Notes under the pieces: model-generated
Database searches by the model: none
What the model was told of the DNA's origin: nothing
Seen by the model: the letters and a program-made list of their open reading frames with translations, nothing else
Part shown: positions 1 through 64,000 of the stretch, one piece after another
Position numbering within the stretch: the first letter of the stretch is position 1
Layout of the letters: the number at the start of each line of letters is the position of its first letter
Assembly: GCA_012032555.1 (NCBI GenBank)
Contig: JAAUSR010000021.1
Span: 1-64,000 of the forward strand
Direction of reading: 5' to 3'
DNA length: 64,000 nucleotides
Source: Thioploca sp.
GTDB lineage: Bacteria > Pseudomonadota > Gammaproteobacteria > Beggiatoales > Beggiatoaceae
Program-made: the position numbers and the translations under genes

Positions 1-228
1 ATTTAGTGTTTGTCAACTATAAAAGTTGAACTGGAATTAAATTAGCCATTCTAAACTTACATTTACTCTTCGTAAACTCCAAGCTCAGGTATTAGTAATA
101 ACTAATTTAGTGTTTGTCAACTATAAAAGTTGAACTGGAATTAAATTAGATTCTAAATAACATTTACTCTCGTAAACCAAGCTCAGCATTATAAATAACT
201 AATTTAGTGTTTGTCAACTATAAAAGTT
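1..228. repeat. Tandem direct repeats, three copies (last partial)
   Basis: A block beginning ATTTAGTGTTTGTCAACTAT recurs at 1, 105 and 202, so the period is about 97 to 104 bases. The first 45 bases of the unit are essentially identical in copies one and two. The second half differs by small deletions. Copy three is cut off near 228. The spacing and unit length do not fit a CRISPR array, and no coding potential is visible. The repeat probably extends left of the window. Confidence 0.85.
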
Positions 229-345
229 ATAGTTATTTGAGGATCTAGGATATTTCAATAAAATATTTTTCAACCGGGTTATCATTGGAAATTCCAACGA
301 TATCATTGGTGTCTATGAAACCAAGAGCTAGCTTTTTTAACTTAA

Positions 346-572
346 GAACTCAAGTTGATTGAAAAACGTTTAGCGGCTGGTAAACCTACTCTAGGCATTT
401 GCCTCGGCGGCCAGATGATTGCTAAAGCGCCGGAAGCCGAAGTTCACCACCCAGCAACAACTGAAGAATTGGGTTAGGGAATAATACAATTGACTCTGCA
501 TCGGGCCAAAATTCCTGCCCAGCGGCATTGGGTGAAAATGAACCGGTATTGCATTGGCATTGCTCTACATAA
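346..572 (+). pseudogene. Decayed class I glutamine amidotransferase fragment
   Basis: The plus strand from 346 reads a short frame with GKPTLGICLGGQMIAKA, the nucleophile-elbow motif of class I glutamine amidotransferases (Cys in GICLGGQ). It stops at TAG 475-477, just after an EELG sequence. Downstream in another frame (531-572) is GENEPVLHWHCST followed by a stop, which resembles the PVLHWHGDT segment of the same family. At least one nonsense change and one frameshift therefore separate recognisable pieces, and the N-terminal third and the C-terminal end are missing. The fragment lies antisense to the 3' end of the HPP gene. Motif recognition is by eye; the exact subfamily (GMP-synthase-like amidotransferase) is uncertain. 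Confidence 0.65.
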
Positions 573-1532
573 AAACAAGACCCGATAACTATCATTACAA
601 ATTCGCCACGAATTTTCATCTTGGTAAACTTCATATTGCGCCCAATTGGCAAATTCTTCACGCGTACAACTCTCAGTCTGACGACGTTTTTGACCAATAA
701 TAACCTTATAAATTATCATTGCTTTATTCAACTCATTGGCGTGATTTTCTGCAATAACTTGGCGAATTGACCAATGGTTGCCATATTGACCATTACTGTA
801 ATAGCAACCTAATTTAATGGTGTGTGGTGATTGTAAAGACATTTTCATAGCGTGTTGGGTAGCGAGAGTATAAATTTTAGCCAATTCATATTCGGTTATA
901 TCAATAAAAGAATCAATTTGTTTGAGTGCATATTCTAAATCTTGATAAGAAAAATCTAACTGAGTAGCTAATGAACTGGGTGATGTGGGGTGTGGTTGCA
1001 TAAAATTGATCGGATAGCGTCGCCAGGAAAAAAAATAATTCACGATGATCGCAACGAATAATAGAACAACCGCATTCAATAACACGGGAGTTATCACGTA
1101 TTGGTATCCTAATGACTCAATTCCATTACCACCCATGACCGCCGATAATGCAGTGGCACCGCCTGGTGGATGGAGACAACGAAGGTAATACATAGCTGCA
1201 ATCGCTAACGATACAGCGAGAGTAGCAGCGAGAAAAGAATAAGGAACGAGTTTGAAACAAGTGACACCTATGAGAGCAGAAATAACATGCCCCCCGATGA
1301 GTGGCCACGGTTGAGATAAACTACCATGTGGTACTGCAAAAACCAGAACAGCAGACGCACCTATCGACGCGACAAGTAGCGGCGCATCATGACCAATGAA
1401 AAAATAACTTATCGCAATGACGAGCCAAATCCCAATAAAACCGCCTATTGCTGAAATAATTTTCTCCAAATGACTGACCCAGTTAAATTCAGCCCCTAAA
1501 AAATCACTCATCGATTTTATCAATCTACTCAC
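474..1532 (-). CDS. HPP family integral membrane protein, aberrant C-terminus
   Basis: 352 residues. Several hydrophobic segments fill residues 25-167, and the family signature HPPGGATA is at 121-128, so this is an HPP-domain inner-membrane protein. Plant and cyanobacterial relatives have been linked to nitrite transport, but the role here is unknown. A soluble tail (about 170-318) includes a REEFANWAQYEVYQDENSW segment that looks like a genuine family C-terminal region. From about residue 320 the frame reads the complement of the decayed amidotransferase at 346-572, so the last 30 or so residues are probably not native. A second ATG at residue 8 (1511) is an alternative start. No operon partner is visible. 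Confidence 0.75.
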   Translation of the reverse strand: MSRLIKSMSDFLGAEFNWVSHLEKIISAIGGFIGIWLVIAISYFFIGHDAPLLVASIGASAVLVFAVPHGSLSQPWPLIGGHVISALIGVTCFKLVPYSFLAATLAVSLAIAAMYYLRCLHPPGGATALSAVMGGNGIESLGYQYVITPVLLNAVVLLFVAIIVNYFFSWRRYPINFMQPHPTSPSSLATQLDFSYQDLEYALKQIDSFIDITEYELAKIYTLATQHAMKMSLQSPHTIKLGCYYSNGQYGNHWSIRQVIAENHANELNKAMIIYKVIIGQKRRQTESCTREEFANWAQYEVYQDENSWRICNDSYRVLFLCRAMPMQYRFIFTQCRWAGILARCRVNCIIP

Positions 1533-2217
1533 ATCAACACCTCAAATTTCTTTTCCAATTCGGTTATTAGTGGTTTAGTCAAATTCATTCCAATGATTAA
1601 CGATTTATCGAAGTAGACCTGCGTATCTACAACAAATCGGTAGCTAAGGAATAGACCTATAACGAGCCTGTCCCAACTCGTCACCGTTGACAGAGTACTC
1701 GTAATAGTTTAAGCAATATAGCTTTAAACTCATTGCTATGGCCTTGATATAAATCAAATCCGTATCAACTGAATCTTCAATAAGTTAACGAGATCTCAAC
1801 ATCATAAATCATATAGATTATTAAATTTAAATAATATATTATTAAAAATAGCGTGATATCAACAGTTAAATTTCAACACCCTTTTGGGAACCCCCCAATA
1901 TAATAGATCTTAGTTTTATTTAGGTTTATTTTGCGAGACGGATGCTTCAAAGTATTTTTGCCGAGATGCATACCCCAGTTAACCTAATGCTATATAAGCT
2001 AAGCTATTGAGTAAAAAAGGCGAACACGTAGCCCGCTTCGATTGAGATGATATTAGGCAGGGGCAAACTCAAGTGTTTGCCCTTAATTTAACAGCATTAC
2101 TCAGCTAATTTCACTATCTGGATGATGAAGTAACACCTTGTGTTGAAATCAGTGTTGGTTGAGTAATACTCCGCTTAAAGAAATAGTAATCAACTTAATT
2201 ATATAATTAATCACTAC
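1533..2217. other. Intergenic region, no gene seen
   Basis: About 690 AT-rich bases between the HPP gene and the metal-binding protein. I see no credible reading frame, RNA gene or strong hairpin. It must contain the promoter of the HPP gene near its left end. Confidence 0.5.
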
Positions 2218-2496
2218 TTAATTTTTATCCATTCTACCAATGGCACAACTGACGAAAGATTTACCTTTGGCTTTAAGAGATGTTAAACCCGCTACCGAGC
2301 CCTTTTCGGGATAACCTAAAGAAAGTAAGGTATAGGCAATTTGTTCATGTTGCAGATTATCTCCTTCTACAGTAACTAACCCTTGTTCAACATCAACATT
2401 AACCGCTCGAATTTCAGATATTTTTAATAAATTACTTTCGATTGTTTTCGCACAACCTTGACATTTAATATTTTCAACCGCAATCATTTCTTGCAT
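2218..2496 (-). CDS. Heavy-metal-associated (HMA) domain protein, CopZ-like
   Basis: 92 residues. The N-terminal two thirds form an HMA ferredoxin-like fold: MIAVENIKCQGCAKTIES carries the metal-binding CxxC (Cys13, Cys16), followed by VNVDVEQGLVTVEG and a helix leading to LGYPE. Such domains bind Cu(I), Zn or Cd and pass it to transporters or enzymes in the cytoplasm. About 27 residues after LGYPE are extra compared with a minimal copper chaperone (about 66-70 residues) and include one more Cys. The gene is 51 bases downstream of the Cas6-like gene on the same strand, so co-transcription is likely. No copper ATPase or regulator is in the window, so the metal is unknown. Confidence 0.85.
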   Translation of the reverse strand: MQEMIAVENIKCQGCAKTIESNLLKISEIRAVNVDVEQGLVTVEGDNLQHEQIAYTLLSLGYPEKGSVAGLTSLKAKGKSFVSCAIGRMDKN

Positions 2497-2547
2497 AGTA
2501 ATATACTCCTAAAAAAAATGACAATCGTTTACTATTCCCGGTTATAG

Positions 2548-3234
2548 TTAATTCTTATCTGGATTAACGGGTTTAATATCTTTATGAGGGATAAATAAAC
2601 CACAGCCCATTTTTCTCCCCGATCCTAAACCTTGTTGTTGTAACATCAAAGAATCAGATGGTTTTAGATCCGCGATCATGAGGCTACGAGTAAATAATTC
2701 ACCTTCTGGTAATTTAAAATAGTGGGTTTTACCACACAGTGCTTTACGGCAAGGTATTCCCAGCAATTCTAGTTGCATAACAACCTGCTCTAAAAAAATT
2801 TCTTCATCCTGTTTGGGATCAGCAATAACATGTCGTGCCAATAGAACTGGCATTGGATTAAGCGGTTTTTCTACTGCTTTATTCACCGTGAGAGAATAGC
2901 CCGCAATATCTAAATTTAGGTTAGTTAAAGCCCGTGTTGCTGCTGTTATTCGATATTGCGGCAAACGTAAAGTGAGCTTAGTACGACGCGATAAGTACAA
3001 CAGTTCATCTTGACCGTTAGGACGATACCAACCATTACCAGATTCAGCACCGTGAATCAGATGTAATCCAGCTTGTAGTTCTTGTTCAAACCACGGCAAA
3101 CTCTGTTGAATTGTTTGCGACAACGCATAGGCATGATCAACTGGCAAACATTGACAATGGATATCAAAAACTAAATCTACTATTTCTGGAGATAACTTAA
3201 TTTCTTTTGGAGAGACTTCTTCTTGCCACAACAT
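2548..3234 (-). CDS. Cas6/Cmx6-like RNA-binding protein, orphan (no CRISPR array in window)
   Basis: 228 residues. It resembles the type I-MYXAN Cas6/Cmx6 family: an N-terminal LPVDHAYALSQTIQQSLPW segment, a GLHLIHGAESGNGW segment, a first RRTKLTLRLP strand, and a C-terminal glycine-rich loop GLGSGRKMGCGLF characteristic of Cas6/RAMP proteins. Cas6 enzymes cut pre-crRNA in CRISPR repeats using a poorly conserved histidine; I cannot assign a catalytic residue here. No CRISPR array, other cas gene or spacer-like repeat occurs in the 64 kb. The gene is instead bracketed by a 59-residue protein (stop 4 bases upstream) and an HMA metal-binding protein. It may therefore be a domesticated RAMP protein with a non-CRISPR RNA substrate. 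Family call moderately confident; function open. Confidence 0.7.
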   Translation of the reverse strand: MLWQEEVSPKEIKLSPEIVDLVFDIHCQCLPVDHAYALSQTIQQSLPWFEQELQAGLHLIHGAESGNGWYRPNGQDELLYLSRRTKLTLRLPQYRITAATRALTNLNLDIAGYSLTVNKAVEKPLNPMPVLLARHVIADPKQDEEIFLEQVVMQLELLGIPCRKALCGKTHYFKLPEGELFTRSLMIADLKPSDSLMLQQQGLGSGRKMGCGLFIPHKDIKPVNPDKN

Positions 3235-3238
3235 AATA

Positions 3239-3418
3239 TTAGTAAAAAGCAGCTTCTAAGCGATCTTCCCAATTTTCTGGAGTATCTGGAAAAGAAGGAC
3301 GAACATCTATCCTGAAAAAACGTTCGCCTAATTGAGATTGTTGCTTAATCATTTCAACCAATTCTTCAAAATTTTGCAATTCATGATGTTGAATTAGAAT
3401 TTCACTGAGATACAACAT
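3239..3418 (-). CDS. Small 59-residue protein upstream of the Cas6-like gene
   Basis: ATG at 3416-3418, stop TAA at 3239-3241, four bases before the ATG of the Cas6-like gene. The sequence starts MLYLSEILIQHHELQNFEEL and ends in a Trp/Phe-containing tail (ENWEDRLEAAFY). It is acidic, probably helical, and has no signal peptide or membrane segment. I do not recognise the family. Very tight spacing to the Cas6-like gene and normal codon use argue that it is a real translated gene and a functional partner of that operon. Confidence 0.65.
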   Translation of the reverse strand: MLYLSEILIQHHELQNFEELVEMIKQQSQLGERFFRIDVRPSFPDTPENWEDRLEAAFY

Positions 3419-3939
3419 AGTTTAATTTTCCTAACATCAAAATCAAATTTAACATAAAAACGAATAATTTAAAAAATTAATTATAAACAATGATTCGTAC
3501 CATTTTTGAACTCAATTAACTCGGCACAGTAGTAACCGTTTGATTTTACTAAGACCCATTAAATCAGACAGACACATTGATCTCAATTATATTTAATGAG
3601 GTAAGCTAAAAACAAGGCCGCAACCACGGCTTTAGTTTATACCTTAACAAACGGTATGAACCATTGTTATAAAGAAAGTAAGTAAAAAAATAGATTTGAA
3701 TGAGTTTCATTAGCTGAGTACAATAAACCTTTGTTATCAATGTGCCCAGTATAATGCGCTAACCAAATGATTAACTCGATATCAAGAAAATTATTTTTTT
3801 GATTGGCACTTCATAAAAATCGCTAGATTATTCCTAGTTTAACGCATGCTTTTTACCTATCATGGGTATGATAACGAAAAAATCAATGTAATTGAGAATA
3901 TCAAAAAACTATACTATTATCAACAGATAAGGAGCTTTC
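3419..3939. other. Divergent intergenic region with an inverted repeat
   Basis: This 520-base AT-rich spacer separates the minus-strand Cas6-like unit from the plus-strand YkgJ-type gene, so it should hold promoters for both. An imperfect inverted repeat joins 3481-3502 with 3653-3672 (arms related to TTATAACAATGGTTCATACC, about 18 of 20 matching with one extra base). This could be a roughly 190-base miniature mobile element. A small GC-rich hairpin (GGCCG...CGGC) lies inside near 3616-3630. No gene seen. Confidence 0.45.
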
Positions 3940-4818
3940 ATGAGTGAAACAGTTATAGAAAATAAACCTTATAAAAGTCCCATCCAACCGACAAAATTAT
4001 CTTTAAATGATACGCTGCAATTTCGGTGTCATAAAGATATAACTTGCTTTAACGAATGTTGTAAAAAGATTGATATTTCACTGACTCCTTATGATATTTT
4101 ACGTTTGAAAAAACGTTTAAGTCTCACTTCTGATATGTTTTTAACACAATATACTGTTCCTTATGAAATGGACGCTCAAGGCATGCCAGGGGTCAAAATT
4201 CGGACAGCTGATGATAATCTTATTTGTCCATTCCTTCGAGAGGTGGGTTGTAGTGTCTACGAAGATCGTCCTTCAGCCTGCCGGTATTATCCATTAGGCT
4301 TACTCTCCATGCGTCAACAAGATTCTACTACTGATGAAAATGCCTATTTTTTAGTTAAAGAGGACCATTGTCTTGGACATAATGAACCCCGTACACTACC
4401 CATAAAAGATTATCGTCATGAACAAGAAGTTGATATTTACGATGAAATTAATCGTGAATGGCGACAAATCATTCTGAAGAAACGTTCTGCTGGACCAACT
4501 ATCGGTAAACCAACTTTAAGAAGTTATCAATTTTTCTTTTTAGGTAGCTACAATTTAGATAGATTGCGAAGCTTTGTACTAAGCCAAGGTTTTTCAGAAA
4601 TTTATGATTTAGATGATGAAACCTTGGAACAACTTATCCAGGATGATGTTACCTTGTTGAGATTTGGCTTTAAACTACTTAGACAAGTTTTATTTGGAGA
4701 AATGACTATTCCGCTCAAAGAGGATGCTATGCAAACCCGGGTACAGCGGCGACGCGAGACAAATCAGGTTGATCATGATAATCCTAATAGTGATTATCAA
4801 GGGCCATTAGTCGTTTAA
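3940..4818 (+). CDS. YkgJ/UPF0153-type cysteine-cluster protein
   Basis: 292 residues. Residues 26-120 hold the zinc/iron-chelating CxxxCxxxCC-type cluster: FRCHKDITCFNECCKKID, then CPFLREVGCSVYEDRPSACRYYPLG. This CxxCxxCC / CPFL...C.vYe.RP..CR.yP arrangement is the signature of the YkgJ family, putative metal-binding or Fe-S proteins whose biochemical role is not established. The C-terminal 150 residues are a charged extension without a domain I recognise; such extensions occur in several proteobacterial members. The start is supported by AAGGAG about seven bases upstream of the ATG. It is transcribed alone; the next gene is convergent. Confidence 0.8.
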   Translation: MSETVIENKPYKSPIQPTKLSLNDTLQFRCHKDITCFNECCKKIDISLTPYDILRLKKRLSLTSDMFLTQYTVPYEMDAQGMPGVKIRTADDNLICPFLREVGCSVYEDRPSACRYYPLGLLSMRQQDSTTDENAYFLVKEDHCLGHNEPRTLPIKDYRHEQEVDIYDEINREWRQIILKKRSAGPTIGKPTLRSYQFFFLGSYNLDRLRSFVLSQGFSEIYDLDDETLEQLIQDDVTLLRFGFKLLRQVLFGEMTIPLKEDAMQTRVQRRRETNQVDHDNPNSDYQGPLVV

Positions 4819-4867
4819 TCACTTCTCCCAAAATAGGTTCGTTCAGAAAAAACGAAACTTAATCAAT

Positions 4868-4888
4868 CCTTACAGCATAGCTGTAAGG
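4868..4888. terminator. Perfect 8-bp hairpin after the YkgJ-type gene
   Basis: CCTTACAG and CTGTAAGG flank a five-base loop, 50 bases beyond the stop codon at 4818 and between convergent genes. There is no T run on the plus strand, so intrinsic termination is uncertain. A second, weaker GTTACC/GGTAAC pair lies at 4904-4929. Confidence 0.35.
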
Positions 4889-5054
4889 TGGTATAAGTAG
4901 TTAGTTACCTGACACCAGTTTTGGGTAACCTGAGCGGATGAAAAACAGCAAACTTCTTGACTGGTACAGCGATTATCTGATTAAGGTTTTCAGAGAGATA
5001 AAGTATTTTGTTTTTAGCATCTTAACTAAAAATCAATAAGTTAAAAGCAACCGC

Positions 5055-6209
5055 TTAATGATAAAGTTCAGTCGGTGAACTGAGTAATATCAAAGCAGCA
5101 GAACAAGCTTCAATGGGTGTTTTACTGTTTATTAAGGCCAATAAGAGTTGCTCAATGATATTTTTGTCAATATTGCGAGTAATAAACACAATCTGGGAAC
5201 ACCGCTGTTCAGTTGGCCAAGCTTTGAGTGTCACTGGTGATTGAAAGATATGTTGAACACCTTGAATAATAATGGGTAAATCGCTTTCAATTGTGTAAAC
5301 GATACCTTTTGTTCTCAGTAAATCTTTACCACGCAAGCGAGTTAGTTGTTGTATCCAACGTTCCAAAGTTAACCAAGATAAAGGTTTATCGTATTCAATA
5401 CAAAAAGTTTTTATATAAATATCATGTCGATGTGAATAGGATTGGTGAGTAGGGGATAGTGGCACTTGAGTTGGCGAAATAGCAGAAATAAATTGTTGAT
5501 GTCCAAGGTAAACATCCGCTTGTAACCACTTTGCCATATCTAGTTGTTGAGTTTGATTATTATAACTGTTGGTATTCAATAAAATACTGACATCAAATTG
5601 ATCTTGATGAAGATTAATTTCATGGATAACCGCTGTTGGATTGAGGCAACGTAAACGTTGTTGCAAAATTGTTTGGGTAGTAGCATCAACTTGATCAATT
5701 TTGGTCAGAATAAGATGATTAGCAAGTGCTGATTGTTTAACCGCTTCATCATAATTATCTAATTGTTGACTACCATACCTCGCATCGACTGTTGTTAATA
5801 CTGCTTCTAAACGATAATGTGTGGCAATAAAACGATCATGGATTAAAGTCCGTAAAATTGGCGCTGGATCAGCCAAACCGGTAGTTTCTACTAGTATTCT
5901 TACAAATTCAGGGATTTCTTTACTTTCACATTGAGCAAATAACTTTTCTAAGGTTTTAATTAAATCAGTACGAACATAACAACATAAACAACCTCCCTCT
6001 AATAGAATAATATCTTCAGTGTTAGTTTCTACAAGTAAGTGATCAATACCAATTTCTCCCAACTCATTGACAATGACCAGCGTTTGTTGCATTCCAGGCT
6101 GGCGTAATAGCTGATTGAGTAAAGTCGTCTTACCACTACCGAGGAAACCCGTAATCACATAGATAGGCAAGCGAAATAAAGAATTTTCTTGAGGTAATAG
6201 CTTATTCAT
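5055..6209 (-). CDS. COG0523 GTPase (CobW/ZNG1-like metallochaperone)
   Basis: 384 residues. G3E-family P-loop GTPase: Walker A GFLGSGKT at 21-28, the metal-binding CxCC motif in EGGCLCC (Cys74, Cys76, Cys77), an ETTGLADP switch region and an LTKID guanine-specificity motif. A C-terminal CobW_C-type domain follows (roughly 270-370). Proteins of this group use GTP hydrolysis to deliver Zn or Co to client enzymes in the cytoplasm. The gene is 27 bases downstream of the MBL hydrolase on the same strand. That enzyme should need a metal, so it is a plausible client, but the link is inference. No Zur-type operator could be recognised. Confidence 0.9.
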   Translation of the reverse strand: MNKLLPQENSLFRLPIYVITGFLGSGKTTLLNQLLRQPGMQQTLVIVNELGEIGIDHLLVETNTEDIILLEGGCLCCYVRTDLIKTLEKLFAQCESKEIPEFVRILVETTGLADPAPILRTLIHDRFIATHYRLEAVLTTVDARYGSQQLDNYDEAVKQSALANHLILTKIDQVDATTQTILQQRLRCLNPTAVIHEINLHQDQFDVSILLNTNSYNNQTQQLDMAKWLQADVYLGHQQFISAISPTQVPLSPTHQSYSHRHDIYIKTFCIEYDKPLSWLTLERWIQQLTRLRGKDLLRTKGIVYTIESDLPIIIQGVQHIFQSPVTLKAWPTEQRCSQIVFITRNIDKNIIEQLLLALINSKTPIEACSAALILLSSPTELYH

Positions 6210-6236
6210 TAGGGATGAATTTTTTACCCTACTGCT

Positions 6237-7277
6237 TTATTCGGGATAAGTATGCGAATCGCCAGTTTTTAATATGCCATAAAACATATTATCAGGTACT
6301 TCTGGATAACTATCATAATGATAAAGAAAACATTTTTTCTGAGTTTCTTTATCCATATTTTTAATTAAATCAGTTATATGAGGATGAACCCCCGAAGGAA
6401 ATTGCGCGGTTTCGCAATCCATATAAATTCGATTAGCGCGTCGATAATGTGATTCGAGTTGTGGTGGCATGATGGATTGGATATCGGTTGGCATTAAAAT
6501 ATTATAACCACTTGAATGTTGAAGACTAATACCATAACTGGGCATTTCCTCTGAACTCGAGATAACATGCATTGCAAAAATGGGGGTTAAAGTCCATTGT
6601 CCATCCCCATCTTGAAAGAGATGAGATTTGGTTTGCCCATTGTCCTGTTTACCTAATACCTTGATATCAAAATAAGTTTCTAGGCTCACATTGGGTACCC
6701 CTTGTAATGTGTCTAAACCCGGCCCAACTGCTCTTTTTAAGGGACTTAGAACTTTTCTATGAATAAATAAATCCGGTTTGGTATTACCAGGTGGTACCGG
6801 CCACCATTCATGTTCAAGAAAAAGTTTATCGGCAATAAATTGATTTTTAAGCCATTCCTGCTTAGGTGGTGTATAAAATGGATTAAAAAATGTGGTGAGC
6901 GCCAAGTATTCCATGCCGCCGATATGATCATTATGCGGATGAGAAATATAAACACCATCAATATCAGATGAAGTTAATCCTAAGCCGTTTAACGCATGTC
7001 TAACATCACCACCGGCATCCAGGAGTAAGCGGTAAGGTCGTTTACCGCGTTTACTAGGCATATCAAATTCAATTAAAAAATTAGATTGCCATTTGGGTAA
7101 ATAAAAACGTTGAGTTAGTTTGTTTATCTCAGCAGCAATAGCCTCTTCTGAGGTCTGGTGCAATTGTGGTGATTTAGCGATTTTTAAAGCCAATTCATAA
7201 GCTTGTTTGGCAGTGATAACCTCTTCATAGGCGCCAATGCCAAATGCAGAATGAACGCCTATTGCTGTTACTTTCAT
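6237..7277 (-). CDS. MBL-fold metallo-hydrolase
   Basis: 346 residues. The metallo-beta-lactamase signature HxHxDH is seen as HPHNDH (His113, His115, Asp117, His118), preceded by LLLDAGGDVRHAL and followed by GGMEYLAL. A later Asp in MPTDIQS and a His in FLYHYDSY could complete a dinuclear zinc site. The first 60 residues form a charged extension before the beta-lactamase fold. No signal peptide is seen, so it is probably cytoplasmic. Substrate is unknown; the closest general class is the RNase Z/phosphodiesterase-like MBL proteins. It is the first gene of a two-gene unit with the COG0523 GTPase. Confidence 0.85.
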   Translation of the reverse strand: MKVTAIGVHSAFGIGAYEEVITAKQAYELALKIAKSPQLHQTSEEAIAAEINKLTQRFYLPKWQSNFLIEFDMPSKRGKRPYRLLLDAGGDVRHALNGLGLTSSDIDGVYISHPHNDHIGGMEYLALTTFFNPFYTPPKQEWLKNQFIADKLFLEHEWWPVPPGNTKPDLFIHRKVLSPLKRAVGPGLDTLQGVPNVSLETYFDIKVLGKQDNGQTKSHLFQDGDGQWTLTPIFAMHVISSSEEMPSYGISLQHSSGYNILMPTDIQSIMPPQLESHYRRANRIYMDCETAQFPSGVHPHITDLIKNMDKETQKKCFLYHYDSYPEVPDNMFYGILKTGDSHTYPE

Positions 7278-8034
7278 ATTCTTTTCCTCTTAATTTAAAA
7301 AAAATAACGATCCAATTCACCTTAATCCGTTACCAGTTACCTATCAAAGAAATTAGGTCAGTGAGCCGTGACTTGCAAGGTACTTGCCGTGAGTGATATT
7401 CAACCAACCTAACCAAGAGAATAGGCGTTTTACCATGAGACTAGAAAAATCCTGTCATATTACAGGCATACGTTGGTTTTGAGTCAACATTAAGAAAAAC
7501 TTGTATTTTTTGTTTGAATATCATTTATCAAAAAGGATAATAAAGAAAAAATAAGTTGTATCAGGTGAATTTTAATTAATCAAATTATTTTAATTAAGAG
7601 CATTTTGGTAAATTAATGCTAAATTTGCTAGGAATCTGGTAATCCTCTAGAGGGGGTGATATATTATTAGCTTTAAATGATTAGTTGGGTATTTACTGGG
7701 GTTTGGGATAGCTATTTTCACCCCACTTTCCTTAAATAAAAGCAAAAAAAGATGACTCATTAGATCAACAATAATACCTTTATAATTAATTTTTCTTGTC
7801 AGAAACCGGTGCTACACTATTGAATACCACTTAAAGAACTCATTTTGGGGTTGAATTATTATTTACAATATCATTTTATTATAGCATATGTCAGTTATTA
7901 GTTATCAGCATCTATGAGTTATCAAGTTTTAAGCGAGAATTATCAACAATCAATCGGTTAAGCTATCATTGATAACTGATATTAAAACCATCTTGCAGTA
8001 AAACCACACCTAAAATCAACTTACCCAATCAATC
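7278..8034. other. Divergent intergenic region
   Basis: About 760 AT-rich bases between the MBL gene (minus) and folB (plus). No credible reading frame. It contains the TGATAACTGA-type repeat at 7891-7979 and should hold the promoters of both flanking units. Confidence 0.45.
7891..7979. repeat. TGATAACTGA-type inverted repeat
   Basis: TCAGTTATTAGTTATCA at 7891-7907 faces TGATAACTGA at 7970-7979, with another GAGTTATCA in between. A similar arrangement of GTTATCAGTTATCA and TGATAACTGATAAC arms occurs at 56420-56526, so this belongs to a dispersed family. Confidence 0.5.
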
Positions 8035-8391
8035 ATGGATATTATTTACTTAAGCGATTTAAAAATAGAAACAGTTATTGGAATCTATGGTTGGGAACGT
8101 CAAATCAAACAAACCATTGTACTTGATTTAGCAATGGCTACTGACATTCGCCAGGCTGCCATCACCGACCGTATTGAAGATACACTTAATTATAAGGCAG
8201 TCGCTAAACGTCTTATCGAGTTTGTTAGCCATAGTGATTTTCAACTGATTGAGACCTTAGCAGAAAGTGTTGCTGAAGTGGTGATGACTGAATTTTCAAT
8301 ATCCTGGATACGAGTAAAATTAAACAAACCGGGAGCAATACGTGGCGCTCATGATGTGGGTGTCATCATTGAACGCGGTAAAAAATTTTAA
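8035..8391 (+). CDS. folB: Dihydroneopterin aldolase FolB
   Basis: 118 residues, the usual FolB length. It converts 7,8-dihydroneopterin to 6-hydroxymethyl-7,8-dihydropterin in tetrahydrofolate synthesis. Recognisable features are MDIIYLSDLKIETVIGIYGWE, the TLNYKAVAKRLIEF and LIETLAESVAEVV segments, and a final VKLNKPGAIRGAHDVGVIIER strand-loop-strand, all typical. The start ATG follows a weakly purine-rich stretch. folK begins one base after its stop codon, so the two are surely translated from one message. Confidence 0.95.
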   Translation: MDIIYLSDLKIETVIGIYGWERQIKQTIVLDLAMATDIRQAAITDRIEDTLNYKAVAKRLIEFVSHSDFQLIETLAESVAEVVMTEFSISWIRVKLNKPGAIRGAHDVGVIIERGKKF

Positions 8392-8392
8392 T

Positions 8393-8887
8393 ATGGCACG
8401 AGTATATATTAGCATCGGTAGTAATATTGAACCACTATACCACATCCGCAAGGGTTTAACTCACCTCCAACATCAATTTGGGTCACTCATTTTATCATCG
8501 GTATATGAAAGTCAAGCTGTTGGTTTTAAAGGGGATAATTTTTATAATTTAGCTGCTGGTTTTGATACTTCGATGACACTTCATCAAGTGCTTGATATTT
8601 TGCGACATATTGAGCAAATTAATGGACGTCAGCAACAAAGTAAGCGTTTTAGTGCACGCACTTTAGATTTAGATTTGTTACTTTATAACGATTTAATCCT
8701 CAAAGCAGATAACCTGGAAATCCCTCGCCAGGAGATTAGCCAATACGCCTTTGTTTTATTACCATTAGCTGAAATTGCGCCGACAGCTAGACATCCTCTC
8801 ACTGGACAATGTTATATTGACATGCTCAAACAGTTTGACCACCCCGAACAATCACTCTGGCGCATCAATGTGGATGTAAATCCCTAA
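8393..8887 (+). CDS. folK: HPPK, 2-amino-4-hydroxy-6-hydroxymethyldihydropteridine diphosphokinase
   Basis: 164 residues from the ATG at 8393, giving MARVYISIGSNIEPL, the standard FolK N-terminus. A longer frame from 8342 would overlap folB for no reason. It transfers pyrophosphate from ATP to 6-hydroxymethyl-7,8-dihydropterin, the step after FolB. Conserved elements include SSVYESQAVGF, the FYNLAAGF segment, and RFSARTLDLDLLLY with the Mg-binding Asp pair, then IPRQEISQYAFVLLPLAEIAP. A rho-independent terminator follows at 8931. Confidence 0.95.
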   Translation: MARVYISIGSNIEPLYHIRKGLTHLQHQFGSLILSSVYESQAVGFKGDNFYNLAAGFDTSMTLHQVLDILRHIEQINGRQQQSKRFSARTLDLDLLLYNDLILKADNLEIPRQEISQYAFVLLPLAEIAPTARHPLTGQCYIDMLKQFDHPEQSLWRINVDVNP

Positions 8888-8930
8888 ACGAGTAATATTG
8901 ATAGTACTAAACCAGTAGTGGTATAAACCT

Positions 8931-8960
8931 GACCGGTTATTGAAACCGGCCAATTTTTTT
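8931..8960 (+). terminator. Rho-independent terminator of folB-folK
   Basis: CCGGTT (8933-8938), loop ATTGA, AACCGG (8944-8949), then CCAA and seven T residues (8954-8960). It lies 44 bases after the folK stop and just before the convergent pteridine reductase gene. Confidence 0.8.
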
Positions 8961-8971
8961 AAGAACATAAC

Positions 8972-9721
8972 CTATTGATTTAAGGTACGTCCACCATCAA
9001 CTGTAATCACTTGTCCAGTAATATATTCAGCATCATAGACCAAAAATAACACCGTTTTAGCAATCGCATTGGGTTCTCCATGACATTTTAACGGAATTCT
9101 CGAAATAATACGCTGTTTAGTGACTTCATCCATTTCATGGGTTGGCCATAAAATAGCACCTGGCGCAATCGCATTAACTCTCACCTTCGGACCCAATTCA
9201 CGAGCAAGAGACTTAGTCAACATGACCAAACCGGCTTTAGCAATACTATAAACCGGATGTAATTTAAGTGGTCGTTCAGCATGGATATCTACTAGATTGA
9301 TAATGCAACCTTGCGTTGCGCTTAAATGAGGAGCAGCGGCTTGGGAGAGGAAAAATGGGGCTTTGAGATTAGTTCCTAACAAATCTTCCCACTCGGGTTG
9401 CTCTACTTCTCCTAGCGGAGTGGGATAGAAACTGGAAGCATTGTTTACTAACACATCTAAACGTCCATAATGATCTATAATTTGTTGCACCATACGGGTT
9501 AATTTAGCAGTATGAAGTAAATCGGCTTGTAATAATAGCACTGATTCTGAACGTTGATTATGCAATTCAGCTTGGATGGCATGAGCAGCCGTCTCTGAAT
9601 GACGGTAGTGCAACACGAGATTCATACCACTAGCATGTAAGTGGCGTGCAATTGCAGCACCCAAGCGTTTGACTCCACCCGTAATAAAAGCAACTTTACG
9701 AGTTAAACCGTTATTTTGCAT
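8972..9721 (-). CDS. folM: Pteridine reductase-like short-chain dehydrogenase (FolM type)
   Basis: 249 residues. Classical SDR layout: a nucleotide-binding TGGVKRLGAAIARHL motif near the N-terminus, LVNNASSF around residue 90, an active-site YSIAKAG (Tyr-x-x-x-Lys) near 158, and VNAIAPGAILWP. The RHS sequence after the first beta strand suits NADPH preference. The strong resemblance to bacterial pteridine reductases and the position convergent with folB-folK support reduction of dihydropterins/dihydrofolate (FolM-like). Other 3-oxoacyl-ACP-reductase-like SDRs look similar, so the substrate is inferred. Confidence 0.8.
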   Translation of the reverse strand: MQNNGLTRKVAFITGGVKRLGAAIARHLHASGMNLVLHYRHSETAAHAIQAELHNQRSESVLLLQADLLHTAKLTRMVQQIIDHYGRLDVLVNNASSFYPTPLGEVEQPEWEDLLGTNLKAPFFLSQAAAPHLSATQGCIINLVDIHAERPLKLHPVYSIAKAGLVMLTKSLARELGPKVRVNAIAPGAILWPTHEMDEVTKQRIISRIPLKCHGEPNAIAKTVLFLVYDAEYITGQVITVDGGRTLNQ

Positions 9722-9781
9722 TATCTTAATTCCTTATATGGTATAAAATTGATTGTGGCTAATTCTTAAATTTATTTTACT

Positions 9782-10948
9782 ATGTCTTATTCACCTTTAC
9801 CTTCTCCCAGTCAAGCAGCGCTTGCTCATAGCCAATGTTTAGTTGCGCAAATAATGCAAGCCATTAAAAAATCAGGTGGTGCGTTACCCTTTACAGAATT
9901 TATGACACAAGCATTGTATACGCCAGGTTTAGGGTATTATAGTGCTGGATTACGTAAATTTGGAACCAAGGGAGATTTTGTTACAGCTCCAGAAATTTCA
10001 CCGCTGTTTTCACATTGTATTGCTAAACAATGTCAACCTTTTTTAGCAGCTTTTGATCAGAGTGTGATTTTAGAATTTGGTGCCGGTTCCGGTGTCATGG
10101 CAACCGAAATATTAAAAGCATTAGAGCGTTTAAATTGTTTACCTTATCAATATCTTATCTTAGAAGTCAGTGCTGAGTTACGTCAGCGGCAGCAAACAAC
10201 TTTACAAACACAGATCCCTAAATTGTTTAATCGGATCCACTGGTTAGATCGCTTACCTTCTCAACCTTTATCCGGGGTTATTTTAGCCAATGAAGTGCTA
10301 GATGCTATGCCCATTTATCGCTTTCGACTAGACGAAAAAGTCGTGACCGAATTTTATGTTAGTTATCAAGATAGTCAATTTGTTTGGCAATACTTACCCA
10401 CAACGAATCAGTCTTTACAAATCGCAGTAGAGTCACTTCGCCATCAACTGCCGGTCGGTTATATTTCTGAAATCAATTTAGCCCTACCGGCTTGGCTACA
10501 ATCAGTAGCCGATAGCCTATTAGCTGGGTTAATCTTATTGATTGATTATGGTTTTCCCCAGCGGGAATATTACCATCCACAACGCCACCAAGGCACCTTA
10601 ATGTGTCACTATCAACATTACGCACATGATGATCCACTTATTTTGATTGGTTTGCAAGATATAACTGCTCATGTTAATTTTACGGCTGTAGCTGAAGCGG
10701 CTATAGCAGCCGGTTTATCTGTAGCCGGTTATACCAATCAAGCCAATTTTTTATTGGCTTGTGGTTTAATTGAATTATTATCTGCACTGGATTCAAACAA
10801 TACGCCCGCTTATCTCCAACAGGCTCAAGCTACTAAGACCCTTATTTTACCGAGTGAAATGGGCGAACTGTTTAAAGTAATCGCACTCACACGTCATTGG
10901 GATAAACCGCTCTTAGGTTTTAGCCGTGATGAACGGATAAAACTATGA
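9782..10948 (+). CDS. Class I SAM-dependent methyltransferase, MidA/NDUFAF7 family
   Basis: 388 residues. It begins with a helix rich in AALAHSQ, then FTEFMTQALYTPGLGYYSAGLRKFGTKGDFVTAPEISPLF, the hallmark of the COG1565/DUF185 (MidA) family. The SAM-binding motif is LEFGAGSGVMATEIL near residue 100, followed by ANEVLDAMPIYRF. Mitochondrial relatives methylate an arginine of complex I subunit NDUFS2; the bacterial substrate is not established. It is divergent from folM with a 60-base gap. Confidence 0.88.
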   Translation: MSYSPLPSPSQAALAHSQCLVAQIMQAIKKSGGALPFTEFMTQALYTPGLGYYSAGLRKFGTKGDFVTAPEISPLFSHCIAKQCQPFLAAFDQSVILEFGAGSGVMATEILKALERLNCLPYQYLILEVSAELRQRQQTTLQTQIPKLFNRIHWLDRLPSQPLSGVILANEVLDAMPIYRFRLDEKVVTEFYVSYQDSQFVWQYLPTTNQSLQIAVESLRHQLPVGYISEINLALPAWLQSVADSLLAGLILLIDYGFPQREYYHPQRHQGTLMCHYQHYAHDDPLILIGLQDITAHVNFTAVAEAAIAAGLSVAGYTNQANFLLACGLIELLSALDSNNTPAYLQQAQATKTLILPSEMGELFKVIALTRHWDKPLLGFSRDERIKL

Positions 10949-11325
10949 ATTTCATAAAATATATTGAACTTTAGTAAAACTAGATCTTCTGTCATTAAGT
11001 TAAGTCGGATTCTCCCCCTCCTTGCCAAGGAGGGGAGAAAGAAATGCTTAACTTAATGGCAGTGAAGCGTAACGCACCCCGCTTAATAACAGATAAGACT
11101 CTGAATTTCATAAAATATATTGAACTTTAGTAAAACGAGGTCTTCTGTCATTAAGTTAAGCCGGATTCTCCCCCGCCTTGCCAAGGAGGGGGCCGGGGGG
11201 TGGTAGTTAACATTTTGAATAAATTAAACTTTCTCAACCACCCCCTCCCCTCCTTGGTAAGGAGGGGAGAAAGAAATGCTTAACTTAATGGCAGTAAAGC
11301 GTAACGCACTCATCTTAATAGCAGC
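10945..11325. repeat. Pair of direct repeats with GC-rich palindromes
   Basis: A block starting TGAATTTCATAAAATATATT occurs at 10945 and again at about 11102, and continues for roughly 80 bases in both copies with few changes. Each is followed by a palindrome built on CTCCTTGCCAAGGAG (11011-11038 in copy one). A third GAGGGG/CCCCTC palindrome lies at about 11240-11270. A tail GAAATGCTTAACTTAATGGC recurs at 11041 and 11273. The first copy begins inside the stop region of the MidA-like gene. No coding potential seen. Confidence 0.8.
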
Positions 11326-11357
11326 AACGTTACCTAGTAACGAGAAATTAAGCTGAT

Positions 11358-12170
11358 TCAAATTAAATAACCCAACTCTCTCAATAAAACTTCTCCAATT
11401 TTCAAAGGCGGTTCTAATTGCTCAGCCGCTAACGTTTGCCATTTACCGATTTTGTCAGCATGAACCGTTGTTAATAACCATTGTTGAGTAGCGGCTTTAA
11501 AATTAATTCCAATAAAATCAAATATTTGACAGAATGCCGCTATCGGATCTGCACAAATATCTTCATATTTAACTTCCAAATAACGATCTGGATAAGCACG
11601 ACCTTGTAATCCATAACGAACTGCGGTAACCCAATGTAACATTTCCAATTCATTTCGATGTGCGGCGATAGTCGTTGGTGTTAACGGTTGTCCGGCAAAA
11701 CTATCAACATTGATATCCCCAAAAACGACTAATTTATTTACGGGATCAGCGAGATTCAAACCACCTAATCGTGCTTCCAAACGAGATAACATCACATCCC
11801 GTCCATCCCGAATCAAGTGAATCACTTTAGCGGCAGGAAAGGCATCTAATACAACTAGCATGGTAAATAAGGTTATACCCATTTTCCAGCCAAACGGACC
11901 GGCTGGCGGTATTTCACGCTGCTGATATTCCTCAACACAACGTCTCATTAAATCCTGATAATAAACTTGTTGTTCAGTGGTAGCTTGGAGGTATTGATAG
12001 GCATTGAGGATAATTTCATGGATACGGGGATTAGTGATAGCAAAAAAATCAGTATCTTTACGCTCAGTATTCACTTGTCCCATAGCGATGCCATTACGAA
12101 TAAAGGCTTCGCAAACTAAACGCCCACCCGAATGTCCTCGACCTAAAAGCGGATAGGGACCTTTAACCAT
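11358..12170 (-). CDS. Sulfotransferase family protein
   Basis: 270 residues. The 5'-phosphosulfate-binding loop is seen near the N-terminus (LLGRGHSGGRLVCEAF) and the 3'-phosphate-binding region as VIHLIRDGRDVMLSR around residue 117-131, both typical of PAPS-dependent sulfotransferases. The C-terminal YLEVKYEDICADP segment also fits the family. The enzyme would transfer sulfate from PAPS to a carbohydrate, lipid or protein acceptor; the acceptor is unknown. It is separated from the upstream secreted-protein genes by a terminator and so is probably transcribed separately. Confidence 0.82.
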   Translation of the reverse strand: MVKGPYPLLGRGHSGGRLVCEAFIRNGIAMGQVNTERKDTDFFAITNPRIHEIILNAYQYLQATTEQQVYYQDLMRRCVEEYQQREIPPAGPFGWKMGITLFTMLVVLDAFPAAKVIHLIRDGRDVMLSRLEARLGGLNLADPVNKLVVFGDINVDSFAGQPLTPTTIAAHRNELEMLHWVTAVRYGLQGRAYPDRYLEVKYEDICADPIAAFCQIFDFIGINFKAATQQWLLTTVHADKIGKWQTLAAEQLEPPLKIGEVLLRELGYLI

Positions 12171-12178
12171 ATGGTTTT

Positions 12179-12215
12179 ATAAAAAAACTAAGGGCGACTG
12201 GTTACAGCCACCCTT
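12179..12215 (-). terminator. Rho-independent terminator after the secreted-protein operon
   Basis: On the minus strand AAGGGTGGCTG and CAGTCGCCCTT pair over 11 positions (two G-T pairs) around the loop TAAC and are followed by AGTTTTTTTAT. The hairpin sits between the stop at 12244 and the sulfotransferase start at 12170. The plus strand also has a T run, so it may work in both directions. Confidence 0.75.
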
Positions 12216-12243
12216 GGGTTTTTAGCGGATTAATAACCGTTAG

Positions 12244-13965
12244 TTAATTGAAGCAGGATACGCCGTGTGCGCCGGTGCTGAGATTGGTAAGTGGGTTGGT
12301 ATTAGGAACACTACAACCACCCGGTACGTTATTAAAACAAGGGGGGGATTTCAAACGTAGCATCGCCAATACTTCCATCTTTGCTAAGGTTGAGGTAATT
12401 AGCATTGTGCCCCGACCACTTGTCAATGGACCCATTTTATCAATTATATCATCGGAGGTGAGATATAGGGTGGCATTTGGTCCAGGACATCCTAGTGCTG
12501 CTGTGCCTACTTGTATTCCAGTCATATCATACAACGTTCCTTTTACGCAATCATCTCCTGGTGGAACAATTGTTGAGTCATTAATGATGCGCAAGTTAAG
12601 CTGATCTATTGCATTTGAAGATGGCACATTGTATACCCAGCAGGAAATGCCGTCTTGGCGGTATCTGCTCAAGCGTTGTTCTGGATCATCTGCCCCAGGA
12701 AACAAAATTTCGTCTTTACTTTCTGGCTTTTTATAAGAGAGATTAAACACGGCTTTTGGGCCACCCTCAGAAGGTACATTAATTATGTTTGTACCATCAG
12801 CTTTGATAACGATAGGAATGCACTTAGTCGTTTTAGCACGAAGAGCACATTCACCCACTAGCGTCTTTAACTCACTATCGTTTAATTCCCAAACTGCTGT
12901 CGTTTCCTGAACTGACTCTGCTTTTATTTGATCAGTCATGTTATTAGTCCAGAGATAAACACTCCCGTTACTACCGGTCTGAGAAGCGGCAAATTGACCT
13001 TCTTCATCGATAGTTAAGGTAGTCTTGATTGTGTCATCCACGAGAGAAGTAGGAACACTAGTCTCACCTAAAGTCCAATCCGTGTAACCATCATCGATTT
13101 TTACACCTTCCTCCTTTACAATTGACATATAACCAAACACCGCATCACTAGCACTAGGGAGTTCTTCATCTGGAAGTGAAGCCGTTGGCTTTTGTGTAAC
13201 GAAGCCTTTACTTTCAGTTGCTACCGCTATTTTGATATAGGGATTTCCAGTTTCCTCAAAAAAGACTTTGAAGGGTTCTTGGCTGCTAGCCACCGTAATG
13301 GTTTTAGTACCCATGATCTCTGAATTGCCCACGACACCCAAATCTACCTTCATAGTTACTTGGCCACCCGCTGTTTCCAACTTTGCCTTGGCTTTGGTAA
13401 GTTTATAAATAATATAGAACTCATCCTTATTTGTAAGCTTAGTAGTGGTGTCATCACCAAATTGCCACTGACACTGTGTTTTACTACTAGTACAACTAGC
13501 ATTAAGATCAGACTGAGGTCCAGTAAGAGGATTAGTTCCTGTCCCCTTAAATCTTAAGAATGGGGGTGCTGCTTCATTAGGAGTAACACCATTACCAACA
13601 ACAAATTGAGCACCATCAAGCGTAGCTCTAATTTGAAGCCGCTTAGATGGTGTCCCTTCAATCGTTAATAGGACAACAGCATAATTATCAGTTCCAGAGG
13701 GTAATTGGACATTATCACCTAGGCTACCACCAAATAAATGAGTTCCATAAACAACACCTTGGCTGAGTTGGGGTATGGGAACAATACCCGCAATAGACGC
13801 ACCAATAATATCAGTATTGCCTGTAAACAGAGCGTTACAAGGAATAGATGCAGCAACTACAGTGCTACACGGGGGATAATTTGCTACTTCCGCATAAGAA
13901 GCACTCATAGACCCTATAAGGGTTGCGGTTATTGCTGCCGCTAATAAAACATTATTTTTACGCAT
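12244..13965 (-). CDS. Secreted hypothetical protein, paralog of its upstream neighbour
   Basis: 573 residues from the ATG at 13965, which has GAGGAG six to eleven bases upstream; a longer frame from 14016 would run into the preceding gene's end. The N-terminus MRKNNVLLAAAITATLIGSM ending in SYA is a clear Sec signal peptide. The mature protein is Thr/Ser/Gly-rich with beta-strand patterning. The C-terminal 170 residues (ISCWVYNVPSSNAIDQLNLRI ... PLTNLSTGAHGVSCFN) match the corresponding region of the next gene upstream, including flanking cysteines and the PLTN-S-GA-C ending. I do not recognise a characterised family. A surface or matrix protein is plausible but unproven. It is 19 bases downstream of its paralog and ends before a terminator. 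Confidence 0.75.
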   Translation of the reverse strand: MRKNNVLLAAAITATLIGSMSASYAEVANYPPCSTVVAASIPCNALFTGNTDIIGASIAGIVPIPQLSQGVVYGTHLFGGSLGDNVQLPSGTDNYAVVLLTIEGTPSKRLQIRATLDGAQFVVGNGVTPNEAAPPFLRFKGTGTNPLTGPQSDLNASCTSSKTQCQWQFGDDTTTKLTNKDEFYIIYKLTKAKAKLETAGGQVTMKVDLGVVGNSEIMGTKTITVASSQEPFKVFFEETGNPYIKIAVATESKGFVTQKPTASLPDEELPSASDAVFGYMSIVKEEGVKIDDGYTDWTLGETSVPTSLVDDTIKTTLTIDEEGQFAASQTGSNGSVYLWTNNMTDQIKAESVQETTAVWELNDSELKTLVGECALRAKTTKCIPIVIKADGTNIINVPSEGGPKAVFNLSYKKPESKDEILFPGADDPEQRLSRYRQDGISCWVYNVPSSNAIDQLNLRIINDSTIVPPGDDCVKGTLYDMTGIQVGTAALGCPGPNATLYLTSDDIIDKMGPLTSGRGTMLITSTLAKMEVLAMLRLKSPPCFNNVPGGCSVPNTNPLTNLSTGAHGVSCFN

Positions 13966-13984
13966 TGGTAGATTCTCCTCTAAA

Positions 13985-15616
13985 CTAATCGCATCCATTA
14001 CCCGTAGCACCAACACTCATATTAGTGAGCGGGCCACCTGCCTTATTACGCACCATACCATAGATCTCTAGTGAACTTACATCACTATTAATGGTTAAAA
14101 CAGCTCTGCCCTGCCAACTCGCGGTGCCGTGGGCAGTTGTCCAGGTTTCATCTTTTTCAATTCCATCTAGTTGGAGACCATTAGTTATATTTGGATCAGT
14201 GGTTATATATACCGTTTGGTTAGGTGCTATTGTCTCTACCAACATTCGATTAGTAAAAATAGGCTCACCATTTTTATCTCGAAGAGTACCACCTATCGTG
14301 CCGTCTTTGCCAGAAGTATTAGTAATTCTAATATTACCAGAGTCCATTGCATCAGGTGCAGGCACGTTGTAAATGCTACACACCACACCATTACGCTTAA
14401 TATGAATCAAATCACGACTAAATGGATCTTCCTTTCCTCCACCATAATTAACAGTTAAGAGAGCTTTAGCGGCTTCACTTTGTTCCTCAATCGCATTCGC
14501 GCCATCAACCTCAAGTATAATATAGGCCTTACCAGCATCATAAATTGCTCCTAACTGAGTTGTAGTCAAAACCCACTCTGCTGAGGTTTTATCTGCTTTG
14601 ATCGTACCCAACAGATCAGTTGCATTGTCATATACTTGATTATTATTGAGATCAATGAAAATTTTTCCCGGCTCTGAGGACGCAGATAAAGGCGCATCTG
14701 TTATAGTTAATGTTCCGGTAGCACCGGTAGCATGCGTTTTAAAATTCCATGGCGTTCCATCTACATTAAGAACTGAGCCACTGCTTGAAATAGCGAGTGA
14801 ACCTAATTTGACTTTAGTTGTGCTCAGGAAAGCCGTGCCACTTCCCGCAAAGGCCTTATTGGCTTGAGCTACATCAATTTGAACTGTACCACTTGCTGCG
14901 TCAAGTTCGACCTTAGTGGCTCGAGCAGATTTCGCTACGGTTGCTGATGGTGCTTCAAGATCAAATTGACGACCACCACCCAAATCACCATAAACCTTGG
15001 CAGTCATTTTTATTTCTGTATCAGGAGAGGCTAAGACACCCAAGTTTTTCATACTGAACCGTAGCAATAAAGTATCTGTACCTGTCCTAAAATTATTACC
15101 CGCACCAGCAGCCGGTGTAATATAAAAGGTAACAAGGCTATCTCCCATCGCTCCACCACTATTCTTAACTACGCCACTGTGAGAACCACTAGGATGAGCA
15201 ACAAAATCTAAATCGCTTCCACTGGCTAAAGAAATGTCTTCTCCAAATTTAGCGCCGTTAGTTAACGTGAAATCAGCTAAAAATGCAACGGTATCGAACG
15301 TATCATTGTTAAATTTATATTCCGCATAAAAATAGCCATCATCATAAGTGCCTAATGCAGGACCATTAACTCCTGAATTATCAAGATTATCTGCTCCTGG
15401 TGTTGTACTACCGCAGGTAAATGTTGAGAATACAACCGGATCACCTGAATAAAAAATTTCACTTGCTAAGACAGCCTCTCCCGTTTTAATGGGATTACAA
15501 CTCGAAGTATCCGGTCTACTCACATGTTTTATTGTTAACTCACCACTAAAGGACGAATTTGCGCCTAGAGCCAAGGCACTGGCGATTGCCAGACCGAGAA
15601 CTTTGTTATGTCGCAT
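13985..15616 (-). CDS. Secreted hypothetical protein, first gene of a paralogous pair
   Basis: 543 residues. The signal peptide is MRHNKVLGLAIASALALGAN. TAGGAG sits about eight bases before the ATG. The mature part has alternating hydrophobic and Thr/Ser/Gly residues typical of an all-beta extracellular protein, with KIFIDLNNNQVYD resembling a calcium-binding loop (residues about 316-328). The C-terminal domain (VVCSIYNVPAPDAMDSGNIRI ... PLTNMSVGATGNGCD) is shared with the downstream gene. Two Cys residues bracket this domain and may form a disulfide. No anchor, LPXTG or beta-barrel signal is visible, so release or surface association by another system is assumed. Function unknown. Confidence 0.75.
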   Translation of the reverse strand: MRHNKVLGLAIASALALGANSSFSGELTIKHVSRPDTSSCNPIKTGEAVLASEIFYSGDPVVFSTFTCGSTTPGADNLDNSGVNGPALGTYDDGYFYAEYKFNNDTFDTVAFLADFTLTNGAKFGEDISLASGSDLDFVAHPSGSHSGVVKNSGGAMGDSLVTFYITPAAGAGNNFRTGTDTLLLRFSMKNLGVLASPDTEIKMTAKVYGDLGGGRQFDLEAPSATVAKSARATKVELDAASGTVQIDVAQANKAFAGSGTAFLSTTKVKLGSLAISSSGSVLNVDGTPWNFKTHATGATGTLTITDAPLSASSEPGKIFIDLNNNQVYDNATDLLGTIKADKTSAEWVLTTTQLGAIYDAGKAYIILEVDGANAIEEQSEAAKALLTVNYGGGKEDPFSRDLIHIKRNGVVCSIYNVPAPDAMDSGNIRITNTSGKDGTIGGTLRDKNGEPIFTNRMLVETIAPNQTVYITTDPNITNGLQLDGIEKDETWTTAHGTASWQGRAVLTINSDVSSLEIYGMVRNKAGGPLTNMSVGATGNGCD

Positions 15617-16385
15617 TGTTAATACTCCTAAATCCTAAATATTGTGAATTGCTTTGTTGAATAAACAACAAAGTTTCGTGTTTGCTTAAAGTCAAGATAG
15701 ATTGTTCCACCCATGTTCGTCATTCTAACATTAGTAAAGCGGTTGTCAAATAATCCCAGCCCTTACTTTTAACTATCTTGCCTCTAAAACATTGACACGC
15801 TTACCATATTGTTGAGCGTAGTTTAGTGTTGAAAACAATGTTGCCTATTTTGTGATGAGCGGTGTTTTTTATAGGATAATCGGTAAATTAGAGTTTATTT
15901 TATTTTTTTTATTTAAATCAATGAATTATTCAGGATTTTTCTGATTAGCACGTCTTTAAAATTCTTATCTGTTTGGAAGGAATAATATTATCTATATAAA
16001 AGGTATTCACTTTTAATGTTAAACATGGTGGCATTAACGGCAGTTAAACTCATCCGCATCGTCAAGTAAATTATTGCTTAATATATAAATTTTCTTGAAA
16101 ATTAAGGAGCCATAGCGAGATTCGTATCCTTTTAATCTAGTTCATATAGGAGTGGTTAAAATTGTTCTCGGTGTTAGGTGAGATTCTAAAATATCACCGA
16201 TTAAGATGGGTTCCTCTCTTGGTTACGGTATAGTAAACCTTCGTAGGGTGGGCATTGCCCACCCTACCAAAACTACCAAAACTAATATCATAAAGGAACA
16301 ATGATGACAATTTTTTACAACCCATCAAAATATTTTGATTTTAGTGTAAAATAATTAGTTCATGCTTTCATCCAAGGAAAAAATA
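15617..16385. other. Intergenic region with a dispersed palindrome
   Basis: About 770 AT-rich bases upstream of the secreted-protein operon and the DUF3096 gene. It holds the 25-base palindrome at 16243-16267 followed by repeated CCAAAACTA units. No other gene seen. Confidence 0.5.
16243..16267. repeat. Dispersed palindrome, GTAGGGTGGGC family
   Basis: Arms GTAGGGTGGGC and GCCCACCCTAC around a 3-base centre. The same element occurs at 19492, 24919, 36133 and 61662 in this window. Confidence 0.9.
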
Positions 16386-16529
16386 ATGACACTCCATATT
16401 ACGCTCGAATATTTACTGGCTATTATCGCTGGTGTTGCTATCTTAGTCCAACCTAAGTTATTAAATTTGATTGTGGCTATTTATTTAATTGCTATTGGTG
16501 TAATAGGAATTACGGGGATTCACTTTTAA
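16386..16529 (+). CDS. DUF3096 small membrane protein
   Basis: 47 residues: MTLHITLEYLLAIIAGVAIL, then VQPKLLNLIVAIYLIAIGVI and a short tail. It is almost entirely hydrophobic, with two predicted membrane helices and the QPKLLN turn, matching the DUF3096 family of tiny inner-membrane proteins of unknown function. AAGGA precedes the ATG by about eight bases. It lies 75 bases before the GT2 operon on the same strand and might be co-transcribed. Confidence 0.75.
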   Translation: MTLHITLEYLLAIIAGVAILVQPKLLNLIVAIYLIAIGVIGITGIHF

Positions 16530-16604
16530 ATAAAATTAATTGGAAGGCATTATCTGGGTAGATATAAAGAAGATAATGCCTAACTTATTGATAAAACGAT
16601 TGTC

Positions 16605-17396
16605 GTGTTGAATTGTTATCCTAACTTACTCAATAATCCTGCTATTTTAAAATCAACTGATACCACCCCATTATTATCGATAGTGATTCCTATCTATAAT
16701 GAAGCTAGCAATATCGCTCCACTAATCCGTGAAATCCAGGGTGTTTTAGAAGACCAAGTCACTTATGAAGTCATTGGTATTGATGATGGTAGTTGTGATA
16801 CCACTTGGCAAAATCTACAAGAAGTCGCTCGAAATTTTAATAAATTACGTATTTTCCGACACCGCTGTTCTTATGGGCAAAGTGTAGCTATCTTAACCGG
16901 CGTCAAAGCAGCTCGTGCGGAATGGATTGTGACCTTAGATGGTGATGGACAAAATGATCCTGCTGATATTTTGCATCTGGTGGCTATTTTACAAGATCCG
17001 GCTAGTCCACCCCGGTTACAAATGGTGGCCGGTTATAGAAAACATCGCGAAGATCAATGGATTAAGCGATTATCTTCGCAAATTGCCAATCGGATTCGTT
17101 GTTACTTGCTGCATGACGATACCCTGGATACCGGTTGTGGTCTAAAATTATTTTCCCGGCAGGCTTTTTTAGCGCTGCCTCACTTTAACCATATGCACCG
17201 TTTTTTACATGCCCTGTTTTTACGTAATGGTGGCCAGATTATTTCATTGCCAGTCAATCACCGTCCCCGAATGCATGGTCAATCCAAATATGGTTTATTT
17301 AATCGCCTTGGCGTTGGTATTATTGATCTATTCGGGGTGATGTGGTTACAACGTCGGGTTTGTTTAGCAGAATTAATTGAGGATAATCATGAATAG
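16605..17396 (+). CDS. Family 2 glycosyltransferase (polyprenyl-phosphate sugar transferase type)
   Basis: 263 residues from a GTG start at 16605; no strong ribosome-binding site is visible, so the start is tentative. The GT-A fold is clear: LSIVIPIYNEASNIAPLI (about 24-41), EVIGIDDGSCDTTW, and the metal-binding DGDGQNDP near 112-119. It resembles DPM1/ArnC-type enzymes that move a sugar onto polyprenyl phosphate, but it lacks the C-terminal membrane helices of ArnC. The stop codon overlaps the next gene by eight bases. With the two following genes it forms an ArnC-like / small EamA-like / ArnT-like set, suggesting modification of lipid A or another envelope glycan. Confidence 0.88.
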   Translation: MLNCYPNLLNNPAILKSTDTTPLLSIVIPIYNEASNIAPLIREIQGVLEDQVTYEVIGIDDGSCDTTWQNLQEVARNFNKLRIFRHRCSYGQSVAILTGVKAARAEWIVTLDGDGQNDPADILHLVAILQDPASPPRLQMVAGYRKHREDQWIKRLSSQIANRIRCYLLHDDTLDTGCGLKLFSRQAFLALPHFNHMHRFLHALFLRNGGQIISLPVNHRPRMHGQSKYGLFNRLGVGIIDLFGVMWLQRRVCLAELIEDNHE

Positions 17397-17682
17397 TGAA
17401 AACTGGTGGTTAATTATTGGCTTTTCCGGCCAGGTTTTTTTTACTTTACGATTTCTAGTGCAATGGTGGCAAAGCGAGCGGCAACAGCGAAGTATTATCC
17501 CCATTGAATTTTGGTATTTTAGTATTGCTGGTGCAACGCTATTATTAGTTTATGCCATTCATCGCCTGGATCCGGTCTTTATTGTGGGACAGCTAACTGG
17601 CGTGTTTATTTATTTACGCAACTTACATTTAATTAGAATGGCCCAGCAAATGACTACATCTATAGAATTAAATAATCATTAA
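17389..17682 (+). CDS. Lipid-A-disaccharide synthase N-terminal-domain membrane protein
   Basis: 97 residues from the ATG at 17389; GAGG lies a few bases upstream and an in-frame TTG at 17377 is less likely. Three hydrophobic helices with the family signature FTLRFLVQWWQSERQQRSIIP and FWYFSIAGATLLLVYAI mark the LAB_N (PF07578) small membrane family. These are found fused to LpxB in some bacteria or encoded between GT2 and GT39 genes, as here. It is thought to take part in polyprenyl-linked sugar handling at the inner membrane. It overlaps the GT2 gene by eight bases and is 11 bases before the GT39 gene, so translational coupling is likely. Confidence 0.9.
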   Translation: MNSENWWLIIGFSGQVFFTLRFLVQWWQSERQQRSIIPIEFWYFSIAGATLLLVYAIHRLDPVFIVGQLTGVFIYLRNLHLIRMAQQMTTSIELNNH

Positions 17683-17693
17683 CAAGAGCTATT

Positions 17694-19322
17694 GTGCAAA
17701 AAAATTGGCAAATTGACTGGTTATTATGGGGTAGTATTTGGTTACTATTGGTCATCATTCCGCTTTGGAGTCGTCCCCTGTTACCTATTGACGAAACACG
17801 TTATGTCAGTGTTGCTTGGGAAATGTGGAATCGGGGAAATTGGCTAGTTCCTTTTCTTAATGGTGAAGTTTATTATCACAAACCACCGCTACTATTTTGG
17901 CTAATACACTGGGGATGGGGCATTTTTGGTGTCAATGAATGGTGGCCTCGATTGCTGCCGGGGTTATTTTCCCTAGGCAGTTTATTACTCACTCGCCAAT
18001 TGGCCAGCCAATTATGGCCGAAAAATCCCTTGATTAGTCAATATGCTACTTGGATTTTGTTAAGTTGCTGCTGGTGGAGCATATTTACAAGTGCAGTGAT
18101 GTTTGACATGTTGTTAACCTTTTTTACCTTGCTTGGCTTGGTAGCGTTACTTAAGATTGGGCAAAAGTGTTCGCTAAGCGGTTGGGGGTTATTTGGTTTA
18201 GCTTTGGGTTTAGGAATCCTAACAAAAGGGCCGGTCATGTTATTACATTTGTTACCGGTGGCGGTATTAGCACCAATGTGGCAATCTCATCGTGCTTATT
18301 CATGGCGTTTTTGGTATGGGGGGTTGCTGGGTAGTGTCGTTCTAGGGAGCTTAATCGCTTTAAGTTGGGCAATTCCGGCTAGTGTGGCGGGCGGTGAAGA
18401 ATTTCGACAAGCCATTTTTTGGGGACAAACTGCGCATCGGTTAGTTAACTCTTTTGCTCATAATCATCCCGTATGGTGGTATTTCCCGTTGTTACCCTTA
18501 TTATTTTTTCCTTGGCTATTTTGGTTACCCTGGTGGCGAGCGTGGTTACAATTGCCGCAGCATTTTCATCATGAAGGAGTACGTTTTTGTTTAGCTTGGT
18601 TACTGCCGGTATTAACCCTCTTGTGTTTGATTAGTGGGAAACAACCGCACTATTTGTTGCCCTTATTTCCAGCCTTTGCTTTGCTAAGTGCTTATCTGTT
18701 AATTCAATTATCCCTAGAACAACAACATCGTCATGGGGACACCCTTCTACTGAGCTTGATAATTATACTGATAGCGCTACTATTATTAGTTTTGCACCAT
18801 TGGTTTGTTAAATACCTCGCGCAAGGAATGACATCGATTAATCTCATCACAGAGATCAGTTTGTTGCTACTAGCGAGTGTGTTGCTCAAGTGGCCAATCG
18901 CTTATTTCCGGCAGCGACTGATATTATTAATTAGTAGCGTAGGAATTTTAGTTAGCCTCATTGTGCCAATTAGCTTGGTTCGCTCGGCTGGATTAGCTTA
19001 TGATTTACGTGAATTAAGTAATAATATCAGTATTATACAAAATAATACGCCAACTATAGCTATTGCGAATTTTGGTGATTACCAAGGTCAATACCAATTT
19101 TTAGGTCGTTTGACTCGTCCGCTAGCAGTTGTGGATGAATACTCAATTTGCGCTTGGTTGATTCAGCATCAGGATGGTAAACTCATTGTTTATTTTGATT
19201 CTGCTTATCAAACATTAAGCGGCTATAGCCGTTATCTACAACCCTATCGTTCTAAATCGGTAGGTATTTTAGATGCGCCCTTTTTAAGTAGTGCTTGTGT
19301 AAAAATAATGCCATTGCCTTAA
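17694..19322 (+). CDS. Family 39 (ArnT/PMT-like) membrane glycosyltransferase
   Basis: 542 residues from a GTG start. Multi-pass membrane protein with about ten to twelve helices. The first periplasmic loop has PLLPIDETRYVSVAWEMW and the YYHKPPLLFWL motif, characteristic of ArnT/GT-C family 39 enzymes that transfer sugars from a polyprenyl-phosphate donor to lipid A or a related acceptor. A soluble C-terminal region (about 430-542) follows the helices. The donor is probably made by the GT2 enzyme two genes upstream. No arnA/B/D genes are nearby, so the sugar need not be aminoarabinose. Confidence 0.9.
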   Translation: MQKNWQIDWLLWGSIWLLLVIIPLWSRPLLPIDETRYVSVAWEMWNRGNWLVPFLNGEVYYHKPPLLFWLIHWGWGIFGVNEWWPRLLPGLFSLGSLLLTRQLASQLWPKNPLISQYATWILLSCCWWSIFTSAVMFDMLLTFFTLLGLVALLKIGQKCSLSGWGLFGLALGLGILTKGPVMLLHLLPVAVLAPMWQSHRAYSWRFWYGGLLGSVVLGSLIALSWAIPASVAGGEEFRQAIFWGQTAHRLVNSFAHNHPVWWYFPLLPLLFFPWLFWLPWWRAWLQLPQHFHHEGVRFCLAWLLPVLTLLCLISGKQPHYLLPLFPAFALLSAYLLIQLSLEQQHRHGDTLLLSLIIILIALLLLVLHHWFVKYLAQGMTSINLITEISLLLLASVLLKWPIAYFRQRLILLISSVGILVSLIVPISLVRSAGLAYDLRELSNNISIIQNNTPTIAIANFGDYQGQYQFLGRLTRPLAVVDEYSICAWLIQHQDGKLIVYFDSAYQTLSGYSRYLQPYRSKSVGILDAPFLSSACVKIMPLP

Positions 19323-19330
19323 TAGAATCA

Positions 19331-19516
19331 AAGGATTGGTTGCCGAGCAACATTTATTCTTGAACGCAATTGAGTATCAATAGCCTGAGTTCGACGTAAG
19401 CCAATCATCTCGCTAAAATTTACCTTGTGCCAAACATCAAATCAGGGTGGTTACACATTCCCACGCTGGAGCGTGGGAACGAGAGAATTTCGTAGGGTGG
19501 GCAATGCCCACCCTAC
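19331..19516. repeat. Composite repeat, left flank of the TIR/WD40 locus
   Basis: Three pieces: a 36-base block starting AAGGATTGGTTGCCGAGC (19331-19366), a palindrome on CCCACGCTGGAGCGTGGG (19458-19479), and an AATTTC-linked GTAGGGTGGGC palindrome (19492-19516). The same three pieces, in a different order, lie at 24816-24943 on the other side of the TIR/WD40 genes. The 36-base blocks match at 31 positions and have the same orientation. Confidence 0.8.
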
Positions 19517-19528
19517 TACCAAAACTAA

Positions 19529-21835
19529 CTAAGAATTACACCATTTCTTCAGCACCTCTTTTGTAAATGGTTTTTCACCCCGTTGCAGCGCCTCAACCCA
19601 ACCTTGCCTTTGCTTTTTAAATTCGTTATCATCAGATTTTTCAATTGCAAACTGAAAATCTGCAATCGCACCTGGAATATTACCCGTCAACGCTCTTGCT
19701 AAGGCACGGTTATCTCGAACATTCCATTCTTGCGGTGCAAGTGCTACGGCTTTCTCGCAAACCACCATCACTTTAGCAGCTTGCCCATAAATACTCCCAT
19801 ACCGACAAAGTCTAGCCCACTGAGCAACAGAATCTTTCAAATCCACGTTTAATTGCTGGGCGGTTTGAAACTCAGTTAAAGCGGCGTCGATTTCTCCTTT
19901 CCGAGCAAGTTTTTCCACTGTCGGTATGAATGTCAGAAACGCTAGTTGCTGGGCATAATGTTCTGGGTTATCTAGTTTGAAACGGGAATCTATAGCTAAG
20001 GCTTGTTGGAATTCAGCCACCGCAACGGAAATTTTACCTTCTTTAGCCCAAGTCTTACCTTGGTCTATTCTCGCTTGGGCGGCGAGTTGTTTGGCTTGAG
20101 CTTCTGGATTAAATTTAAAGCAGAGTGCAAGTGCTTTGGCTTGTTTAAATTGCGCGATAGCGGCGGGAATCTCCCCATCTTTCGCTAGTTTTTTGCCTTG
20201 TTCCAGCAAATTATCAGCCTTAGAGGGTGGTAAGAAAAACTCTTGGCGTTGTGTTGGTGTTAAACAACGGGGTACGAGGCTATTAGCATGATCAATGAGT
20301 TCCGGCGTTGTCGTATTGAATGACCACCATAGCCGCACGGTCTTATCCCAACTGGCTGTGGCCAGCGTTTGGCCGTCGGGACTAAAAACCACGTCACGGA
20401 CATCGTCCTTATGCCCCGTTAAGGTATGTAACAGTTGGCCGTTGTTTACTGCCCACAGTCGCACGGTATTATCCCCACTACCCGTAGCCAGCGTCTGGCC
20501 GTCAGGGCTGAAAACCACGCTCCAAACTATATTCTCATGCCCCGTTAAAGTATGTAACAGTTGGCCGCTGTTTACCGCCCATAACCGGGCGGTCTTATCC
20601 AAACTCGCTGTAGCCAGTGTTTTTCCGTCGGAACTAAACACTGCATTCCAAACGACATCCTCATGCTCCTTTAAGATATGTAATAGTTGGCCACTATTCA
20701 CTGCCCACAATCGTACGGTTTTATCATCTGAAGTCGTGGCCAGTGTTTGGCCATCGGGACTAAAAACCACGTTATAGACGCCATCTTCATGCCCAGTTAG
20801 TGTTCGTAACAGTTGGCCGCTGTTTACCGCCCATAGTCGCACGATACTATCCGTTGAAGCCGTGGCCAGCGTCTGACCGTCGGGGCTGAAAGCCGCGTCA
20901 TAGACACTGCCATCATGCCCCGTTAAGACCTGTAACTGTTGGCCACTGTTCACCGCCCACAGTCGTGCAGTTCTATCATCTGAAGTCGTAGCTAGCGTCA
21001 GGCCATCTGGACTGAAAACTGCGCTATGAATCCCATCTTTATGCCCAGTGAGGATATGAAGCAGTTTACCACTATTCACCGCCCACAGCCGCGCGGTTCT
21101 GTCGTTTGAAGCCGTGGCTAGTGTCTGATTATCGGGACTAAAGTGTACACCCACCACACCACTATTATGCCCCGTTAAAATATGTAACAGTTGACCGCTG
21201 TTTACCGCCCACAGCCTAGCAGTGTTATCATCTGAAGCGGTGGCTAGCATTTGGCCGTCGAAACTGAAAACTGCATTATGGACATATCCTTTATGCCCCA
21301 TTAAAATATGTGACCGTTGGCTGTTGTTCACCGTCCACAGCCGCACGGTCTTATCCACCGAAGCCGTAGTTAATGTTTGGCCGTCGAGACTGAAAGCCAC
21401 GCTCAAAACTCTATCCTCATGTCCCATTAAGGTCTGTAATACTTGGCCGCTGTTCACTGCCCATAGCCGGGCGGTCTTATCCCAACTGGCTGTGGCCAGC
21501 TTCTGGCCGTCGGGACTAAAAACCACACTTAAAACGCTATTATTATGCGCAGCTAAGGTCTGTAATACTCGGCCATTTTTCACCGCCCACAGCCGCACAG
21601 TCCGGTCCTTACTCGCTGTGGCTAGCGTCAAGCCGTCGGGACTAAACACCGCGTCATAGATGTATCCTTCATGCCCAGTTAATATCTGTAACGACTGTCC
21701 ATTGTTCACTGCCCACAGCCGGGCGGTCTTATCCCAACTCGCCGTGGCTAGTGTTTGGCCGTCTGGACTAAAAACCACGCTCACTACTTTATCCTGATGC
21801 CCGGTTAAGATCTGTAGTGGTTGGCCGCTGTTCAC
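19529..21835 (-). CDS. WD40-repeat and TPR-like C-terminal half of a split TIR/WD40 protein
   Basis: 768 residues from GTG at 21835. Residues 1-505 are twelve WD40 repeats of 42 residues, each of the form VFSPDGQTLATASxDKTxRLWAVNxGQ. The rest is a helical TPR-like region with three units such as LLEQGKKLAKDGEIPAAIAQFKQA, and a terminal KEVLKKWC. This frame overlaps the end of the TIR gene by four bases. The repeat pattern runs straight across the junction, so the two frames were almost certainly one gene and this start is an artefact of a one-base deletion near 21861. If the lesion is real, this half may be untranslated. As one protein it would be the repeat-bearing, presumably ligand-sensing part of a membrane-bound TIR effector. 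Confidence 0.75.
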   Translation of the reverse strand: MNSGQPLQILTGHQDKVVSVVFSPDGQTLATASWDKTARLWAVNNGQSLQILTGHEGYIYDAVFSPDGLTLATASKDRTVRLWAVKNGRVLQTLAAHNNSVLSVVFSPDGQKLATASWDKTARLWAVNSGQVLQTLMGHEDRVLSVAFSLDGQTLTTASVDKTVRLWTVNNSQRSHILMGHKGYVHNAVFSFDGQMLATASDDNTARLWAVNSGQLLHILTGHNSGVVGVHFSPDNQTLATASNDRTARLWAVNSGKLLHILTGHKDGIHSAVFSPDGLTLATTSDDRTARLWAVNSGQQLQVLTGHDGSVYDAAFSPDGQTLATASTDSIVRLWAVNSGQLLRTLTGHEDGVYNVVFSPDGQTLATTSDDKTVRLWAVNSGQLLHILKEHEDVVWNAVFSSDGKTLATASLDKTARLWAVNSGQLLHTLTGHENIVWSVVFSPDGQTLATGSGDNTVRLWAVNNGQLLHTLTGHKDDVRDVVFSPDGQTLATASWDKTVRLWWSFNTTTPELIDHANSLVPRCLTPTQRQEFFLPPSKADNLLEQGKKLAKDGEIPAAIAQFKQAKALALCFKFNPEAQAKQLAAQARIDQGKTWAKEGKISVAVAEFQQALAIDSRFKLDNPEHYAQQLAFLTFIPTVEKLARKGEIDAALTEFQTAQQLNVDLKDSVAQWARLCRYGSIYGQAAKVMVVCEKAVALAPQEWNVRDNRALARALTGNIPGAIADFQFAIEKSDDNEFKKQRQGWVEALQRGEKPFTKEVLKKWCNS

Positions 21836-22200
21836 CGACCACAGTCTGGCGGTCTTATCATTGAAGCTGTAGCCAGCATCTGACTGTCTGGACTGAAAAC
21901 CACGCTGACTACTTTACCCTGATGCCCAGTTAAGGTATGTAACACTTGGCCGCTGCTCACTGCCCACAGTCGCGCGGTTTTATCATCTGAAGTCGTAGCT
22001 AGCGTCTGGCCGTCAGGACTGAAAACCGCGTTATTAACCCCACCTTCATGTCCAGCGAGAGTATGAAGCAGTTTGCCACTGTTCACCGCCCACAATCGCA
22101 CGGTTTTATCATCTGAAGTCGTGGCCAGCATTTGACCGTCAGGACTGAAGTGTACATTCAAAACGTTATCTTCATGCCCAATTAAGGCGTGCAGTAATTG
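20320..22200. repeat. 126-bp tandem repeats encoding WD40 blades
   Basis: About fifteen units of 126 bases (42 codons) run from the 5' part of the WD40/TPR frame into the 3' end of the TIR frame. Segments such as TGTAACAGTTGGCC recur exactly 126 bases apart (for example near 20425, 20551, 20803). Many units are highly similar at DNA level, which points to recent duplication or gene conversion. The long plus-strand open frames here are antisense products of this periodicity. Confidence 0.85.
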
Positions 22201-24645
22201 ACCATGACTATCCCATAAATATACATATTCTCCCTCAGTATCAATCGTCGCTAAAGTTTTACCATTAGGACTCCACACCACCTTATTTCCTATCAGAATT
22301 TGGCTTTCTGACATCTTCTCCGTATAATTTAATACCGCTTTATAGAGTTTATCGTCCGCTTGCATGACGTAAGGTCTATCATGATCTTTAGGCAAACCTT
22401 CTAATGCCATTAAAATACCGTTAGTTGCACTCCCTTGATCGGTTTCTTGGTTAGATAAAATGGATAAAAATAGCGATTGCGTTTTTAGCACTTCTTTAGT
22501 CTTATCTTTAGCCTCTCTCATCTTAAACCAAGAAAAAATTGACAAAATAATCGCGATAATCAACCCGGCCGTAACTGAAGTTAAAATAATATTACGTCGT
22601 CTATGTTCAGCCTTTCTTGCCGCTGCAAGGGCATTGCGGCTCGCTTGGATAAATTCTTGTTGTAACGGCGTCGGTGCCGGTTGCTTAGTTTTCGCCCAGG
22701 CCGTTGCTTGCCAACGCTCAGCATTCTCACAAGCGGTATTGTTTAATAAAAAATCCTTACTCCGATCATTGTCTACCCAATCGCTAGCTCGTTGCTGCAA
22801 TACGGTATGTTGGTGGGCATGTTCTCTGTCCAGATCAATAGTCTGAATGAGCTCAGGGAATACCTTCTCAAAAGGCGTATTTTGAAAATCAATCCAGTTA
22901 ATCGCTTGGAGTGCCGGCGGCATCGTCGTCGGTGCAGTGGTTCGCCACAACAAAGAGATAAACCGTTTACATTGGCCACTGGCATAATTGACTTCCCGTT
23001 CACAATAAGGTGATCCCACAGCATCGGGTGAAATAATAAATATAAAATTATCGGCACCGTCAATGCCTTTAAAAATCTCCCGCTCAAAATCGACTCCAGA
23101 ACTGATACTTTCTTGGTCAAACCAAGTGGGTTTTCCCGCTGCTTGTAAAGCGAGATTTAACTGTCTGGCAAAATCGCCATCTTTCCGCGAATAAGAAATA
23201 AACACTTCGGTGCCTAATTGCCCTTTAGCGGCTTCACTGGTCGTAATTAAAGCATGATGGTGTTCGGTCGGAGGATGTTCTAAACGGTCTTGGTTGAGAC
23301 GTAGCCAGATAAGGGCACTGCTGAGATTATAACCACGCAATAGAAAGGCCGGTTTGTGGTTTTCCTGTTGCCACTTCAGGGCCCGGACGAGAAGAACTTT
23401 GTGCTGTTCATAATATGCTTGGTCATGAAGCATAATTTTCAGCAAGGCATCAATATCAATCCCTTGGGTAAAATCAAGATACTGTAACGCACGAATAGGT
23501 TCAGAAATCTCCTGCTCTGGTGTTGGCACAATCAGCAACGGAATAATGCGCTTGTGGTATTGTAGCGCGTGTTCAAGTTCCTTCCGACAATAATCTGAGT
23601 GAGTGATATCCGGTGAAAGGAAATACAGAAAATTATCTGCCGTTTCAATCCCATATTCAATCGCCCGCGCAAAATCAGAGCCTTCTTGAATATCATAGTC
23701 ATGTCGCCAAGTCGTTATCGCATGACGTGCTAACAGCCGCACCACTTCGTTCCGAATCGCTTTATCGGCTACATCGTAGCAAATGAAAGCGTGAGTCATC
23801 ATGTTGAAACTGTTTTTGTGGGATTCGCAGATAAATTCACATTGTAAATCAGTTGGTTGACAAGGAGGTTGCTCGCCGGCGACGAAGTCGGTTAGTAACC
23901 AATCTTCTGCTTGTAAGCGTTCTTTGCCTACTAATAAGTAGCGTGTCAGCCGTTGGTGGCGTTCCCAGGTTAAGGTTTCTAGCAAAATGTTGGTGTGTTG
24001 CTGTACATACTGTTTGTGCCGCTCTAATACGATTTGCATCCGTTCGATGATACTGGCTAATGAATCGATATTTTTGCCAAAAACCGGAAACTCAAAGGTT
24101 TTTAAGTATTCTAAATTATCGTGTTTATGCCAATGATTTTCATAACCTTGTGCCCACGTGGCTAGTTCAATGCAGTCTTCAGTTGACAGGTATTCTTTGG
24201 CATCTAACCAGTCAGTTCGGCCAATTAAAGCGAGGGAACGATTTAGTACTGCTTGCGTGGTGTTTAAATCTGGGTCGGAAACGCCATGAAGCATATAGAA
24301 ATGGTGTAAAGCAGCTTGGTCACCAGCGGATAATTCACACGAATCTGTTTGGAAAATCACCATTTGATTTAACGGAATCACCCGTTTACCCAACAGGCGG
24401 GCATATTCTAATTCCATCAAACAATAAGGCGAAATCAAACAACGTGGTGCCATTACGTAGGCAAAATTATGCGCGGTTTCAATCCCGTGATGAATTCGTT
24501 CGGCGTAGTCTTCACCGTCAGGAATATTAACTTTATCAAACCAAACTTCGTAACCGGCGAATCTAAGTTGTTGATGTAAGCGTCCCACAAAACCAAGGCT
24601 TTCGCGACGACCGTAGGAGATAAATAAGTCTTTGGTAAGCAACAT
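21832..24645 (-). CDS. Triple TIR-domain protein with transmembrane segment and WD40 start
   Basis: 937 residues. Three TIR domains: about 5-145 (KDLFISYGRRES, IPDGEDY, SPYCLMELEYA with Glu78), 284-395 (HAFICYDVADK, HSDYCRKELEHA with Glu356) and 479-600 (TEVFISYSRKDG, SPYCEREVNYA with Glu551). Each keeps the Glu that is the NADase catalytic residue in active TIRs. Each TIR is followed by a helical linker of the type ALKWQ...LLRG..L..A..WL. A single membrane helix is at about 686-708, then WD40 repeats begin (about 768 on). The frame ends abnormally at TASMIRPPDCGR; shifting by one base at about 21861 restores the WD40 sequence and joins the 768-residue frame. The likely native protein is about 1,700 residues. 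Related TIR-WD40 proteins occur in cyanobacteria and filamentous proteobacteria; a role in defence or stress signalling is inference. Confidence 0.85.
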   Translation of the reverse strand: MLLTKDLFISYGRRESLGFVGRLHQQLRFAGYEVWFDKVNIPDGEDYAERIHHGIETAHNFAYVMAPRCLISPYCLMELEYARLLGKRVIPLNQMVIFQTDSCELSAGDQAALHHFYMLHGVSDPDLNTTQAVLNRSLALIGRTDWLDAKEYLSTEDCIELATWAQGYENHWHKHDNLEYLKTFEFPVFGKNIDSLASIIERMQIVLERHKQYVQQHTNILLETLTWERHQRLTRYLLVGKERLQAEDWLLTDFVAGEQPPCQPTDLQCEFICESHKNSFNMMTHAFICYDVADKAIRNEVVRLLARHAITTWRHDYDIQEGSDFARAIEYGIETADNFLYFLSPDITHSDYCRKELEHALQYHKRIIPLLIVPTPEQEISEPIRALQYLDFTQGIDIDALLKIMLHDQAYYEQHKVLLVRALKWQQENHKPAFLLRGYNLSSALIWLRLNQDRLEHPPTEHHHALITTSEAAKGQLGTEVFISYSRKDGDFARQLNLALQAAGKPTWFDQESISSGVDFEREIFKGIDGADNFIFIISPDAVGSPYCEREVNYASGQCKRFISLLWRTTAPTTMPPALQAINWIDFQNTPFEKVFPELIQTIDLDREHAHQHTVLQQRASDWVDNDRSKDFLLNNTACENAERWQATAWAKTKQPAPTPLQQEFIQASRNALAAARKAEHRRRNIILTSVTAGLIIAIILSIFSWFKMREAKDKTKEVLKTQSLFLSILSNQETDQGSATNGILMALEGLPKDHDRPYVMQADDKLYKAVLNYTEKMSESQILIGNKVVWSPNGKTLATIDTEGEYVYLWDSHGQLLHALIGHEDNVLNVHFSPDGQMLATTSDDKTVRLWAVNSGKLLHTLAGHEGGVNNAVFSPDGQTLATTSDDKTARLWAVSSGQVLHTLTGHQGKVVSVVFSPDSQMLATASMIRPPDCGR

Positions 24646-24815
24646 AGTTATCGTTCTTGATTAACAGGTGAAAAGGACTTAAATAGAATATCCTATTCTG
24701 GAAATTTTATCATGGGGAAGATATGGTATTGGGCTGGTACTATTCCAAAATTTTTAAAATAGACTTAAATGCCAATTAAGGGCTAACATATTTAACTCAT
24801 TGAAAAATAAGTTTC

Positions 24816-24943
24816 CTCGTTCCCACGCTCCAGCGTGGGAACGAGAGAAAGGACTGATTGCCGAGCGCCATTTATTTTTGAACGTAGGTGAGGGTATTGC
24901 AGGCAAGTTTAGAATTTCGTAGGGTGGGCATTGCCCACCCTAC
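24816..24943. repeat. Composite repeat, right flank of the TIR/WD40 locus
   Basis: Contains a palindrome with arms CTCGTTCCCACGCT and AGCGTGGGAACGAG (24816-24845), the 36-base block AAGGACTGATTGCCGAGC... (24849-24884), and the GTAGGGTGGGC palindrome (24919-24943). All three parts match the left flank at 19331-19516. The last palindrome lies inside the predicted start of the next gene. Confidence 0.8.
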
Positions 24944-25421
24944 CAAAACTATTGATGACCAATTTGCTGAAGCGGAAACTTATTTTGATTTGAATAAACT
25001 TTATAAAGACCTGGCTTCTGCTAAAGGCAAACGCTTGACTCCAACCGAAAAAGCTCATTTGCGTGGACTATTATGCGGTCATAGTCCGGCTGAAATTGCT
25101 GACAAGTTAAATAAAGCCAAAAATAGTGTCGAAGTGGATTTAAGCAGCACGGTTTACCAATATATTAAAAGTTTACTTAATAAAGAAAGTCAAGACGTTG
25201 GTAATTGGCGTGATATTTGTGAATGGTTAAGAGAAGCCGGTTATGAACAGCCTTTTAAAGAAAGGCAAATAACAGCTACCTTACCTGCTCAAGCAGTTGT
25301 TAATATAGAAATGGTTAAGAGAAATAAAATATTAATTGACATTAATCTTCGTGTAGTTGCACCTCTCCCCACCCTGCCAGAAAATTCCCAACCTACCAAT
25401 ACCATAGATAACGACGAATAA
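24888..25421 (+). CDS. Small protein with effector-associated-type helical domain; altered N-terminus
   Basis: 177 residues from GTG 24888. Residues 28-125 (FDLNKLYKDLASAKGKRLTPTEKAHLRGLLCGHSPAEIADKL ... VDLSSTVYQYIKSLL ... NWRDICEWLREAGYE) match a domain I know from the N-termini of cyanobacterial NB-ARC/WD40/vWA proteins, with a LuxR-like helix-turn-helix (TPTEKAHLRGLLCGHSPAEIADKL). The first 23 residues are encoded by the palindromic repeat 24919-24943 and its surroundings, so the native start is probably lost or lies further in; no ATG is present near the domain start. The C-terminal 50 residues are unassigned. It is divergent from the TIR gene, and functional linkage to it is an attractive inference. 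Could also be a remnant of a larger effector protein. Confidence 0.55.
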   Translation: MRVLQASLEFRRVGIAHPTKTIDDQFAEAETYFDLNKLYKDLASAKGKRLTPTEKAHLRGLLCGHSPAEIADKLNKAKNSVEVDLSSTVYQYIKSLLNKESQDVGNWRDICEWLREAGYEQPFKERQITATLPAQAVVNIEMVKRNKILIDINLRVVAPLPTLPENSQPTNTIDNDE

Positions 25422-25439
25422 AGCACTCACTAAGTAAAA

Positions 25440-25616
25440 TCAAATCTCTACTTGCCTAGGAAATACTTTCATCACATTGGACCGTTCTATCACACCTTCA
25501 TGGGTGTAAATTTTAATATTTCCTGATTCATCAACAATCCAGACCTCTTTTGCTCCTTTTGCTAAATATAAATCAATCTTGTCTGTTATCGTTGCTTTAA
25601 AATTAGCTAACCAGTA
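25440..25616 (-). pseudogene. Uma2 (DUF820) endonuclease fragment, 3' end only
   Basis: The minus strand reads KIDLYLAKGAKEVWIVDESG and then NIKIYTHEGVIERSNVMKVF before a TGA at 25440-25442. This is the C-terminal part of an Uma2-family PD-(D/E)xK protein (the LYLxxGxKEVWxVD segment). The frame has no start and breaks at the palindrome 25611-25650, which seems to have replaced the upstream part. It lies directly downstream of an intact Uma2 gene and is probably a decayed second copy. Confidence 0.65.
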
Positions 25617-25650
25617 AGGTGCGTTACGCTTCGTTAACGCACCTTACTGG
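25611..25650. repeat. Perfect 16-bp-stem palindrome
   Basis: CCAGTAAGGTGCGTTA and its exact complement TAACGCACCTTACTGG flank an 8-base loop. It carries the TGCGTTACGC...AACGCACC core seen in other dispersed elements (26225, 63491-63600). Confidence 0.85.
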
Positions 25651-25680
25651 GCGACGTGGGTTATGATGAAGAGTTAGCGA

Positions 25681-26142
25681 TTAAGCAAACACCTTAGTAA
25701 AATCCACTTTTATTCCTTCACTTTCCACAATATCTTCATGAAATAATTTTTTTCCTTCTTTATTAATCACAAAAATACTTCTCCCATAGGGTTCTACAGT
25801 CCAAACTGTCTTAACTCCAGAATTGACTAGTAGTTTAGACTTTTCTAATATTGACTGAATACTTTGACTTGAAGAAATGACTTCGATAGCCAAAATGGGT
25901 AGGTCTTTCACTTTTAATATATCTTCAAAAAAATTAGGTTGTATTTTTTCTTTTTTGAATACAGATATGTCAGGTGTAAGCCCGTTGTCTATATCTAAAG
26001 TCAACTCTGGCAATGGTTGTATGGAGTCATCTTGCAAAAGTTGCCGCATGACTTGGGCACAAATATAACTGTGATTTAGTGAAGGCATTTCTTCCACCGG
26101 CTCTGCTATAACCTGAGTATTTTCAAGCATAAAGCTCACCAT
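25681..26142 (-). CDS. Uma2 family (DUF820) putative endonuclease
   Basis: 153 residues. Uma2 features: NHSYICAQVMRQLL near the N-terminus, the catalytic Asp in LTPDISVFKKEK, Glu in PILAIEVISSSQS, and the LVNSGVKTVWTVEPYGRSIFVI strand pair before the C-terminus. These form a PD-(D/E)xK-like nuclease core. It is shorter than the usual 180-200 residues, mainly in the N-terminal part. ATG at 26142 or the internal ATG at 26130, which has GGTGAG upstream, may be the start. Uma2 genes are abundant in cyanobacteria and filamentous bacteria, but their biological role is not established. Confidence 0.8.
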   Translation of the reverse strand: MVSFMLENTQVIAEPVEEMPSLNHSYICAQVMRQLLQDDSIQPLPELTLDIDNGLTPDISVFKKEKIQPNFFEDILKVKDLPILAIEVISSSQSIQSILEKSKLLVNSGVKTVWTVEPYGRSIFVINKEGKKLFHEDIVESEGIKVDFTKVFA

Positions 26143-26224
26143 AAGTTGTATGTGACATTGTTTTTCGGATTTTTAAAAAATTGGCACTGCAACTCCATTC
26201 ACTAAAATGAATTGAACCCGTATA

Positions 26225-26261
26225 GCAAGTAGAGTGCGTTAGACGTCAGCCGTAACGCACC
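26225..26261. repeat. Dispersed GCGTTAxxC...CGTAACGCACC element
   Basis: GCAAGTAGAGTGCGTTAGAC followed by GTCAGCCGTAACGCACC. A close copy is at 63491-63528, and a related stem is at 25611-25650. Confidence 0.7.
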
Positions 26262-26381
26262 AACCATTTGAATGGTAATCGATTGGAGAGATCATTTTAT
26301 CGTGCTGTTGCTATATCTAAGTACCCCCTCCAGAATTTTCAGTATTTTTTAAGTAAACTATTTTTTTATTCATCTTATCTT

Positions 26382-27242
26382 CTAAAAATTTCTGGAAGGG
26401 TGCTCATATTCCATCTGTTGTTCAGCTATATCATCTTTGATGATAGCAACGCACTCAGTGCAGGCACTATAATAATCATACCCGTAATTGTTGTATACTA
26501 CCCCTTCGCCGTCAACATAATCATCATCAAATTCGTTGGAAAAATCCTCCATTTCCCATTCAAAAAAGAATTTTCCACATTTTTCACATTCAAATGTCTC
26601 TGCCGTGTAACGGCATGTATAGCATGTATTTATGTCATCCTGAATCACGAAAGAATAATTCTGGCAATTCGGACATTCGTATACTAATTCACTATCAATC
26701 CCTTCATCAGTGATTCGTTGCTTGGCTTTTTCTGCAAGTTCTTTAATAGCTTTTTCAATGGCAAGAAGTTCATCCAGGGTACTTTCTGGAATGATCGCTT
26801 CAACCTCAATTTTGAGATGTTGAGCCTGAAAATAAACTACAATGGCGAATAACTCGAAGAATTTTGCAGTGGCGTACTCAGGTCGCAGTATAAATTCAGA
26901 GTGAGTCATCTGATTTCGAAGCTCTATAGCCTTCTGGATACGCTGCCATTCTACTTTAGAAGATACCACATTTCCTATAGTAGGATTGTTCAGACGATCA
27001 AGAGCCTGAAGTGGACCCACCGTGTGTTTTGGACTATCTATATTTTCAAAGATTAGAATTGGATGAATATTGAAAAGCAACGACTTGAGGCTTAATTCGA
27101 GAGATTGTACTAAATTGAGAATGGCGAATTGCCACTTCTTCCGAGCATCGTCTTTAGCCGAGATGGCATACGCAACTGCCTCACGCATGAAAGCGTGACT
27201 GTTGTCGAGAAGACTCAGTTTTATTTCAGTGGAACCATTCAT
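26382..27242 (-). CDS. HEPN-like protein with C-terminal zinc ribbons
   Basis: 286 residues. The N-terminal 130 residues are helical, with WQFAILNLVQSLELSLKSLL and a RNQMTH motif (R-x4-H) preceded by RIQKAIEL, the pattern of HEPN-domain ribonucleases or scaffolds. A charged helical linker (about 150-185) leads to paired CxxC knuckles: YECPNCQNYSF...CYTCRY and FECEKCGKFFFEW...CTEC, probably two zinc ribbons. The acidic tail has FDDDYVDGEG. No partner minimal nucleotidyltransferase (MNT) is adjacent. Many HEPN proteins act in defence or toxin-antitoxin systems. Its position beside the TIR/Uma2 island is suggestive only. Confidence 0.65.
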   Translation of the reverse strand: MNGSTEIKLSLLDNSHAFMREAVAYAISAKDDARKKWQFAILNLVQSLELSLKSLLFNIHPILIFENIDSPKHTVGPLQALDRLNNPTIGNVVSSKVEWQRIQKAIELRNQMTHSEFILRPEYATAKFFELFAIVVYFQAQHLKIEVEAIIPESTLDELLAIEKAIKELAEKAKQRITDEGIDSELVYECPNCQNYSFVIQDDINTCYTCRYTAETFECEKCGKFFFEWEMEDFSNEFDDDYVDGEGVVYNNYGYDYYSACTECVAIIKDDIAEQQMEYEHPSRNF

Positions 27243-27418
27243 AAGATGAACCCCGATTGCGGTGTACCTGGTTGAGTATATTACAAAATATTAGATAATT
27301 TGAATTTCCGGATTTCGCTACACCACATCCGGGCTACATTTTAGCACAATCGCTAATTCCATAAAATTAAAGAATTTCGGTCAAATTAACCACCGAGTTT
27401 ATAAAAATGATAGAATAA

Positions 27419-29854
<2,436 letters not shown>

Positions 29855-29944
29855 AAAGTATTCATGCGGTGTAGGTGCGTCCGACACGCTAATCTAAATG
29901 AACATTTTGGTCAGATCCACTTCCAAAAATTTGAGAAAAACGAC

Positions 29945-30610
29945 ATGATAAACCGACTCAACTGGCCAGAAATCGAGACTGTTTTGCTTGATATGGATGG
30001 TACGCTGTTGGACCTACATTACGATAACCATTTTTGGTTGGAACATGTACCACGCCGCTATGCCGAATACCAAAATTTACCTATCGAAGTGGCTAAAGAA
30101 AAAGTATTGGATCGGTATCGTCAAGTCGAAGGGAGTCTCAACTGGTATTGTTTCGATTATTGGACAGAAACTTTAGGTTTAGATATCATACAATTAAGCA
30201 AAGAGGTTGCTTATCTCATCGCTGAACATCCCCATGTTCAGGAGTTTCTCCAAACCCTGCGTAGTTGGGGTAAGCGAGTTATCTTAGCTACCAATTCCCA
30301 CCACAAAGGGATAGAACTTAAGATGCAGCATACTCGTCTCGCCGGCTGGTTTGATCAAGTTATTTCTTCACATAGCCTTGGATTTCCTAAGGAGCACCCC
30401 GATTTTTGGCAAGCTCTCCAAGAAGTAGAAAGCTACCAACCCGCTCATACGTTACTGATAGACGACAGTTTACCGGTGTTGCGTGCCGCAAGGAATTACG
30501 GTATTAATTGGTTAATTGCTATTCAACAACCCGATACTCGTCAACCACCGAGAAATATATCAGAATTTTTCTCAATTCCGGGATTCCAACAGTTGCTTCG
30601 ACTCATTTGA
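29945..30610 (+). CDS. yrfG: HAD-family GMP/IMP nucleotidase (YrfG type)
   Basis: 221 residues from the ATG at 29945, giving MINRLNWPEIETVLLDMDGTLLDL; an in-frame upstream ATG at 29864 would add an atypical 27-residue Cys/His-rich stretch. HAD motif I is DMDGTLLDL, motif II is ATNSH, and motif III/IV are KEHPDFW and LLIDDSLPVLRAA. Length and overall sequence match E. coli YrfG, which dephosphorylates GMP and IMP. It is 90 bases after gyrB and may share its transcript. Confidence 0.88.
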   Translation: MINRLNWPEIETVLLDMDGTLLDLHYDNHFWLEHVPRRYAEYQNLPIEVAKEKVLDRYRQVEGSLNWYCFDYWTETLGLDIIQLSKEVAYLIAEHPHVQEFLQTLRSWGKRVILATNSHHKGIELKMQHTRLAGWFDQVISSHSLGFPKEHPDFWQALQEVESYQPAHTLLIDDSLPVLRAARNYGINWLIAIQQPDTRQPPRNISEFFSIPGFQQLLRLI

Positions 30611-30641
30611 AATCTCACTAGCATGGTACATGATGCATTCG

Positions 30642-32879
30642 CTAATGCACCCGCCTTAACTTACTCCATCTGTTAAGTTTTCTCTTGACTAGAAGCACAT
30701 TATTCTTAAGCGGTATGGGATTAACTGTCTTGGTTTCCTCATCTTCCGGAGCAAACTTTTCTTGGATTAAATTACCTGGAACTAGTTTCTGTTCAACAAT
30801 TTTCATTTCGTCATCAATCACTTCTCCTCTTTCTAATAAAGTAACAATGGTAAATTCTCCAAAATTATTTAGCTCTTCAAAAATATTATCCTCTTCAGAA
30901 ACTTCCCAAAAAACTTGATATAATTCTTGGCGAACTAATATTAACTTACCCGCCATAAATTGATAATAATTAACACCATGAATACCGGTGTCTTCATCCA
31001 GGTCATCGCCAGTTCGCCAAACAAATCGAAGCTGTTGTAAATCATCATCTAAATCTGGAATACCATAAGTCCGTTCAAGTTGTTCAAGTGCTTTGTTTCT
31101 GATAAAAAGTTGCTGTTGCGGATCAAATAACCAATAGAATGAGGCAGAATCCGTGCTAGCAATACGAAGATCCCGATAACCATCGAAATTCATATCTGCT
31201 GTATCAAATCCATCGTCTTCTAGCCTTATCATGTTAGGTTCTTGAATCGTTTGGAAAGGATAAATGTCATTGTTCTGATAGATTTCAATCTTTTCAATTG
31301 GCTCATTCTCTTCGGTTGTCGCAGTTGGCTTTTTAACCGTGCGGTTAAACAACTGAAAAGTTAAGGTTGGTGGTTGTATATAAAGTGGGCTTTGATAAGT
31401 CCACTGGGGAGAGCGATGAGCGTGTTTTACGGTAAAATGAGTATCATAAGTCATCATGAGTAATTTAAGACCAGCGAAAAATTCGTCAGCAGTACCATCT
31501 ATCATACGTCTGATCCAAAAAGCCACAGCAATAGCAATTTCTCTTTCTGGATAGGCTTTAGCTTTTAAATCCTTAAAATTTTTATATTTTAGAAAATAAT
31601 GCGCTGGTAATTGATGAGTACGAATCAGTTCTAAATAAGTCGCTTGTTCTTGTTTTAAATACGCTAAATCGTCAAATAATAATTCATGGACCAGATAAAA
31701 AGTTCTGGCTATCGATTTAACATTATTATCAAAAATAACTTGGGTTGCTTTTCTAAAAATCTGATCAGACGCCGCCGGAATAAAATTATCTTTTAACCAA
31801 GTAACAAAGGCCTTATTGTAATAACCAAATTGATATTCATTTTCCAGATTAAGTTGTTTATCTGAATGTGGTCCTTTAATGAAAATAGGTATATCCGCTA
31901 ATTGTTGCAGTCGATCATAGTCAAAAAAATGTTTTTTAATCTGACAAAAGAAATGACGAATAGCACTATTCGTGGGTAAAGTTTCTTCTATACAATTACC
32001 TTTAGTTTTATCCAGATTTTGCCACATTTTCTTAATTGGGGAAGCTACATCGATGGCATTGTTAGTTTCATTTTTTGCTGGTACTTGTTGTTGTTCAACG
32101 AGTTTCATTTCATTGCCAATCCGTTCTAAAACCGTTAGTTGATAGCTACTATCTTCTTCGGCTGAATATTCGGTTATTTCTTGGCGAATCAGCGTTAATT
32201 GGCCAGCAATAAATTGATAATAATTGGTTCCTTGACGGAGAGCATTGGTTTTCCAATAAGAGATAATCCGTTTATGATTAGAGTCGACTTCGAGTGAAGT
32301 TAAAGCACTTAATTCCTCATTTTTTACCAATAGACCGGTTTGGGGATCAAATAACCAGCATCGGTAAGGAATCGGTCCAGCGACAACATCAGCCATTAAA
32401 CGCAAGTCTTGATAACCATCGAAATTCATATCTTCAAATTTTAAATTTAACTGATCGCCATCAAACCAAGTTTTGGTGTCAAGTACTTGAATAATTTGAA
32501 TCGGGTTAACTTCATTGGCCTTATAAAGCTCAATTTTATTGATGTTAGCAATATCTTCTTCTCTGGTTGAACCAATAAACCTAATTATCCTTTTCAAATG
32601 AGGATGGATAGTTTGTTGATAAGTCCAAGTTGTTTGGTTAGCAACTGTAGTAATTTTTTCCGGGTTATCAATTGACTGGGGGACTACCTTATCGGTTGAT
32701 TGAACTTGAGATTGAGCGTTTTTGGTGGTATCGGCATTTGCTAATAAGAAGTAACCCCAGAGCAACAATATTGATGGGAGTAAAACCATTTTATTACTGG
32801 ACTGAATTATAACCATCCTAAGTAACCCGACAAAAATAATTTTGAGTAAAAGTAAGTTAGCGATCTTTTGCCAACTCAT
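30642..32879 (-). CDS. Exported hypothetical protein with two XAC2610-like repeats
   Basis: 745 residues. The N-terminus has a long hydrophobic lead; the internal Met22 or Met31 (MVLLPSILLLWGYFLLANAD) gives a cleaner signal peptide and may be the true start. Two copies of an FG-GAP/XAC2610-like unit are visible: FEDMNFDGYQDLRLM with CWLFDPQTGLLV (about residues 150-185) and DTADMNFDGYRDLRIA with YWLFDPQQQLFI (about 563-595), each followed by YYQFxAGxLxLxRQE. The middle 250 residues are helical and unassigned. Calcium-binding-like DMNFDGYxD loops suggest an extracytoplasmic structural or inhibitor-like role; exact function unknown. The next gene upstream on this strand is a trypsin-like protease. 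Confidence 0.65.
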   Translation of the reverse strand: MSWQKIANLLLLKIIFVGLLRMVIIQSSNKMVLLPSILLLWGYFLLANADTTKNAQSQVQSTDKVVPQSIDNPEKITTVANQTTWTYQQTIHPHLKRIIRFIGSTREEDIANINKIELYKANEVNPIQIIQVLDTKTWFDGDQLNLKFEDMNFDGYQDLRLMADVVAGPIPYRCWLFDPQTGLLVKNEELSALTSLEVDSNHKRIISYWKTNALRQGTNYYQFIAGQLTLIRQEITEYSAEEDSSYQLTVLERIGNEMKLVEQQQVPAKNETNNAIDVASPIKKMWQNLDKTKGNCIEETLPTNSAIRHFFCQIKKHFFDYDRLQQLADIPIFIKGPHSDKQLNLENEYQFGYYNKAFVTWLKDNFIPAASDQIFRKATQVIFDNNVKSIARTFYLVHELLFDDLAYLKQEQATYLELIRTHQLPAHYFLKYKNFKDLKAKAYPEREIAIAVAFWIRRMIDGTADEFFAGLKLLMMTYDTHFTVKHAHRSPQWTYQSPLYIQPPTLTFQLFNRTVKKPTATTEENEPIEKIEIYQNNDIYPFQTIQEPNMIRLEDDGFDTADMNFDGYRDLRIASTDSASFYWLFDPQQQLFIRNKALEQLERTYGIPDLDDDLQQLRFVWRTGDDLDEDTGIHGVNYYQFMAGKLILVRQELYQVFWEVSEEDNIFEELNNFGEFTIVTLLERGEVIDDEMKIVEQKLVPGNLIQEKFAPEDEETKTVNPIPLKNNVLLVKRKLNRWSKLRRVH

Positions 32880-32910
32880 TAGAAATTCTATCTGACTTAA
32901 AAAAAACGGA

Positions 32911-34110
32911 TTAAAAGAGTTTCTTTAAGGATAAAAAAGTTCCTGCTGATAAAAAGCAGTTATCATGATGAATTCCCTCAGCAGTTTGACAAGTAATAAT
33001 CTCTAAAGTAGCTTGGTTAATTGGTGGTAGTGGAGTAACATTCGATCTAAATGTTGCTATTACCGTGTCGGGCAAGGAAGACAAACTACTTACTGTAGTA
33101 TTGGGATAATCTGTTAATCCCAATAACGCTTGCCAGCGTTGCTCAGCATTATCTAAAAAGGCTAAAGCAAAAGTGTCAAGGGTATTTCTAACTATCACAA
33201 ATTGATTGGGTAATTCCGGCGAGATCCAAACCCCATCATAAGCACCACTAATTGGCAAAGGAACTTGTTGTTTTATAAAATCTAACTGTTCAAATACTCG
33301 GGTTGCAACACCATAAGCATTTGGACCACCACATCGTGGACCATGTTGTTTGCCACCATAACTAATGATGCCCACTTGTTGCCATTGACCTTCTTCAAAT
33401 AAGATTAATGGCCCACCACTATCTCCAAGACAAGAATCCTTGTGGCCATCAGCAAAACCAACACAGAGCATAGTTGAGGTAATTTCACGTTCGCCTAAAT
33501 AAGCGCTTTGACAAGTTGTATTAGAAATAACAGGAAGTTCAACAGATTGAAGTACATCTGCTACCGAATTATCATCATTAACGTCGGTTAAACCCCAACC
33601 TAAAGCGACAACGGATTGCGCTGGTGTCAGTGAATGAGGTATTTTAAGTGGAATTTTAACTGGAGATTGCCTTGACGGTTTAGCTAATTGGAGTAACGCA
33701 ATATCAAAAGGCCAACTCGGATGGAGTCGGTTCCAGTAGGGATGTTGGATAACTCGAGTGATTTGCCGTTGTTCACCCTCTTCTTCTAAGTGACTTTGTT
33801 GATGTAAACCAATTACCACAAACATTTCTTCGGCTTTTAAGGGGGGATCAGTTAATTGTAAACCCTCTACACAATGTGCAGCCGTTAAAACCCAATAAGG
33901 ATGAATAAGAGAGCCACCACAAAAGCTGCTCTTATCAACGGACAAGTGTATCGATACCATCCATGGCCATTTACCCACCAGCGTATCTTGACCACCAATA
34001 ATTCTAGGCATACGGCGAATAGGTGAAGAAATGTTCTCGTCACTAGCCCATAAGCCAATTGTAATAAGTAAAAGTAACCCAATTATAAATATTTTTATAG
34101 TATTAAACAT
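32911..34110 (-). CDS. Exported trypsin-like (S1) serine protease with C-terminal extension
   Basis: 399 residues. The signal peptide is MFNTIKIFIIGLLLLITIGL. Mature trypsin fold with all three catalytic residues: His79 (LTAAHC), Asp136 (FDIALLQL) and Ser231 (GDSGGP). Asp225 in HKDSCLGDSGG is the S1-pocket position, predicting cleavage after Lys/Arg. RIIGG at 36-40 is the canonical zymogen activation site, unusual in bacterial S1 proteases of the HtrA type. Cysteine pairs 64/80 and 200/216 look disulfide-forming. An about 120-residue C-terminal extension (from 280) has no known domain. It is 31 bases upstream of the XAC2610-like gene, so the two form an operon. Confidence 0.92.
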   Translation of the reverse strand: MFNTIKIFIIGLLLLITIGLWASDENISSPIRRMPRIIGGQDTLVGKWPWMVSIHLSVDKSSFCGGSLIHPYWVLTAAHCVEGLQLTDPPLKAEEMFVVIGLHQQSHLEEEGEQRQITRVIQHPYWNRLHPSWPFDIALLQLAKPSRQSPVKIPLKIPHSLTPAQSVVALGWGLTDVNDDNSVADVLQSVELPVISNTTCQSAYLGEREITSTMLCVGFADGHKDSCLGDSGGPLILFEEGQWQQVGIISYGGKQHGPRCGGPNAYGVATRVFEQLDFIKQQVPLPISGAYDGVWISPELPNQFVIVRNTLDTFALAFLDNAEQRWQALLGLTDYPNTTVSSLSSLPDTVIATFRSNVTPLPPINQATLEIITCQTAEGIHHDNCFLSAGTFLSLKKLF

Positions 34111-34350
34111 ATCGTTATTAACTTACGGTTGTTAATTAAAATTTAGATCGTATAGCCAATAATCTAATCGGCTTGTAGTAAGCGCTTTTCCCCACGGCTC
34201 GGCTTGTCAACAGACGGAATAGTTTAGATGTCGGGTACTATCATGGATTAAATAACTAGATAATAAGGATAATGAACTTAATTTAGCTATTTTTTTTAAT
34301 TTTTACAAGTCTCATTGGGTTGAACATAGCAAAATTCAAACTACCAGTAG

Positions 34351-34464
34351 TATAGCAAAACTAGTATAAAACGATTCAAAATGAGAAATGGTAAAAAGTT
34401 AAGCTCGGTTTTTTTAATACCTTTCCTGATTTTAGTAGAATCATTTTATACCGGCTTTGCTATA
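34351..34464. repeat. Long imperfect inverted repeat, MITE-like
   Basis: Left arm 34351-34377 (TATAGCAAAACTAGTATAAA...) pairs with right arm 34438-34464 (...TATACCGGCTTTGCTATA) at about 23 of 27 positions. Weaker pairing continues inward through AAAATGAGAAATGGTA against TACCTTTCCTGATTTT, so nearly the whole 114 bases can fold. No frame inside. Confidence 0.6.
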
Positions 34465-34732
34465 ACAGCAGATTGCAACTTTGGATGACATAACAGTTAT
34501 TAACTGAACTTAAATTCTCCAGCATATTCCAAATACTTTCTACTTGACGAAAACAACTGTCCAGCATTTTAAAAAAAGTAGAATCGGATTAAGCGAAGTC
34601 TGACAGAAATCGGAAGGAGGTTGGATACACATACAACACCGAAATTGGAAATTGAAGTAGGGTAGGCAGTGAAGTATTGCCTACCCGAGGTTGCTTGATG
34701 GGACAAAGACTTAGCTGATATTAGTTATCTTT

Positions 34733-34775
34733 TATAGAGCAACTATTCCCTAAACCTGATCATAGTTGCTCTATA
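34733..34775 (-). terminator. Perfect 14-bp hairpin after the exported 361-aa protein
   Basis: TATAGAGCAACTAT and ATAGTTGCTCTATA pair perfectly around a 15-base loop, starting 15 bases beyond the stop at 34790. No T run follows on the minus strand, so it may be an mRNA-stabilising 3' hairpin rather than a classical terminator. Confidence 0.5.
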
Positions 34776-34789
34776 TAATGGACTTGTTG

Positions 34790-35875
34790 CTAGAAGCAAT
34801 GCTCTGGTGTCATTATGTTTAGGTTATCTACATCCATCATGCTATAACAATAACCATTTTGAGGAGTAAATTGAGTCGTGAAAGTCTTCTGACCCTCGCC
34901 ACGTTCGACGGTGAATGGACCTTGTACTGCGGTTAAACTTACGCCATCTTCAGATCTTTCCATGATAGATACTGCCCCTTCGCCAACTACAGTGAAGTTA
35001 AGAGTGCCATTTTCATAAGAATTGAGGAGCACTTCTTGAACGGGTAAGCAATCGGTATCGGCAAAGAAAGTAAAGGCCGGAAGTTTTCCTAATCCTACAA
35101 TTCCGTTTGGATCATTGAAATTGATTGTTAGAGTACCGTAAAGGTCATGTGGATCATCCATAACGTTTGTAGGCGGATTATGCCCAGATATTAACACTGG
35201 CTCACTATAAATTGCTGTAAAAATTTCTCCACCGGTGGGCCTAATTTGATCAATTGGTCGACCCTTAGCAGAACCTGGCGTATGTCCTGGTGGAAATGGT
35301 TTTGGACCACGTATATCAAAAACACCTTTGGGTGATCCAACCTTCTGTAAAGGCTCAAGTATAATCTGTGTTATAGGTACAGTTGTATATAATTTCCATT
35401 GGTTAGTCCAGGTATCACCAGTTTCAACCAAGAACCAACCCTTTCCTACGGCTTTACCACCATTAATATTAAACAATTGCCATGGAACTGTCACAGGAGG
35501 AGGGGGATTAACACCACCAAAAGTCACCGTCACCGGAAATTCAGCCATTTCACCACCAGTCATGAAAAATGGGGGGTGATTAGGACATAAACCGGGCTTG
35601 TTCACTGGGTGTGTGTCATCTACTGTGATATAACTGGGTAGTGGGGCAAGCTGGTCTGATCCCTGAGGTTCGCTTGTCGAATTATCAACTTCATCTTCTG
35701 CAATCACGGGTTCATCTACTTCGAGAGTGGGGTCAACTTGGGCAAGGATATCCATGATCTCTTTATCTGACATCCCGGGATAGATATTAAATTCTTCTTC
35801 AGCGAGGACATAAGTGCTTGAAGCACTATATAACAATATGGCTATTGTAAACAGTATACTGGTTTGTTTCATCAC
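34790..35875 (-). CDS. Exported hypothetical protein
   Basis: 361 residues. Signal peptide MMKQTSILFTIAILLYSASS ending near VLA. An acidic, Pro-rich region (26-80) containing NIYPGMSDKEIMDILAQVDP is followed by a beta-rich domain with Pro/Gly loops (NPPPPVTVPWQLF, GPKPFPPGHTPG). Single cysteines in GLCPNHPPF, DTDCLP, GYCYSM and EHCF could form disulfides. I do not recognise the family. AAGGAG-like sequence (GGAGAATG) precedes the ATG. It is probably monocistronic, with a hairpin after its stop. Confidence 0.65.
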   Translation of the reverse strand: MMKQTSILFTIAILLYSASSTYVLAEEEFNIYPGMSDKEIMDILAQVDPTLEVDEPVIAEDEVDNSTSEPQGSDQLAPLPSYITVDDTHPVNKPGLCPNHPPFFMTGGEMAEFPVTVTFGGVNPPPPVTVPWQLFNINGGKAVGKGWFLVETGDTWTNQWKLYTTVPITQIILEPLQKVGSPKGVFDIRGPKPFPPGHTPGSAKGRPIDQIRPTGGEIFTAIYSEPVLISGHNPPTNVMDDPHDLYGTLTINFNDPNGIVGLGKLPAFTFFADTDCLPVQEVLLNSYENGTLNFTVVGEGAVSIMERSEDGVSLTAVQGPFTVERGEGQKTFTTQFTPQNGYCYSMMDVDNLNIMTPEHCF

Positions 35876-36132
35876 ATTCTCCTTTTACCATGATCGACTG
35901 AATGGTCATTCAATTCACAGTTAAGAAAGAAGAAGTAAGAATGTATCTGCTTTTTGGCAAATCCCTACCTTTTCTTTTAGACACTTAACCATTTGGTCTT
36001 GGTTAAGTGAGTTTCTGTATATTAAAACAAATATACATCACTTTATAATTGCAATAAATTAAATTATTAGTTAGATAAAATAAGATAAACGGTATAAAAT
36101 AACTTTCAAACGGTAATTAATTGTTAGCTCTG

Positions 36133-36157
36133 GTAGGGTGGGCATTGCCCACCCTAC
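36133..36157. repeat. Dispersed palindrome, GTAGGGTGGGC family
   Basis: Same 25-base element as at 16243, here in the 410-base spacer 35876-36285 between the exported protein and rpiA. It is followed by CGAAATTTTAGA, the complement of the AATTTCG flank seen at 19485 and 24912, so this copy is in the opposite orientation. The rest of the spacer is AT-rich with no gene seen. Confidence 0.9.
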
Positions 36158-36285
36158 GAAATTTTAGACTGCAGTTTAAATAACCTTTTTAATGCGGCGG
36201 CCCCGCACGTTGACCTAAACTAAGTAACTCATCTTAGGTAGATAGGGATAATTTCAGTTCCCCATCCAGAGAGAGGAAAAATCAA

Positions 36286-36942
36286 TTAATCTAATACTTT
36301 CACCCCGGTATCACTGCCTAATAATAAGATATCTGCTGGTCTTTTAGCAAATAAACCATTGGTAACCACACCCACAATTTGATTAATTTCACTTTCTAAT
36401 TTGACCGGTTCGGCGATTTCTAAATGATGGACATCTAAAATAACATTGCCATTATCTGTCGTCACCCCTTCACGCCACACCGGCTTACCACCGAGTTTGA
36501 CCAATTGGCGAGCGACATAACTTCTCGCCATCGGGATGACTTCAACCGGTAATGGAAATTTGCCAAGAACATCAACTAATTTACTATCGTCAGCAATACA
36601 AACAAAGCGGTTACTGACTGCTGCCACGATTTTTTCTCGCGTTAGTGCACCACCACCGCCTTTAATCAGATGTAAATAGCGATTAGATTCATCTGCACCA
36701 TCAATGTAAACTGAGATTTCATCTACACTATTCAGTTCAAATACCGGAATACCATATGATTTAAGGCGTTCAGCTGTGGCATTGGAGCTCGCTACTGTCC
36801 CTTCAATTTTATTCTTAATATGGGCTAGTGCATCAACGAAGTAATTTGCGGTACTACCGGTGCCGATACCAATTATTGTCCCCGGAACGACATATTCTAA
36901 AGCCGCTCTGGCTACTTGTTGTTTTTTCTCATCAGGTGTCAA
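36286..36942 (-). CDS. rpiA: Ribose-5-phosphate isomerase A
   Basis: 218 residues from a TTG start at 36942, preceded by GAGGAG with good spacing; this yields [18 protein letters not shown], the standard RpiA N-terminus and length. The longer frame from 37023 would overlap fabI. It interconverts ribose-5-phosphate and ribulose-5-phosphate in the pentose phosphate pathway. Family motifs present: [25 protein letters not shown] (catalytic Asp/Glu) and [16 protein letters not shown] (Lys). It follows fabI by about 40 bases on the same strand. Confidence 0.95.
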
Positions 36943-36982
36943 GGTCGAATTCTCCTCTAAGTGATTGGTTAATAAAAATTGA

Positions 36983-37765
36983 TTAAGAGGTACCCATAGC
37001 AGTAATGTGAAAGCCACAATCAACGTAAATAATTTCCCCAGTAATCGCCGACGCTAAATCAGAACAAAGAAAAGCGGCGGTATTACCCACTTCTTCAATA
37101 GTAACATTGCGTCGCAAAGGTGCATTTCTTTCAACATAATCTAACATATTGCGAAAATCTGCAATGCCAGCCGCCGCTAAAGTACGAATCGGTCCGGCAG
37201 AAATCGCATTCACTCGAATACCTTCTGCACCTAGACTGTACGCCATGTAGCGAACATTGGCTTCTAGACTCGCCTTAGCTAAACCCATGACGTTATAATG
37301 AGGAATAGCTCGTTCAGCGCCAAGATATGTGAGTGTTAATAAAGCTGATTGACGACCTGCCATCATACGCCGTCCCGCCATTGCTAAAGCAGCAAAGCTA
37401 TAAGAGCTAATATCATGTGCTATCCGAAAACCTTCACGGGTCGCATTAGCTAAAAAAGTACCTTCTAATTCGGTTTTAGGTGCAAAAGCGACGGAGTGAA
37501 TGATAACATCTAAACCATCCCAAGATTTTTGTAATTCAGTAAAGACTGCTTCGATTTGTTCGTCACTCCCAACATCGCAAGGTAAAGTTATGTTGGAATC
37601 ACACTCAGCAGCCATTTTTTCGACTCGCTCTTTTAGTTTATCATTTTGATAAGTAAAAGCGAGTTGTGCACCTTCACGGTGCATTGCTTGCGCAATTCCC
37701 CAAGCAATGGAACGATTACTTGCTAATCCAACAATTAAAGCGTGTTTTCCCGCTAATAATCCCAT
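36983..37765 (-). CDS. fabI: Enoyl-[acyl-carrier-protein] reductase (NADH)
   Basis: 260 residues, matching FabI. N-terminal [23 protein letters not shown] is the divergent FabI nucleotide-binding motif. The catalytic Tyr-(x)6-Lys appears as YNVMGLAK, and [15 protein letters not shown] and [16 protein letters not shown] are conserved. It catalyses the last reduction of each fatty-acid elongation cycle. It is the first gene of a fabI-rpiA pair. Differences from E. coli FabI are minor, and triclosan sensitivity cannot be judged. Confidence 0.95.
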
Positions 37766-38597
37766 TAGTTTTCCCTATCAGTGTTAATCTTATAACGCGT
37801 TGTATTTAAAAATTTTGCTGCTAATTAAGCTAGCATGATTTAGTCATTAAATGTTAGTGATTTAAATCAAAAAATTTTAACTTTATTTTAAGATTAAACC
37901 CGTCTTTAAATGGAGATAAAATAATTTTTGTTAATTAACTAATAAACTTATAAACTATATTATAAATAATCAATAGAAATCATAAAAGAGATACTAAACT
38001 AGATAAATAATTACTTTCAATAAATTGCCTACTCAAAACTAAGCAAAATAAGCCTTAAATTAAAAAAATGCTTATCAGTGGTAAAAACTAATCTAGAAAT
38101 TAATAATAGGACTATCAAACTACCTATAATAGCCAATAATATATTAATTATTACTATTGTGGTACTGCTATGATGTTCGGAGAAATGCTATGAAATATAA
38201 ATTAGTTAAGTCAATGAGTTAAAAAATTTCACCGCTATTTTGGAACGGGTTCAAGATATTTTGGCAATCAATAGGGCTATAATTTGGGTTTTTCGAAACA
38301 AATGAGTTAATCTATACAGGTAGTCAACAAATTGGTACTATTATACAAATAGCAGAGATAAATTGAAATTGCGAATAAATTAAATTAGGAAACAGAATCC
38401 TTTGCACCGAAACTAATATTAAGTGTAGTAACCTCAGTTGACAACTTCTTCGTTGATAAATTGGCTAATGTTGTTACAGCCTTTTTTAAAGTAAATTTGG
38501 CTTATATGCTCGGTAACCACAAACTTTTATTAAAAATAACTATCAAGAAGTTTCTATCTGCTGAGTTATTTTATTTTGGAAATAAGGAAATAAATTT
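37766..38597. other. Long AT-rich intergenic region with possible signalling-gene remnants
   Basis: 830 bases, very AT-rich at 37840-38160. At 38225-38300 one plus-strand frame reads AILERVQDILAINRAIIWVF, reminiscent of the start of a GAF domain. At 38500-38555 another reads LAYMLGNHKLLLKITIKKFL, which resembles the conserved part of an HPt domain. Both are bounded by stops. They may be scraps of a decayed hybrid sensor kinase; this is weak evidence. Confidence 0.3.
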
Positions 38598-38972
38598 ATG
38601 ATTATGCATGAAGGTAGAAAATATGTTAGACACCCAACTTCTGTACCCATTGAAGTGTGGGAATTTAGCCAAACTGAGCATAATATTCAACAATTAAATA
38701 ATGTTGGCTTAGGTGGTTTAGCATTCGATTCTGAAGTTGCTTGGGAAATCGATTCATTAATTGCTATCCGTGTCCTGATGGAACCCCTTATTATCTTACG
38801 AGGAAAAGTCGTGTGGTGCCATAACAAAGGCGATCACTTTGAAGTTGGAGTGCAATTTTTAGAATTGCAAAATGAAGTGGTAGAAGAAGTCTGTCAGATT
38901 GAAATCTATCAAAAACTGATCCGTGAAATAGTTTCTTCAGAATGGAATGACGATGACGACGATTTTTTATGA
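38598..38972 (+). CDS. PilZ-domain protein
   Basis: 124 residues. RKYVRHPTSVPIEV gives the RxxxR cyclic-di-GMP-binding motif, and NNVGLGGLAF sits where the second (D/N)xSxxG motif is expected but with Gly in place of the Ser. ILRGKVVWCHNKGDHFEVGVQFLEL completes the PilZ barrel. The C-terminal tail is acidic, ending in a run of Asp. It is a single-domain adaptor likely to bind c-di-GMP and affect motility, pili or polysaccharide, although the altered motif leaves binding unproven. AAGGA lies upstream of the ATG. An internal ATG two codons in is an equal alternative. Confidence 0.85.
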   Translation: MIMHEGRKYVRHPTSVPIEVWEFSQTEHNIQQLNNVGLGGLAFDSEVAWEIDSLIAIRVLMEPLIILRGKVVWCHNKGDHFEVGVQFLELQNEVVEEVCQIEIYQKLIREIVSSEWNDDDDDFL

Positions 38973-39143
38973 AGATTATAAATAATTGTTCTAAAATGAT
39001 TTAAAATCTTTAAGGTTTTAGGATTGTATTTTAGAAAAGAATAATGTACTTTTATTCGGTTGGTAGAATTTTTGCTGTTTTTTTAATTAATCTTCTGAAT
39101 GGAAACATTCTAATCAAACCACTTCACTTAAGGAGATCAGGAG

Positions 39144-39317
39144 ATGAACACTCATGACGCTTTTGCAGCACGAATGCTTGAACAAATTTGGCAGATTATT
39201 AATTATCAAAATAGACTTGAACAAGAAGGGCGGGTATTAAGTATTGAAGAAGCGGCTTTGGAATGGATAGATCACTATGCGGCTCACTTTCCACCACTCC
39301 AATCAACAATCATTTAG
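39144..39317 (+). CDS. Small 57-residue protein convergent with gspJ
   Basis: ATG at 39144 with a strong AAGGAG/AGGAG region just upstream; stop TAG 39315-39317. The sequence starts MNTHDAFAARMLEQIWQIIN and continues as an amphipathic helical protein, then SIEEAALEWIDHYAAHFPPL. It has no signal or membrane segment. I do not know its function, though the SIEEAALEWI...YA pattern looks like a conserved small family. Its last eight bases overlap the 3' end of gspJ on the other strand. Confidence 0.65.
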   Translation: MNTHDAFAARMLEQIWQIINYQNRLEQEGRVLSIEEAALEWIDHYAAHFPPLQSTII

Positions 39318-39996
39318 GGTTTAATGGGATCGCCATGTGCGAGGATAGTTGCAATAACCTCCACCGATTGTTCAGTCGGGTTTTTTCATGTTCCAACAGT
39401 ATTCGTACTGCCCAAGGTAGACCGCGTAATTTTTTAGCTGACCATTCTTTTAGCCATTTGGTATCGGTTTTTGTCCGTTCATCAACATAGAGATATTCAA
39501 ATGACAATTTATAGCCCTCTAAAGCAGTAACCGAAATAGCCTCCTTTTCTAACCTTTCCGTAGGGTCCGTTGCAAAAGCGGGAACCGTGCGAATTTCTAC
39601 CCCGGTCTCTTTTTCATTCGGTAATAATTGCCATGTCATCAGACCGGGTTGTCGTCCTGGCGAAACAGTTGATACCCAAGCGATTTTTTGTTCTTCGCCT
39701 TCAAAAAAAATACATTGGTTCTGGGCGCATCCCTCCTGCTCTTTATCAAGATAAGTGTAGGGAAAAGCACCGGCTAAAGCACGCTCAATCTGTAATAAAA
39801 TGAGTATTCTATCTAAACTGTCATCGAGATAGTTGTGAGAACGAGTCCAATCATTAACCACGGTATTCATTCCCACTGCCAACATTAACATAATTAAAGT
39901 AGATAATGTCAGCGCCACAACTAACTCTAACAAAGTAAAACCAGCTTGATTATAGCGATTAGTTAACAACGGTTTCTCAAAATAAAAATAAATCAT
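39310..39996 (-). CDS. gspJ: Type II secretion minor pseudopilin GspJ
   Basis: 228 residues from the ATG at 39996; a TTG four codons earlier is possible. The prepilin cleavage site is AG-FTLLELVVALTLSTLIML, preceded by an unusually long leader (about 19 residues), so a TTG nearer the motif (LLTNRYNQAGF) could be the true start. The soluble part has the GspJ pattern: LQIERALAGAFPY, IAWVSTVSPGRQPGLM and LEGYKLSFEYLY near the C-terminus. GspJ, with GspI and GspK, forms the tip of the T2SS pseudopilus in the periplasm. It is last in the gspG-H-I-J unit. No gspK follows. Confidence 0.88.
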   Translation of the reverse strand: MIYFYFEKPLLTNRYNQAGFTLLELVVALTLSTLIMLMLAVGMNTVVNDWTRSHNYLDDSLDRILILLQIERALAGAFPYTYLDKEQEGCAQNQCIFFEGEEQKIAWVSTVSPGRQPGLMTWQLLPNEKETGVEIRTVPAFATDPTERLEKEAISVTALEGYKLSFEYLYVDERTKTDTKWLKEWSAKKLRGLPWAVRILLEHEKTRLNNRWRLLQLSSHMAIPLNPK

Positions 39997-40048
39997 TGAA
40001 AATTGCAAATTTAAATTGCAAATTAAAAAACATTCAATTTTCTTTTAA

Positions 40049-40438
40049 TTATTGCGGGGTATCTCTTTTGATGAGTCGTACTGTGTTTAATTCTATCCCT
40101 TTTTCCTCATCTCGCAAAGTATAAGGTTCTAAAGCTAATGGTATTAATTTTTCAGTTTGCTGTTCGGGTGCCTCCAATGGTTCACCGGTATTGATAGCTA
40201 AATTTTTCTTATACTGGCTGGGTAACTCCGGATATTCTGGTTCTTCAAGCACCTGAGCCGCATTGATAGCTGAACGTAAAAATAAGATCCGTTCAATGTC
40301 ATCGGTTGCTTTAAAAGCTAACCGTTTGCTTCCCGCTAATAGACCCAGTATGGTTCCCAATGCCATACCGACGATAGCCATCGCAATGATAACTTCTAGT
40401 AAAGTAAACCCCTGTTGTTGAGTATTAATTTTTATCAT
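40049..40438 (-). CDS. gspI: Type II secretion minor pseudopilin GspI
   Basis: 129 residues. Short leader MIKINTQQQG then FTLLEVIIAMAIVGMALGTI, the prepilin peptidase site with Glu5 of the mature protein. The C-terminal part is short and polar, as in GspI. It overlaps gspH by 14 bases and is 40 bases upstream of gspJ, so the genes are co-transcribed. Together with GspJ it should nucleate the pseudopilus tip. Confidence 0.88.
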   Translation of the reverse strand: MIKINTQQQGFTLLEVIIAMAIVGMALGTILGLLAGSKRLAFKATDDIERILFLRSAINAAQVLEEPEYPELPSQYKKNLAINTGEPLEAPEQQTEKLIPLALEPYTLRDEEKGIELNTVRLIKRDTPQ

Positions 40439-40967
40439 CTACAATTTCCGCCTCCACTTTACCGGTTAATGGATTAACCCGAATAACCGCTTTATGCTCC
40501 AAGTAGCCTAAAATAATTTCACCTCCACTACTCCCACCTTCCGGATAGAAAGTGATTTGATAACCTTTTTCTGCTTTTTCTGGCGGTTGATCCTCACCCG
40601 TTTTCTCACCCCATTGTAAAGTGGTTCCTCGACTAACCCACTGTCCTGGATTCATTTTTTGAGGTGATTTTTCTGCAGTATTTTCTTTACCTTCATAAAA
40701 TGAAGCGACTTTCTGTTTACCTTCAACAATAGCAGAACGCCGAGCATAGTTGAGTACAGCAACTACTTCACGCATTTGTGCTTTGAGTAGCGTGAGTTGA
40801 CCACTGCCAATATGAGGAATAACTAAACTAGCTATCATCCCAATGATAGCCATAACGATTATTAGTTCGAGTAAAGTAAATCCAGCCTGAAAAAGAGGTC
40901 GGTTTTTAGGAGCAAAAGCTGATGTAAATTTATTTACTGTCTGATTTCCAATTAACAATGTCAGCAT
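40425..40967 (-). CDS. gspH: Type II secretion minor pseudopilin GspH
   Basis: 180 residues from the ATG at 40967, which follows GGAGAAGG; a longer frame from 41060 lies wholly within gspG. The prepilin site is QAG-FTLLELIIVMAIIGMIASLVIP. The globular part has MREVVAVLNYARRSAIVEGK, typical of the GspH/FimT domain, and a C-terminal beta region. The leader before the cleavage site is long (about 29 residues). The gene overlaps the end of gspG by 38 bases, an unusually deep overlap that implies coupled translation. Confidence 0.85.
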   Translation of the reverse strand: MLTLLIGNQTVNKFTSAFAPKNRPLFQAGFTLLELIIVMAIIGMIASLVIPHIGSGQLTLLKAQMREVVAVLNYARRSAIVEGKQKVASFYEGKENTAEKSPQKMNPGQWVSRGTTLQWGEKTGEDQPPEKAEKGYQITFYPEGGSSGGEIILGYLEHKAVIRVNPLTGKVEAEIVDDKN

Positions 40968-41361
40968 TATCACCTTCTCCGCCTTCTTGACCATCTGGAC
41001 CAAAAGAATAGAGATCATAAACACGTCCTTCATTGCCTGGTTTCCGATATTGGTAATCATAACCCCAAGGATCCTTTGGTAACCCTTTTTTCAAATAGGG
41101 ACCTTGCCATCTCGGATTACTTGAAGAATTTTTGGCGAGATCTTCTAAATTATCAGGATATTTAGACAAGTCTAACTTATAAGTATCTAACGCAACTTCA
41201 ATATTAGCGATTTGGGTTTTGGCTGCACCACGCTGACTTTCACCAAACTTACCCATCAGACTGGGGCCAACAATTGCAGCCAACATACCCAGAATAGCCA
41301 TAACAATTAATAATTCAATGAGAGTAAAACCTTGTTGTTTATTAATTTTATGAGTTAACAT
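40930..41361 (-). CDS. gspG: Type II secretion major pseudopilin GspG
   Basis: 143 residues. MLTHKINKQQG-FTLIELLIVMAILGMLAAIVGPSLMG is the prepilin leader, cleavage site and N-terminal helix. ALDTYKLDLSKYPDNLEDL, GPYLKKGLPKDPWGYDYQYRKPG and YSFGPDGQEGGEGDNADI are the calcium-binding C-terminal features diagnostic of GspG. The subunit polymerises into the periplasmic pseudopilus that pushes exoproteins through the outer-membrane secretin. It is the first gene of the unit; gspC-F are not in the window. Confidence 0.95.
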   Translation of the reverse strand: MLTHKINKQQGFTLIELLIVMAILGMLAAIVGPSLMGKFGESQRGAAKTQIANIEVALDTYKLDLSKYPDNLEDLAKNSSSNPRWQGPYLKKGLPKDPWGYDYQYRKPGNEGRVYDLYSFGPDGQEGGEGDNADIVNWKSDSK

Positions 41362-41597
41362 TATTTTCCCCTATGTTATTTAAAAAATTAAGATGTCCTG
41401 ATTGACCACTCAGCGGGTTTATTTATTAAAGACGCTATGCTCACCGTTATTTTAGTCCATAATATAAGAACATCAAGACGGTGTGTAAACTTATATTTTT
41501 TAAGTACCGAAAGGTTCAATTTATCATTGAGGCATTACCAATAGATAATCATATGGGTGAACTCAACGCTAAGTTTGGTTCACCCGGTTTGTTAGCT

Positions 41598-42956
41598 TTA
41601 CAATAACAACCGTCTAACATCTGCAAGAATGAAGCAGAGGTATTGAGTAAAGCGTGCGGCTAGTGCGCCATCAATGACACGGTGATCATAGGATAAGGAG
41701 AGCGGTAAGATTAAACGCGGAACTAATTCACCATGTTGATAGACCGGCTGCATTTGAGCACGTGATACCCCTAAAATGGCAACTTCAGGGGCGTTGATAA
41801 TGGGGGTGAAGGCGGTACCACCAATGCCACCGAGACTGGAAATGGTAAAGCAAGCGCCTTGCATTTCGTGAGGCGATAATTTTTTATCCCGGGCTTTTTG
41901 ACTGAGATCGCGTAAATGCATAGCTAATTCAAACAGTCCTTGGTTAGCAACATCTTTTATCACTGGCACTACTAAGCCATCGGGCGTATCAACGGCGACA
42001 CCAATGTGATAATACTTTTTCAAAATTAAGTTTTCTTTACTGCTATCCAGCGAAGCGTTGAAGGTAGGAAATTCTTTTAACGCTGCCACGCCGGCTTTTA
42101 ATAGCAAACTCAGCAGGGTTACTTTAACTTGACGTTTTTCACTCTCCGCTGCTAAATCGCGCCGAAATTGTTCTAGTTCAGTGATATCGGCTTGGTCAAA
42201 TTGGGTAACGTGGGGAATGTTAAGCCAACTGCGATGTAAACTAGCGCCCGATAGTTTTTGAATCCGACTGAGTGGCCGGATTTCAATATCACCAAATTTG
42301 CTAAAATCAATCGCCGGGATTTCGGGAATGCCCATACCGCCGCCAGTCAGGGGTAGCGCTAATCCCGGAACACTACCTTCGTTCATGACTTGTTTAACAA
42401 AATCGTGGACATCCGCTTTTAAAATTCGATTGTGACGTCCACTACCTTTGACTCTGGCGAGATCAACGCCTAATTCGCGGGCTAAATGTCGAACGGCGGG
42501 ACCAGCATGAGGCTTAGTAAAAGGTTGTTCAGCGACGGATTGTAGAGGGGGTGGCGGTAAGTTTTTGGGTCGCCTTAAATCCGTCATCATTGAAGGTGTA
42601 GCTGCTGGTGCGTTGCGAACGGCATCTTTACTGCTAGGCGCAAGCGGGGTTGGTAATGAAGGAATAGTAGCGGCTTTGACCGGTTCTACCATGCTGGGAG
42701 CCGCTGCTACTATCTCGGTGGTAGTATCCAAAATTAAAATAACGCTACCGGCAGAGACTTTATCACCAACAGCGACTTTAATCTCTTGCACTATGCCAAC
42801 ATGGGAAGAAGGGATTTCCATCGTGGCTTTATCACTTTCGAGCGTGATGATGGATTGATCAATGGTGATTGAATCACCCGATTTGACTAAAATTTCTAGG
42901 ATAGGTACATCTTTGAAATCGCCAATATCAGGTACGGTAACTGCTTGCAATGCCAT
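41598..42956 (-). CDS. aceF: Pyruvate dehydrogenase E2, dihydrolipoamide acetyltransferase
   Basis: 452 residues. One lipoyl domain (1-75) with the lipoylated Lys43 in ESDKATMEIP, a Pro/Ala-rich linker, the peripheral-subunit-binding domain around 153-190 (GPAVRHLARELGVDLARVKGSG), and the catalytic domain with SYDHRVIDGALAARF (His425, Asp429). It transfers acetyl groups from lipoamide to CoA. Most gammaproteobacterial AceF proteins have two or three lipoyl domains; this one has one. It is 11 bases downstream of aceE. No lpd follows. Confidence 0.95.
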   Translation of the reverse strand: MALQAVTVPDIGDFKDVPILEILVKSGDSITIDQSIITLESDKATMEIPSSHVGIVQEIKVAVGDKVSAGSVILILDTTTEIVAAAPSMVEPVKAATIPSLPTPLAPSSKDAVRNAPAATPSMMTDLRRPKNLPPPPLQSVAEQPFTKPHAGPAVRHLARELGVDLARVKGSGRHNRILKADVHDFVKQVMNEGSVPGLALPLTGGGMGIPEIPAIDFSKFGDIEIRPLSRIQKLSGASLHRSWLNIPHVTQFDQADITELEQFRRDLAAESEKRQVKVTLLSLLLKAGVAALKEFPTFNASLDSSKENLILKKYYHIGVAVDTPDGLVVPVIKDVANQGLFELAMHLRDLSQKARDKKLSPHEMQGACFTISSLGGIGGTAFTPIINAPEVAILGVSRAQMQPVYQHGELVPRLILPLSLSYDHRVIDGALAARFTQYLCFILADVRRLLL

Positions 42957-42967
42957 CGGCTTCCCTC

Positions 42968-45628
42968 CTAAAGTGTCATTGGGTTAGGTTTATCCGCGTC
43001 CAACTCGTACTTGCGGATGGCCTCAGTTACTTGAGTGGCGGGAATTTCGCCCATATCGGCTAAACCTTTTAAGGCAGCAACCGTGATGTAGTAACGATCA
43101 ATTTCAAAGAATTTACGCAGTTGCTTGCGGGAATCACTGCGTCCAAAGCCATCGGTTCCTAAGACGTAGTAATGAGAGTGAGGAATGCAAGCGCGAATTT
43201 GATCGGCATAAAGTTTGACATAATCAGTAGCAGCGATCACCGGACCGGGTCGATTTTGCAAACAGTGGTGAACATAACAAGCACGCGGTTCCGCTTCGGG
43301 ATGAAGCATGTTCCAACGTTGACTTTCTAAACCTTGGCGGCGCAATTCAGTAAAACTGGTAACGCTCCAAATATCAGCCGTGACATTGAATTCCTCAGCT
43401 AATAAACTACTAGCGGCAATGGCTTCACGAAGAATCGCACCACTGCCTAATAATTGCACCCGTGGCCCGGTTTTTTTAACGCCTTCTTTGAATAAATACA
43501 TGCCTTTAAGAATTCCTTCTTGCACCCCTTCAGGCATAGCGGGATGGAGATAATTTTCATTCATGGCAGTGAGGTAATAAAAGATATTTTCTTGTTCTTT
43601 ATACATTCTTCGTAAGCCATCATGAATAATAACGGCCATTTCATAAGCAAAGGTAGGATCATAAGCCACACAATTGGAAATATTCGCTGCCATCACTAAA
43701 CTATGTCCATCTTGATGTTGGAGTCCTTCGCCAGATAAAGTAGTCCGTCCAGCGGTGCCGCCCACTAAAAATCCCCGCGCTTGCATATCACCGGCGGCCC
43801 AGATTAAATCACCGACTCGCTGAAATCCAAACATGGAGTAGTAAATATAAAATGGCACCATATTAATACCATGATTGCTATAAGCGGTCGCTGCTGCTAT
43901 CCAAGAAGAGATTGCCCCCGCTTCACAAATGCCTTCTTCTAGAATTTGACCTTTTTTATCCTCATGATAATACATGACTTGATCAGCATCTTGGGGTTCA
44001 TATAGCTGCCCTTGCGAGGAATAGATCCCTAATTGCCGAAATAACCCTTCCATGCCAAAAGTTCGTGCTTCATCGGGAACAATTGGCACGACATATTCCC
44101 CCATTTTTTTATCCCGAGTCAAAGCGGAGAGCATCCGGACAAAAGCCATAGTTGTTGATATTTCTCGATCTCCCGTACCTTTTAACATATTCTCAAAGAT
44201 GCTTAAATCGGGGACTTCAATCGGCGTGGCAATCTTGCTCCGAACCGGTAAATAGCCCCCCAATGCTTGACGCCGTTCATGCAGATACTGCATTTCTGGG
44301 CTATCAGCGGGTGGTTTGTAAAAAGGAACTTCAGTTAACTGTGCATCTGAAATGGGAATATTAAACCGATCCCGAAAAGCACGAATCGCATCTTGGCCCA
44401 TTTTCTTTTGTTGATGAGTAATATTTTGCCCTTCACCAGCCATGCCCATGCCATAACCTTTAACCGTTTTAGCCAAGATAACGGTGGGTTGACCTTTATG
44501 TTTAACTGCAGCGGCATAAGCGGCGTAAATTTTATGCGGATCATGGCCACCCCGATTCAACCGCCAAATATCCTCATCAGTCATTTTAGCAACTATCGCT
44601 TTGAGTTCGGGATATTTACCAAAAAAATGTTCCCGGGTATAGGCACCGCCTTTGGCTTTGTAATTTTGATATTCACCATCAACACATTCTTCCATGCGTT
44701 TGCACAATAGACCTTGTCGGTCCATGGCAAACAGTGGATCCCAATAAGAACCCCACAGCACTTTAATCACATTCCAACCCGAACCACGAAAATCCGCTTC
44801 TAACTCCTGAATGATTTTGCCATTACCCCGTACTGGTCCATCTAAACGTTGTAAATTACAATTCACCACAAAAATCAGATTATCTAGTTTTTCTCGTGCT
44901 GCCAGCGCGATGGCACCGAGTGATTCCGGTTCATCCATCTCACCATCGCCAGTAAATGCCCACACTTTTCGGCCTTCGGTATTGGCCAAACCACGGTCGT
45001 GTAAATACTTCATAAAACGAGCTTGATAAATCGCCATAATTGGTCCCAAGCCCATTGATACTGTCGGAAATTGCCAAAAATCCGGCATTAACCACGGGTG
45101 TGGATAAGAAGAAAGCCCTTTGCCATTGACTTCTTGCCGAAAATTGAGCAATTGTTCTTCGCTGATACGTCCTTCTAAAAAAGCCCGGGCATAAATACCG
45201 GGTGCCGAATGACCCTGAAAATAAACTAAATCACCGCCGTTGGTAACGGAACGCGCCTGAAAAAAGTGATTAAAACCCACATCATATAAAGTAGCTGCCG
45301 AAGCAAACGAGGCAATATGTCCACCTAATTCCGTACTCTGGCGATTCGCTTGTACCACCATCGCCATGGCATTCCAGCGGACTAACGAACGAATTTTCCA
45401 TTCTAACTCTGGATTCCCTGGACTGCGTTCTTCTAAATGATGCGGAATCGTATTGACATAAGCGGTAGTCGCCCGGTGAGGCAGATAAGTACCCGAGCGG
45501 CGCGCTTTATCAATAAGAGATTCTAAAATAAAATGTGCTCGTTCTGGGCCTTCTTTCGCCAAAATACTTTCTAACGCCTCTAACCATTCCTGCGTTTCTT
45601 GAGGATCAACATCAGTGTAGTCTGTCAT
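42968..45628 (-). CDS. aceE: Pyruvate dehydrogenase E1 component, homodimeric type
   Basis: 886 residues from the ATG at 45628 (MTDYTDVDPQETQEWLEAL), with AAAGGAAC upstream; the frame extends eight codons further from a TTG. It is the long homodimeric AceE. The thiamine-diphosphate motif is GDGEMDEPESLGA...NCNLQRLDGPVRGN. Other conserved elements are SFASAATLYDVGFNHFF, GKTVKGYGMG and EGICEAGAISSWIAAATAYS. It decarboxylates pyruvate and reductively acetylates E2. It leads the aceE-aceF operon. No pdhR or PdhR-like operator is recognisable upstream. Confidence 0.96.
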   Translation of the reverse strand: MTDYTDVDPQETQEWLEALESILAKEGPERAHFILESLIDKARRSGTYLPHRATTAYVNTIPHHLEERSPGNPELEWKIRSLVRWNAMAMVVQANRQSTELGGHIASFASAATLYDVGFNHFFQARSVTNGGDLVYFQGHSAPGIYARAFLEGRISEEQLLNFRQEVNGKGLSSYPHPWLMPDFWQFPTVSMGLGPIMAIYQARFMKYLHDRGLANTEGRKVWAFTGDGEMDEPESLGAIALAAREKLDNLIFVVNCNLQRLDGPVRGNGKIIQELEADFRGSGWNVIKVLWGSYWDPLFAMDRQGLLCKRMEECVDGEYQNYKAKGGAYTREHFFGKYPELKAIVAKMTDEDIWRLNRGGHDPHKIYAAYAAAVKHKGQPTVILAKTVKGYGMGMAGEGQNITHQQKKMGQDAIRAFRDRFNIPISDAQLTEVPFYKPPADSPEMQYLHERRQALGGYLPVRSKIATPIEVPDLSIFENMLKGTGDREISTTMAFVRMLSALTRDKKMGEYVVPIVPDEARTFGMEGLFRQLGIYSSQGQLYEPQDADQVMYYHEDKKGQILEEGICEAGAISSWIAAATAYSNHGINMVPFYIYYSMFGFQRVGDLIWAAGDMQARGFLVGGTAGRTTLSGEGLQHQDGHSLVMAANISNCVAYDPTFAYEMAVIIHDGLRRMYKEQENIFYYLTAMNENYLHPAMPEGVQEGILKGMYLFKEGVKKTGPRVQLLGSGAILREAIAASSLLAEEFNVTADIWSVTSFTELRRQGLESQRWNMLHPEAEPRACYVHHCLQNRPGPVIAATDYVKLYADQIRACIPHSHYYVLGTDGFGRSDSRKQLRKFFEIDRYYITVAALKGLADMGEIPATQVTEAIRKYELDADKPNPMTL

Positions 45629-45652
45629 TATGACTCTAGTTCCTTTAAACAA

Positions 45653-46299
45653 TAAATTAATTAGAAAAGACTATTTTTCTAATCACCACAATCGGGATTC
45701 AATAATCGGGATTCAATAGCAGCAAAAAATTGGAATTATATGCTAACTTATAGCGAGTTGTAGATTGTAAAGCCAAGAAATTTTTGGTTAAGAAAATTGT
45801 ATGGTGGAACTGGTTTGCTTTACCACCGGTTAAAAAAGGAAGAGAGTAGTTCAACCCTTTCTCTCCACCTTTTCAATCAAACCAAGGTATCTATACCAGT
45901 CTGGTCAAAGAGTAGTGTATAAAATTGCAGGATGAGATTAACTTACCCTTTATTGACCAATGACTTGAGCGTCGTTATCAGCGCAGGTTAAGAAACACCT
46001 TCGCGTGAGCGAACCGCTAGCACCAGGTTAACGTTAAAAAAACCTCGCTTAATTTGAGAACGGGCATTGGTACAGACTGGGTTATACTAGATGAGGATAA
46101 TACCGCACTCGCTTTAAGTTAGGCATGAAGTAAAATTTTGGGCAAGGCTTACGTCAGACTCAGGTTAGGCAGGGTGTGCAAATGTCTTCTTATTTGTCTC
46201 ACTTTGGTGGGATAACAATGCAAATATTTTGGTATTTTATCAGCTTAGTGGGCAAAAAAAATTTACCCTCCTTGACTCATTCTGTATGTACTACTAACC
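45653..46299. other. Intergenic region upstream of aceE
   Basis: About 650 bases, presumably holding the aceE promoter at its left side. A 14-base tandem duplication (AATCGGGATTCAAT twice) is at about 45686-45713. The plus-strand open frame that starts near 46182 runs into the 3' end of the App1-type gene and is not convincing. Confidence 0.45.
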
Positions 46300-47424
46300 C
46301 TATTTGGCTAATAAGCGTGTTGCATCGGTAAACACGGTCCATTGTGCTGTCGGTATCCCTTTAAAGATTGCTAGGTAATCTAGTTTATTTCCATTTTGGC
46401 GCGGTACTTCGTGGATGAAAATACGCAAGATACGTTCAGGATATTTACGGGCAATCATCGCATAAATTTCTGCATCATTTTCACCAGAATCACCCACTAA
46501 AATAAATCGCCGCTGTGGACCCCATTGTAACAGATGTTCAATTATTTCGATCTTGTGCGGTTGGGATGATTGGAACAACCTAAAAAAACTGTTGTCTTTC
46601 CAGCGAAAAAACCGTAAATGAAAACTGCCGAGTGGAAAATGATAAGTATCTAAAAATTCTATTAAAGCCGGATACAATTGCCAAGGACTTGCTGATACAT
46701 AATGAAAAGTCGTCCCGGGTTCTTGATTAGCCAGTTGCTGATAAAATTGAGCCATCTGCGGCACGGGAACAAAAGGGCGGGAAAACGTGTTGGCTAATAA
46801 AGCCTTTTTGTCATGTACTTCGCTCACTTTGATAGTGTCATCTATATCAGAAATCACAGAAATTCCCTTAGCATCAAGCAGATAAATCTTTCCTGAAAAC
46901 TGCCTACTATCATTTTCGCGAGTTATTGCTGTAAATGGGATAGTATGAGTTGTTTTATCCTGCCACTGTTCAACTTCTTGTGCAGTGACTGACAAGTTCC
47001 CATAAAAGTGTCCGTTACGACCGGATTGCTCGAGGACAAAAGTTTTAGCGCCAATACGAATGGGAATGCGTTTACCGCCTTCATTATCGACAAAAAACAA
47101 TTTACGGCGTTCTTCAGTAATAGATTCGTACTTTTTTTCTTCTAACTGGTATTCTTCCAACCCAAACAGGGTTCTAAAAGCGATACTGAAATCACTGTTC
47201 CAATCGGGTTCATATATCCAACCATGAATACGTAAGTCCCACTGTTTACCATCTGCAAGCGGATAACCTACCTCCGGTAAGAAAATAATGACTTCGTCGT
47301 TTTTGATGGGAGAATCAACGGCATGAACTGGCAAACTCCAAAACAAAAATCCATTCACTAGCATAGTCAGGATAACGATTTTATTGAGTAATTGATTGTT
47401 CAAAATTTTTTGAATAGGCATCAT
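46300..47424 (-). CDS. App1-family phosphatase (DUF2183), exported or membrane-anchored
   Basis: 374 residues. An N-terminal hydrophobic segment (KIVILTMLVNGFLFWSLPVHA) is a signal peptide or anchor. The C-terminal half is the App1 HAD-like domain: ISVISDIDDTIKVSEV with the DxDDT nucleophile, FHYVSASPWQLYPALIEFL, GSFHLRFFRW, and FILVGDSGENDAEIY. Yeast App1 is a phosphatidate phosphatase; bacterial members are presumed phosphatases, substrate unknown. The N-terminal domain (about 40-190) has a beta-rich pattern common in this family. Probably monocistronic. Confidence 0.85.
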   Translation of the reverse strand: MMPIQKILNNQLLNKIVILTMLVNGFLFWSLPVHAVDSPIKNDEVIIFLPEVGYPLADGKQWDLRIHGWIYEPDWNSDFSIAFRTLFGLEEYQLEEKKYESITEERRKLFFVDNEGGKRIPIRIGAKTFVLEQSGRNGHFYGNLSVTAQEVEQWQDKTTHTIPFTAITRENDSRQFSGKIYLLDAKGISVISDIDDTIKVSEVHDKKALLANTFSRPFVPVPQMAQFYQQLANQEPGTTFHYVSASPWQLYPALIEFLDTYHFPLGSFHLRFFRWKDNSFFRLFQSSQPHKIEIIEHLLQWGPQRRFILVGDSGENDAEIYAMIARKYPERILRIFIHEVPRQNGNKLDYLAIFKGIPTAQWTVFTDATRLLAK

Positions 47425-47485
47425 AAATAAGTAACCACAACTGTTCTACCTCACTTATTGCGACTTTGAATTCCAGCTTATCATT

Positions 47486-47725
47486 TTAATTGATAGATCT
47501 CGCTTTATTAGATAATTCAATAATCTTATTATATTTTCGATCTCCAGGGCGATAAAGTTGAGAATAATGTCTTTCGTAAAAATCTTCTTCATCCAGGCGA
47601 GGAAAGGTATCTTGTGGTTTCCCTTCATTGATTCCTTTCAATACATACCGAATAATCGATCTTATTGGTAGAACTGCAGAAAATAGCATAAAAAGTAGCC
47701 ATTGTACCCACTCGAAGTCAGTCAT
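47486..47725 (-). CDS. Small membrane-anchored hypothetical protein
   Basis: 79 residues. MTDFEWVQWLLFMLFSAVLP begins a single N-terminal membrane helix, followed by a charged tail (RSIIRYVLKGINEG, then LDEEDFYERHYSQLYRPGDRKY). No family recognised. It is on the same strand as the App1-type gene, 61 bases upstream, and might be co-transcribed. The reading frame has normal codon use. Confidence 0.5.
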   Translation of the reverse strand: MTDFEWVQWLLFMLFSAVLPIRSIIRYVLKGINEGKPQDTFPRLDEEDFYERHYSQLYRPGDRKYNKIIELSNKARSIN

Positions 47726-47842
47726 CGATTACTCTCTATCTCAAAACATACTTTTAATTCTAGCGAATTAGTATGAGTTACTACATTTTTGATAAATTGC
47801 ATTTATTTTTATAGGTAAGTGATTACCTATTTACACCGACCG

Positions 47843-48703
47843 TTATTTTATTTTTTTACCACGGTTATTCAAATTAAGAGCCTTAATAAGCGACTGTTCG
47901 GTTTGATGAATTGCAACGTAGTTTCCCATTCGAAAATGATCATCCTCTAAACGATTATAAGATTTAAAAAATACCCCATTTGGATAAAGGCGTCCGATTT
48001 GGAACCCAGCGGGTTCAAGAATAGCATAAGCCTCATGCAAAAAGCGTTTTGGCGCAATCCAAGTTGTTCCATATTCAAACTGAATAACCCGAATTTGATT
48101 ACGAAAAAAAGTTTGGCTAAACCCTTCTAATATGGCCATTTCATGCCCCTCAGTATCAATTTTGAGTAGGTCAATAAATCCGATATTTTGGCTGGTAACA
48201 TACTCATCGCCGGTTTTTACCGGACAGATGATAGTTTTATGTTGGTGTTCAGAAAGTAATGACGCTTCTCTGGCTTGAGTATCATTTTTACCATGACAAC
48301 TTATTGAAAGGAAAGTCTCCCTGTTAGAGAGTCCATAACCATTAATAACAATATTATTGCTCCCTGACAAATTGGCTACTAGGGTTGCATAGGTGTCAGG
48401 AACAATCTCAAAACAATGTATCATACTATTTTGAAAATTCGTTCGCACTAATTGGGTGTAAGTGCCTATATTTGCACCAACATCGAATACAGTAATGGGA
48501 TAACTAAAGGAACGATGCCAGTAGGTAACTAATGTCTGTAATAAAAATAACTCTCCATTTTTGTTCATATTATAATGTTTTTGATTCCAATAATAGGACA
48601 AATACTTATCACAAAATTTCGCACCAACCGTTACCAAAGAATTCATATGATGATCGCGAATAACTGTACCAATGGCTTTAAGGAAATATTTGATCAATGA
48701 CAT
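47843..48703 (-). CDS. FkbM-family SAM-dependent methyltransferase
   Basis: 286 residues. SAM-binding motif I is TVFDVGANIGTYTQLV (about 75-90). The acidic residue after strand two is in IHCFEIVPDTYATLVANL, and the FkbM signature DLLKIDTEGHEMAILEGF is near 176-193. FkbM enzymes O-methylate sugars or small molecules and are common in polysaccharide clusters. No glycan cluster adjoins this gene, so its substrate is unknown. Confidence 0.9.
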   Translation of the reverse strand: MSLIKYFLKAIGTVIRDHHMNSLVTVGAKFCDKYLSYYWNQKHYNMNKNGELFLLQTLVTYWHRSFSYPITVFDVGANIGTYTQLVRTNFQNSMIHCFEIVPDTYATLVANLSGSNNIVINGYGLSNRETFLSISCHGKNDTQAREASLLSEHQHKTIICPVKTGDEYVTSQNIGFIDLLKIDTEGHEMAILEGFSQTFFRNQIRVIQFEYGTTWIAPKRFLHEAYAILEPAGFQIGRLYPNGVFFKSYNRLEDDHFRMGNYVAIHQTEQSLIKALNLNNRGKKIK

Positions 48704-48739
48704 AGGTGTTCTATAGCAATTTTCGTGAATTAAATTGAG

Positions 48740-49336
48740 TTATACTTCTGGTTCGACTAATAATTTTTCTACCATACGAATATCGGCGCGACGCATCGGT
48801 TTTCCATCAAGTGGACTGGGTGGTGACCAACGAATGTCATCGATTCCAAAAACAATTAATACAATACTTTCTTCACCCGCCATAAAGCGAAAACTTGGGA
48901 AACTCACGAGCTGTGGCAAACGAAACCGCTGCTCAGTTAAATCATAAGGAATCTTTTTATCCAATAAAAATAAAGCCACTTCTTCAAAAGAATGGGTAAA
49001 TAAATGTAAAGTAATATCAGAATATTGATGTGCTGTTCCTTGAAGAACCGAACCAACTAAACGGGGTGTAAAAGCAGCAAACAATTGCATAGCTTGTAAA
49101 GCCACTTCTCGCATATGGTGTAAACGATAGGGTTGTGTATTTGCTTGAAATAATTGTTGATAGATAAGAATTTCAGCTTCAATTTCACTGTTACTGGGTA
49201 AATGGCGAGTGTGAGGTATTCCTAATTGCTCAGCCGCTTTATGTTTAGCTTGTTGGTAATCGGTTATACCCTCTTGCACCATTAAACGTGCGCTGGTTTG
49301 TGCGATACGCTGACGTAATTGTGAATCATAAGTCAT
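48740..49336 (-). CDS. Nucleotidyltransferase-like conserved protein
   Basis: 198 residues from the ATG at 49336, which has AAGGTG ten bases upstream; eight extra codons are possible. The N-terminal helical region (MTYDSQLRQRIAQTSARLM, then DYQQAKHKAAEQLG) is followed by RLVGSVLQGTAHQYSDITLHLF, where G-S-V-x(8)-S-D resembles the nucleotidyltransferase GS...D core. EEVALFLLDKKIPYDLTEQRF and SPLDGKPMRRA follow. It resembles a conserved gammaproteobacterial family that I recall being annotated loosely as nucleotidyltransferase. Activity and substrate are unknown. Confidence 0.6.
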   Translation of the reverse strand: MTYDSQLRQRIAQTSARLMVQEGITDYQQAKHKAAEQLGIPHTRHLPSNSEIEAEILIYQQLFQANTQPYRLHHMREVALQAMQLFAAFTPRLVGSVLQGTAHQYSDITLHLFTHSFEEVALFLLDKKIPYDLTEQRFRLPQLVSFPSFRFMAGEESIVLIVFGIDDIRWSPPSPLDGKPMRRADIRMVEKLLVEPEV

Positions 49337-49457
49337 AATATTAGCACACCTTATCATCAAAAATCGGAAAAGTGACCCACCCCAAATGACGCCTAACTTG
49401 ACCAGGACTAAGCTATTATTATTCGCTAGGAATCAGGGGTGACTTATTTTGTCTACT

Positions 49458-50804
49458 TTAAGGAGACAAGTTATCCTCAAGATCTTGCTTTAATTGATTT
49501 AATTGGGGATCATCTGGCGCAATTTTTAATCCGCGGTTGACCCATATTAAACTACTGCGATAATGTTCCTCTTGCTGTTTTTGTAAAGCTTTTTGGTAAT
49601 ATTCCTGAATAATTTTTTGGATACCTTGTTGTGCTTCAATTTGCTGAGGTGCAATCGCCAAAATTTTTTGATAGGTATCTACGGCATTATCCTGTTTAGG
49701 TGTGGTATATTTCTCTTCAGTTAGTTGCCGATCTGCCTCAAGCAGTAATTGTTTAACTATTTTATTCCGCAACAGTTGGGTATCTTGAGGATGAGCAGCT
49801 ATTTTAAGAAGTTCTTGATAAGTAGTGTAAGCATTATAGCCAGCCGGTGTTAGAAATTGTTGACGTTGAAATTGTTTCTCAAATTGCTGCTGGAGTTGCT
49901 CAATAATTCCTTGAAGTAATTGTGCTACACTGGGATGTTTAGGCGCAATCGCTTTAATTTTCTGATACATTTGATAAGCATTATTTTCTGGTGTACCGGT
50001 TAGCCGACCTCGCTGGAGATATTTTTGACCTTGTTCATAATACCACGCTATGATGTTATCTAATATAGGATCGGCTTCTGGTGGTGCAATTTTGCGCAAA
50101 ATCTGGTAAGTTTCATAGGCATTGTCACCTTGGGGTGAAGTAAGCCGAGTGAGCTTAAGCTGGGATTGCGCTTGAGCTAATAACTTAGCTATCTGGGTTG
50201 ATTTATCGGTTGCCAGCTTAGACATAACCGGGGATTCAACTGGAGGAATACTCTTTTCTAAGGTAACAACGGTTTCTACAGCGGGTGTGACTGGTTTTTC
50301 AACTTCATTCTCCACCGAGTTCACCTGAGGTGATGGTAAAGTAGTTTTTTCTGGTAGAGCAGCTATTTGCGCTGATTCTGGTGGAGATTCCATTCTTTTT
50401 GTGGTTACAGTAGAAGAATGAGTTAAATTAGAACTTAACCGGGGAACAACGGGCTTTTCTACAGACGAGAGTGACTGTTTATCATCAGCAATTGATTGCT
50501 TCTTAGTTTGGGTAACTGGGGGAACGACAATTAGTTTGGGTTGTTCAAATTTAACCGGATCATCTCCGTTAGCCGGTGTCCGGTTAGGGACAGCTACCGA
50601 ATGTACTTCAACCGTCTGATTAACTAGAGAAATTTTAATGGCAGTGGTCTCAGCAGGCCATGGAAGATAAAAATAAGCCCAGGTAGCAAATGACACCATC
50701 ATAACTACCACGCCAATTATTATTAACCACCGAATTGGATGAGGTTCACCAGTAAAAATAACTCTATTTTTCAACACGGGATCTTGAGTGCGATTGATAC
50801 GCAT
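49458..50804 (-). CDS. Bitopic membrane protein with TPR-like periplasmic repeats
   Basis: 448 residues. A short cytoplasmic N-terminus is followed by one membrane helix at about 25-47 (WLIIIGVVVMMVSFATWAYF). A low-complexity Ser/Thr/Pro/Lys linker spans about 55-200. The last 230 residues contain four to five related units of about 55 residues such as DNAYETYQILRKIAP, NNAYQMYQKIKAIAP, YNAYTTYQELLKIAA and DNAVDTYQKILAIAP, a TPR-like solenoid. Such proteins often scaffold envelope complexes. No partner can be named. The next gene is divergent. Confidence 0.7.
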   Translation of the reverse strand: MRINRTQDPVLKNRVIFTGEPHPIRWLIIIGVVVMMVSFATWAYFYLPWPAETTAIKISLVNQTVEVHSVAVPNRTPANGDDPVKFEQPKLIVVPPVTQTKKQSIADDKQSLSSVEKPVVPRLSSNLTHSSTVTTKRMESPPESAQIAALPEKTTLPSPQVNSVENEVEKPVTPAVETVVTLEKSIPPVESPVMSKLATDKSTQIAKLLAQAQSQLKLTRLTSPQGDNAYETYQILRKIAPPEADPILDNIIAWYYEQGQKYLQRGRLTGTPENNAYQMYQKIKAIAPKHPSVAQLLQGIIEQLQQQFEKQFQRQQFLTPAGYNAYTTYQELLKIAAHPQDTQLLRNKIVKQLLLEADRQLTEEKYTTPKQDNAVDTYQKILAIAPQQIEAQQGIQKIIQEYYQKALQKQQEEHYRSSLIWVNRGLKIAPDDPQLNQLKQDLEDNLSP

Positions 50805-50997
50805 AGTTCAAAATATCCAATAAACAAATCAGGTATAAAAAATTAATTTATTTAAATCATAAACTTGTTAAGTTAAGCTTCCCCATTTGTTAACGTCATT
50901 TGAGGGTAATCCGGGGTTGCAATCTAACTAATCCCATGATTAGTTTAACACGACTTACCAACAAGTTTGGTTCAGTTTTATTTTTAAGGAGTTATTC

Positions 50998-52251
50998 ATG
51001 TCGCTTATTCGTCCTTTTGCTGGCTTACGTCCCATTCCAACGCAGGCTGCTGAGGTGATTGCACCACCTTATGATGTCCTTAATAGTGAAGAAGCACGCC
51101 AACGTGTTCAAGGACGCCCTTGGAGCTTTTTGCATATTTCCAAACCAGAAATTGACTTACCACCTGACACTGATCCTTACAGTGAATTGGTTTATGCCAA
51201 AGGTGCAGAAAACTTACAACGGCTAATCAATACTGGTATCCTCAAACAGGATATTCAACCTTATTATTATCTTTATGGTTTGACAATGGGCAACCATAAG
51301 CAAATTGGTCTGGTAGCGGTTGCTAATGTCAATGATTATGATAGCAATCGAATTCGTAAACATGAATGGACACGTCTAGAAAAAGAAGACGATCGCGTTC
51401 GTCAAATTGATGCGCTTAATGCACAAACAGGACCAGTTTTTCTCACGTATCAACATCATCCCCTTATCGATAATTTGGTTGAACAATGGATTCTCCACCA
51501 ACCACCGATTATCAATGTAACCGCCGATGATGGCATAGTACATACTTTGTGGTTAGTAGATGACTCTAATATGATGAATCTCATCACCACGACCTTTGAT
51601 AACATGGCTTGTCTCTATATTGCTGATGGTCATCATCGTTCCGCTGCAGCCTCGCGAGTAGCTGCATTACGACGTGCTAATCCTCCCTATCCACAATCAA
51701 AGCCAACCAGTGAAGAAACTTATAACTACTTTTTAGCGGTTATTTTCCCAGATAATCAAATGCAGATTTTAGATTATAACCGAGTTGTCCAAGATTTAAA
51801 TGGGTTAACCAATGAGGAATTTTTATCACAAGTTAATCAAGCCTTTGAAATCAGTCTGAGTAACCAAGCAATCAAACCACAACAAAGTGGTGAATTCGGT
51901 CTGTTTTTGAATGGACAATGGTATCGATTAACTATTCGAGCAGATAAAATTCCTGTTCATGACCCGGTAGCTCGTTTAGATGTGAGTTTATTAACCGAGC
52001 ATTTATTAACTCCTATTTTAGGGATTACTGACTTGCGTCGTGATAAGCGTATTGATTTTGTGGGTGGCATTCGAGGGTTATCTGAATTAGAAAAACGAGT
52101 TAATTGTGGTGAAATGGCGGTGGCTTTTTCTCTTTATCCAACTAGTTTACAAGCCCTCATGGCTGTTGCCGACGCGGGACAAGTGATGCCACCTAAATCC
52201 ACTTGGTTTGAACCCAAACTTGCCGATGGACTGGTGTCCCATTTATTTTAA
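50998..52251 (+). CDS. DUF1015 family protein
   Basis: 417 residues. The N-terminus LIRPFAGLRPIPTQAAEVIAPPYDVLNSEEAR and the core segments IRKHEWTRLEKEDDRVRQIDALNAQTGPVFL and YIADGHHRSAAASRVA are diagnostic of DUF1015 (COG4198). The conserved DGHHR motif suggests an enzyme, and some relatives are annotated as SerA-associated or ATPase-like, but no activity is established. AAGGAG precedes the ATG. It is 42 bases upstream of the transglutaminase-like gene on the same strand. Confidence 0.9.
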   Translation: MSLIRPFAGLRPIPTQAAEVIAPPYDVLNSEEARQRVQGRPWSFLHISKPEIDLPPDTDPYSELVYAKGAENLQRLINTGILKQDIQPYYYLYGLTMGNHKQIGLVAVANVNDYDSNRIRKHEWTRLEKEDDRVRQIDALNAQTGPVFLTYQHHPLIDNLVEQWILHQPPIINVTADDGIVHTLWLVDDSNMMNLITTTFDNMACLYIADGHHRSAAASRVAALRRANPPYPQSKPTSEETYNYFLAVIFPDNQMQILDYNRVVQDLNGLTNEEFLSQVNQAFEISLSNQAIKPQQSGEFGLFLNGQWYRLTIRADKIPVHDPVARLDVSLLTEHLLTPILGITDLRRDKRIDFVGGIRGLSELEKRVNCGEMAVAFSLYPTSLQALMAVADAGQVMPPKSTWFEPKLADGLVSHLF

Positions 52252-52293
52252 TAATGAGATAGTTATACATCCTCGTTTACTAATCAGAATGAA

Positions 52294-53199
52294 ATGAAAT
52301 ATCGTGTTACTCACCAAACTATATACAACTATAATGAACTAGCTTCTTTATGTCATAATGAAGCCCATTTAATACCCCGTGATGATACAACGCAAAAATG
52401 TCTTTCACATCATTTACGAATTGAACCCTTACCGGCAATACAGCAAAATTACCAGGATTTTTTTGGTAATTGGGTTACTTATTTCTCAATTCAAATACCT
52501 CATCAAGTATTGACGGTAACAGCATCCAGTGAAGTCGAAATTCAACATAGTGGACTCATTCCCTTCTTGACTGACTCGCCTGCTTGGGAACAAGTACGAG
52601 ATCAATTGCAAAATAGCTTGGAACCGGAGGTGCTGGCAGCTCGAGAATTTGTGCTGGATTCGCCCTTTATTACGACGAATAATTTATTACAGGCTTACGC
52701 AGTTCCTTCTTTTACCCCGCAACGACCTATACTTGATGCGGCGTACCATTTAATGAACCGTATTTATGCAGAATTTACTTATGATCCTCATTTCACAACA
52801 ATTGTTACACCACTAACTGAAGTATTAGAACATCGACGAGGAGTATGTCAAGATTTTGCCCATTTGATGATAGGATGTCTACGCGCAATGGGACTAGCTG
52901 CTCGTTATGTGAGTGGTTATTTGGAAACCTTACCACCACCCGGTCAAGAGAAATTACAAGGCAGTGATGCTTCTCATGCGTGGCTAATGGTTTATGTTCC
53001 TCATTATGGTTGGGTAGATTTCGATCCCACTAATAATCAGATCCCAACTTGTCAACATATCACCACGGCTTGGGGACGTGATTATAGCGATGTGACGCCT
53101 TTAAAAGGCATCATCTTTGGTGGTGGGGAACATACTTTGACGGTTGCAGTTGATGTTGAGCGACTAATTACTGAATCGGTGAAATTAGCTATGACATAA
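52294..53199 (+). CDS. Transglutaminase-like (cysteine protease fold) family protein
   Basis: 301 residues. N-terminal MKYRVTHQTIYNYNELASLCHNEAHLIPR is the bacterial transglutaminase-like N domain. The catalytic core shows Cys185 (RRGVCQDFAHL), His228 (ASHAWLMVYVPHYGW) and Asp244 (DFDPTNN). No signal peptide, so cytoplasmic. Family members are presumed peptidases or amidases. In other bacteria this type sits with circularly permuted ATP-grasp and alpha-E proteins; neither is here, which is worth noting. Confidence 0.88.
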   Translation: MKYRVTHQTIYNYNELASLCHNEAHLIPRDDTTQKCLSHHLRIEPLPAIQQNYQDFFGNWVTYFSIQIPHQVLTVTASSEVEIQHSGLIPFLTDSPAWEQVRDQLQNSLEPEVLAAREFVLDSPFITTNNLLQAYAVPSFTPQRPILDAAYHLMNRIYAEFTYDPHFTTIVTPLTEVLEHRRGVCQDFAHLMIGCLRAMGLAARYVSGYLETLPPPGQEKLQGSDASHAWLMVYVPHYGWVDFDPTNNQIPTCQHITTAWGRDYSDVTPLKGIIFGGGEHTLTVAVDVERLITESVKLAMT

Positions 53200-53271
53200 C
53201 TTAACTGATGTCACGAGCATGTATAATTATGACTGGCTTTGCTGGTTTACTCCAGATTATACTATTAGCTA

Positions 53272-54384
53272 ATGAATACCTTGAACAAGATTAATTCAAC
53301 CAACGTAGCCGATAATTTGTTTTTACCGGATTTTTGCCAAGTATACACTGTATTTTTAGGAATTATTTTAACCGAATTATTAGCCTTTGTGTTGACGTTA
53401 GCACCACTGAGTAAAATCGGCTATGATTGGGAATATGTTAAGAAAGATCTCATTACCGATTTAGCACTGATATCTTTATTCATGCAATGGATTACACTTA
53501 TCAGTATGGGTCTGCTGTGTTTATTTCGTCGCTGGTTATGTCGATTGAGTAATCAATTAGCTGGGTTATTGAGTTATTTACTTATCTTAGTGGTCACCGG
53601 TTTAATCAGTGAAGTGGCTTATCAGTTGGTCATGGTACCAATAGAATCATTGCGGATTCACCCCAACACATCACTATCATTATTTTTATGGCGTAACCTG
53701 GGTATGAGCGCGCTGTTGAGTGCCATTGTATTACGTTATTTTTATATGCAGTATCTTTGGAAACAAGAAACGGAAGCCACTGCTTATGCCCAGATTCAAG
53801 CATTACAAGCACGGATTCGTCCCCACTTTTTATTTAATAGTATGAATACCATTGCTAGTTTAATTCGTTCTCAACCTCAACAAGCTGAGCAAGCAATTAT
53901 TGATTTTGCTGAAATATTTCGGGCAAGTTTAATTGATGCTAAAAATGGTGTTACCTTGCAAGAAGAATTAGAATGGTGTCAACAGTACTTACACATTGAG
54001 AAATTACGTTTGGCTGACCGACTACATTTGATTTGGCAAATCGATAGTTTACCTCCAGACGCAATTTTACCACCTTTATGTTTACAACCACTCGTTGAAA
54101 ATGCGATTTGTCATGGTATACAAGCTTTGCCGGCCGGGGGAAGCCTGAAAATCACCGGGCAGTTTGATGGTTCACAAATCAAACTCAATATTAGCAATCC
54201 AATGCCCGATATACCTTCTTCGTATCGAGGGCAGCAAATGGCACAACAGAATATTCAACAACGGCTACATTTTTTTTATGGTACTCAAGCCCATTTAAGT
54301 ATTCAAGCGGCGGCCGGTACTTACCAAGTTAGCCTTATTTTTCCTTATCATAATCACTATGATGAAAATACTTATCGTCGATGA
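53272..54384 (+). CDS. algZ: LytS/AlgZ-type sensor histidine kinase
   Basis: 370 residues. Four membrane helices in residues 22-160, then the His_kinase (PF06580) domain with the phosphoacceptor His185 in RIRPHFLFNSMNTIASLIR, and the ATP-binding N box in PLCLQPLVENAICHGIQ. No PAS or GAF sensor domain is present. The last 26 bases overlap the response regulator gene, so the two are translationally coupled. The domain layout matches AlgZ/FimS, the partner of AlgR in Pseudomonas, which controls alginate and type IV pili. Targets here are unknown. Confidence 0.85.
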   Translation: MNTLNKINSTNVADNLFLPDFCQVYTVFLGIILTELLAFVLTLAPLSKIGYDWEYVKKDLITDLALISLFMQWITLISMGLLCLFRRWLCRLSNQLAGLLSYLLILVVTGLISEVAYQLVMVPIESLRIHPNTSLSLFLWRNLGMSALLSAIVLRYFYMQYLWKQETEATAYAQIQALQARIRPHFLFNSMNTIASLIRSQPQQAEQAIIDFAEIFRASLIDAKNGVTLQEELEWCQQYLHIEKLRLADRLHLIWQIDSLPPDAILPPLCLQPLVENAICHGIQALPAGGSLKITGQFDGSQIKLNISNPMPDIPSSYRGQQMAQQNIQQRLHFFYGTQAHLSIQAAAGTYQVSLIFPYHNHYDENTYRR

Positions 54385-55102
54385 TGAACCATTAGCACGG
54401 GAACGGTTACGTGCTCTCGTTAATGAAATCGGTATGGGAGAAGTCATTGGAGAAGCGAGTAATGGCAAAGAAGCCTTATTAATAGCACGTAGCCAACAAC
54501 CACAACTGGTTTTGCTTGATATTCGTATGCCGGCTATGGATGGGATCCAAGCAGCGGAACAGTTAGCTTTATTACATCCGAAACCGGTGGTGATTTTTAT
54601 CACCGCTTACGGGGATCGTGCACTAGAAGCTTTTGAACGCCAAGCCATTGATTATTTACTAAAACCGGTTCATAAAGCCCGTTTGGAACAAGCGCTTAAA
54701 CGAGCTTATACGCTCATTCATTCTCAATCTCAGCCACCTACGGCTAAACCAGCGGCACGAACTCATATTAGTTACTATCTCCGCGGTGAACTACGTTTAA
54801 TTCCGGTAACTGAAATTTATTACTTTTTTGCTCACCAAAAATACGTAGTATTACGTTGGAAAGAGGGAGAGATATTAATTTCTGAACCACTTAAAGATTT
54901 GGAAAAAGAATTTGCCGGTCAATTCTTACGTACCCATCGCAGTACACTAGTCGCACTGGTAAAAATCGTTCGTTTAAGTAAAGATAGTCACGGACATTCG
55001 TACTTACAACTTAAAGATATTAAAGAACCGTTGGAAGTGAGTAGACGACATTTACCAACGGTTAAAAAAGTTTTAAAAGATATGCGAATTCCTTGTAGTT
55101 AA
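54359..55102 (+). CDS. algR: LytTR response regulator, AlgR-like
   Basis: 247 residues. The receiver domain (3-120) has the acidic pocket Asp8/Asp9, phosphoacceptor Asp54 (VLLDIRMPAMDG), Thr in FITAYG and Lys in YLLKPVHKARL. The C-terminal LytTR DNA-binding domain (about 150-243) includes ISYYLRGELRLIPVTEIYYF, FLRTHRSTLVAL and LEVSRRHLPTVK. Two consecutive ATG codons begin the frame. It is cognate to the overlapping kinase gene. AlgR-type sites such as CCGTTCGTC could not be recognised nearby. Confidence 0.88.
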   Translation: MMKILIVDDEPLARERLRALVNEIGMGEVIGEASNGKEALLIARSQQPQLVLLDIRMPAMDGIQAAEQLALLHPKPVVIFITAYGDRALEAFERQAIDYLLKPVHKARLEQALKRAYTLIHSQSQPPTAKPAARTHISYYLRGELRLIPVTEIYYFFAHQKYVVLRWKEGEILISEPLKDLEKEFAGQFLRTHRSTLVALVKIVRLSKDSHGHSYLQLKDIKEPLEVSRRHLPTVKKVLKDMRIPCS

Positions 55103-55293
55103 CCGGGTGTGTATCCGGTTATGGTAATATTCAAAGCTTCCTGAGTTAACTATAAGATAATTAATATAATTTTTTACAGATTTGCTGACAAGTTAACGTG
55201 AAGATAATCTGATAATGAGGACAACAAGGGAAAGGTAGAATATAACTTATTGAAGTTTAATTATCCATCATATTATTTTTCAAGGAGAATACG

Positions 55294-56415
55294 ATGTATT
55301 TTGCACACTCCCTAATTGTGATGACCACAGTATTGATACTATTATTTAATACGACGGTGATGGCTGCTAATCAACAAGCTATTCTTTATTTTGAATCCGC
55401 TTTAACAGCTTGTGATCGCGGTTTGCGAATGAAAATACCTAAAAGTAGAGGTTCGCTACGCGTGTTAAAAAGTTTATGGAAACGGTACCAATATAACCGT
55501 GATATGGCTTTAAAATATGATGAAACCATAAAAAATACTTCAGCGCGTTTTTATCAAGGAAATTTTTTTGCAAAGACAAGTTTTTCAGAAGCCTTTAAGC
55601 ATTGTGAAACTGATTTCCCTAGTAAAGTTAATCAAGCTGAAACAATAGTAACACAAAATATAGAAGAACGAGAACTAAGGCAAAAGCAACAAGAAGCACA
55701 GCGTCAAGAATCCGTGAAAAACAAGGAAGCCGCTAAACGAGAAGTCGTTTTAGCCATTAATGAATATTGTGCTAGTCGCCTCAATAATTCTACTATTCCG
55801 GTTTCATCATTGTATGAGAACTATCTTGCGGCTAAACAAAAAGCGCTCGGTATTTATCCTGAGATTGTTAATCAAGTTCATCAAGCTACTCTCATTGATA
55901 TGGATACGGGTAAAGAAATTAATTTGAATCAAAGTATCAAAGATTGGTTTAACTATTGTGATGCCGTATTTGCTCATCAAACTGACGCTTCAAAGCCAAT
56001 TCCTTCTATTTCAACGTCGCTAACGAGTATGGCCATAGTTGGCTCAGAAGGACCAATACTACCAAATTCAAAATCACCCACAGCAACTCCCTCAGCACCA
56101 GTTGAGAATAAAATCGTTTCCACTCCCGTAGAAGATAAACCGGCTCAACCAGAAAAGGACACCACGGATAATGAACCCGATTTAGAACAAGAAGAATATC
56201 AAGAAATTATGTCAACAAGCACAGCTGATCGCTTAAAAATTCTTAAAAGTGAAGGCCGTTTGCCAGATTATGTCAATGATGAAGATAGTGACTACCAAAA
56301 AGCGAATATTTGGCAATATGAAAATGAAATACAAAATCAATGTAACATTTATCAGTTTAATAACAATCAATTAGTTGAAAATAAAACTTTATCTGGAGAA
56401 TGTCCCTCATTTTAG
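55294..56415 (+). CDS. Exported coiled-coil hypothetical protein
   Basis: 373 residues. Signal peptide MYFAHSLIVMTTVLILLFNT ending in VMA, preceded by CAAGGAG. The mature part is helical with a strongly charged coiled coil around 122-155 (ERELRQKQQEAQRQE) and a Ser/Thr/Pro-rich linker (about 230-290). The C-terminal 70 residues carry YVNDEDSDYQKANIWQYEN and two cysteines (QNQCNIY, SGECPSF). Six cysteines in all could form disulfides. No family recognised. It stands alone after algR, with a repeat element immediately downstream. Confidence 0.6.
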   Translation: MYFAHSLIVMTTVLILLFNTTVMAANQQAILYFESALTACDRGLRMKIPKSRGSLRVLKSLWKRYQYNRDMALKYDETIKNTSARFYQGNFFAKTSFSEAFKHCETDFPSKVNQAETIVTQNIEERELRQKQQEAQRQESVKNKEAAKREVVLAINEYCASRLNNSTIPVSSLYENYLAAKQKALGIYPEIVNQVHQATLIDMDTGKEINLNQSIKDWFNYCDAVFAHQTDASKPIPSISTSLTSMAIVGSEGPILPNSKSPTATPSAPVENKIVSTPVEDKPAQPEKDTTDNEPDLEQEEYQEIMSTSTADRLKILKSEGRLPDYVNDEDSDYQKANIWQYENEIQNQCNIYQFNNNQLVENKTLSGECPSF

Positions 56416-56419
56416 TGGT

Positions 56420-56526
56420 TATCAGTTGTCAGTTATCAGTTATCAATGCTAGTGTAATTGAGTGACTAATAATGGTTAATTATGGATTGATAACGACCGA
56501 AATATTATTACTGATAACTGATAACA
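56420..56526. repeat. GTTATCAGTTATCA inverted-repeat element
   Basis: Left arm 56420-56446 holds three overlapping TTATCAGTT/GTCAGTTATC units. The right arm TGATAACTGATAAC is at 56512-56526. It belongs to the family at 7891-7979 and sits between convergent genes, where it may also act as a transcription barrier. Confidence 0.65.
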
Positions 56527-56543
56527 GTTCACTAATTAAGAGT

Positions 56544-57166
56544 TTACTGCGTATCGATTTCAGAATCTTTTAGCCAGCGTTGAAATATTTCTTCTGAAAT
56601 TTGGCTGATAGGTAAAGGAGGACTACCTTTAGGAACAATAAAACCCTCACGTGGTTGTTTGAGTACTGCTGTAACCTCTCCCGCTTGTACACTAACTTGA
56701 CCTTTAATTAAACAAACTAAATCTTTGTCTGGTTTAGCTTGGGTGTAGACATCAGTACCGCGGATTCCGGCACTAATACTCTTCCCAACCCGTATTTTGA
56801 CATCTAGCGATTCGTTATGACTGCTGGTGAAGCGAAAAACACCTTTGAATACATCGAATATTGCAGTTAAAATGGTTGAGTTGGATACTGGAAAAGTTAA
56901 CTGCTCAAATTTGACATGACTAAGAGCACCTATTCTGATGAGACTCTTATCAGGAAACGTATCACCACTCGAGCGTTGCTACCGGTGGTGATAATATCAC
57001 CAGTATATAATTTTATTCCTGGGACCAAGAGTTGTTCTTTGTCTTCACGTTGGAAGGCTGCTTTTGCCTGAACGGCTTCAACCACGGCAGAAGGTGTTGC
57101 TATGGTCAAAATAGGTAAACTTAAAAAAATGATTAAAACTATTAATTTATATAATCGTATTACCAT
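56544..57166 (-). pseudogene. FecR-domain exported protein, frameshifted
   Basis: From ATG 57166 the frame gives a signal peptide (MVIRLYKLIVLIIFLSLPIL ending at TIA) and the start of a FecR domain, KLYTGDIITTGSNARVVIRF, then runs into a stop after VSSE. Shifting by one base at about 56951-56956 restores PDKSLIRIGALSHVKFEQLT ... FKGVFRFTSS ... GKSISAGIRGTDVYTQ ... IKGQVSV, the rest of a FecR domain, down to a TAA at 56544-56546. The intact product would be about 207 residues. In bacteria, standalone FecR proteins like this are periplasmic and of unclear role. One missing base explains the break; whether it is real or a sequencing error is open. Confidence 0.75.
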
Positions 57167-57195
57167 AAAATTTTTCCTGCTCTAAGAGAGTTATT

Positions 57196-57987
57196 ATGTT
57201 AGTTTATCCTGAAATTGATCCCGTTTTCTTGCAAATTGGCCCTTTGAAGATACATTGGTATGGGGTCATGTATTTAATTGGTTTCGGATTAGCCTGGTGG
57301 TTAGGTCTACGACGCGCACAACGTCCCAACGCCATTATTGTTCCTACTCAAATGAGTGATCTCGTTTTTTATGGTGCCTTAGGTGTGGTACTAGGCGGTC
57401 GGTTAGGATATGTTTTATTTTACGACTTACCTAATTATATTGCTACCCCTTGGGCTATTTTTAAAGTCTGGCAAGGCGGTATGTCATTTCATGGTGGTTT
57501 TTTAGGTGTTTTAGTCGCAATGTGGTTATATGCTCGCCAAATTAAGCACCGGTTTTTTGAAGTGACTGATTTTATAGCACCTCTAGTTCCACTGGGATTA
57601 GCTGCTGGACGAATCGGTAACTTTATCAATGGTGAACTATGGGGCCGCCCAACTGATTTACCTTGGGGTATGGTATTTCCCCACGTTGATATGATTCCTC
57701 GTCATCCTTCCCAATTATATCAAGCCGCATTAGAAGGAGTAGTGTTATTTGTTATTTTATGGTTCTTTTCGCAACGCCCCCGTCCAACGATGGCGATATC
57801 CGCTTTATTTTTAATTGGTTATGGGATATTCCGTTTTCTGGTTGAATTTGTCCGTACCCCAGATGCACATCTAGGTTTTATTGCGTTTAATTGGATGACA
57901 ACCGGCCAATTATTGAGTTTACCCATGATCATTATTGGAATGGTCTTAATGAGTTTCGCTTATCGATCTCACCACCAAACCCACTAA
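57196..57987 (+). CDS. lgt: Prolipoprotein diacylglyceryl transferase Lgt
   Basis: 263 residues, seven membrane helices. [20 protein letters not shown] near the N-terminus, [11 protein letters not shown], the FHGGFLG motif with the key His, and the Lgt signature [29 protein letters not shown] with the essential Arg are all present, then [14 protein letters not shown] and [16 protein letters not shown]. It attaches diacylglycerol to the lipobox Cys of prelipoproteins at the inner membrane. It is divergent from the FecR gene. A likely client, the DUF2799 lipoprotein, is 3 kb away. Confidence 0.97.
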
Positions 57988-57995
57988 ATTAGCTT

Positions 57996-58918
57996 ATGTT
58001 ATCTTTCTTGTTATCTCGGGTACTCAGTCTCTTAACTGTTATATTTGGAGTGATTACTTTAGTTTTTTCCTACTTCATATCGTGCCGGGTGATCCGGTGC
58101 AAGTGATGTTAGGCGAGTCAGCGACACTCGCTGATCAAGCGCAGTTACGTGAAAAATTAGGTCTTAACCAACCCTTATTACAACAATGGTTGAGCTACTT
58201 GATTCAATTGCAACAGGGTGATCTGGGTCATTCACTCCATTCTCAAGAACCGATTAGGGATATCTTATGGCAACGGTTACCTGCAACCCTTGAATTGGCT
58301 ATTGCTGGTTTGTTGATTGCCGTCTTGATAGCTATCCCCTTGGGTAGTTTAGCGGCTTTGCGTCAAAATACTGTTTATGATCAAGGGGCCATGATCTTTT
58401 CTCTGTTAGGTGTATCTATTCCCCATTTTTGGATGGGACCACTCCTAATCGTCGTTTTTTCACTTAATCTGGGTTGGTTTCCGGTGAGTGGACGAGAAGG
58501 TGGGTTGTCACTGGTCTTACCGGCACTGACATTAGGTACTGCCTTAGCGGCTATTTTAGCTCGGATGGTACGCGCTACTTTATTAGAAATCCTTCATGAA
58601 GATTATATTCGCACGGCCCGTGCTAAAGGGTTAAACGAAACCACCATTATTTTATATCATGCCTTACGCAATGCCGCTTTACCGATTATTACTATCTTAG
58701 GTTTACAATTAGGTACTTTATTAGGGGGGGCAGTGATTACTGAAACCGTATTTGCTTGGCCGGGTATCGGTCAATTAACTATCGAATCGATTCAGCAACG
58801 CGATTACCCAGTTGTGCAAGCTTGTGTTTTATTAATCAGTTTGAGTTATGTTTTGGTTAATACTTTAACTGATCTGCTTTACGCTTGGTTAGATCCACGA
58901 GTACGCTATCGTGTTTAA
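57996..58918 (+). pseudogene. Dpp/Opp-type ABC transporter permease, frameshifted near the N-terminus
   Basis: ATG 57996 gives MLSFLLSRVLSLLTVIFGVITLVF, the first membrane helix of a DppB-type permease, but then a stop soon follows. With one extra T in the six-T run at 58063-58068 the frame continues into HIVPGDPVQVMLGESATLADQAQLREKLG, the canonical DppB region, and on to the permease signature EDYIRTARAKGLNETTIILYHALRNAALP near the C-terminus. The remaining frame is open to TAA 58916-58918. The break lies in a homopolymer, so a sequencing error is likely, with slippage or real inactivation as alternatives. The downstream DppC-type gene overlaps by eight bases. Confidence 0.8.
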
Positions 58919-59714
58919 ATATCAAATTATTATTCCGGCCAGCTTATTAATCATCTGGTTACTATTAGCTGTATTTGGACCATGGTTACCTTTGCAACCC
59001 AACCAAATTAACCTCCCCTTTATTTTACAACCAGCTTCTACAACGGCTTGGCTGGGATATGATGATTTAGGTCGTCCAATTCTCGATCGGTTAATTATGG
59101 GAGCGAGGACTTCCTTTTTTGTTGCCTTTTGGGTCATTTTATTGTCGTTATTCATTGGTACCTTAATTGGGATGATCAGTGGTTGGATAGGTGGTTATAT
59201 CGATTTATTTATAGTGCGTTTAATCGATATTTTTTTAGCTTTCCCGGGAATTTTACTGGCGATTGCTTTATCCGGACTACTTGGACCAGGGATTGAAAAT
59301 GTAGTTTTGGCTCTTTCGGTAGTGGGTTGGGTTGGCTTTGCGCGATTAGCACGTGCTCAAACGTTATCACTTAAACACCGAGAACATGTGCTAGCAGCTT
59401 TAGCTTTAGGTGCGAAAACACCTCGAATTTTACGCTATCATATTTTACCATTGCTCATGGCACCGATGACGATTGAAGCTACTTTCGGTATTGCTAGCGT
59501 AGTTATTGCCGAAGCGGGATTATCTTTTTTAGGGTTAGGTGTACAACCTCCGGCGGCTTCCTGGGGTAGTATGATCCGCGATGGTACCAGATACATGTTA
59601 GTTGCACCACATATGGTATTAGCACCAGGAATGGTTTTAATATTAGTGGTTCTATCAGTTAACTTATTAGGCGACCAATTGAGAGATAAATTAGACGTGA
59701 AATCTCACCATTAA
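58911..59714 (+). CDS. Dpp/Opp-type ABC transporter permease, DppC-like
   Basis: 267 residues from GTG 58911, overlapping the stop of the DppB-type gene. Six membrane helices; GYDDLGRPILDRLIMGARTS and the EAA-loop signature REHVLAALALGAKTPRILRYHILP are typical of DppC/OppC. GLSFLGLGVQPPAASWGSMI near the C-terminus is also diagnostic. With DppB it forms the channel for peptide or other solute import (nickel and oligopeptide systems are similar). No ATPase or binding-protein gene is adjacent, so the substrate is unknown. Confidence 0.9.
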   Translation: MFKYQIIIPASLLIIWLLLAVFGPWLPLQPNQINLPFILQPASTTAWLGYDDLGRPILDRLIMGARTSFFVAFWVILLSLFIGTLIGMISGWIGGYIDLFIVRLIDIFLAFPGILLAIALSGLLGPGIENVVLALSVVGWVGFARLARAQTLSLKHREHVLAALALGAKTPRILRYHILPLLMAPMTIEATFGIASVVIAEAGLSFLGLGVQPPAASWGSMIRDGTRYMLVAPHMVLAPGMVLILVVLSVNLLGDQLRDKLDVKSHH

Positions 59715-60850
59715 TAAACGAGCACTGGTTAAAACCTATGATTTCTTCGCGTAACAGTTCGAGCCGACTAGCTTAGGTCGAGTTAAGCGCGTCATTCCAG
59801 ATGTGTTTCTATGTTAGAGTAAGGGAGAGAATAGCATTTTTGTGTTTGAATATAGCCATTTTAATTAAGATGGAAAGTGGGGTTACGTTTCGCTAACCCA
59901 ACCTACTTGGCTGCTTATCTTGACACCGTGATAGATTCCAGCACCTACCAAGTTTTCAAGCGTCGCCTCCGCATTTTCAATGCCAAGTAAATACCAGTAG
60001 TTTAACGAATACACAACCCATTAGTTTGCGTGATCTTTTAATAAAACCGCTTTTCTCGCCTTGCTCATCCGAGAATTGGTTGAATACATATTTGCTAGAT
60101 ATTAATATATCTATTTATTTCAAAGTCCTCCTTCAAGTACTATTGTTTTTTATTATTATTAATAATAGCTTTGATGGTAGGCTTTTTCATTCTGTCATAC
60201 CACTCTTAAGTTAATGCGTATGGATGCTACGCTTATACACCCTACTAGGCTATGGTAAATATAGTTATTTTCATTCAAAGTTCCTTATATTTATTCAAAT
60301 GGATGCTAACTTTTAGGCTCAAAATTGTAGGGTGCGTTTTACGCACCAAAAATGATTCACTTCATCAATCATTCATTTCATGTTTAACGCCATTGCTATA
60401 TTCAACAGGGTTTGTGGTGCATGGAATGCACCCTACCTAACTATCTTTAACTCACCCTCTCTGAGGGTGGTCGGTGAGGATAATGGTCTTTACTCCACCC
60501 CGCATTCTCTATCGGCTCGTTTGTTATATTGAATTTAGGTTAACTAATACCGCCAAGGCGAGAAGTTTTTTTTCAACTGATTACTCAACCCTTCAGAACG
60601 TATTCACTTCCTCTTGGATTGATTCTAACCGGAATTTTGCTCAACATCTCTTTTGATACTTCCCTATCGATTTTAGTTGTCTACAATTCCTTGAATAGGT
60701 CATTCGCTTAAACATTTCTTTCAGAGGAATTGAGGAGATGTTCCTTTAACAAAAACTATTTTATCATATTGGTGTTCTATATTTCATTATTATTTTACAG
60801 TGCTACTTATGTAAAGTTTATCTTGTCTTGGCTATAAAACGGGTATATGA
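59715..60850. other. Long intergenic region, no convincing gene
   Basis: About 1.1 kb, mostly AT-rich. Short open frames of 60-62 residues are present, but they lack ribosome-binding sites or recognisable sequence and look random. A bounded repeat element lies at 60327-60436. The promoter of the DUF2799 gene should be at the right end. Confidence 0.45.
60327..60436. repeat. 110-bp element with GTAGGGTGC terminal inverted repeats
   Basis: GTAGGGTGCGTTTTACGCACC (a palindrome in itself) at the left end faces GGTGCATGGAATGCACCCTAC at the right end. The outer nine bases GTAGGGTGC/GCACCCTAC are perfect inverted repeats. This looks like a small non-autonomous element or paired palindromes of the same class as the dispersed GTAGGGTGGGC family. 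Confidence 0.55.
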
Positions 60851-61648
60851 ATGATGTTAATAAATAATAAGTTAACAAAATTAGTTGCCATCGTTGCTAT
60901 TGAAGCAATTACTTGTTTTTCAACGGGATGTGCTACCTTATCTAAGGAAGAATGCCTAAAAGGTGAATGGCGAGTTATTGGTTATAAAGATGGTGTTAAG
61001 GGTTATGATATGGAACGTCTAGAAAAACACGAAAAGGCCTGTAAAGATTATAGTGTAAAACCAGATGTAACGCACTATCAAGCCGGTCGTCAAGCCGGCT
61101 TAACTTACTATTGCGCTTCTAGCCAAGGAGCAGCTAAGTTAAGTGAAGCAGAAAGCAAAACAGATCAAGGCGATTGGTTAGCAATTGGTTTTAACAATGG
61201 TAAACGTGGCGACCGATTAGGCCACATGCAAGATTATATTCAAGACTGTAAACAATATAATATTCAATTAGATTCTGAAAATTACCAACTGGGTTGGTAT
61301 AAGGGAATTGTTCAATATTGTACACCTGAAAATGGTTTTGAGGTGGGGCAATCGGGTGAAGATTATGATGGTGTTTGTCCACCTCACCTTGCTAGTGCTT
61401 TTCTTGATCAATATTTGGCGGGCTTAGATTCCAAGCTGTCCTCGATTGAAAATGATATAGATTCAATGCACCTTTCTATTAAAGATACGATTAACCAGCT
61501 AGAAGAAACCACTGACAAAGAAAAAAGAAAGTCACTACGTAGCACATTAGATTCTCATCAAAGTGACTATAATAAGTTAATACAAAAACACCGTAAAATC
61601 ATTAGATTATACAATAGAACGCAACGAATGTTAATGCAACTTAAATAA
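60851..61648 (+). CDS. DUF2799 lipoprotein with C-terminal coiled coil
   Basis: 265 residues. The N-terminal signal ends in a lipobox, FSTGC, with Cys27 as the lipidated residue, so it should be processed by Lgt. Two DUF2799-like units follow: ECLKGEWRVIGYKDGVKGY ... HYQAGRQAGLTYYC (about 34-88) and GDWLAIGFNNGKRGDRLGHM ... NYQLGWYKGIVQYC (about 107-158), ending with the GEDYDGVCPPHL motif. The last 75 residues form a charged coiled coil (DSKLSSIENDIDSMHLSIKD). It is probably anchored to the outer membrane facing the periplasm. Function unknown. E. coli YfiL-type proteins are smaller relatives. Confidence 0.8.
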   Translation: MMLINNKLTKLVAIVAIEAITCFSTGCATLSKEECLKGEWRVIGYKDGVKGYDMERLEKHEKACKDYSVKPDVTHYQAGRQAGLTYYCASSQGAAKLSEAESKTDQGDWLAIGFNNGKRGDRLGHMQDYIQDCKQYNIQLDSENYQLGWYKGIVQYCTPENGFEVGQSGEDYDGVCPPHLASAFLDQYLAGLDSKLSSIENDIDSMHLSIKDTINQLEETTDKEKRKSLRSTLDSHQSDYNKLIQKHRKIIRLYNRTQRMLMQLK

Positions 61649-61653
61649 TTAAC

Positions 61654-63447
61654 CTAGCCAGGTAGGGTGGGCATTGCCCACCCTACTAAGCTTAATTCCT
61701 CTTCTGACATGATAATCCCATAGGTCGAAAGTAACTTAATCAGCGTTTCCTCATGATTTTTCTTCAGATCCCCCAAGGTCCAAGTGCTGAATGTGTTGAA
61801 AATTCTGACTGAATTGCTGAAGAGTTCCACATTCTTCTTGAAGTACTTTGCCTTTTTTTGCCGATAATCCAGATTGCTTTGCGCTGTATTTTTCCGTCGA
61901 GAGAGAAGAATTAGATTGCCGATCCGGTTGGTCCATTTTTCCCTATCCTGGCCGTTGAAATCAGAAACCCATTGGCTCCCAGCACCAGGTGTCTGAGGAA
62001 GAATATGTTCAATACTGATGGTTTCATGTGGCGAAAACTTAGTTGTGTGACCATGATAGGCAAGGTCGATTTTTAAAAGGATATACCGCCCATAACGACG
62101 CCCATAAATTCCGCCGGAAAGAACCCGTAGAAGCTCCTGTTTCTCAACCTTGAATGCAGAAGCGGCAAACAATGAATTTTGATTATTTGTCGTTTCAATC
62201 TCTTTGATGATAGCGTTTGTATTTTCAATACGAGCGGTCGGCGAAAGGCCAATAATCCAGTCAGAAGAAAACTTTGCATCCAAAAGATGCAAGAACTTGA
62301 GCAACTCATTGGTTTTATATTTTTCATAAAAGCGTAGCAGGGGCGCTATCCAATAATCAGCCTCGAAGCCAAAGCGCATTAAGGCAAGTTGGTTATAGAG
62401 CTCAAAACTGTTCGTTAAGCTATAATTATCATTATCAAAAAGACCCAGGTAGTGCTTGTAATAGACCTCGATAAAGTCAAAAGTTGATTCACCTTTGGTT
62501 AATAACGGCGGCTTGGGAGTATATGTTTTGGTATTACGGTCATATTCTTTTGGAGCATAGATATTGTCTTCATACTCTTTGAGAAGATTGTAACCGGCCT
62601 TTTGCTTAACAAGTATCGTTCTTAGGTGTGAAAGGAAATTATCAAAATCTTCAGCAAAGTATTCCTCAATACTCTCCCATGTTTTAGCGTACTTGGTTCT
62701 GACCGAGGCATCAGTAACTTTAGCGAGGTTTTCTGCTTTGAGAATATCGCTATTGCGTAGCTTGATGCCTCGGTTGTTCATAACGGTAAAGAGGTGAAAG
62801 GCATCTTCCAGTTCTTCCGCAGCCACATATATCATCAACACATGCGAGCGTAGAAAGGGAAAGAATTCGTCTATTGAATTACCGTTCGTTCTGAAAAAAT
62901 TCTTGAATAGTCAAGATGGCATTGGCCATATTCCTGATGGAAATATCCTCGTCGTTTTTTTGTGAAAACTGCTTGAGTTCATCAGTCTTTTTGGTTCCGC
63001 CATCTAACTTTATATACGTATCAACAAAATCTCGCACCTTATCTCGTATGTCAAAGATAATGCGGCTTCTTTCTGGAATGTTATCGTCAGGGTTTGCCAT
63101 CTGGTAGATTGTTTCACGGCAGGTCCTGATTCGCGCTTCATTTGATTGGGTGAGATCACGAACGACAGCAGTAATTAAAAAGAGAGTTTCAAATGTTGCT
63201 GGCCGTCCAGAAGGTCGTACTCTTCATATTTGGTGGCGCCAACCTGTTTGTCCGATTTTTTTAGAACCATTGAACCAAGAAAATACTGAGACTCTGGATT
63301 TGACTGACGCGCTCGATACACATCGTCAAGAAGTTCAATCACTTGATCCGCACCCCAAACAAAGGGGCGTTGATACTCGGGGATGCGGTACCATGTTTGG
63401 AAAACATCTTTTACCAAGAGTTTATCGCTTTCGATTTTCTGTGCCAT
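61654..63447 (-). pseudogene. DUF262/DUF1524 (GmrSD-like) protein, two frameshifts
   Basis: Start ATG 63447 with TGAGG upstream. The first piece (63447-63175) has the DUF262 motif IPEYQRPFVWGADQVIELLDDV and YFLGSMVL ... LLDGQQHL, then stops. Shifting one base at about 63184 continues as TLFLITAVVRDLTQ through MANPDDN to QEFFQNER, which stops at 62879. A second shift there gives NSIDEFFPFLRSHVLMIYVA and the remainder, with a DUF1524 HNH motif SIEHILPQTPGAGSQW and IGNLILLSRRKN. The C-terminus (SLVGWAMPTLPG) is encoded by the dispersed palindrome at 61662-61686. GmrSD-type proteins cut modified phage DNA; that role is inferred only. With two lesions it is probably inactive, unless these are sequencing errors. 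Confidence 0.75.
61662..61686. repeat. Dispersed palindrome, GTAGGGTGGGC family
   Basis: Fifth copy in the window. It encodes the last residues of the DUF262/DUF1524 frame, so insertion of the element replaced the native stop. Confidence 0.9.
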
Positions 63448-63490
63448 TCTGTACCTCAATTTTCGTTGGTTGAATTATGTGCGCTAACAA

Positions 63491-63751
63491 GCAAGTAGGG
63501 TGGGTTAGGCGCCAGCCGTAACGCACCCATCCTTTAGAAGGTCATGATGGGAAAAATTATTGACCGGTTCAAAGAAACGGCGCGTTACGCTTCGCTAATG
63601 CACCCTATCTTGCTTGATGGCAGTGCACCGGAGCGTGGAAACGAGAGAAAACATCCCTTCTGTTCATCTTAGATTTGATGCCTATTTTTTAACTTGTTTT
63701 GAAAAGGTGCAAGAGTAAAAGATGGGTTTCGCTTCGCTCTACCCATCCTAC
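63491..63751. repeat. Cluster of dispersed palindromic fragments
   Basis: GCAAGTAGGGTGGGTTAGGC ... CGTAACGCACCC (63491-63528) copies the element at 26225. GGCGCGTTACGCTTCGCTAA with GCACCCTA follows near 63580-63607. GGAGCGTGGAAACGAGAGAA (about 63631-63650) is a degenerate half of the CCCACGCTxxAGCGTGGG palindrome. GATGGGTTTCGCTTCGCTCT ... ACCCATC lies at about 63721-63747. The 308-base gap between the flanking genes holds nothing else. Confidence 0.65.
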
Positions 63752-63755
63752 GCTC

Positions 63756-64000
63756 CTAAAAATCAAATGAGTAATACAATGTAATTTCCTTTTCACGAGC
63801 ATAAGCTTCTACTTCTGGTTCGGTAATCATATAAGTGACTAACACTGAGAAAATGGGTAACTCCGTAGTAATGTGTTTGAGTTTCTTACGAATGAACTCA
63901 TCTATATATTTTTTAGATAATTGACTCTTAGCTTCGCCCACTAGTAAGAACTCTTTTTCTCCCTGCTTTAGCTTACCTAAAATATTAACTTCTAAAGGTT
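63756..64000 (-). CDS. C-terminal end of a nuclease-like protein (partial, runs off the window)
   Basis: The frame is open to the right edge. Visible residues read PLEVNILGKLKQGEKEFLLV, then GEAKSQLSKKYIDEFIRKKL, and end YAREKEITLYYSFDF. The pattern ExN-x(15)-GEAKSQ resembles the E-x-K half of PD-(D/E)xK nuclease-like families often annotated DUF3782 or similar in filamentous sulfur bacteria and cyanobacteria. A GTG at 63941 could look like a start, but the frame and the motif continue upstream of it, so the gene is truncated by the window edge rather than short. Confidence 0.5.
   Translation of the reverse strand, partial: PLEVNILGKLKQGEKEFLLVGEAKSQLSKKYIDEFIRKKLKHITTELPIFSVLVTYMITEPEVEAYAREKEITLYYSFDF

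Follow-up and report, generated by a model that had tools for sequence, protein, structure and literature searches.

A Cas6-family protein that follows the dsr genes of sulfur-oxidising Gammaproteobacteria irrespective of CRISPR

A Cas6-family protein encoded on a contig of Thioploca sp. belongs to a group that is retained almost universally together with Dsr sulfur oxidation in the Gammaproteobacteria examined, usually beside the dsr genes, which suggests that an RNA-handling protein was recruited into sulfur metabolism. Within CRISPR, RNA processing is the known task of Cas6 proteins, which can also bind RNA without cutting it. The protein described here is almost certainly a dsr-linked family member put to a use other than CRISPR, the Thioploca sp. 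gene being its rearranged copy; judging by the sequences compared, it is most likely an RNA-binding or RNA-cutting protein of Cas6 type serving the dsr system. Observed are homology and fold, co-occurrence with dsrA in nearly all cases, a divergent position next to it, independence from Cas1, a single branch opposite the cyanobacterial relatives sampled, and conserved partners. In our reading, the reverse-Dsr sulfur oxidation of Gammaproteobacteria would have recruited this RNA-binding protein, probably an endoribonuclease, and would retain it independently of CRISPR. Were a single-copy Cas6 clade to track an energy-metabolism operon throughout a class whether or not CRISPR is present, it would clearly exemplify a CRISPR protein with a stable non-immune job; if true, a CRISPR RNA-processing enzyme would have turned into a housekeeping factor of energy metabolism in gammaproteobacterial sulfur oxidisers. 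Such a link points towards an unexplored layer of control over sulfur oxidation. There is also a consequence for annotation: members of the family score above the threshold of a model by which they are named type I-MYXAN CRISPR proteins, and one scan of species genomes gave at least 545 stretches that encode relatives.

The window, that is, the whole stretch of 64,000 nucleotides that was analysed, carries three closely packed genes on its minus strand: p59 (3239-3418), coding for a conserved small partner protein of 59 residues; cas6 (2548-3234), coding for the dsr-linked Cas6/Cmx6-family protein of 228 residues; and a gene for an HMA-domain protein of 92 residues (2218-2496; PF00403, E 3e-12), a local neighbour outside the conserved cluster. 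The gaps are 4 bases between p59 and cas6 and 51 bases between cas6 and the HMA gene, as a preliminary description of this DNA had it. A gene for a CxxCxxCC protein (PF03692, E 4.9e-10), located at 3940-4818 on the plus strand and divergent from p59, was found at 4 of 80 related loci (L079, L080, L082 and L083), i.e. in close relatives only. The cas6 gene is present in a single copy in its own genome and lies on contig C138, and dsrA lies on contig C193, where it is divergent from a gene for a TauD-like oxygenase; thus, cas6 is not adjacent to dsrA here. The window shows a rearranged copy of the locus, in which p59 and cas6 stand together away from the dsr genes.

The 228-residue protein passed the curated cut-off of the NCBIfam model TIGR02807 (cas6_cmx6; 124.1 bits against 98.85, E 6.8e-36) as well as that of Pfam PF09559 (Cas6; 207.8 bits against 26.7, E 1.9e-61), and its sole sequence match among solved structures was the Cas6 of a type I-B CAST (8fcj, phmmer E 5.1e-13). 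An AlphaFold2 model computed from 63 aligned sequences (mean pLDDT 88.7, pTM 0.84) matched 8fcu_B with a Foldseek E of 1.1e-17 and a VIA Z of 23.6 (rmsd 2.2 over 194 residues); Cas6 chains filled the first seven VIA rows, with Z from 23.6 to 14.8, those after 8fcu_B scoring 16.7 to 14.8. Both its sequence and its fold identify the protein as a Cas6, and the profile comparison that the preliminary description had asked for bears out its Cas6/Cmx6-like assignment. His34 was found in all rows of three alignments (A1, A2 and A3, of 41, 63 and 17 rows, respectively). Arg84, Arg90 and Lys218 are invariant in A1 and A2, as are Gly68 and Trp69 of an insert, ESGNGWxRP, in the dsr-linked proteins; His58 is present in 40/41 rows of A1 and 62/63 rows of A2. 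Position 34, a candidate for the catalytic residue, is histidine in the dsr rows and in seven cyanobacterial rows and asparagine in the CAST Cas6. By homology, an RNA-binding role of the protein is likely. The invariance of His34 suggests that RNA cutting may be kept, and that of Arg84, Arg90 and Lys218 would fit a cutting or a non-cutting protein alike.

The distribution of cas6 was analysed in 369 genomes of the class Gammaproteobacteria, using statistics that ignore relatedness. Matches to cas6 were found in 118 genomes, one in each (the two rows of G264 are two adjoining pieces). For dsrA, the model TIGR02064 matched 217/369 genomes at E ≤ 1e-3, other sulfite reductases included, 112 over the cut-off and 119 at E < 1e-30; the last threshold, which was used, was set after inspecting the list, in which no best value lies between 8e-19 and 6.1e-33. 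Both genes were present in 111 genomes (111/118 of those with cas6 and 111/119 of those with dsrA), cas6 only in 7, dsrA only in 8 and neither in 243, giving a phi of 0.907 with relatedness ignored. The two genes lie on different contigs in 28 of the 111 genomes and on one contig in 83; 81 of these 83 pairs are separated by no more than 10 kb (602 to 4463 bases), every one of them in divergent orientation, and in G109 and G325 cas6 is far from dsr on one contig, yet kept. Most exceptions (6/7 of the cas6-only and 6/8 of the dsrA-only genomes) occur at contig ends or on gene fragments. Among the cas6-only genomes, the cluster runs into the contig end in G067, G093, G127, G186 and G317, and G318 has a dsrA fragment at a contig end; the absence of dsrA from G299 has no such explanation. 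Among the dsrA-only genomes, dsrA is at most 0.7 kb from the contig end in G070, G110 and G207, the oxygenase gene and p59 are followed by the contig end in G123, and dsrA is represented by fragments alone in G079 and G238. At least 1.7 kb of upstream sequence lacks cas6 in G211 and G355 (completeness 86% and 88%), and these two are unexplained.

Among 299 genomes sampled from the phylum, 52 have dsrA (E ≤ 1e-30) and 4 have TIGR02807; the latter coincide with the dsrA genomes that belong to the class and include the genome of the window, and in the other three, cas6 is divergent from dsrA at a distance of 0.4 to 0.6 kb. All 48 genomes of this sample that have dsrA and lie outside the class lack cas6, therefore Dsr chemistry itself does not require it, and the association of cas6 with dsr is a gammaproteobacterial habit. 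Within the class, the two genes were present or absent together inside families: G000, G032 and G177 of family f1 have both and G284 neither, and G596 of family f107 has both and G107 and G224 neither. Five genomes of only 1.0-1.1 Mb (families f39 and f142) keep cas6 and have no Cas1 match.

The neighbourhood of cas6 was surveyed at 120 loci, some genomes being sampled twice. It contained p59 at 104 loci, a DsrC-like gene on the same strand at 95, dsrA on the opposite strand at 90, a gene for a TauD-like oxygenase at 86, and genes for a 68-residue and an approximately 230-residue protein at 52 and 47, respectively. In the usual order, the dsr operon points one way and the oxygenase gene, p59, the gene for the 230-residue protein (if present), cas6, the DsrC-like gene and the gene for the 68-residue protein point the other. 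A Pfam scan of one such locus (L047) assigned the oxygenase to PF02668 (E 1.2e-22) and the DsrC-like protein to PF04358 (E 1.2e-36) and found no family for p59 or for the 230- and 68-residue proteins. The p59 protein of the window had no NCBIfam match either, and a single weak Pfam match, to Cas8b_C, stayed below threshold (E 0.045, 14 bits against a cut-off of 27). The preliminary description had called it new, which holds in that no family matches it above cut-off; it is nevertheless a widespread protein, encoded in 79/266 genomes of the class, 78 of which also have Cas6, the remaining one being G123 with its contig end. It is missing from 10/88 genomes with cas6 (all 88 assumed to lie within the sample of 266) and was present at 72/80 related cas6 loci; p59 is a conserved partner of Cas6. 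The DsrC-like protein ends in KGGY in 86/86 distinct sequences, and 85/86 have no cysteine in the last 25 residues. By comparison, the DsrC of the operon has a cysteine within the last three residues in 69/71 distinct picks, and the other two end in KGGY and are therefore probably DsrC-like. The cysteine-less paralogue downstream of cas6 could compete with DsrC for DsrAB; cysteine-less paralogues of this kind have been called regulatory (RspA).

No CRISPR array was found in the window by a scan for exact 20-mers in three copies at a spacing of 45-100, which does recover the arrays of L159, a locus on contig C177 of the same genome; an Rfam scan gave nothing at gathering scores. Seven ORFs of the window were scanned for families, and the six other than cas6 contained no cas gene above cut-off. 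Thus, the cas3, cas8a1/cmx8 and cas7 genes of a type I-MYXAN system are absent from the ORFs scanned and an array beside cas6 is absent from the window; in the relatives, the neighbours of cas6 are dsr genes. The claim that CRISPR is lacking was correct for this neighbourhood and not for the genome, which has a type I-B CRISPR-Cas system with arrays elsewhere. Of three Cas1 matches in this genome, one is on C177, at a type I-B locus with Cas1, Cas5, Cas7/Csh2 and Cas8b/TM1802-type proteins and with 37-nt repeats at both ends; from reading the ORFs, cas2, cas4 and two cas3 genes were tentatively assigned there as well. Since Cas6b is encoded at this locus (PF17262, E 1.9e-31; PF17955, E 9e-15), it has a Cas6 of its own. 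Across the class sample, Cas1 was matched in 51/118 genomes with cas6 and in 85/251 others (phi 0.09, p 0.08), and 67/118 genomes with cas6 have no Cas1 match, including 8/12 that consist of a single contig. The presence of cas6 does not follow Cas1, and these counts, together with the Cas6b of C177, uphold the proposal that the Cas6-family protein is kept outside CRISPR. As separate observations, the two Cas3-like ORFs at L159 are accompanied by duplicated toxin-antitoxin-like gene pairs. In the window, positions 1-235 at the contig start hold three copies of an AT-rich unit about 100 bases apart, the third one shorter and with similar sequence between the copies, which the CRISPR-like repeat scan did not detect; at positions 20327-22146, a unit of period 126 is repeated in tandem (14.5 copies, 70% matches), a length that would suit protein repeats of 42 residues, for example WD40.

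To place the family, a tree was built of 100 dsr-linked rows (several near-identical, with genomes sampled twice) and seven members from cyanobacterial plasmids, six of which lie beside cas3 and cmx8 or cas8a1. The tree is unrooted and its bootstrap had not settled; a branch with a support of 100/99 separates all dsr rows from the seven cyanobacterial Cas6. The dsr-linked Cas6 passes the curated cut-off of the type I-MYXAN model TIGR02807 and shares with that type a similar GxGxxRxxGCGxF end and His34, the latter common to 7/7 cyanobacterial members aligned. It differs from that type in the ESGNGWxRP insert, His58, Lys164 and Lys218, which are absent from all seven, in the lack of cas genes in the ORFs scanned and of an array in the window, and in its separate branch. 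The closest solved structure, the type I-B CAST Cas6 (8fcj, 8fcu), has 28-29% identity to the dsr-linked protein in structural alignment and a counterpart of His58, whereas it carries asparagine at the position of His34 and shows a gap of 9 residues where the dsr-linked protein has ESGNGW. As to the known gammaproteobacterial dsr cluster (dsrABEFHCMKLJOPNRS), cas6 occurs in the same genomes and usually in the same place, but in a separate cluster divergent from dsrA, with p59, the TauD-like oxygenase gene and the DsrC-like gene. A literature search, mostly outside subscription journals, returned no description of a Cas6 beside dsr, and none is given in the available parts of PMC5728499, PMC10952691, PMC5944118, PMC7540712, PMC3397948 and PMC3368242. 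A phage-borne auxiliary gene was also considered and rejected: none was confirmed in IMG/VR (37 pattern matches, with a filter that detects close relatives only), and 50,697 phage records gave no tblastn match to cas6 at E ≤ 1e-3. The seventh cyanobacterial member, L214 (plasmid pGMOR1 of Gloeobacter morelensis, 3974-4765), has no annotated cas neighbours; this TIGR02807 Cas6 lies near a gene of the PAPS-reductase family (CysH-like) and genes for unnamed proteins, a set reminiscent of those of type IV-B CRISPR.

Regarding the possible target, we consider it somewhat probable that the protein acts on RNA of the dsr system, and that it would do so with p59 and perhaps also with the cysteine-less DsrC paralogue. 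Gaps between the dsr operon genes are mostly short, with longer ones at dsrA|dsrB (median 90) and dsrC|dsrM (median 76). Hairpins of -12 kcal/mol or better were counted in these gaps and compared with the expectation from dinucleotide shuffles; exact duplicate gaps were removed, near-copies remain, and the class group includes a few operons of cas6-negative genomes (L160-L164 range). Hairpins were present in 67/79 gaps at dsrC|dsrM (3.5 expected) and 43/87 at dsrA|dsrB (1.7 expected), followed by dsrB|dsrE (13/64, 1.1 expected) and dsrH|dsrC (1/79, 0.1 expected). In the divergent cluster, the counts were 4/86 at cas6|DsrC-like (1.7 expected), 9/42 between the genes for the DsrC-like and 68-residue proteins (2.6 expected), 0/21 at oxygenase|p59 (0.4 expected) and 2/11 between the gene for the 230-residue protein and cas6 (0.2 expected). 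Only 8 of the 67 dsrC|dsrM hairpins have a U-rich tail, therefore most of them are unlike intrinsic terminators. The hairpins at dsrC|dsrM and dsrA|dsrB are candidate substrates of Cas6 and could be cutting or stabilising sites around the dsrB-dsrC segment. In the version that we prefer, Cas6 would bind or cut these hairpins at the two borders of the polycistronic dsr mRNA, with the outcome that operon segments, dsrEFHC above all, reach different levels; this version is put forward tentatively. An extended scheme is likewise speculative: with p59 and the cysteine-less DsrC paralogue, Cas6 might sense the state of sulfur oxidation and cut or protect the dsr mRNA hairpins, thereby setting the levels of DsrEFHC. 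Transcripts of dsrEFH and dsrC exceed that of dsrA in A. vinosum on sulfide (PMC3397948, citing Grimm et al.), and dsrC has an extra promoter of its own (PMC3368242), to which unequal dsr transcript levels can be due.

The hairpins were rejected as a Cas6-specific signature: Cas6-less operons outside the class have them at dsrC|dsrM (2/5), dsrA|dsrB (5/17) and dsrB|dsrE (2/3), and the dsrC|dsrM hairpin is missing from 12/79 gaps of the class, among them those of Cas6-bearing genomes, namely L053 and L055, whose genomes measure 1.1 Mb, and, from the family of the window, L174 and L175; the bases flanking the hairpins show no conservation. Such a distribution, which does not track Cas6, agrees with another reading, that the protein binds RNA without nuclease activity, or is an adaptor acting with p59 and the cysteine-less DsrC paralogue, and that its RNA is other than dsr mRNA (tRNA, a small RNA or its own transcript). 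The partners that travel with cas6, and the constant KGGY end and almost constant lack of C-terminal cysteine in the DsrC-like protein, are also in its favour, while the invariant His34 suggests that cutting may be kept; we regard this reading as possible, though not probable. That the linkage to dsr is an inherited gene order without a functional tie is unlikely. Vertical inheritance alone yields some co-occurrence, the correlation ignores phylogeny and G299, G211 and G355 are unexplained, but cas6 and dsrA come and go together within families f1 and f107, and cas6 is kept in the 1.0-1.1 Mb genomes and where it is far from dsr, on the same contig in G109 and G325 or on another one in the genome of the window.

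Still less probable is that the protein works in trans as an ordinary Cas6, processing the CRISPR RNA of an array located elsewhere in the genome. It scores above the threshold of TIGR02807, a model that takes its name from type I-MYXAN CRISPR, and its genome does contain arrays with cas1 on C177 and two further Cas1 matches; this locus, however, has its own Cas6b, more than half of the genomes with cas6 have no Cas1 match, single-contig ones included, and the dsr branch contains none of the seven cyanobacterial members sampled. The reading advanced in the preliminary description, a RAMP protein that controls a metal-related transcript from within a metal-linked operon, is hardly credible. It drew on the HMA gene 51 bases downstream of cas6, but the HMA protein of the window matched none of the 80 related loci (tblastn, E ≤ 1e-3), and inspection of nine near relatives by eye revealed no HMA gene among the ORFs that follow cas6 over 2.5 kb, by which a conserved operon with an HMA protein or copper chaperone is ruled out. 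What survives of that description is a Cas6 put to another use as a putative RNA-binding protein; its metal target does not, the link being instead to sulfur oxidation, as given by the phi of 0.907 with dsrA.

In the region upstream of dsrA, hairpins are only weakly in excess over the last 150 bases before the gene (10/88, 3.5 expected), and an alignment of this region revealed operator-like DNA palindromes, not a conserved RNA element. Among 82 unique intergenic regions (e.g. L102, L104 and L086), searched with spacers of 2 to 8, mostly 4, the best site for the palindrome TATCCC-N4-GGGATA has 0 or 1 mismatch in 52 and up to 2 in 72, counts obtained without a shuffled control. The palindrome is often followed by ACCCCATnGGTAGGGT and a -10-like TAGACT, and together these elements resemble an operator and a promoter from which the dsr operon would be controlled and transcribed.
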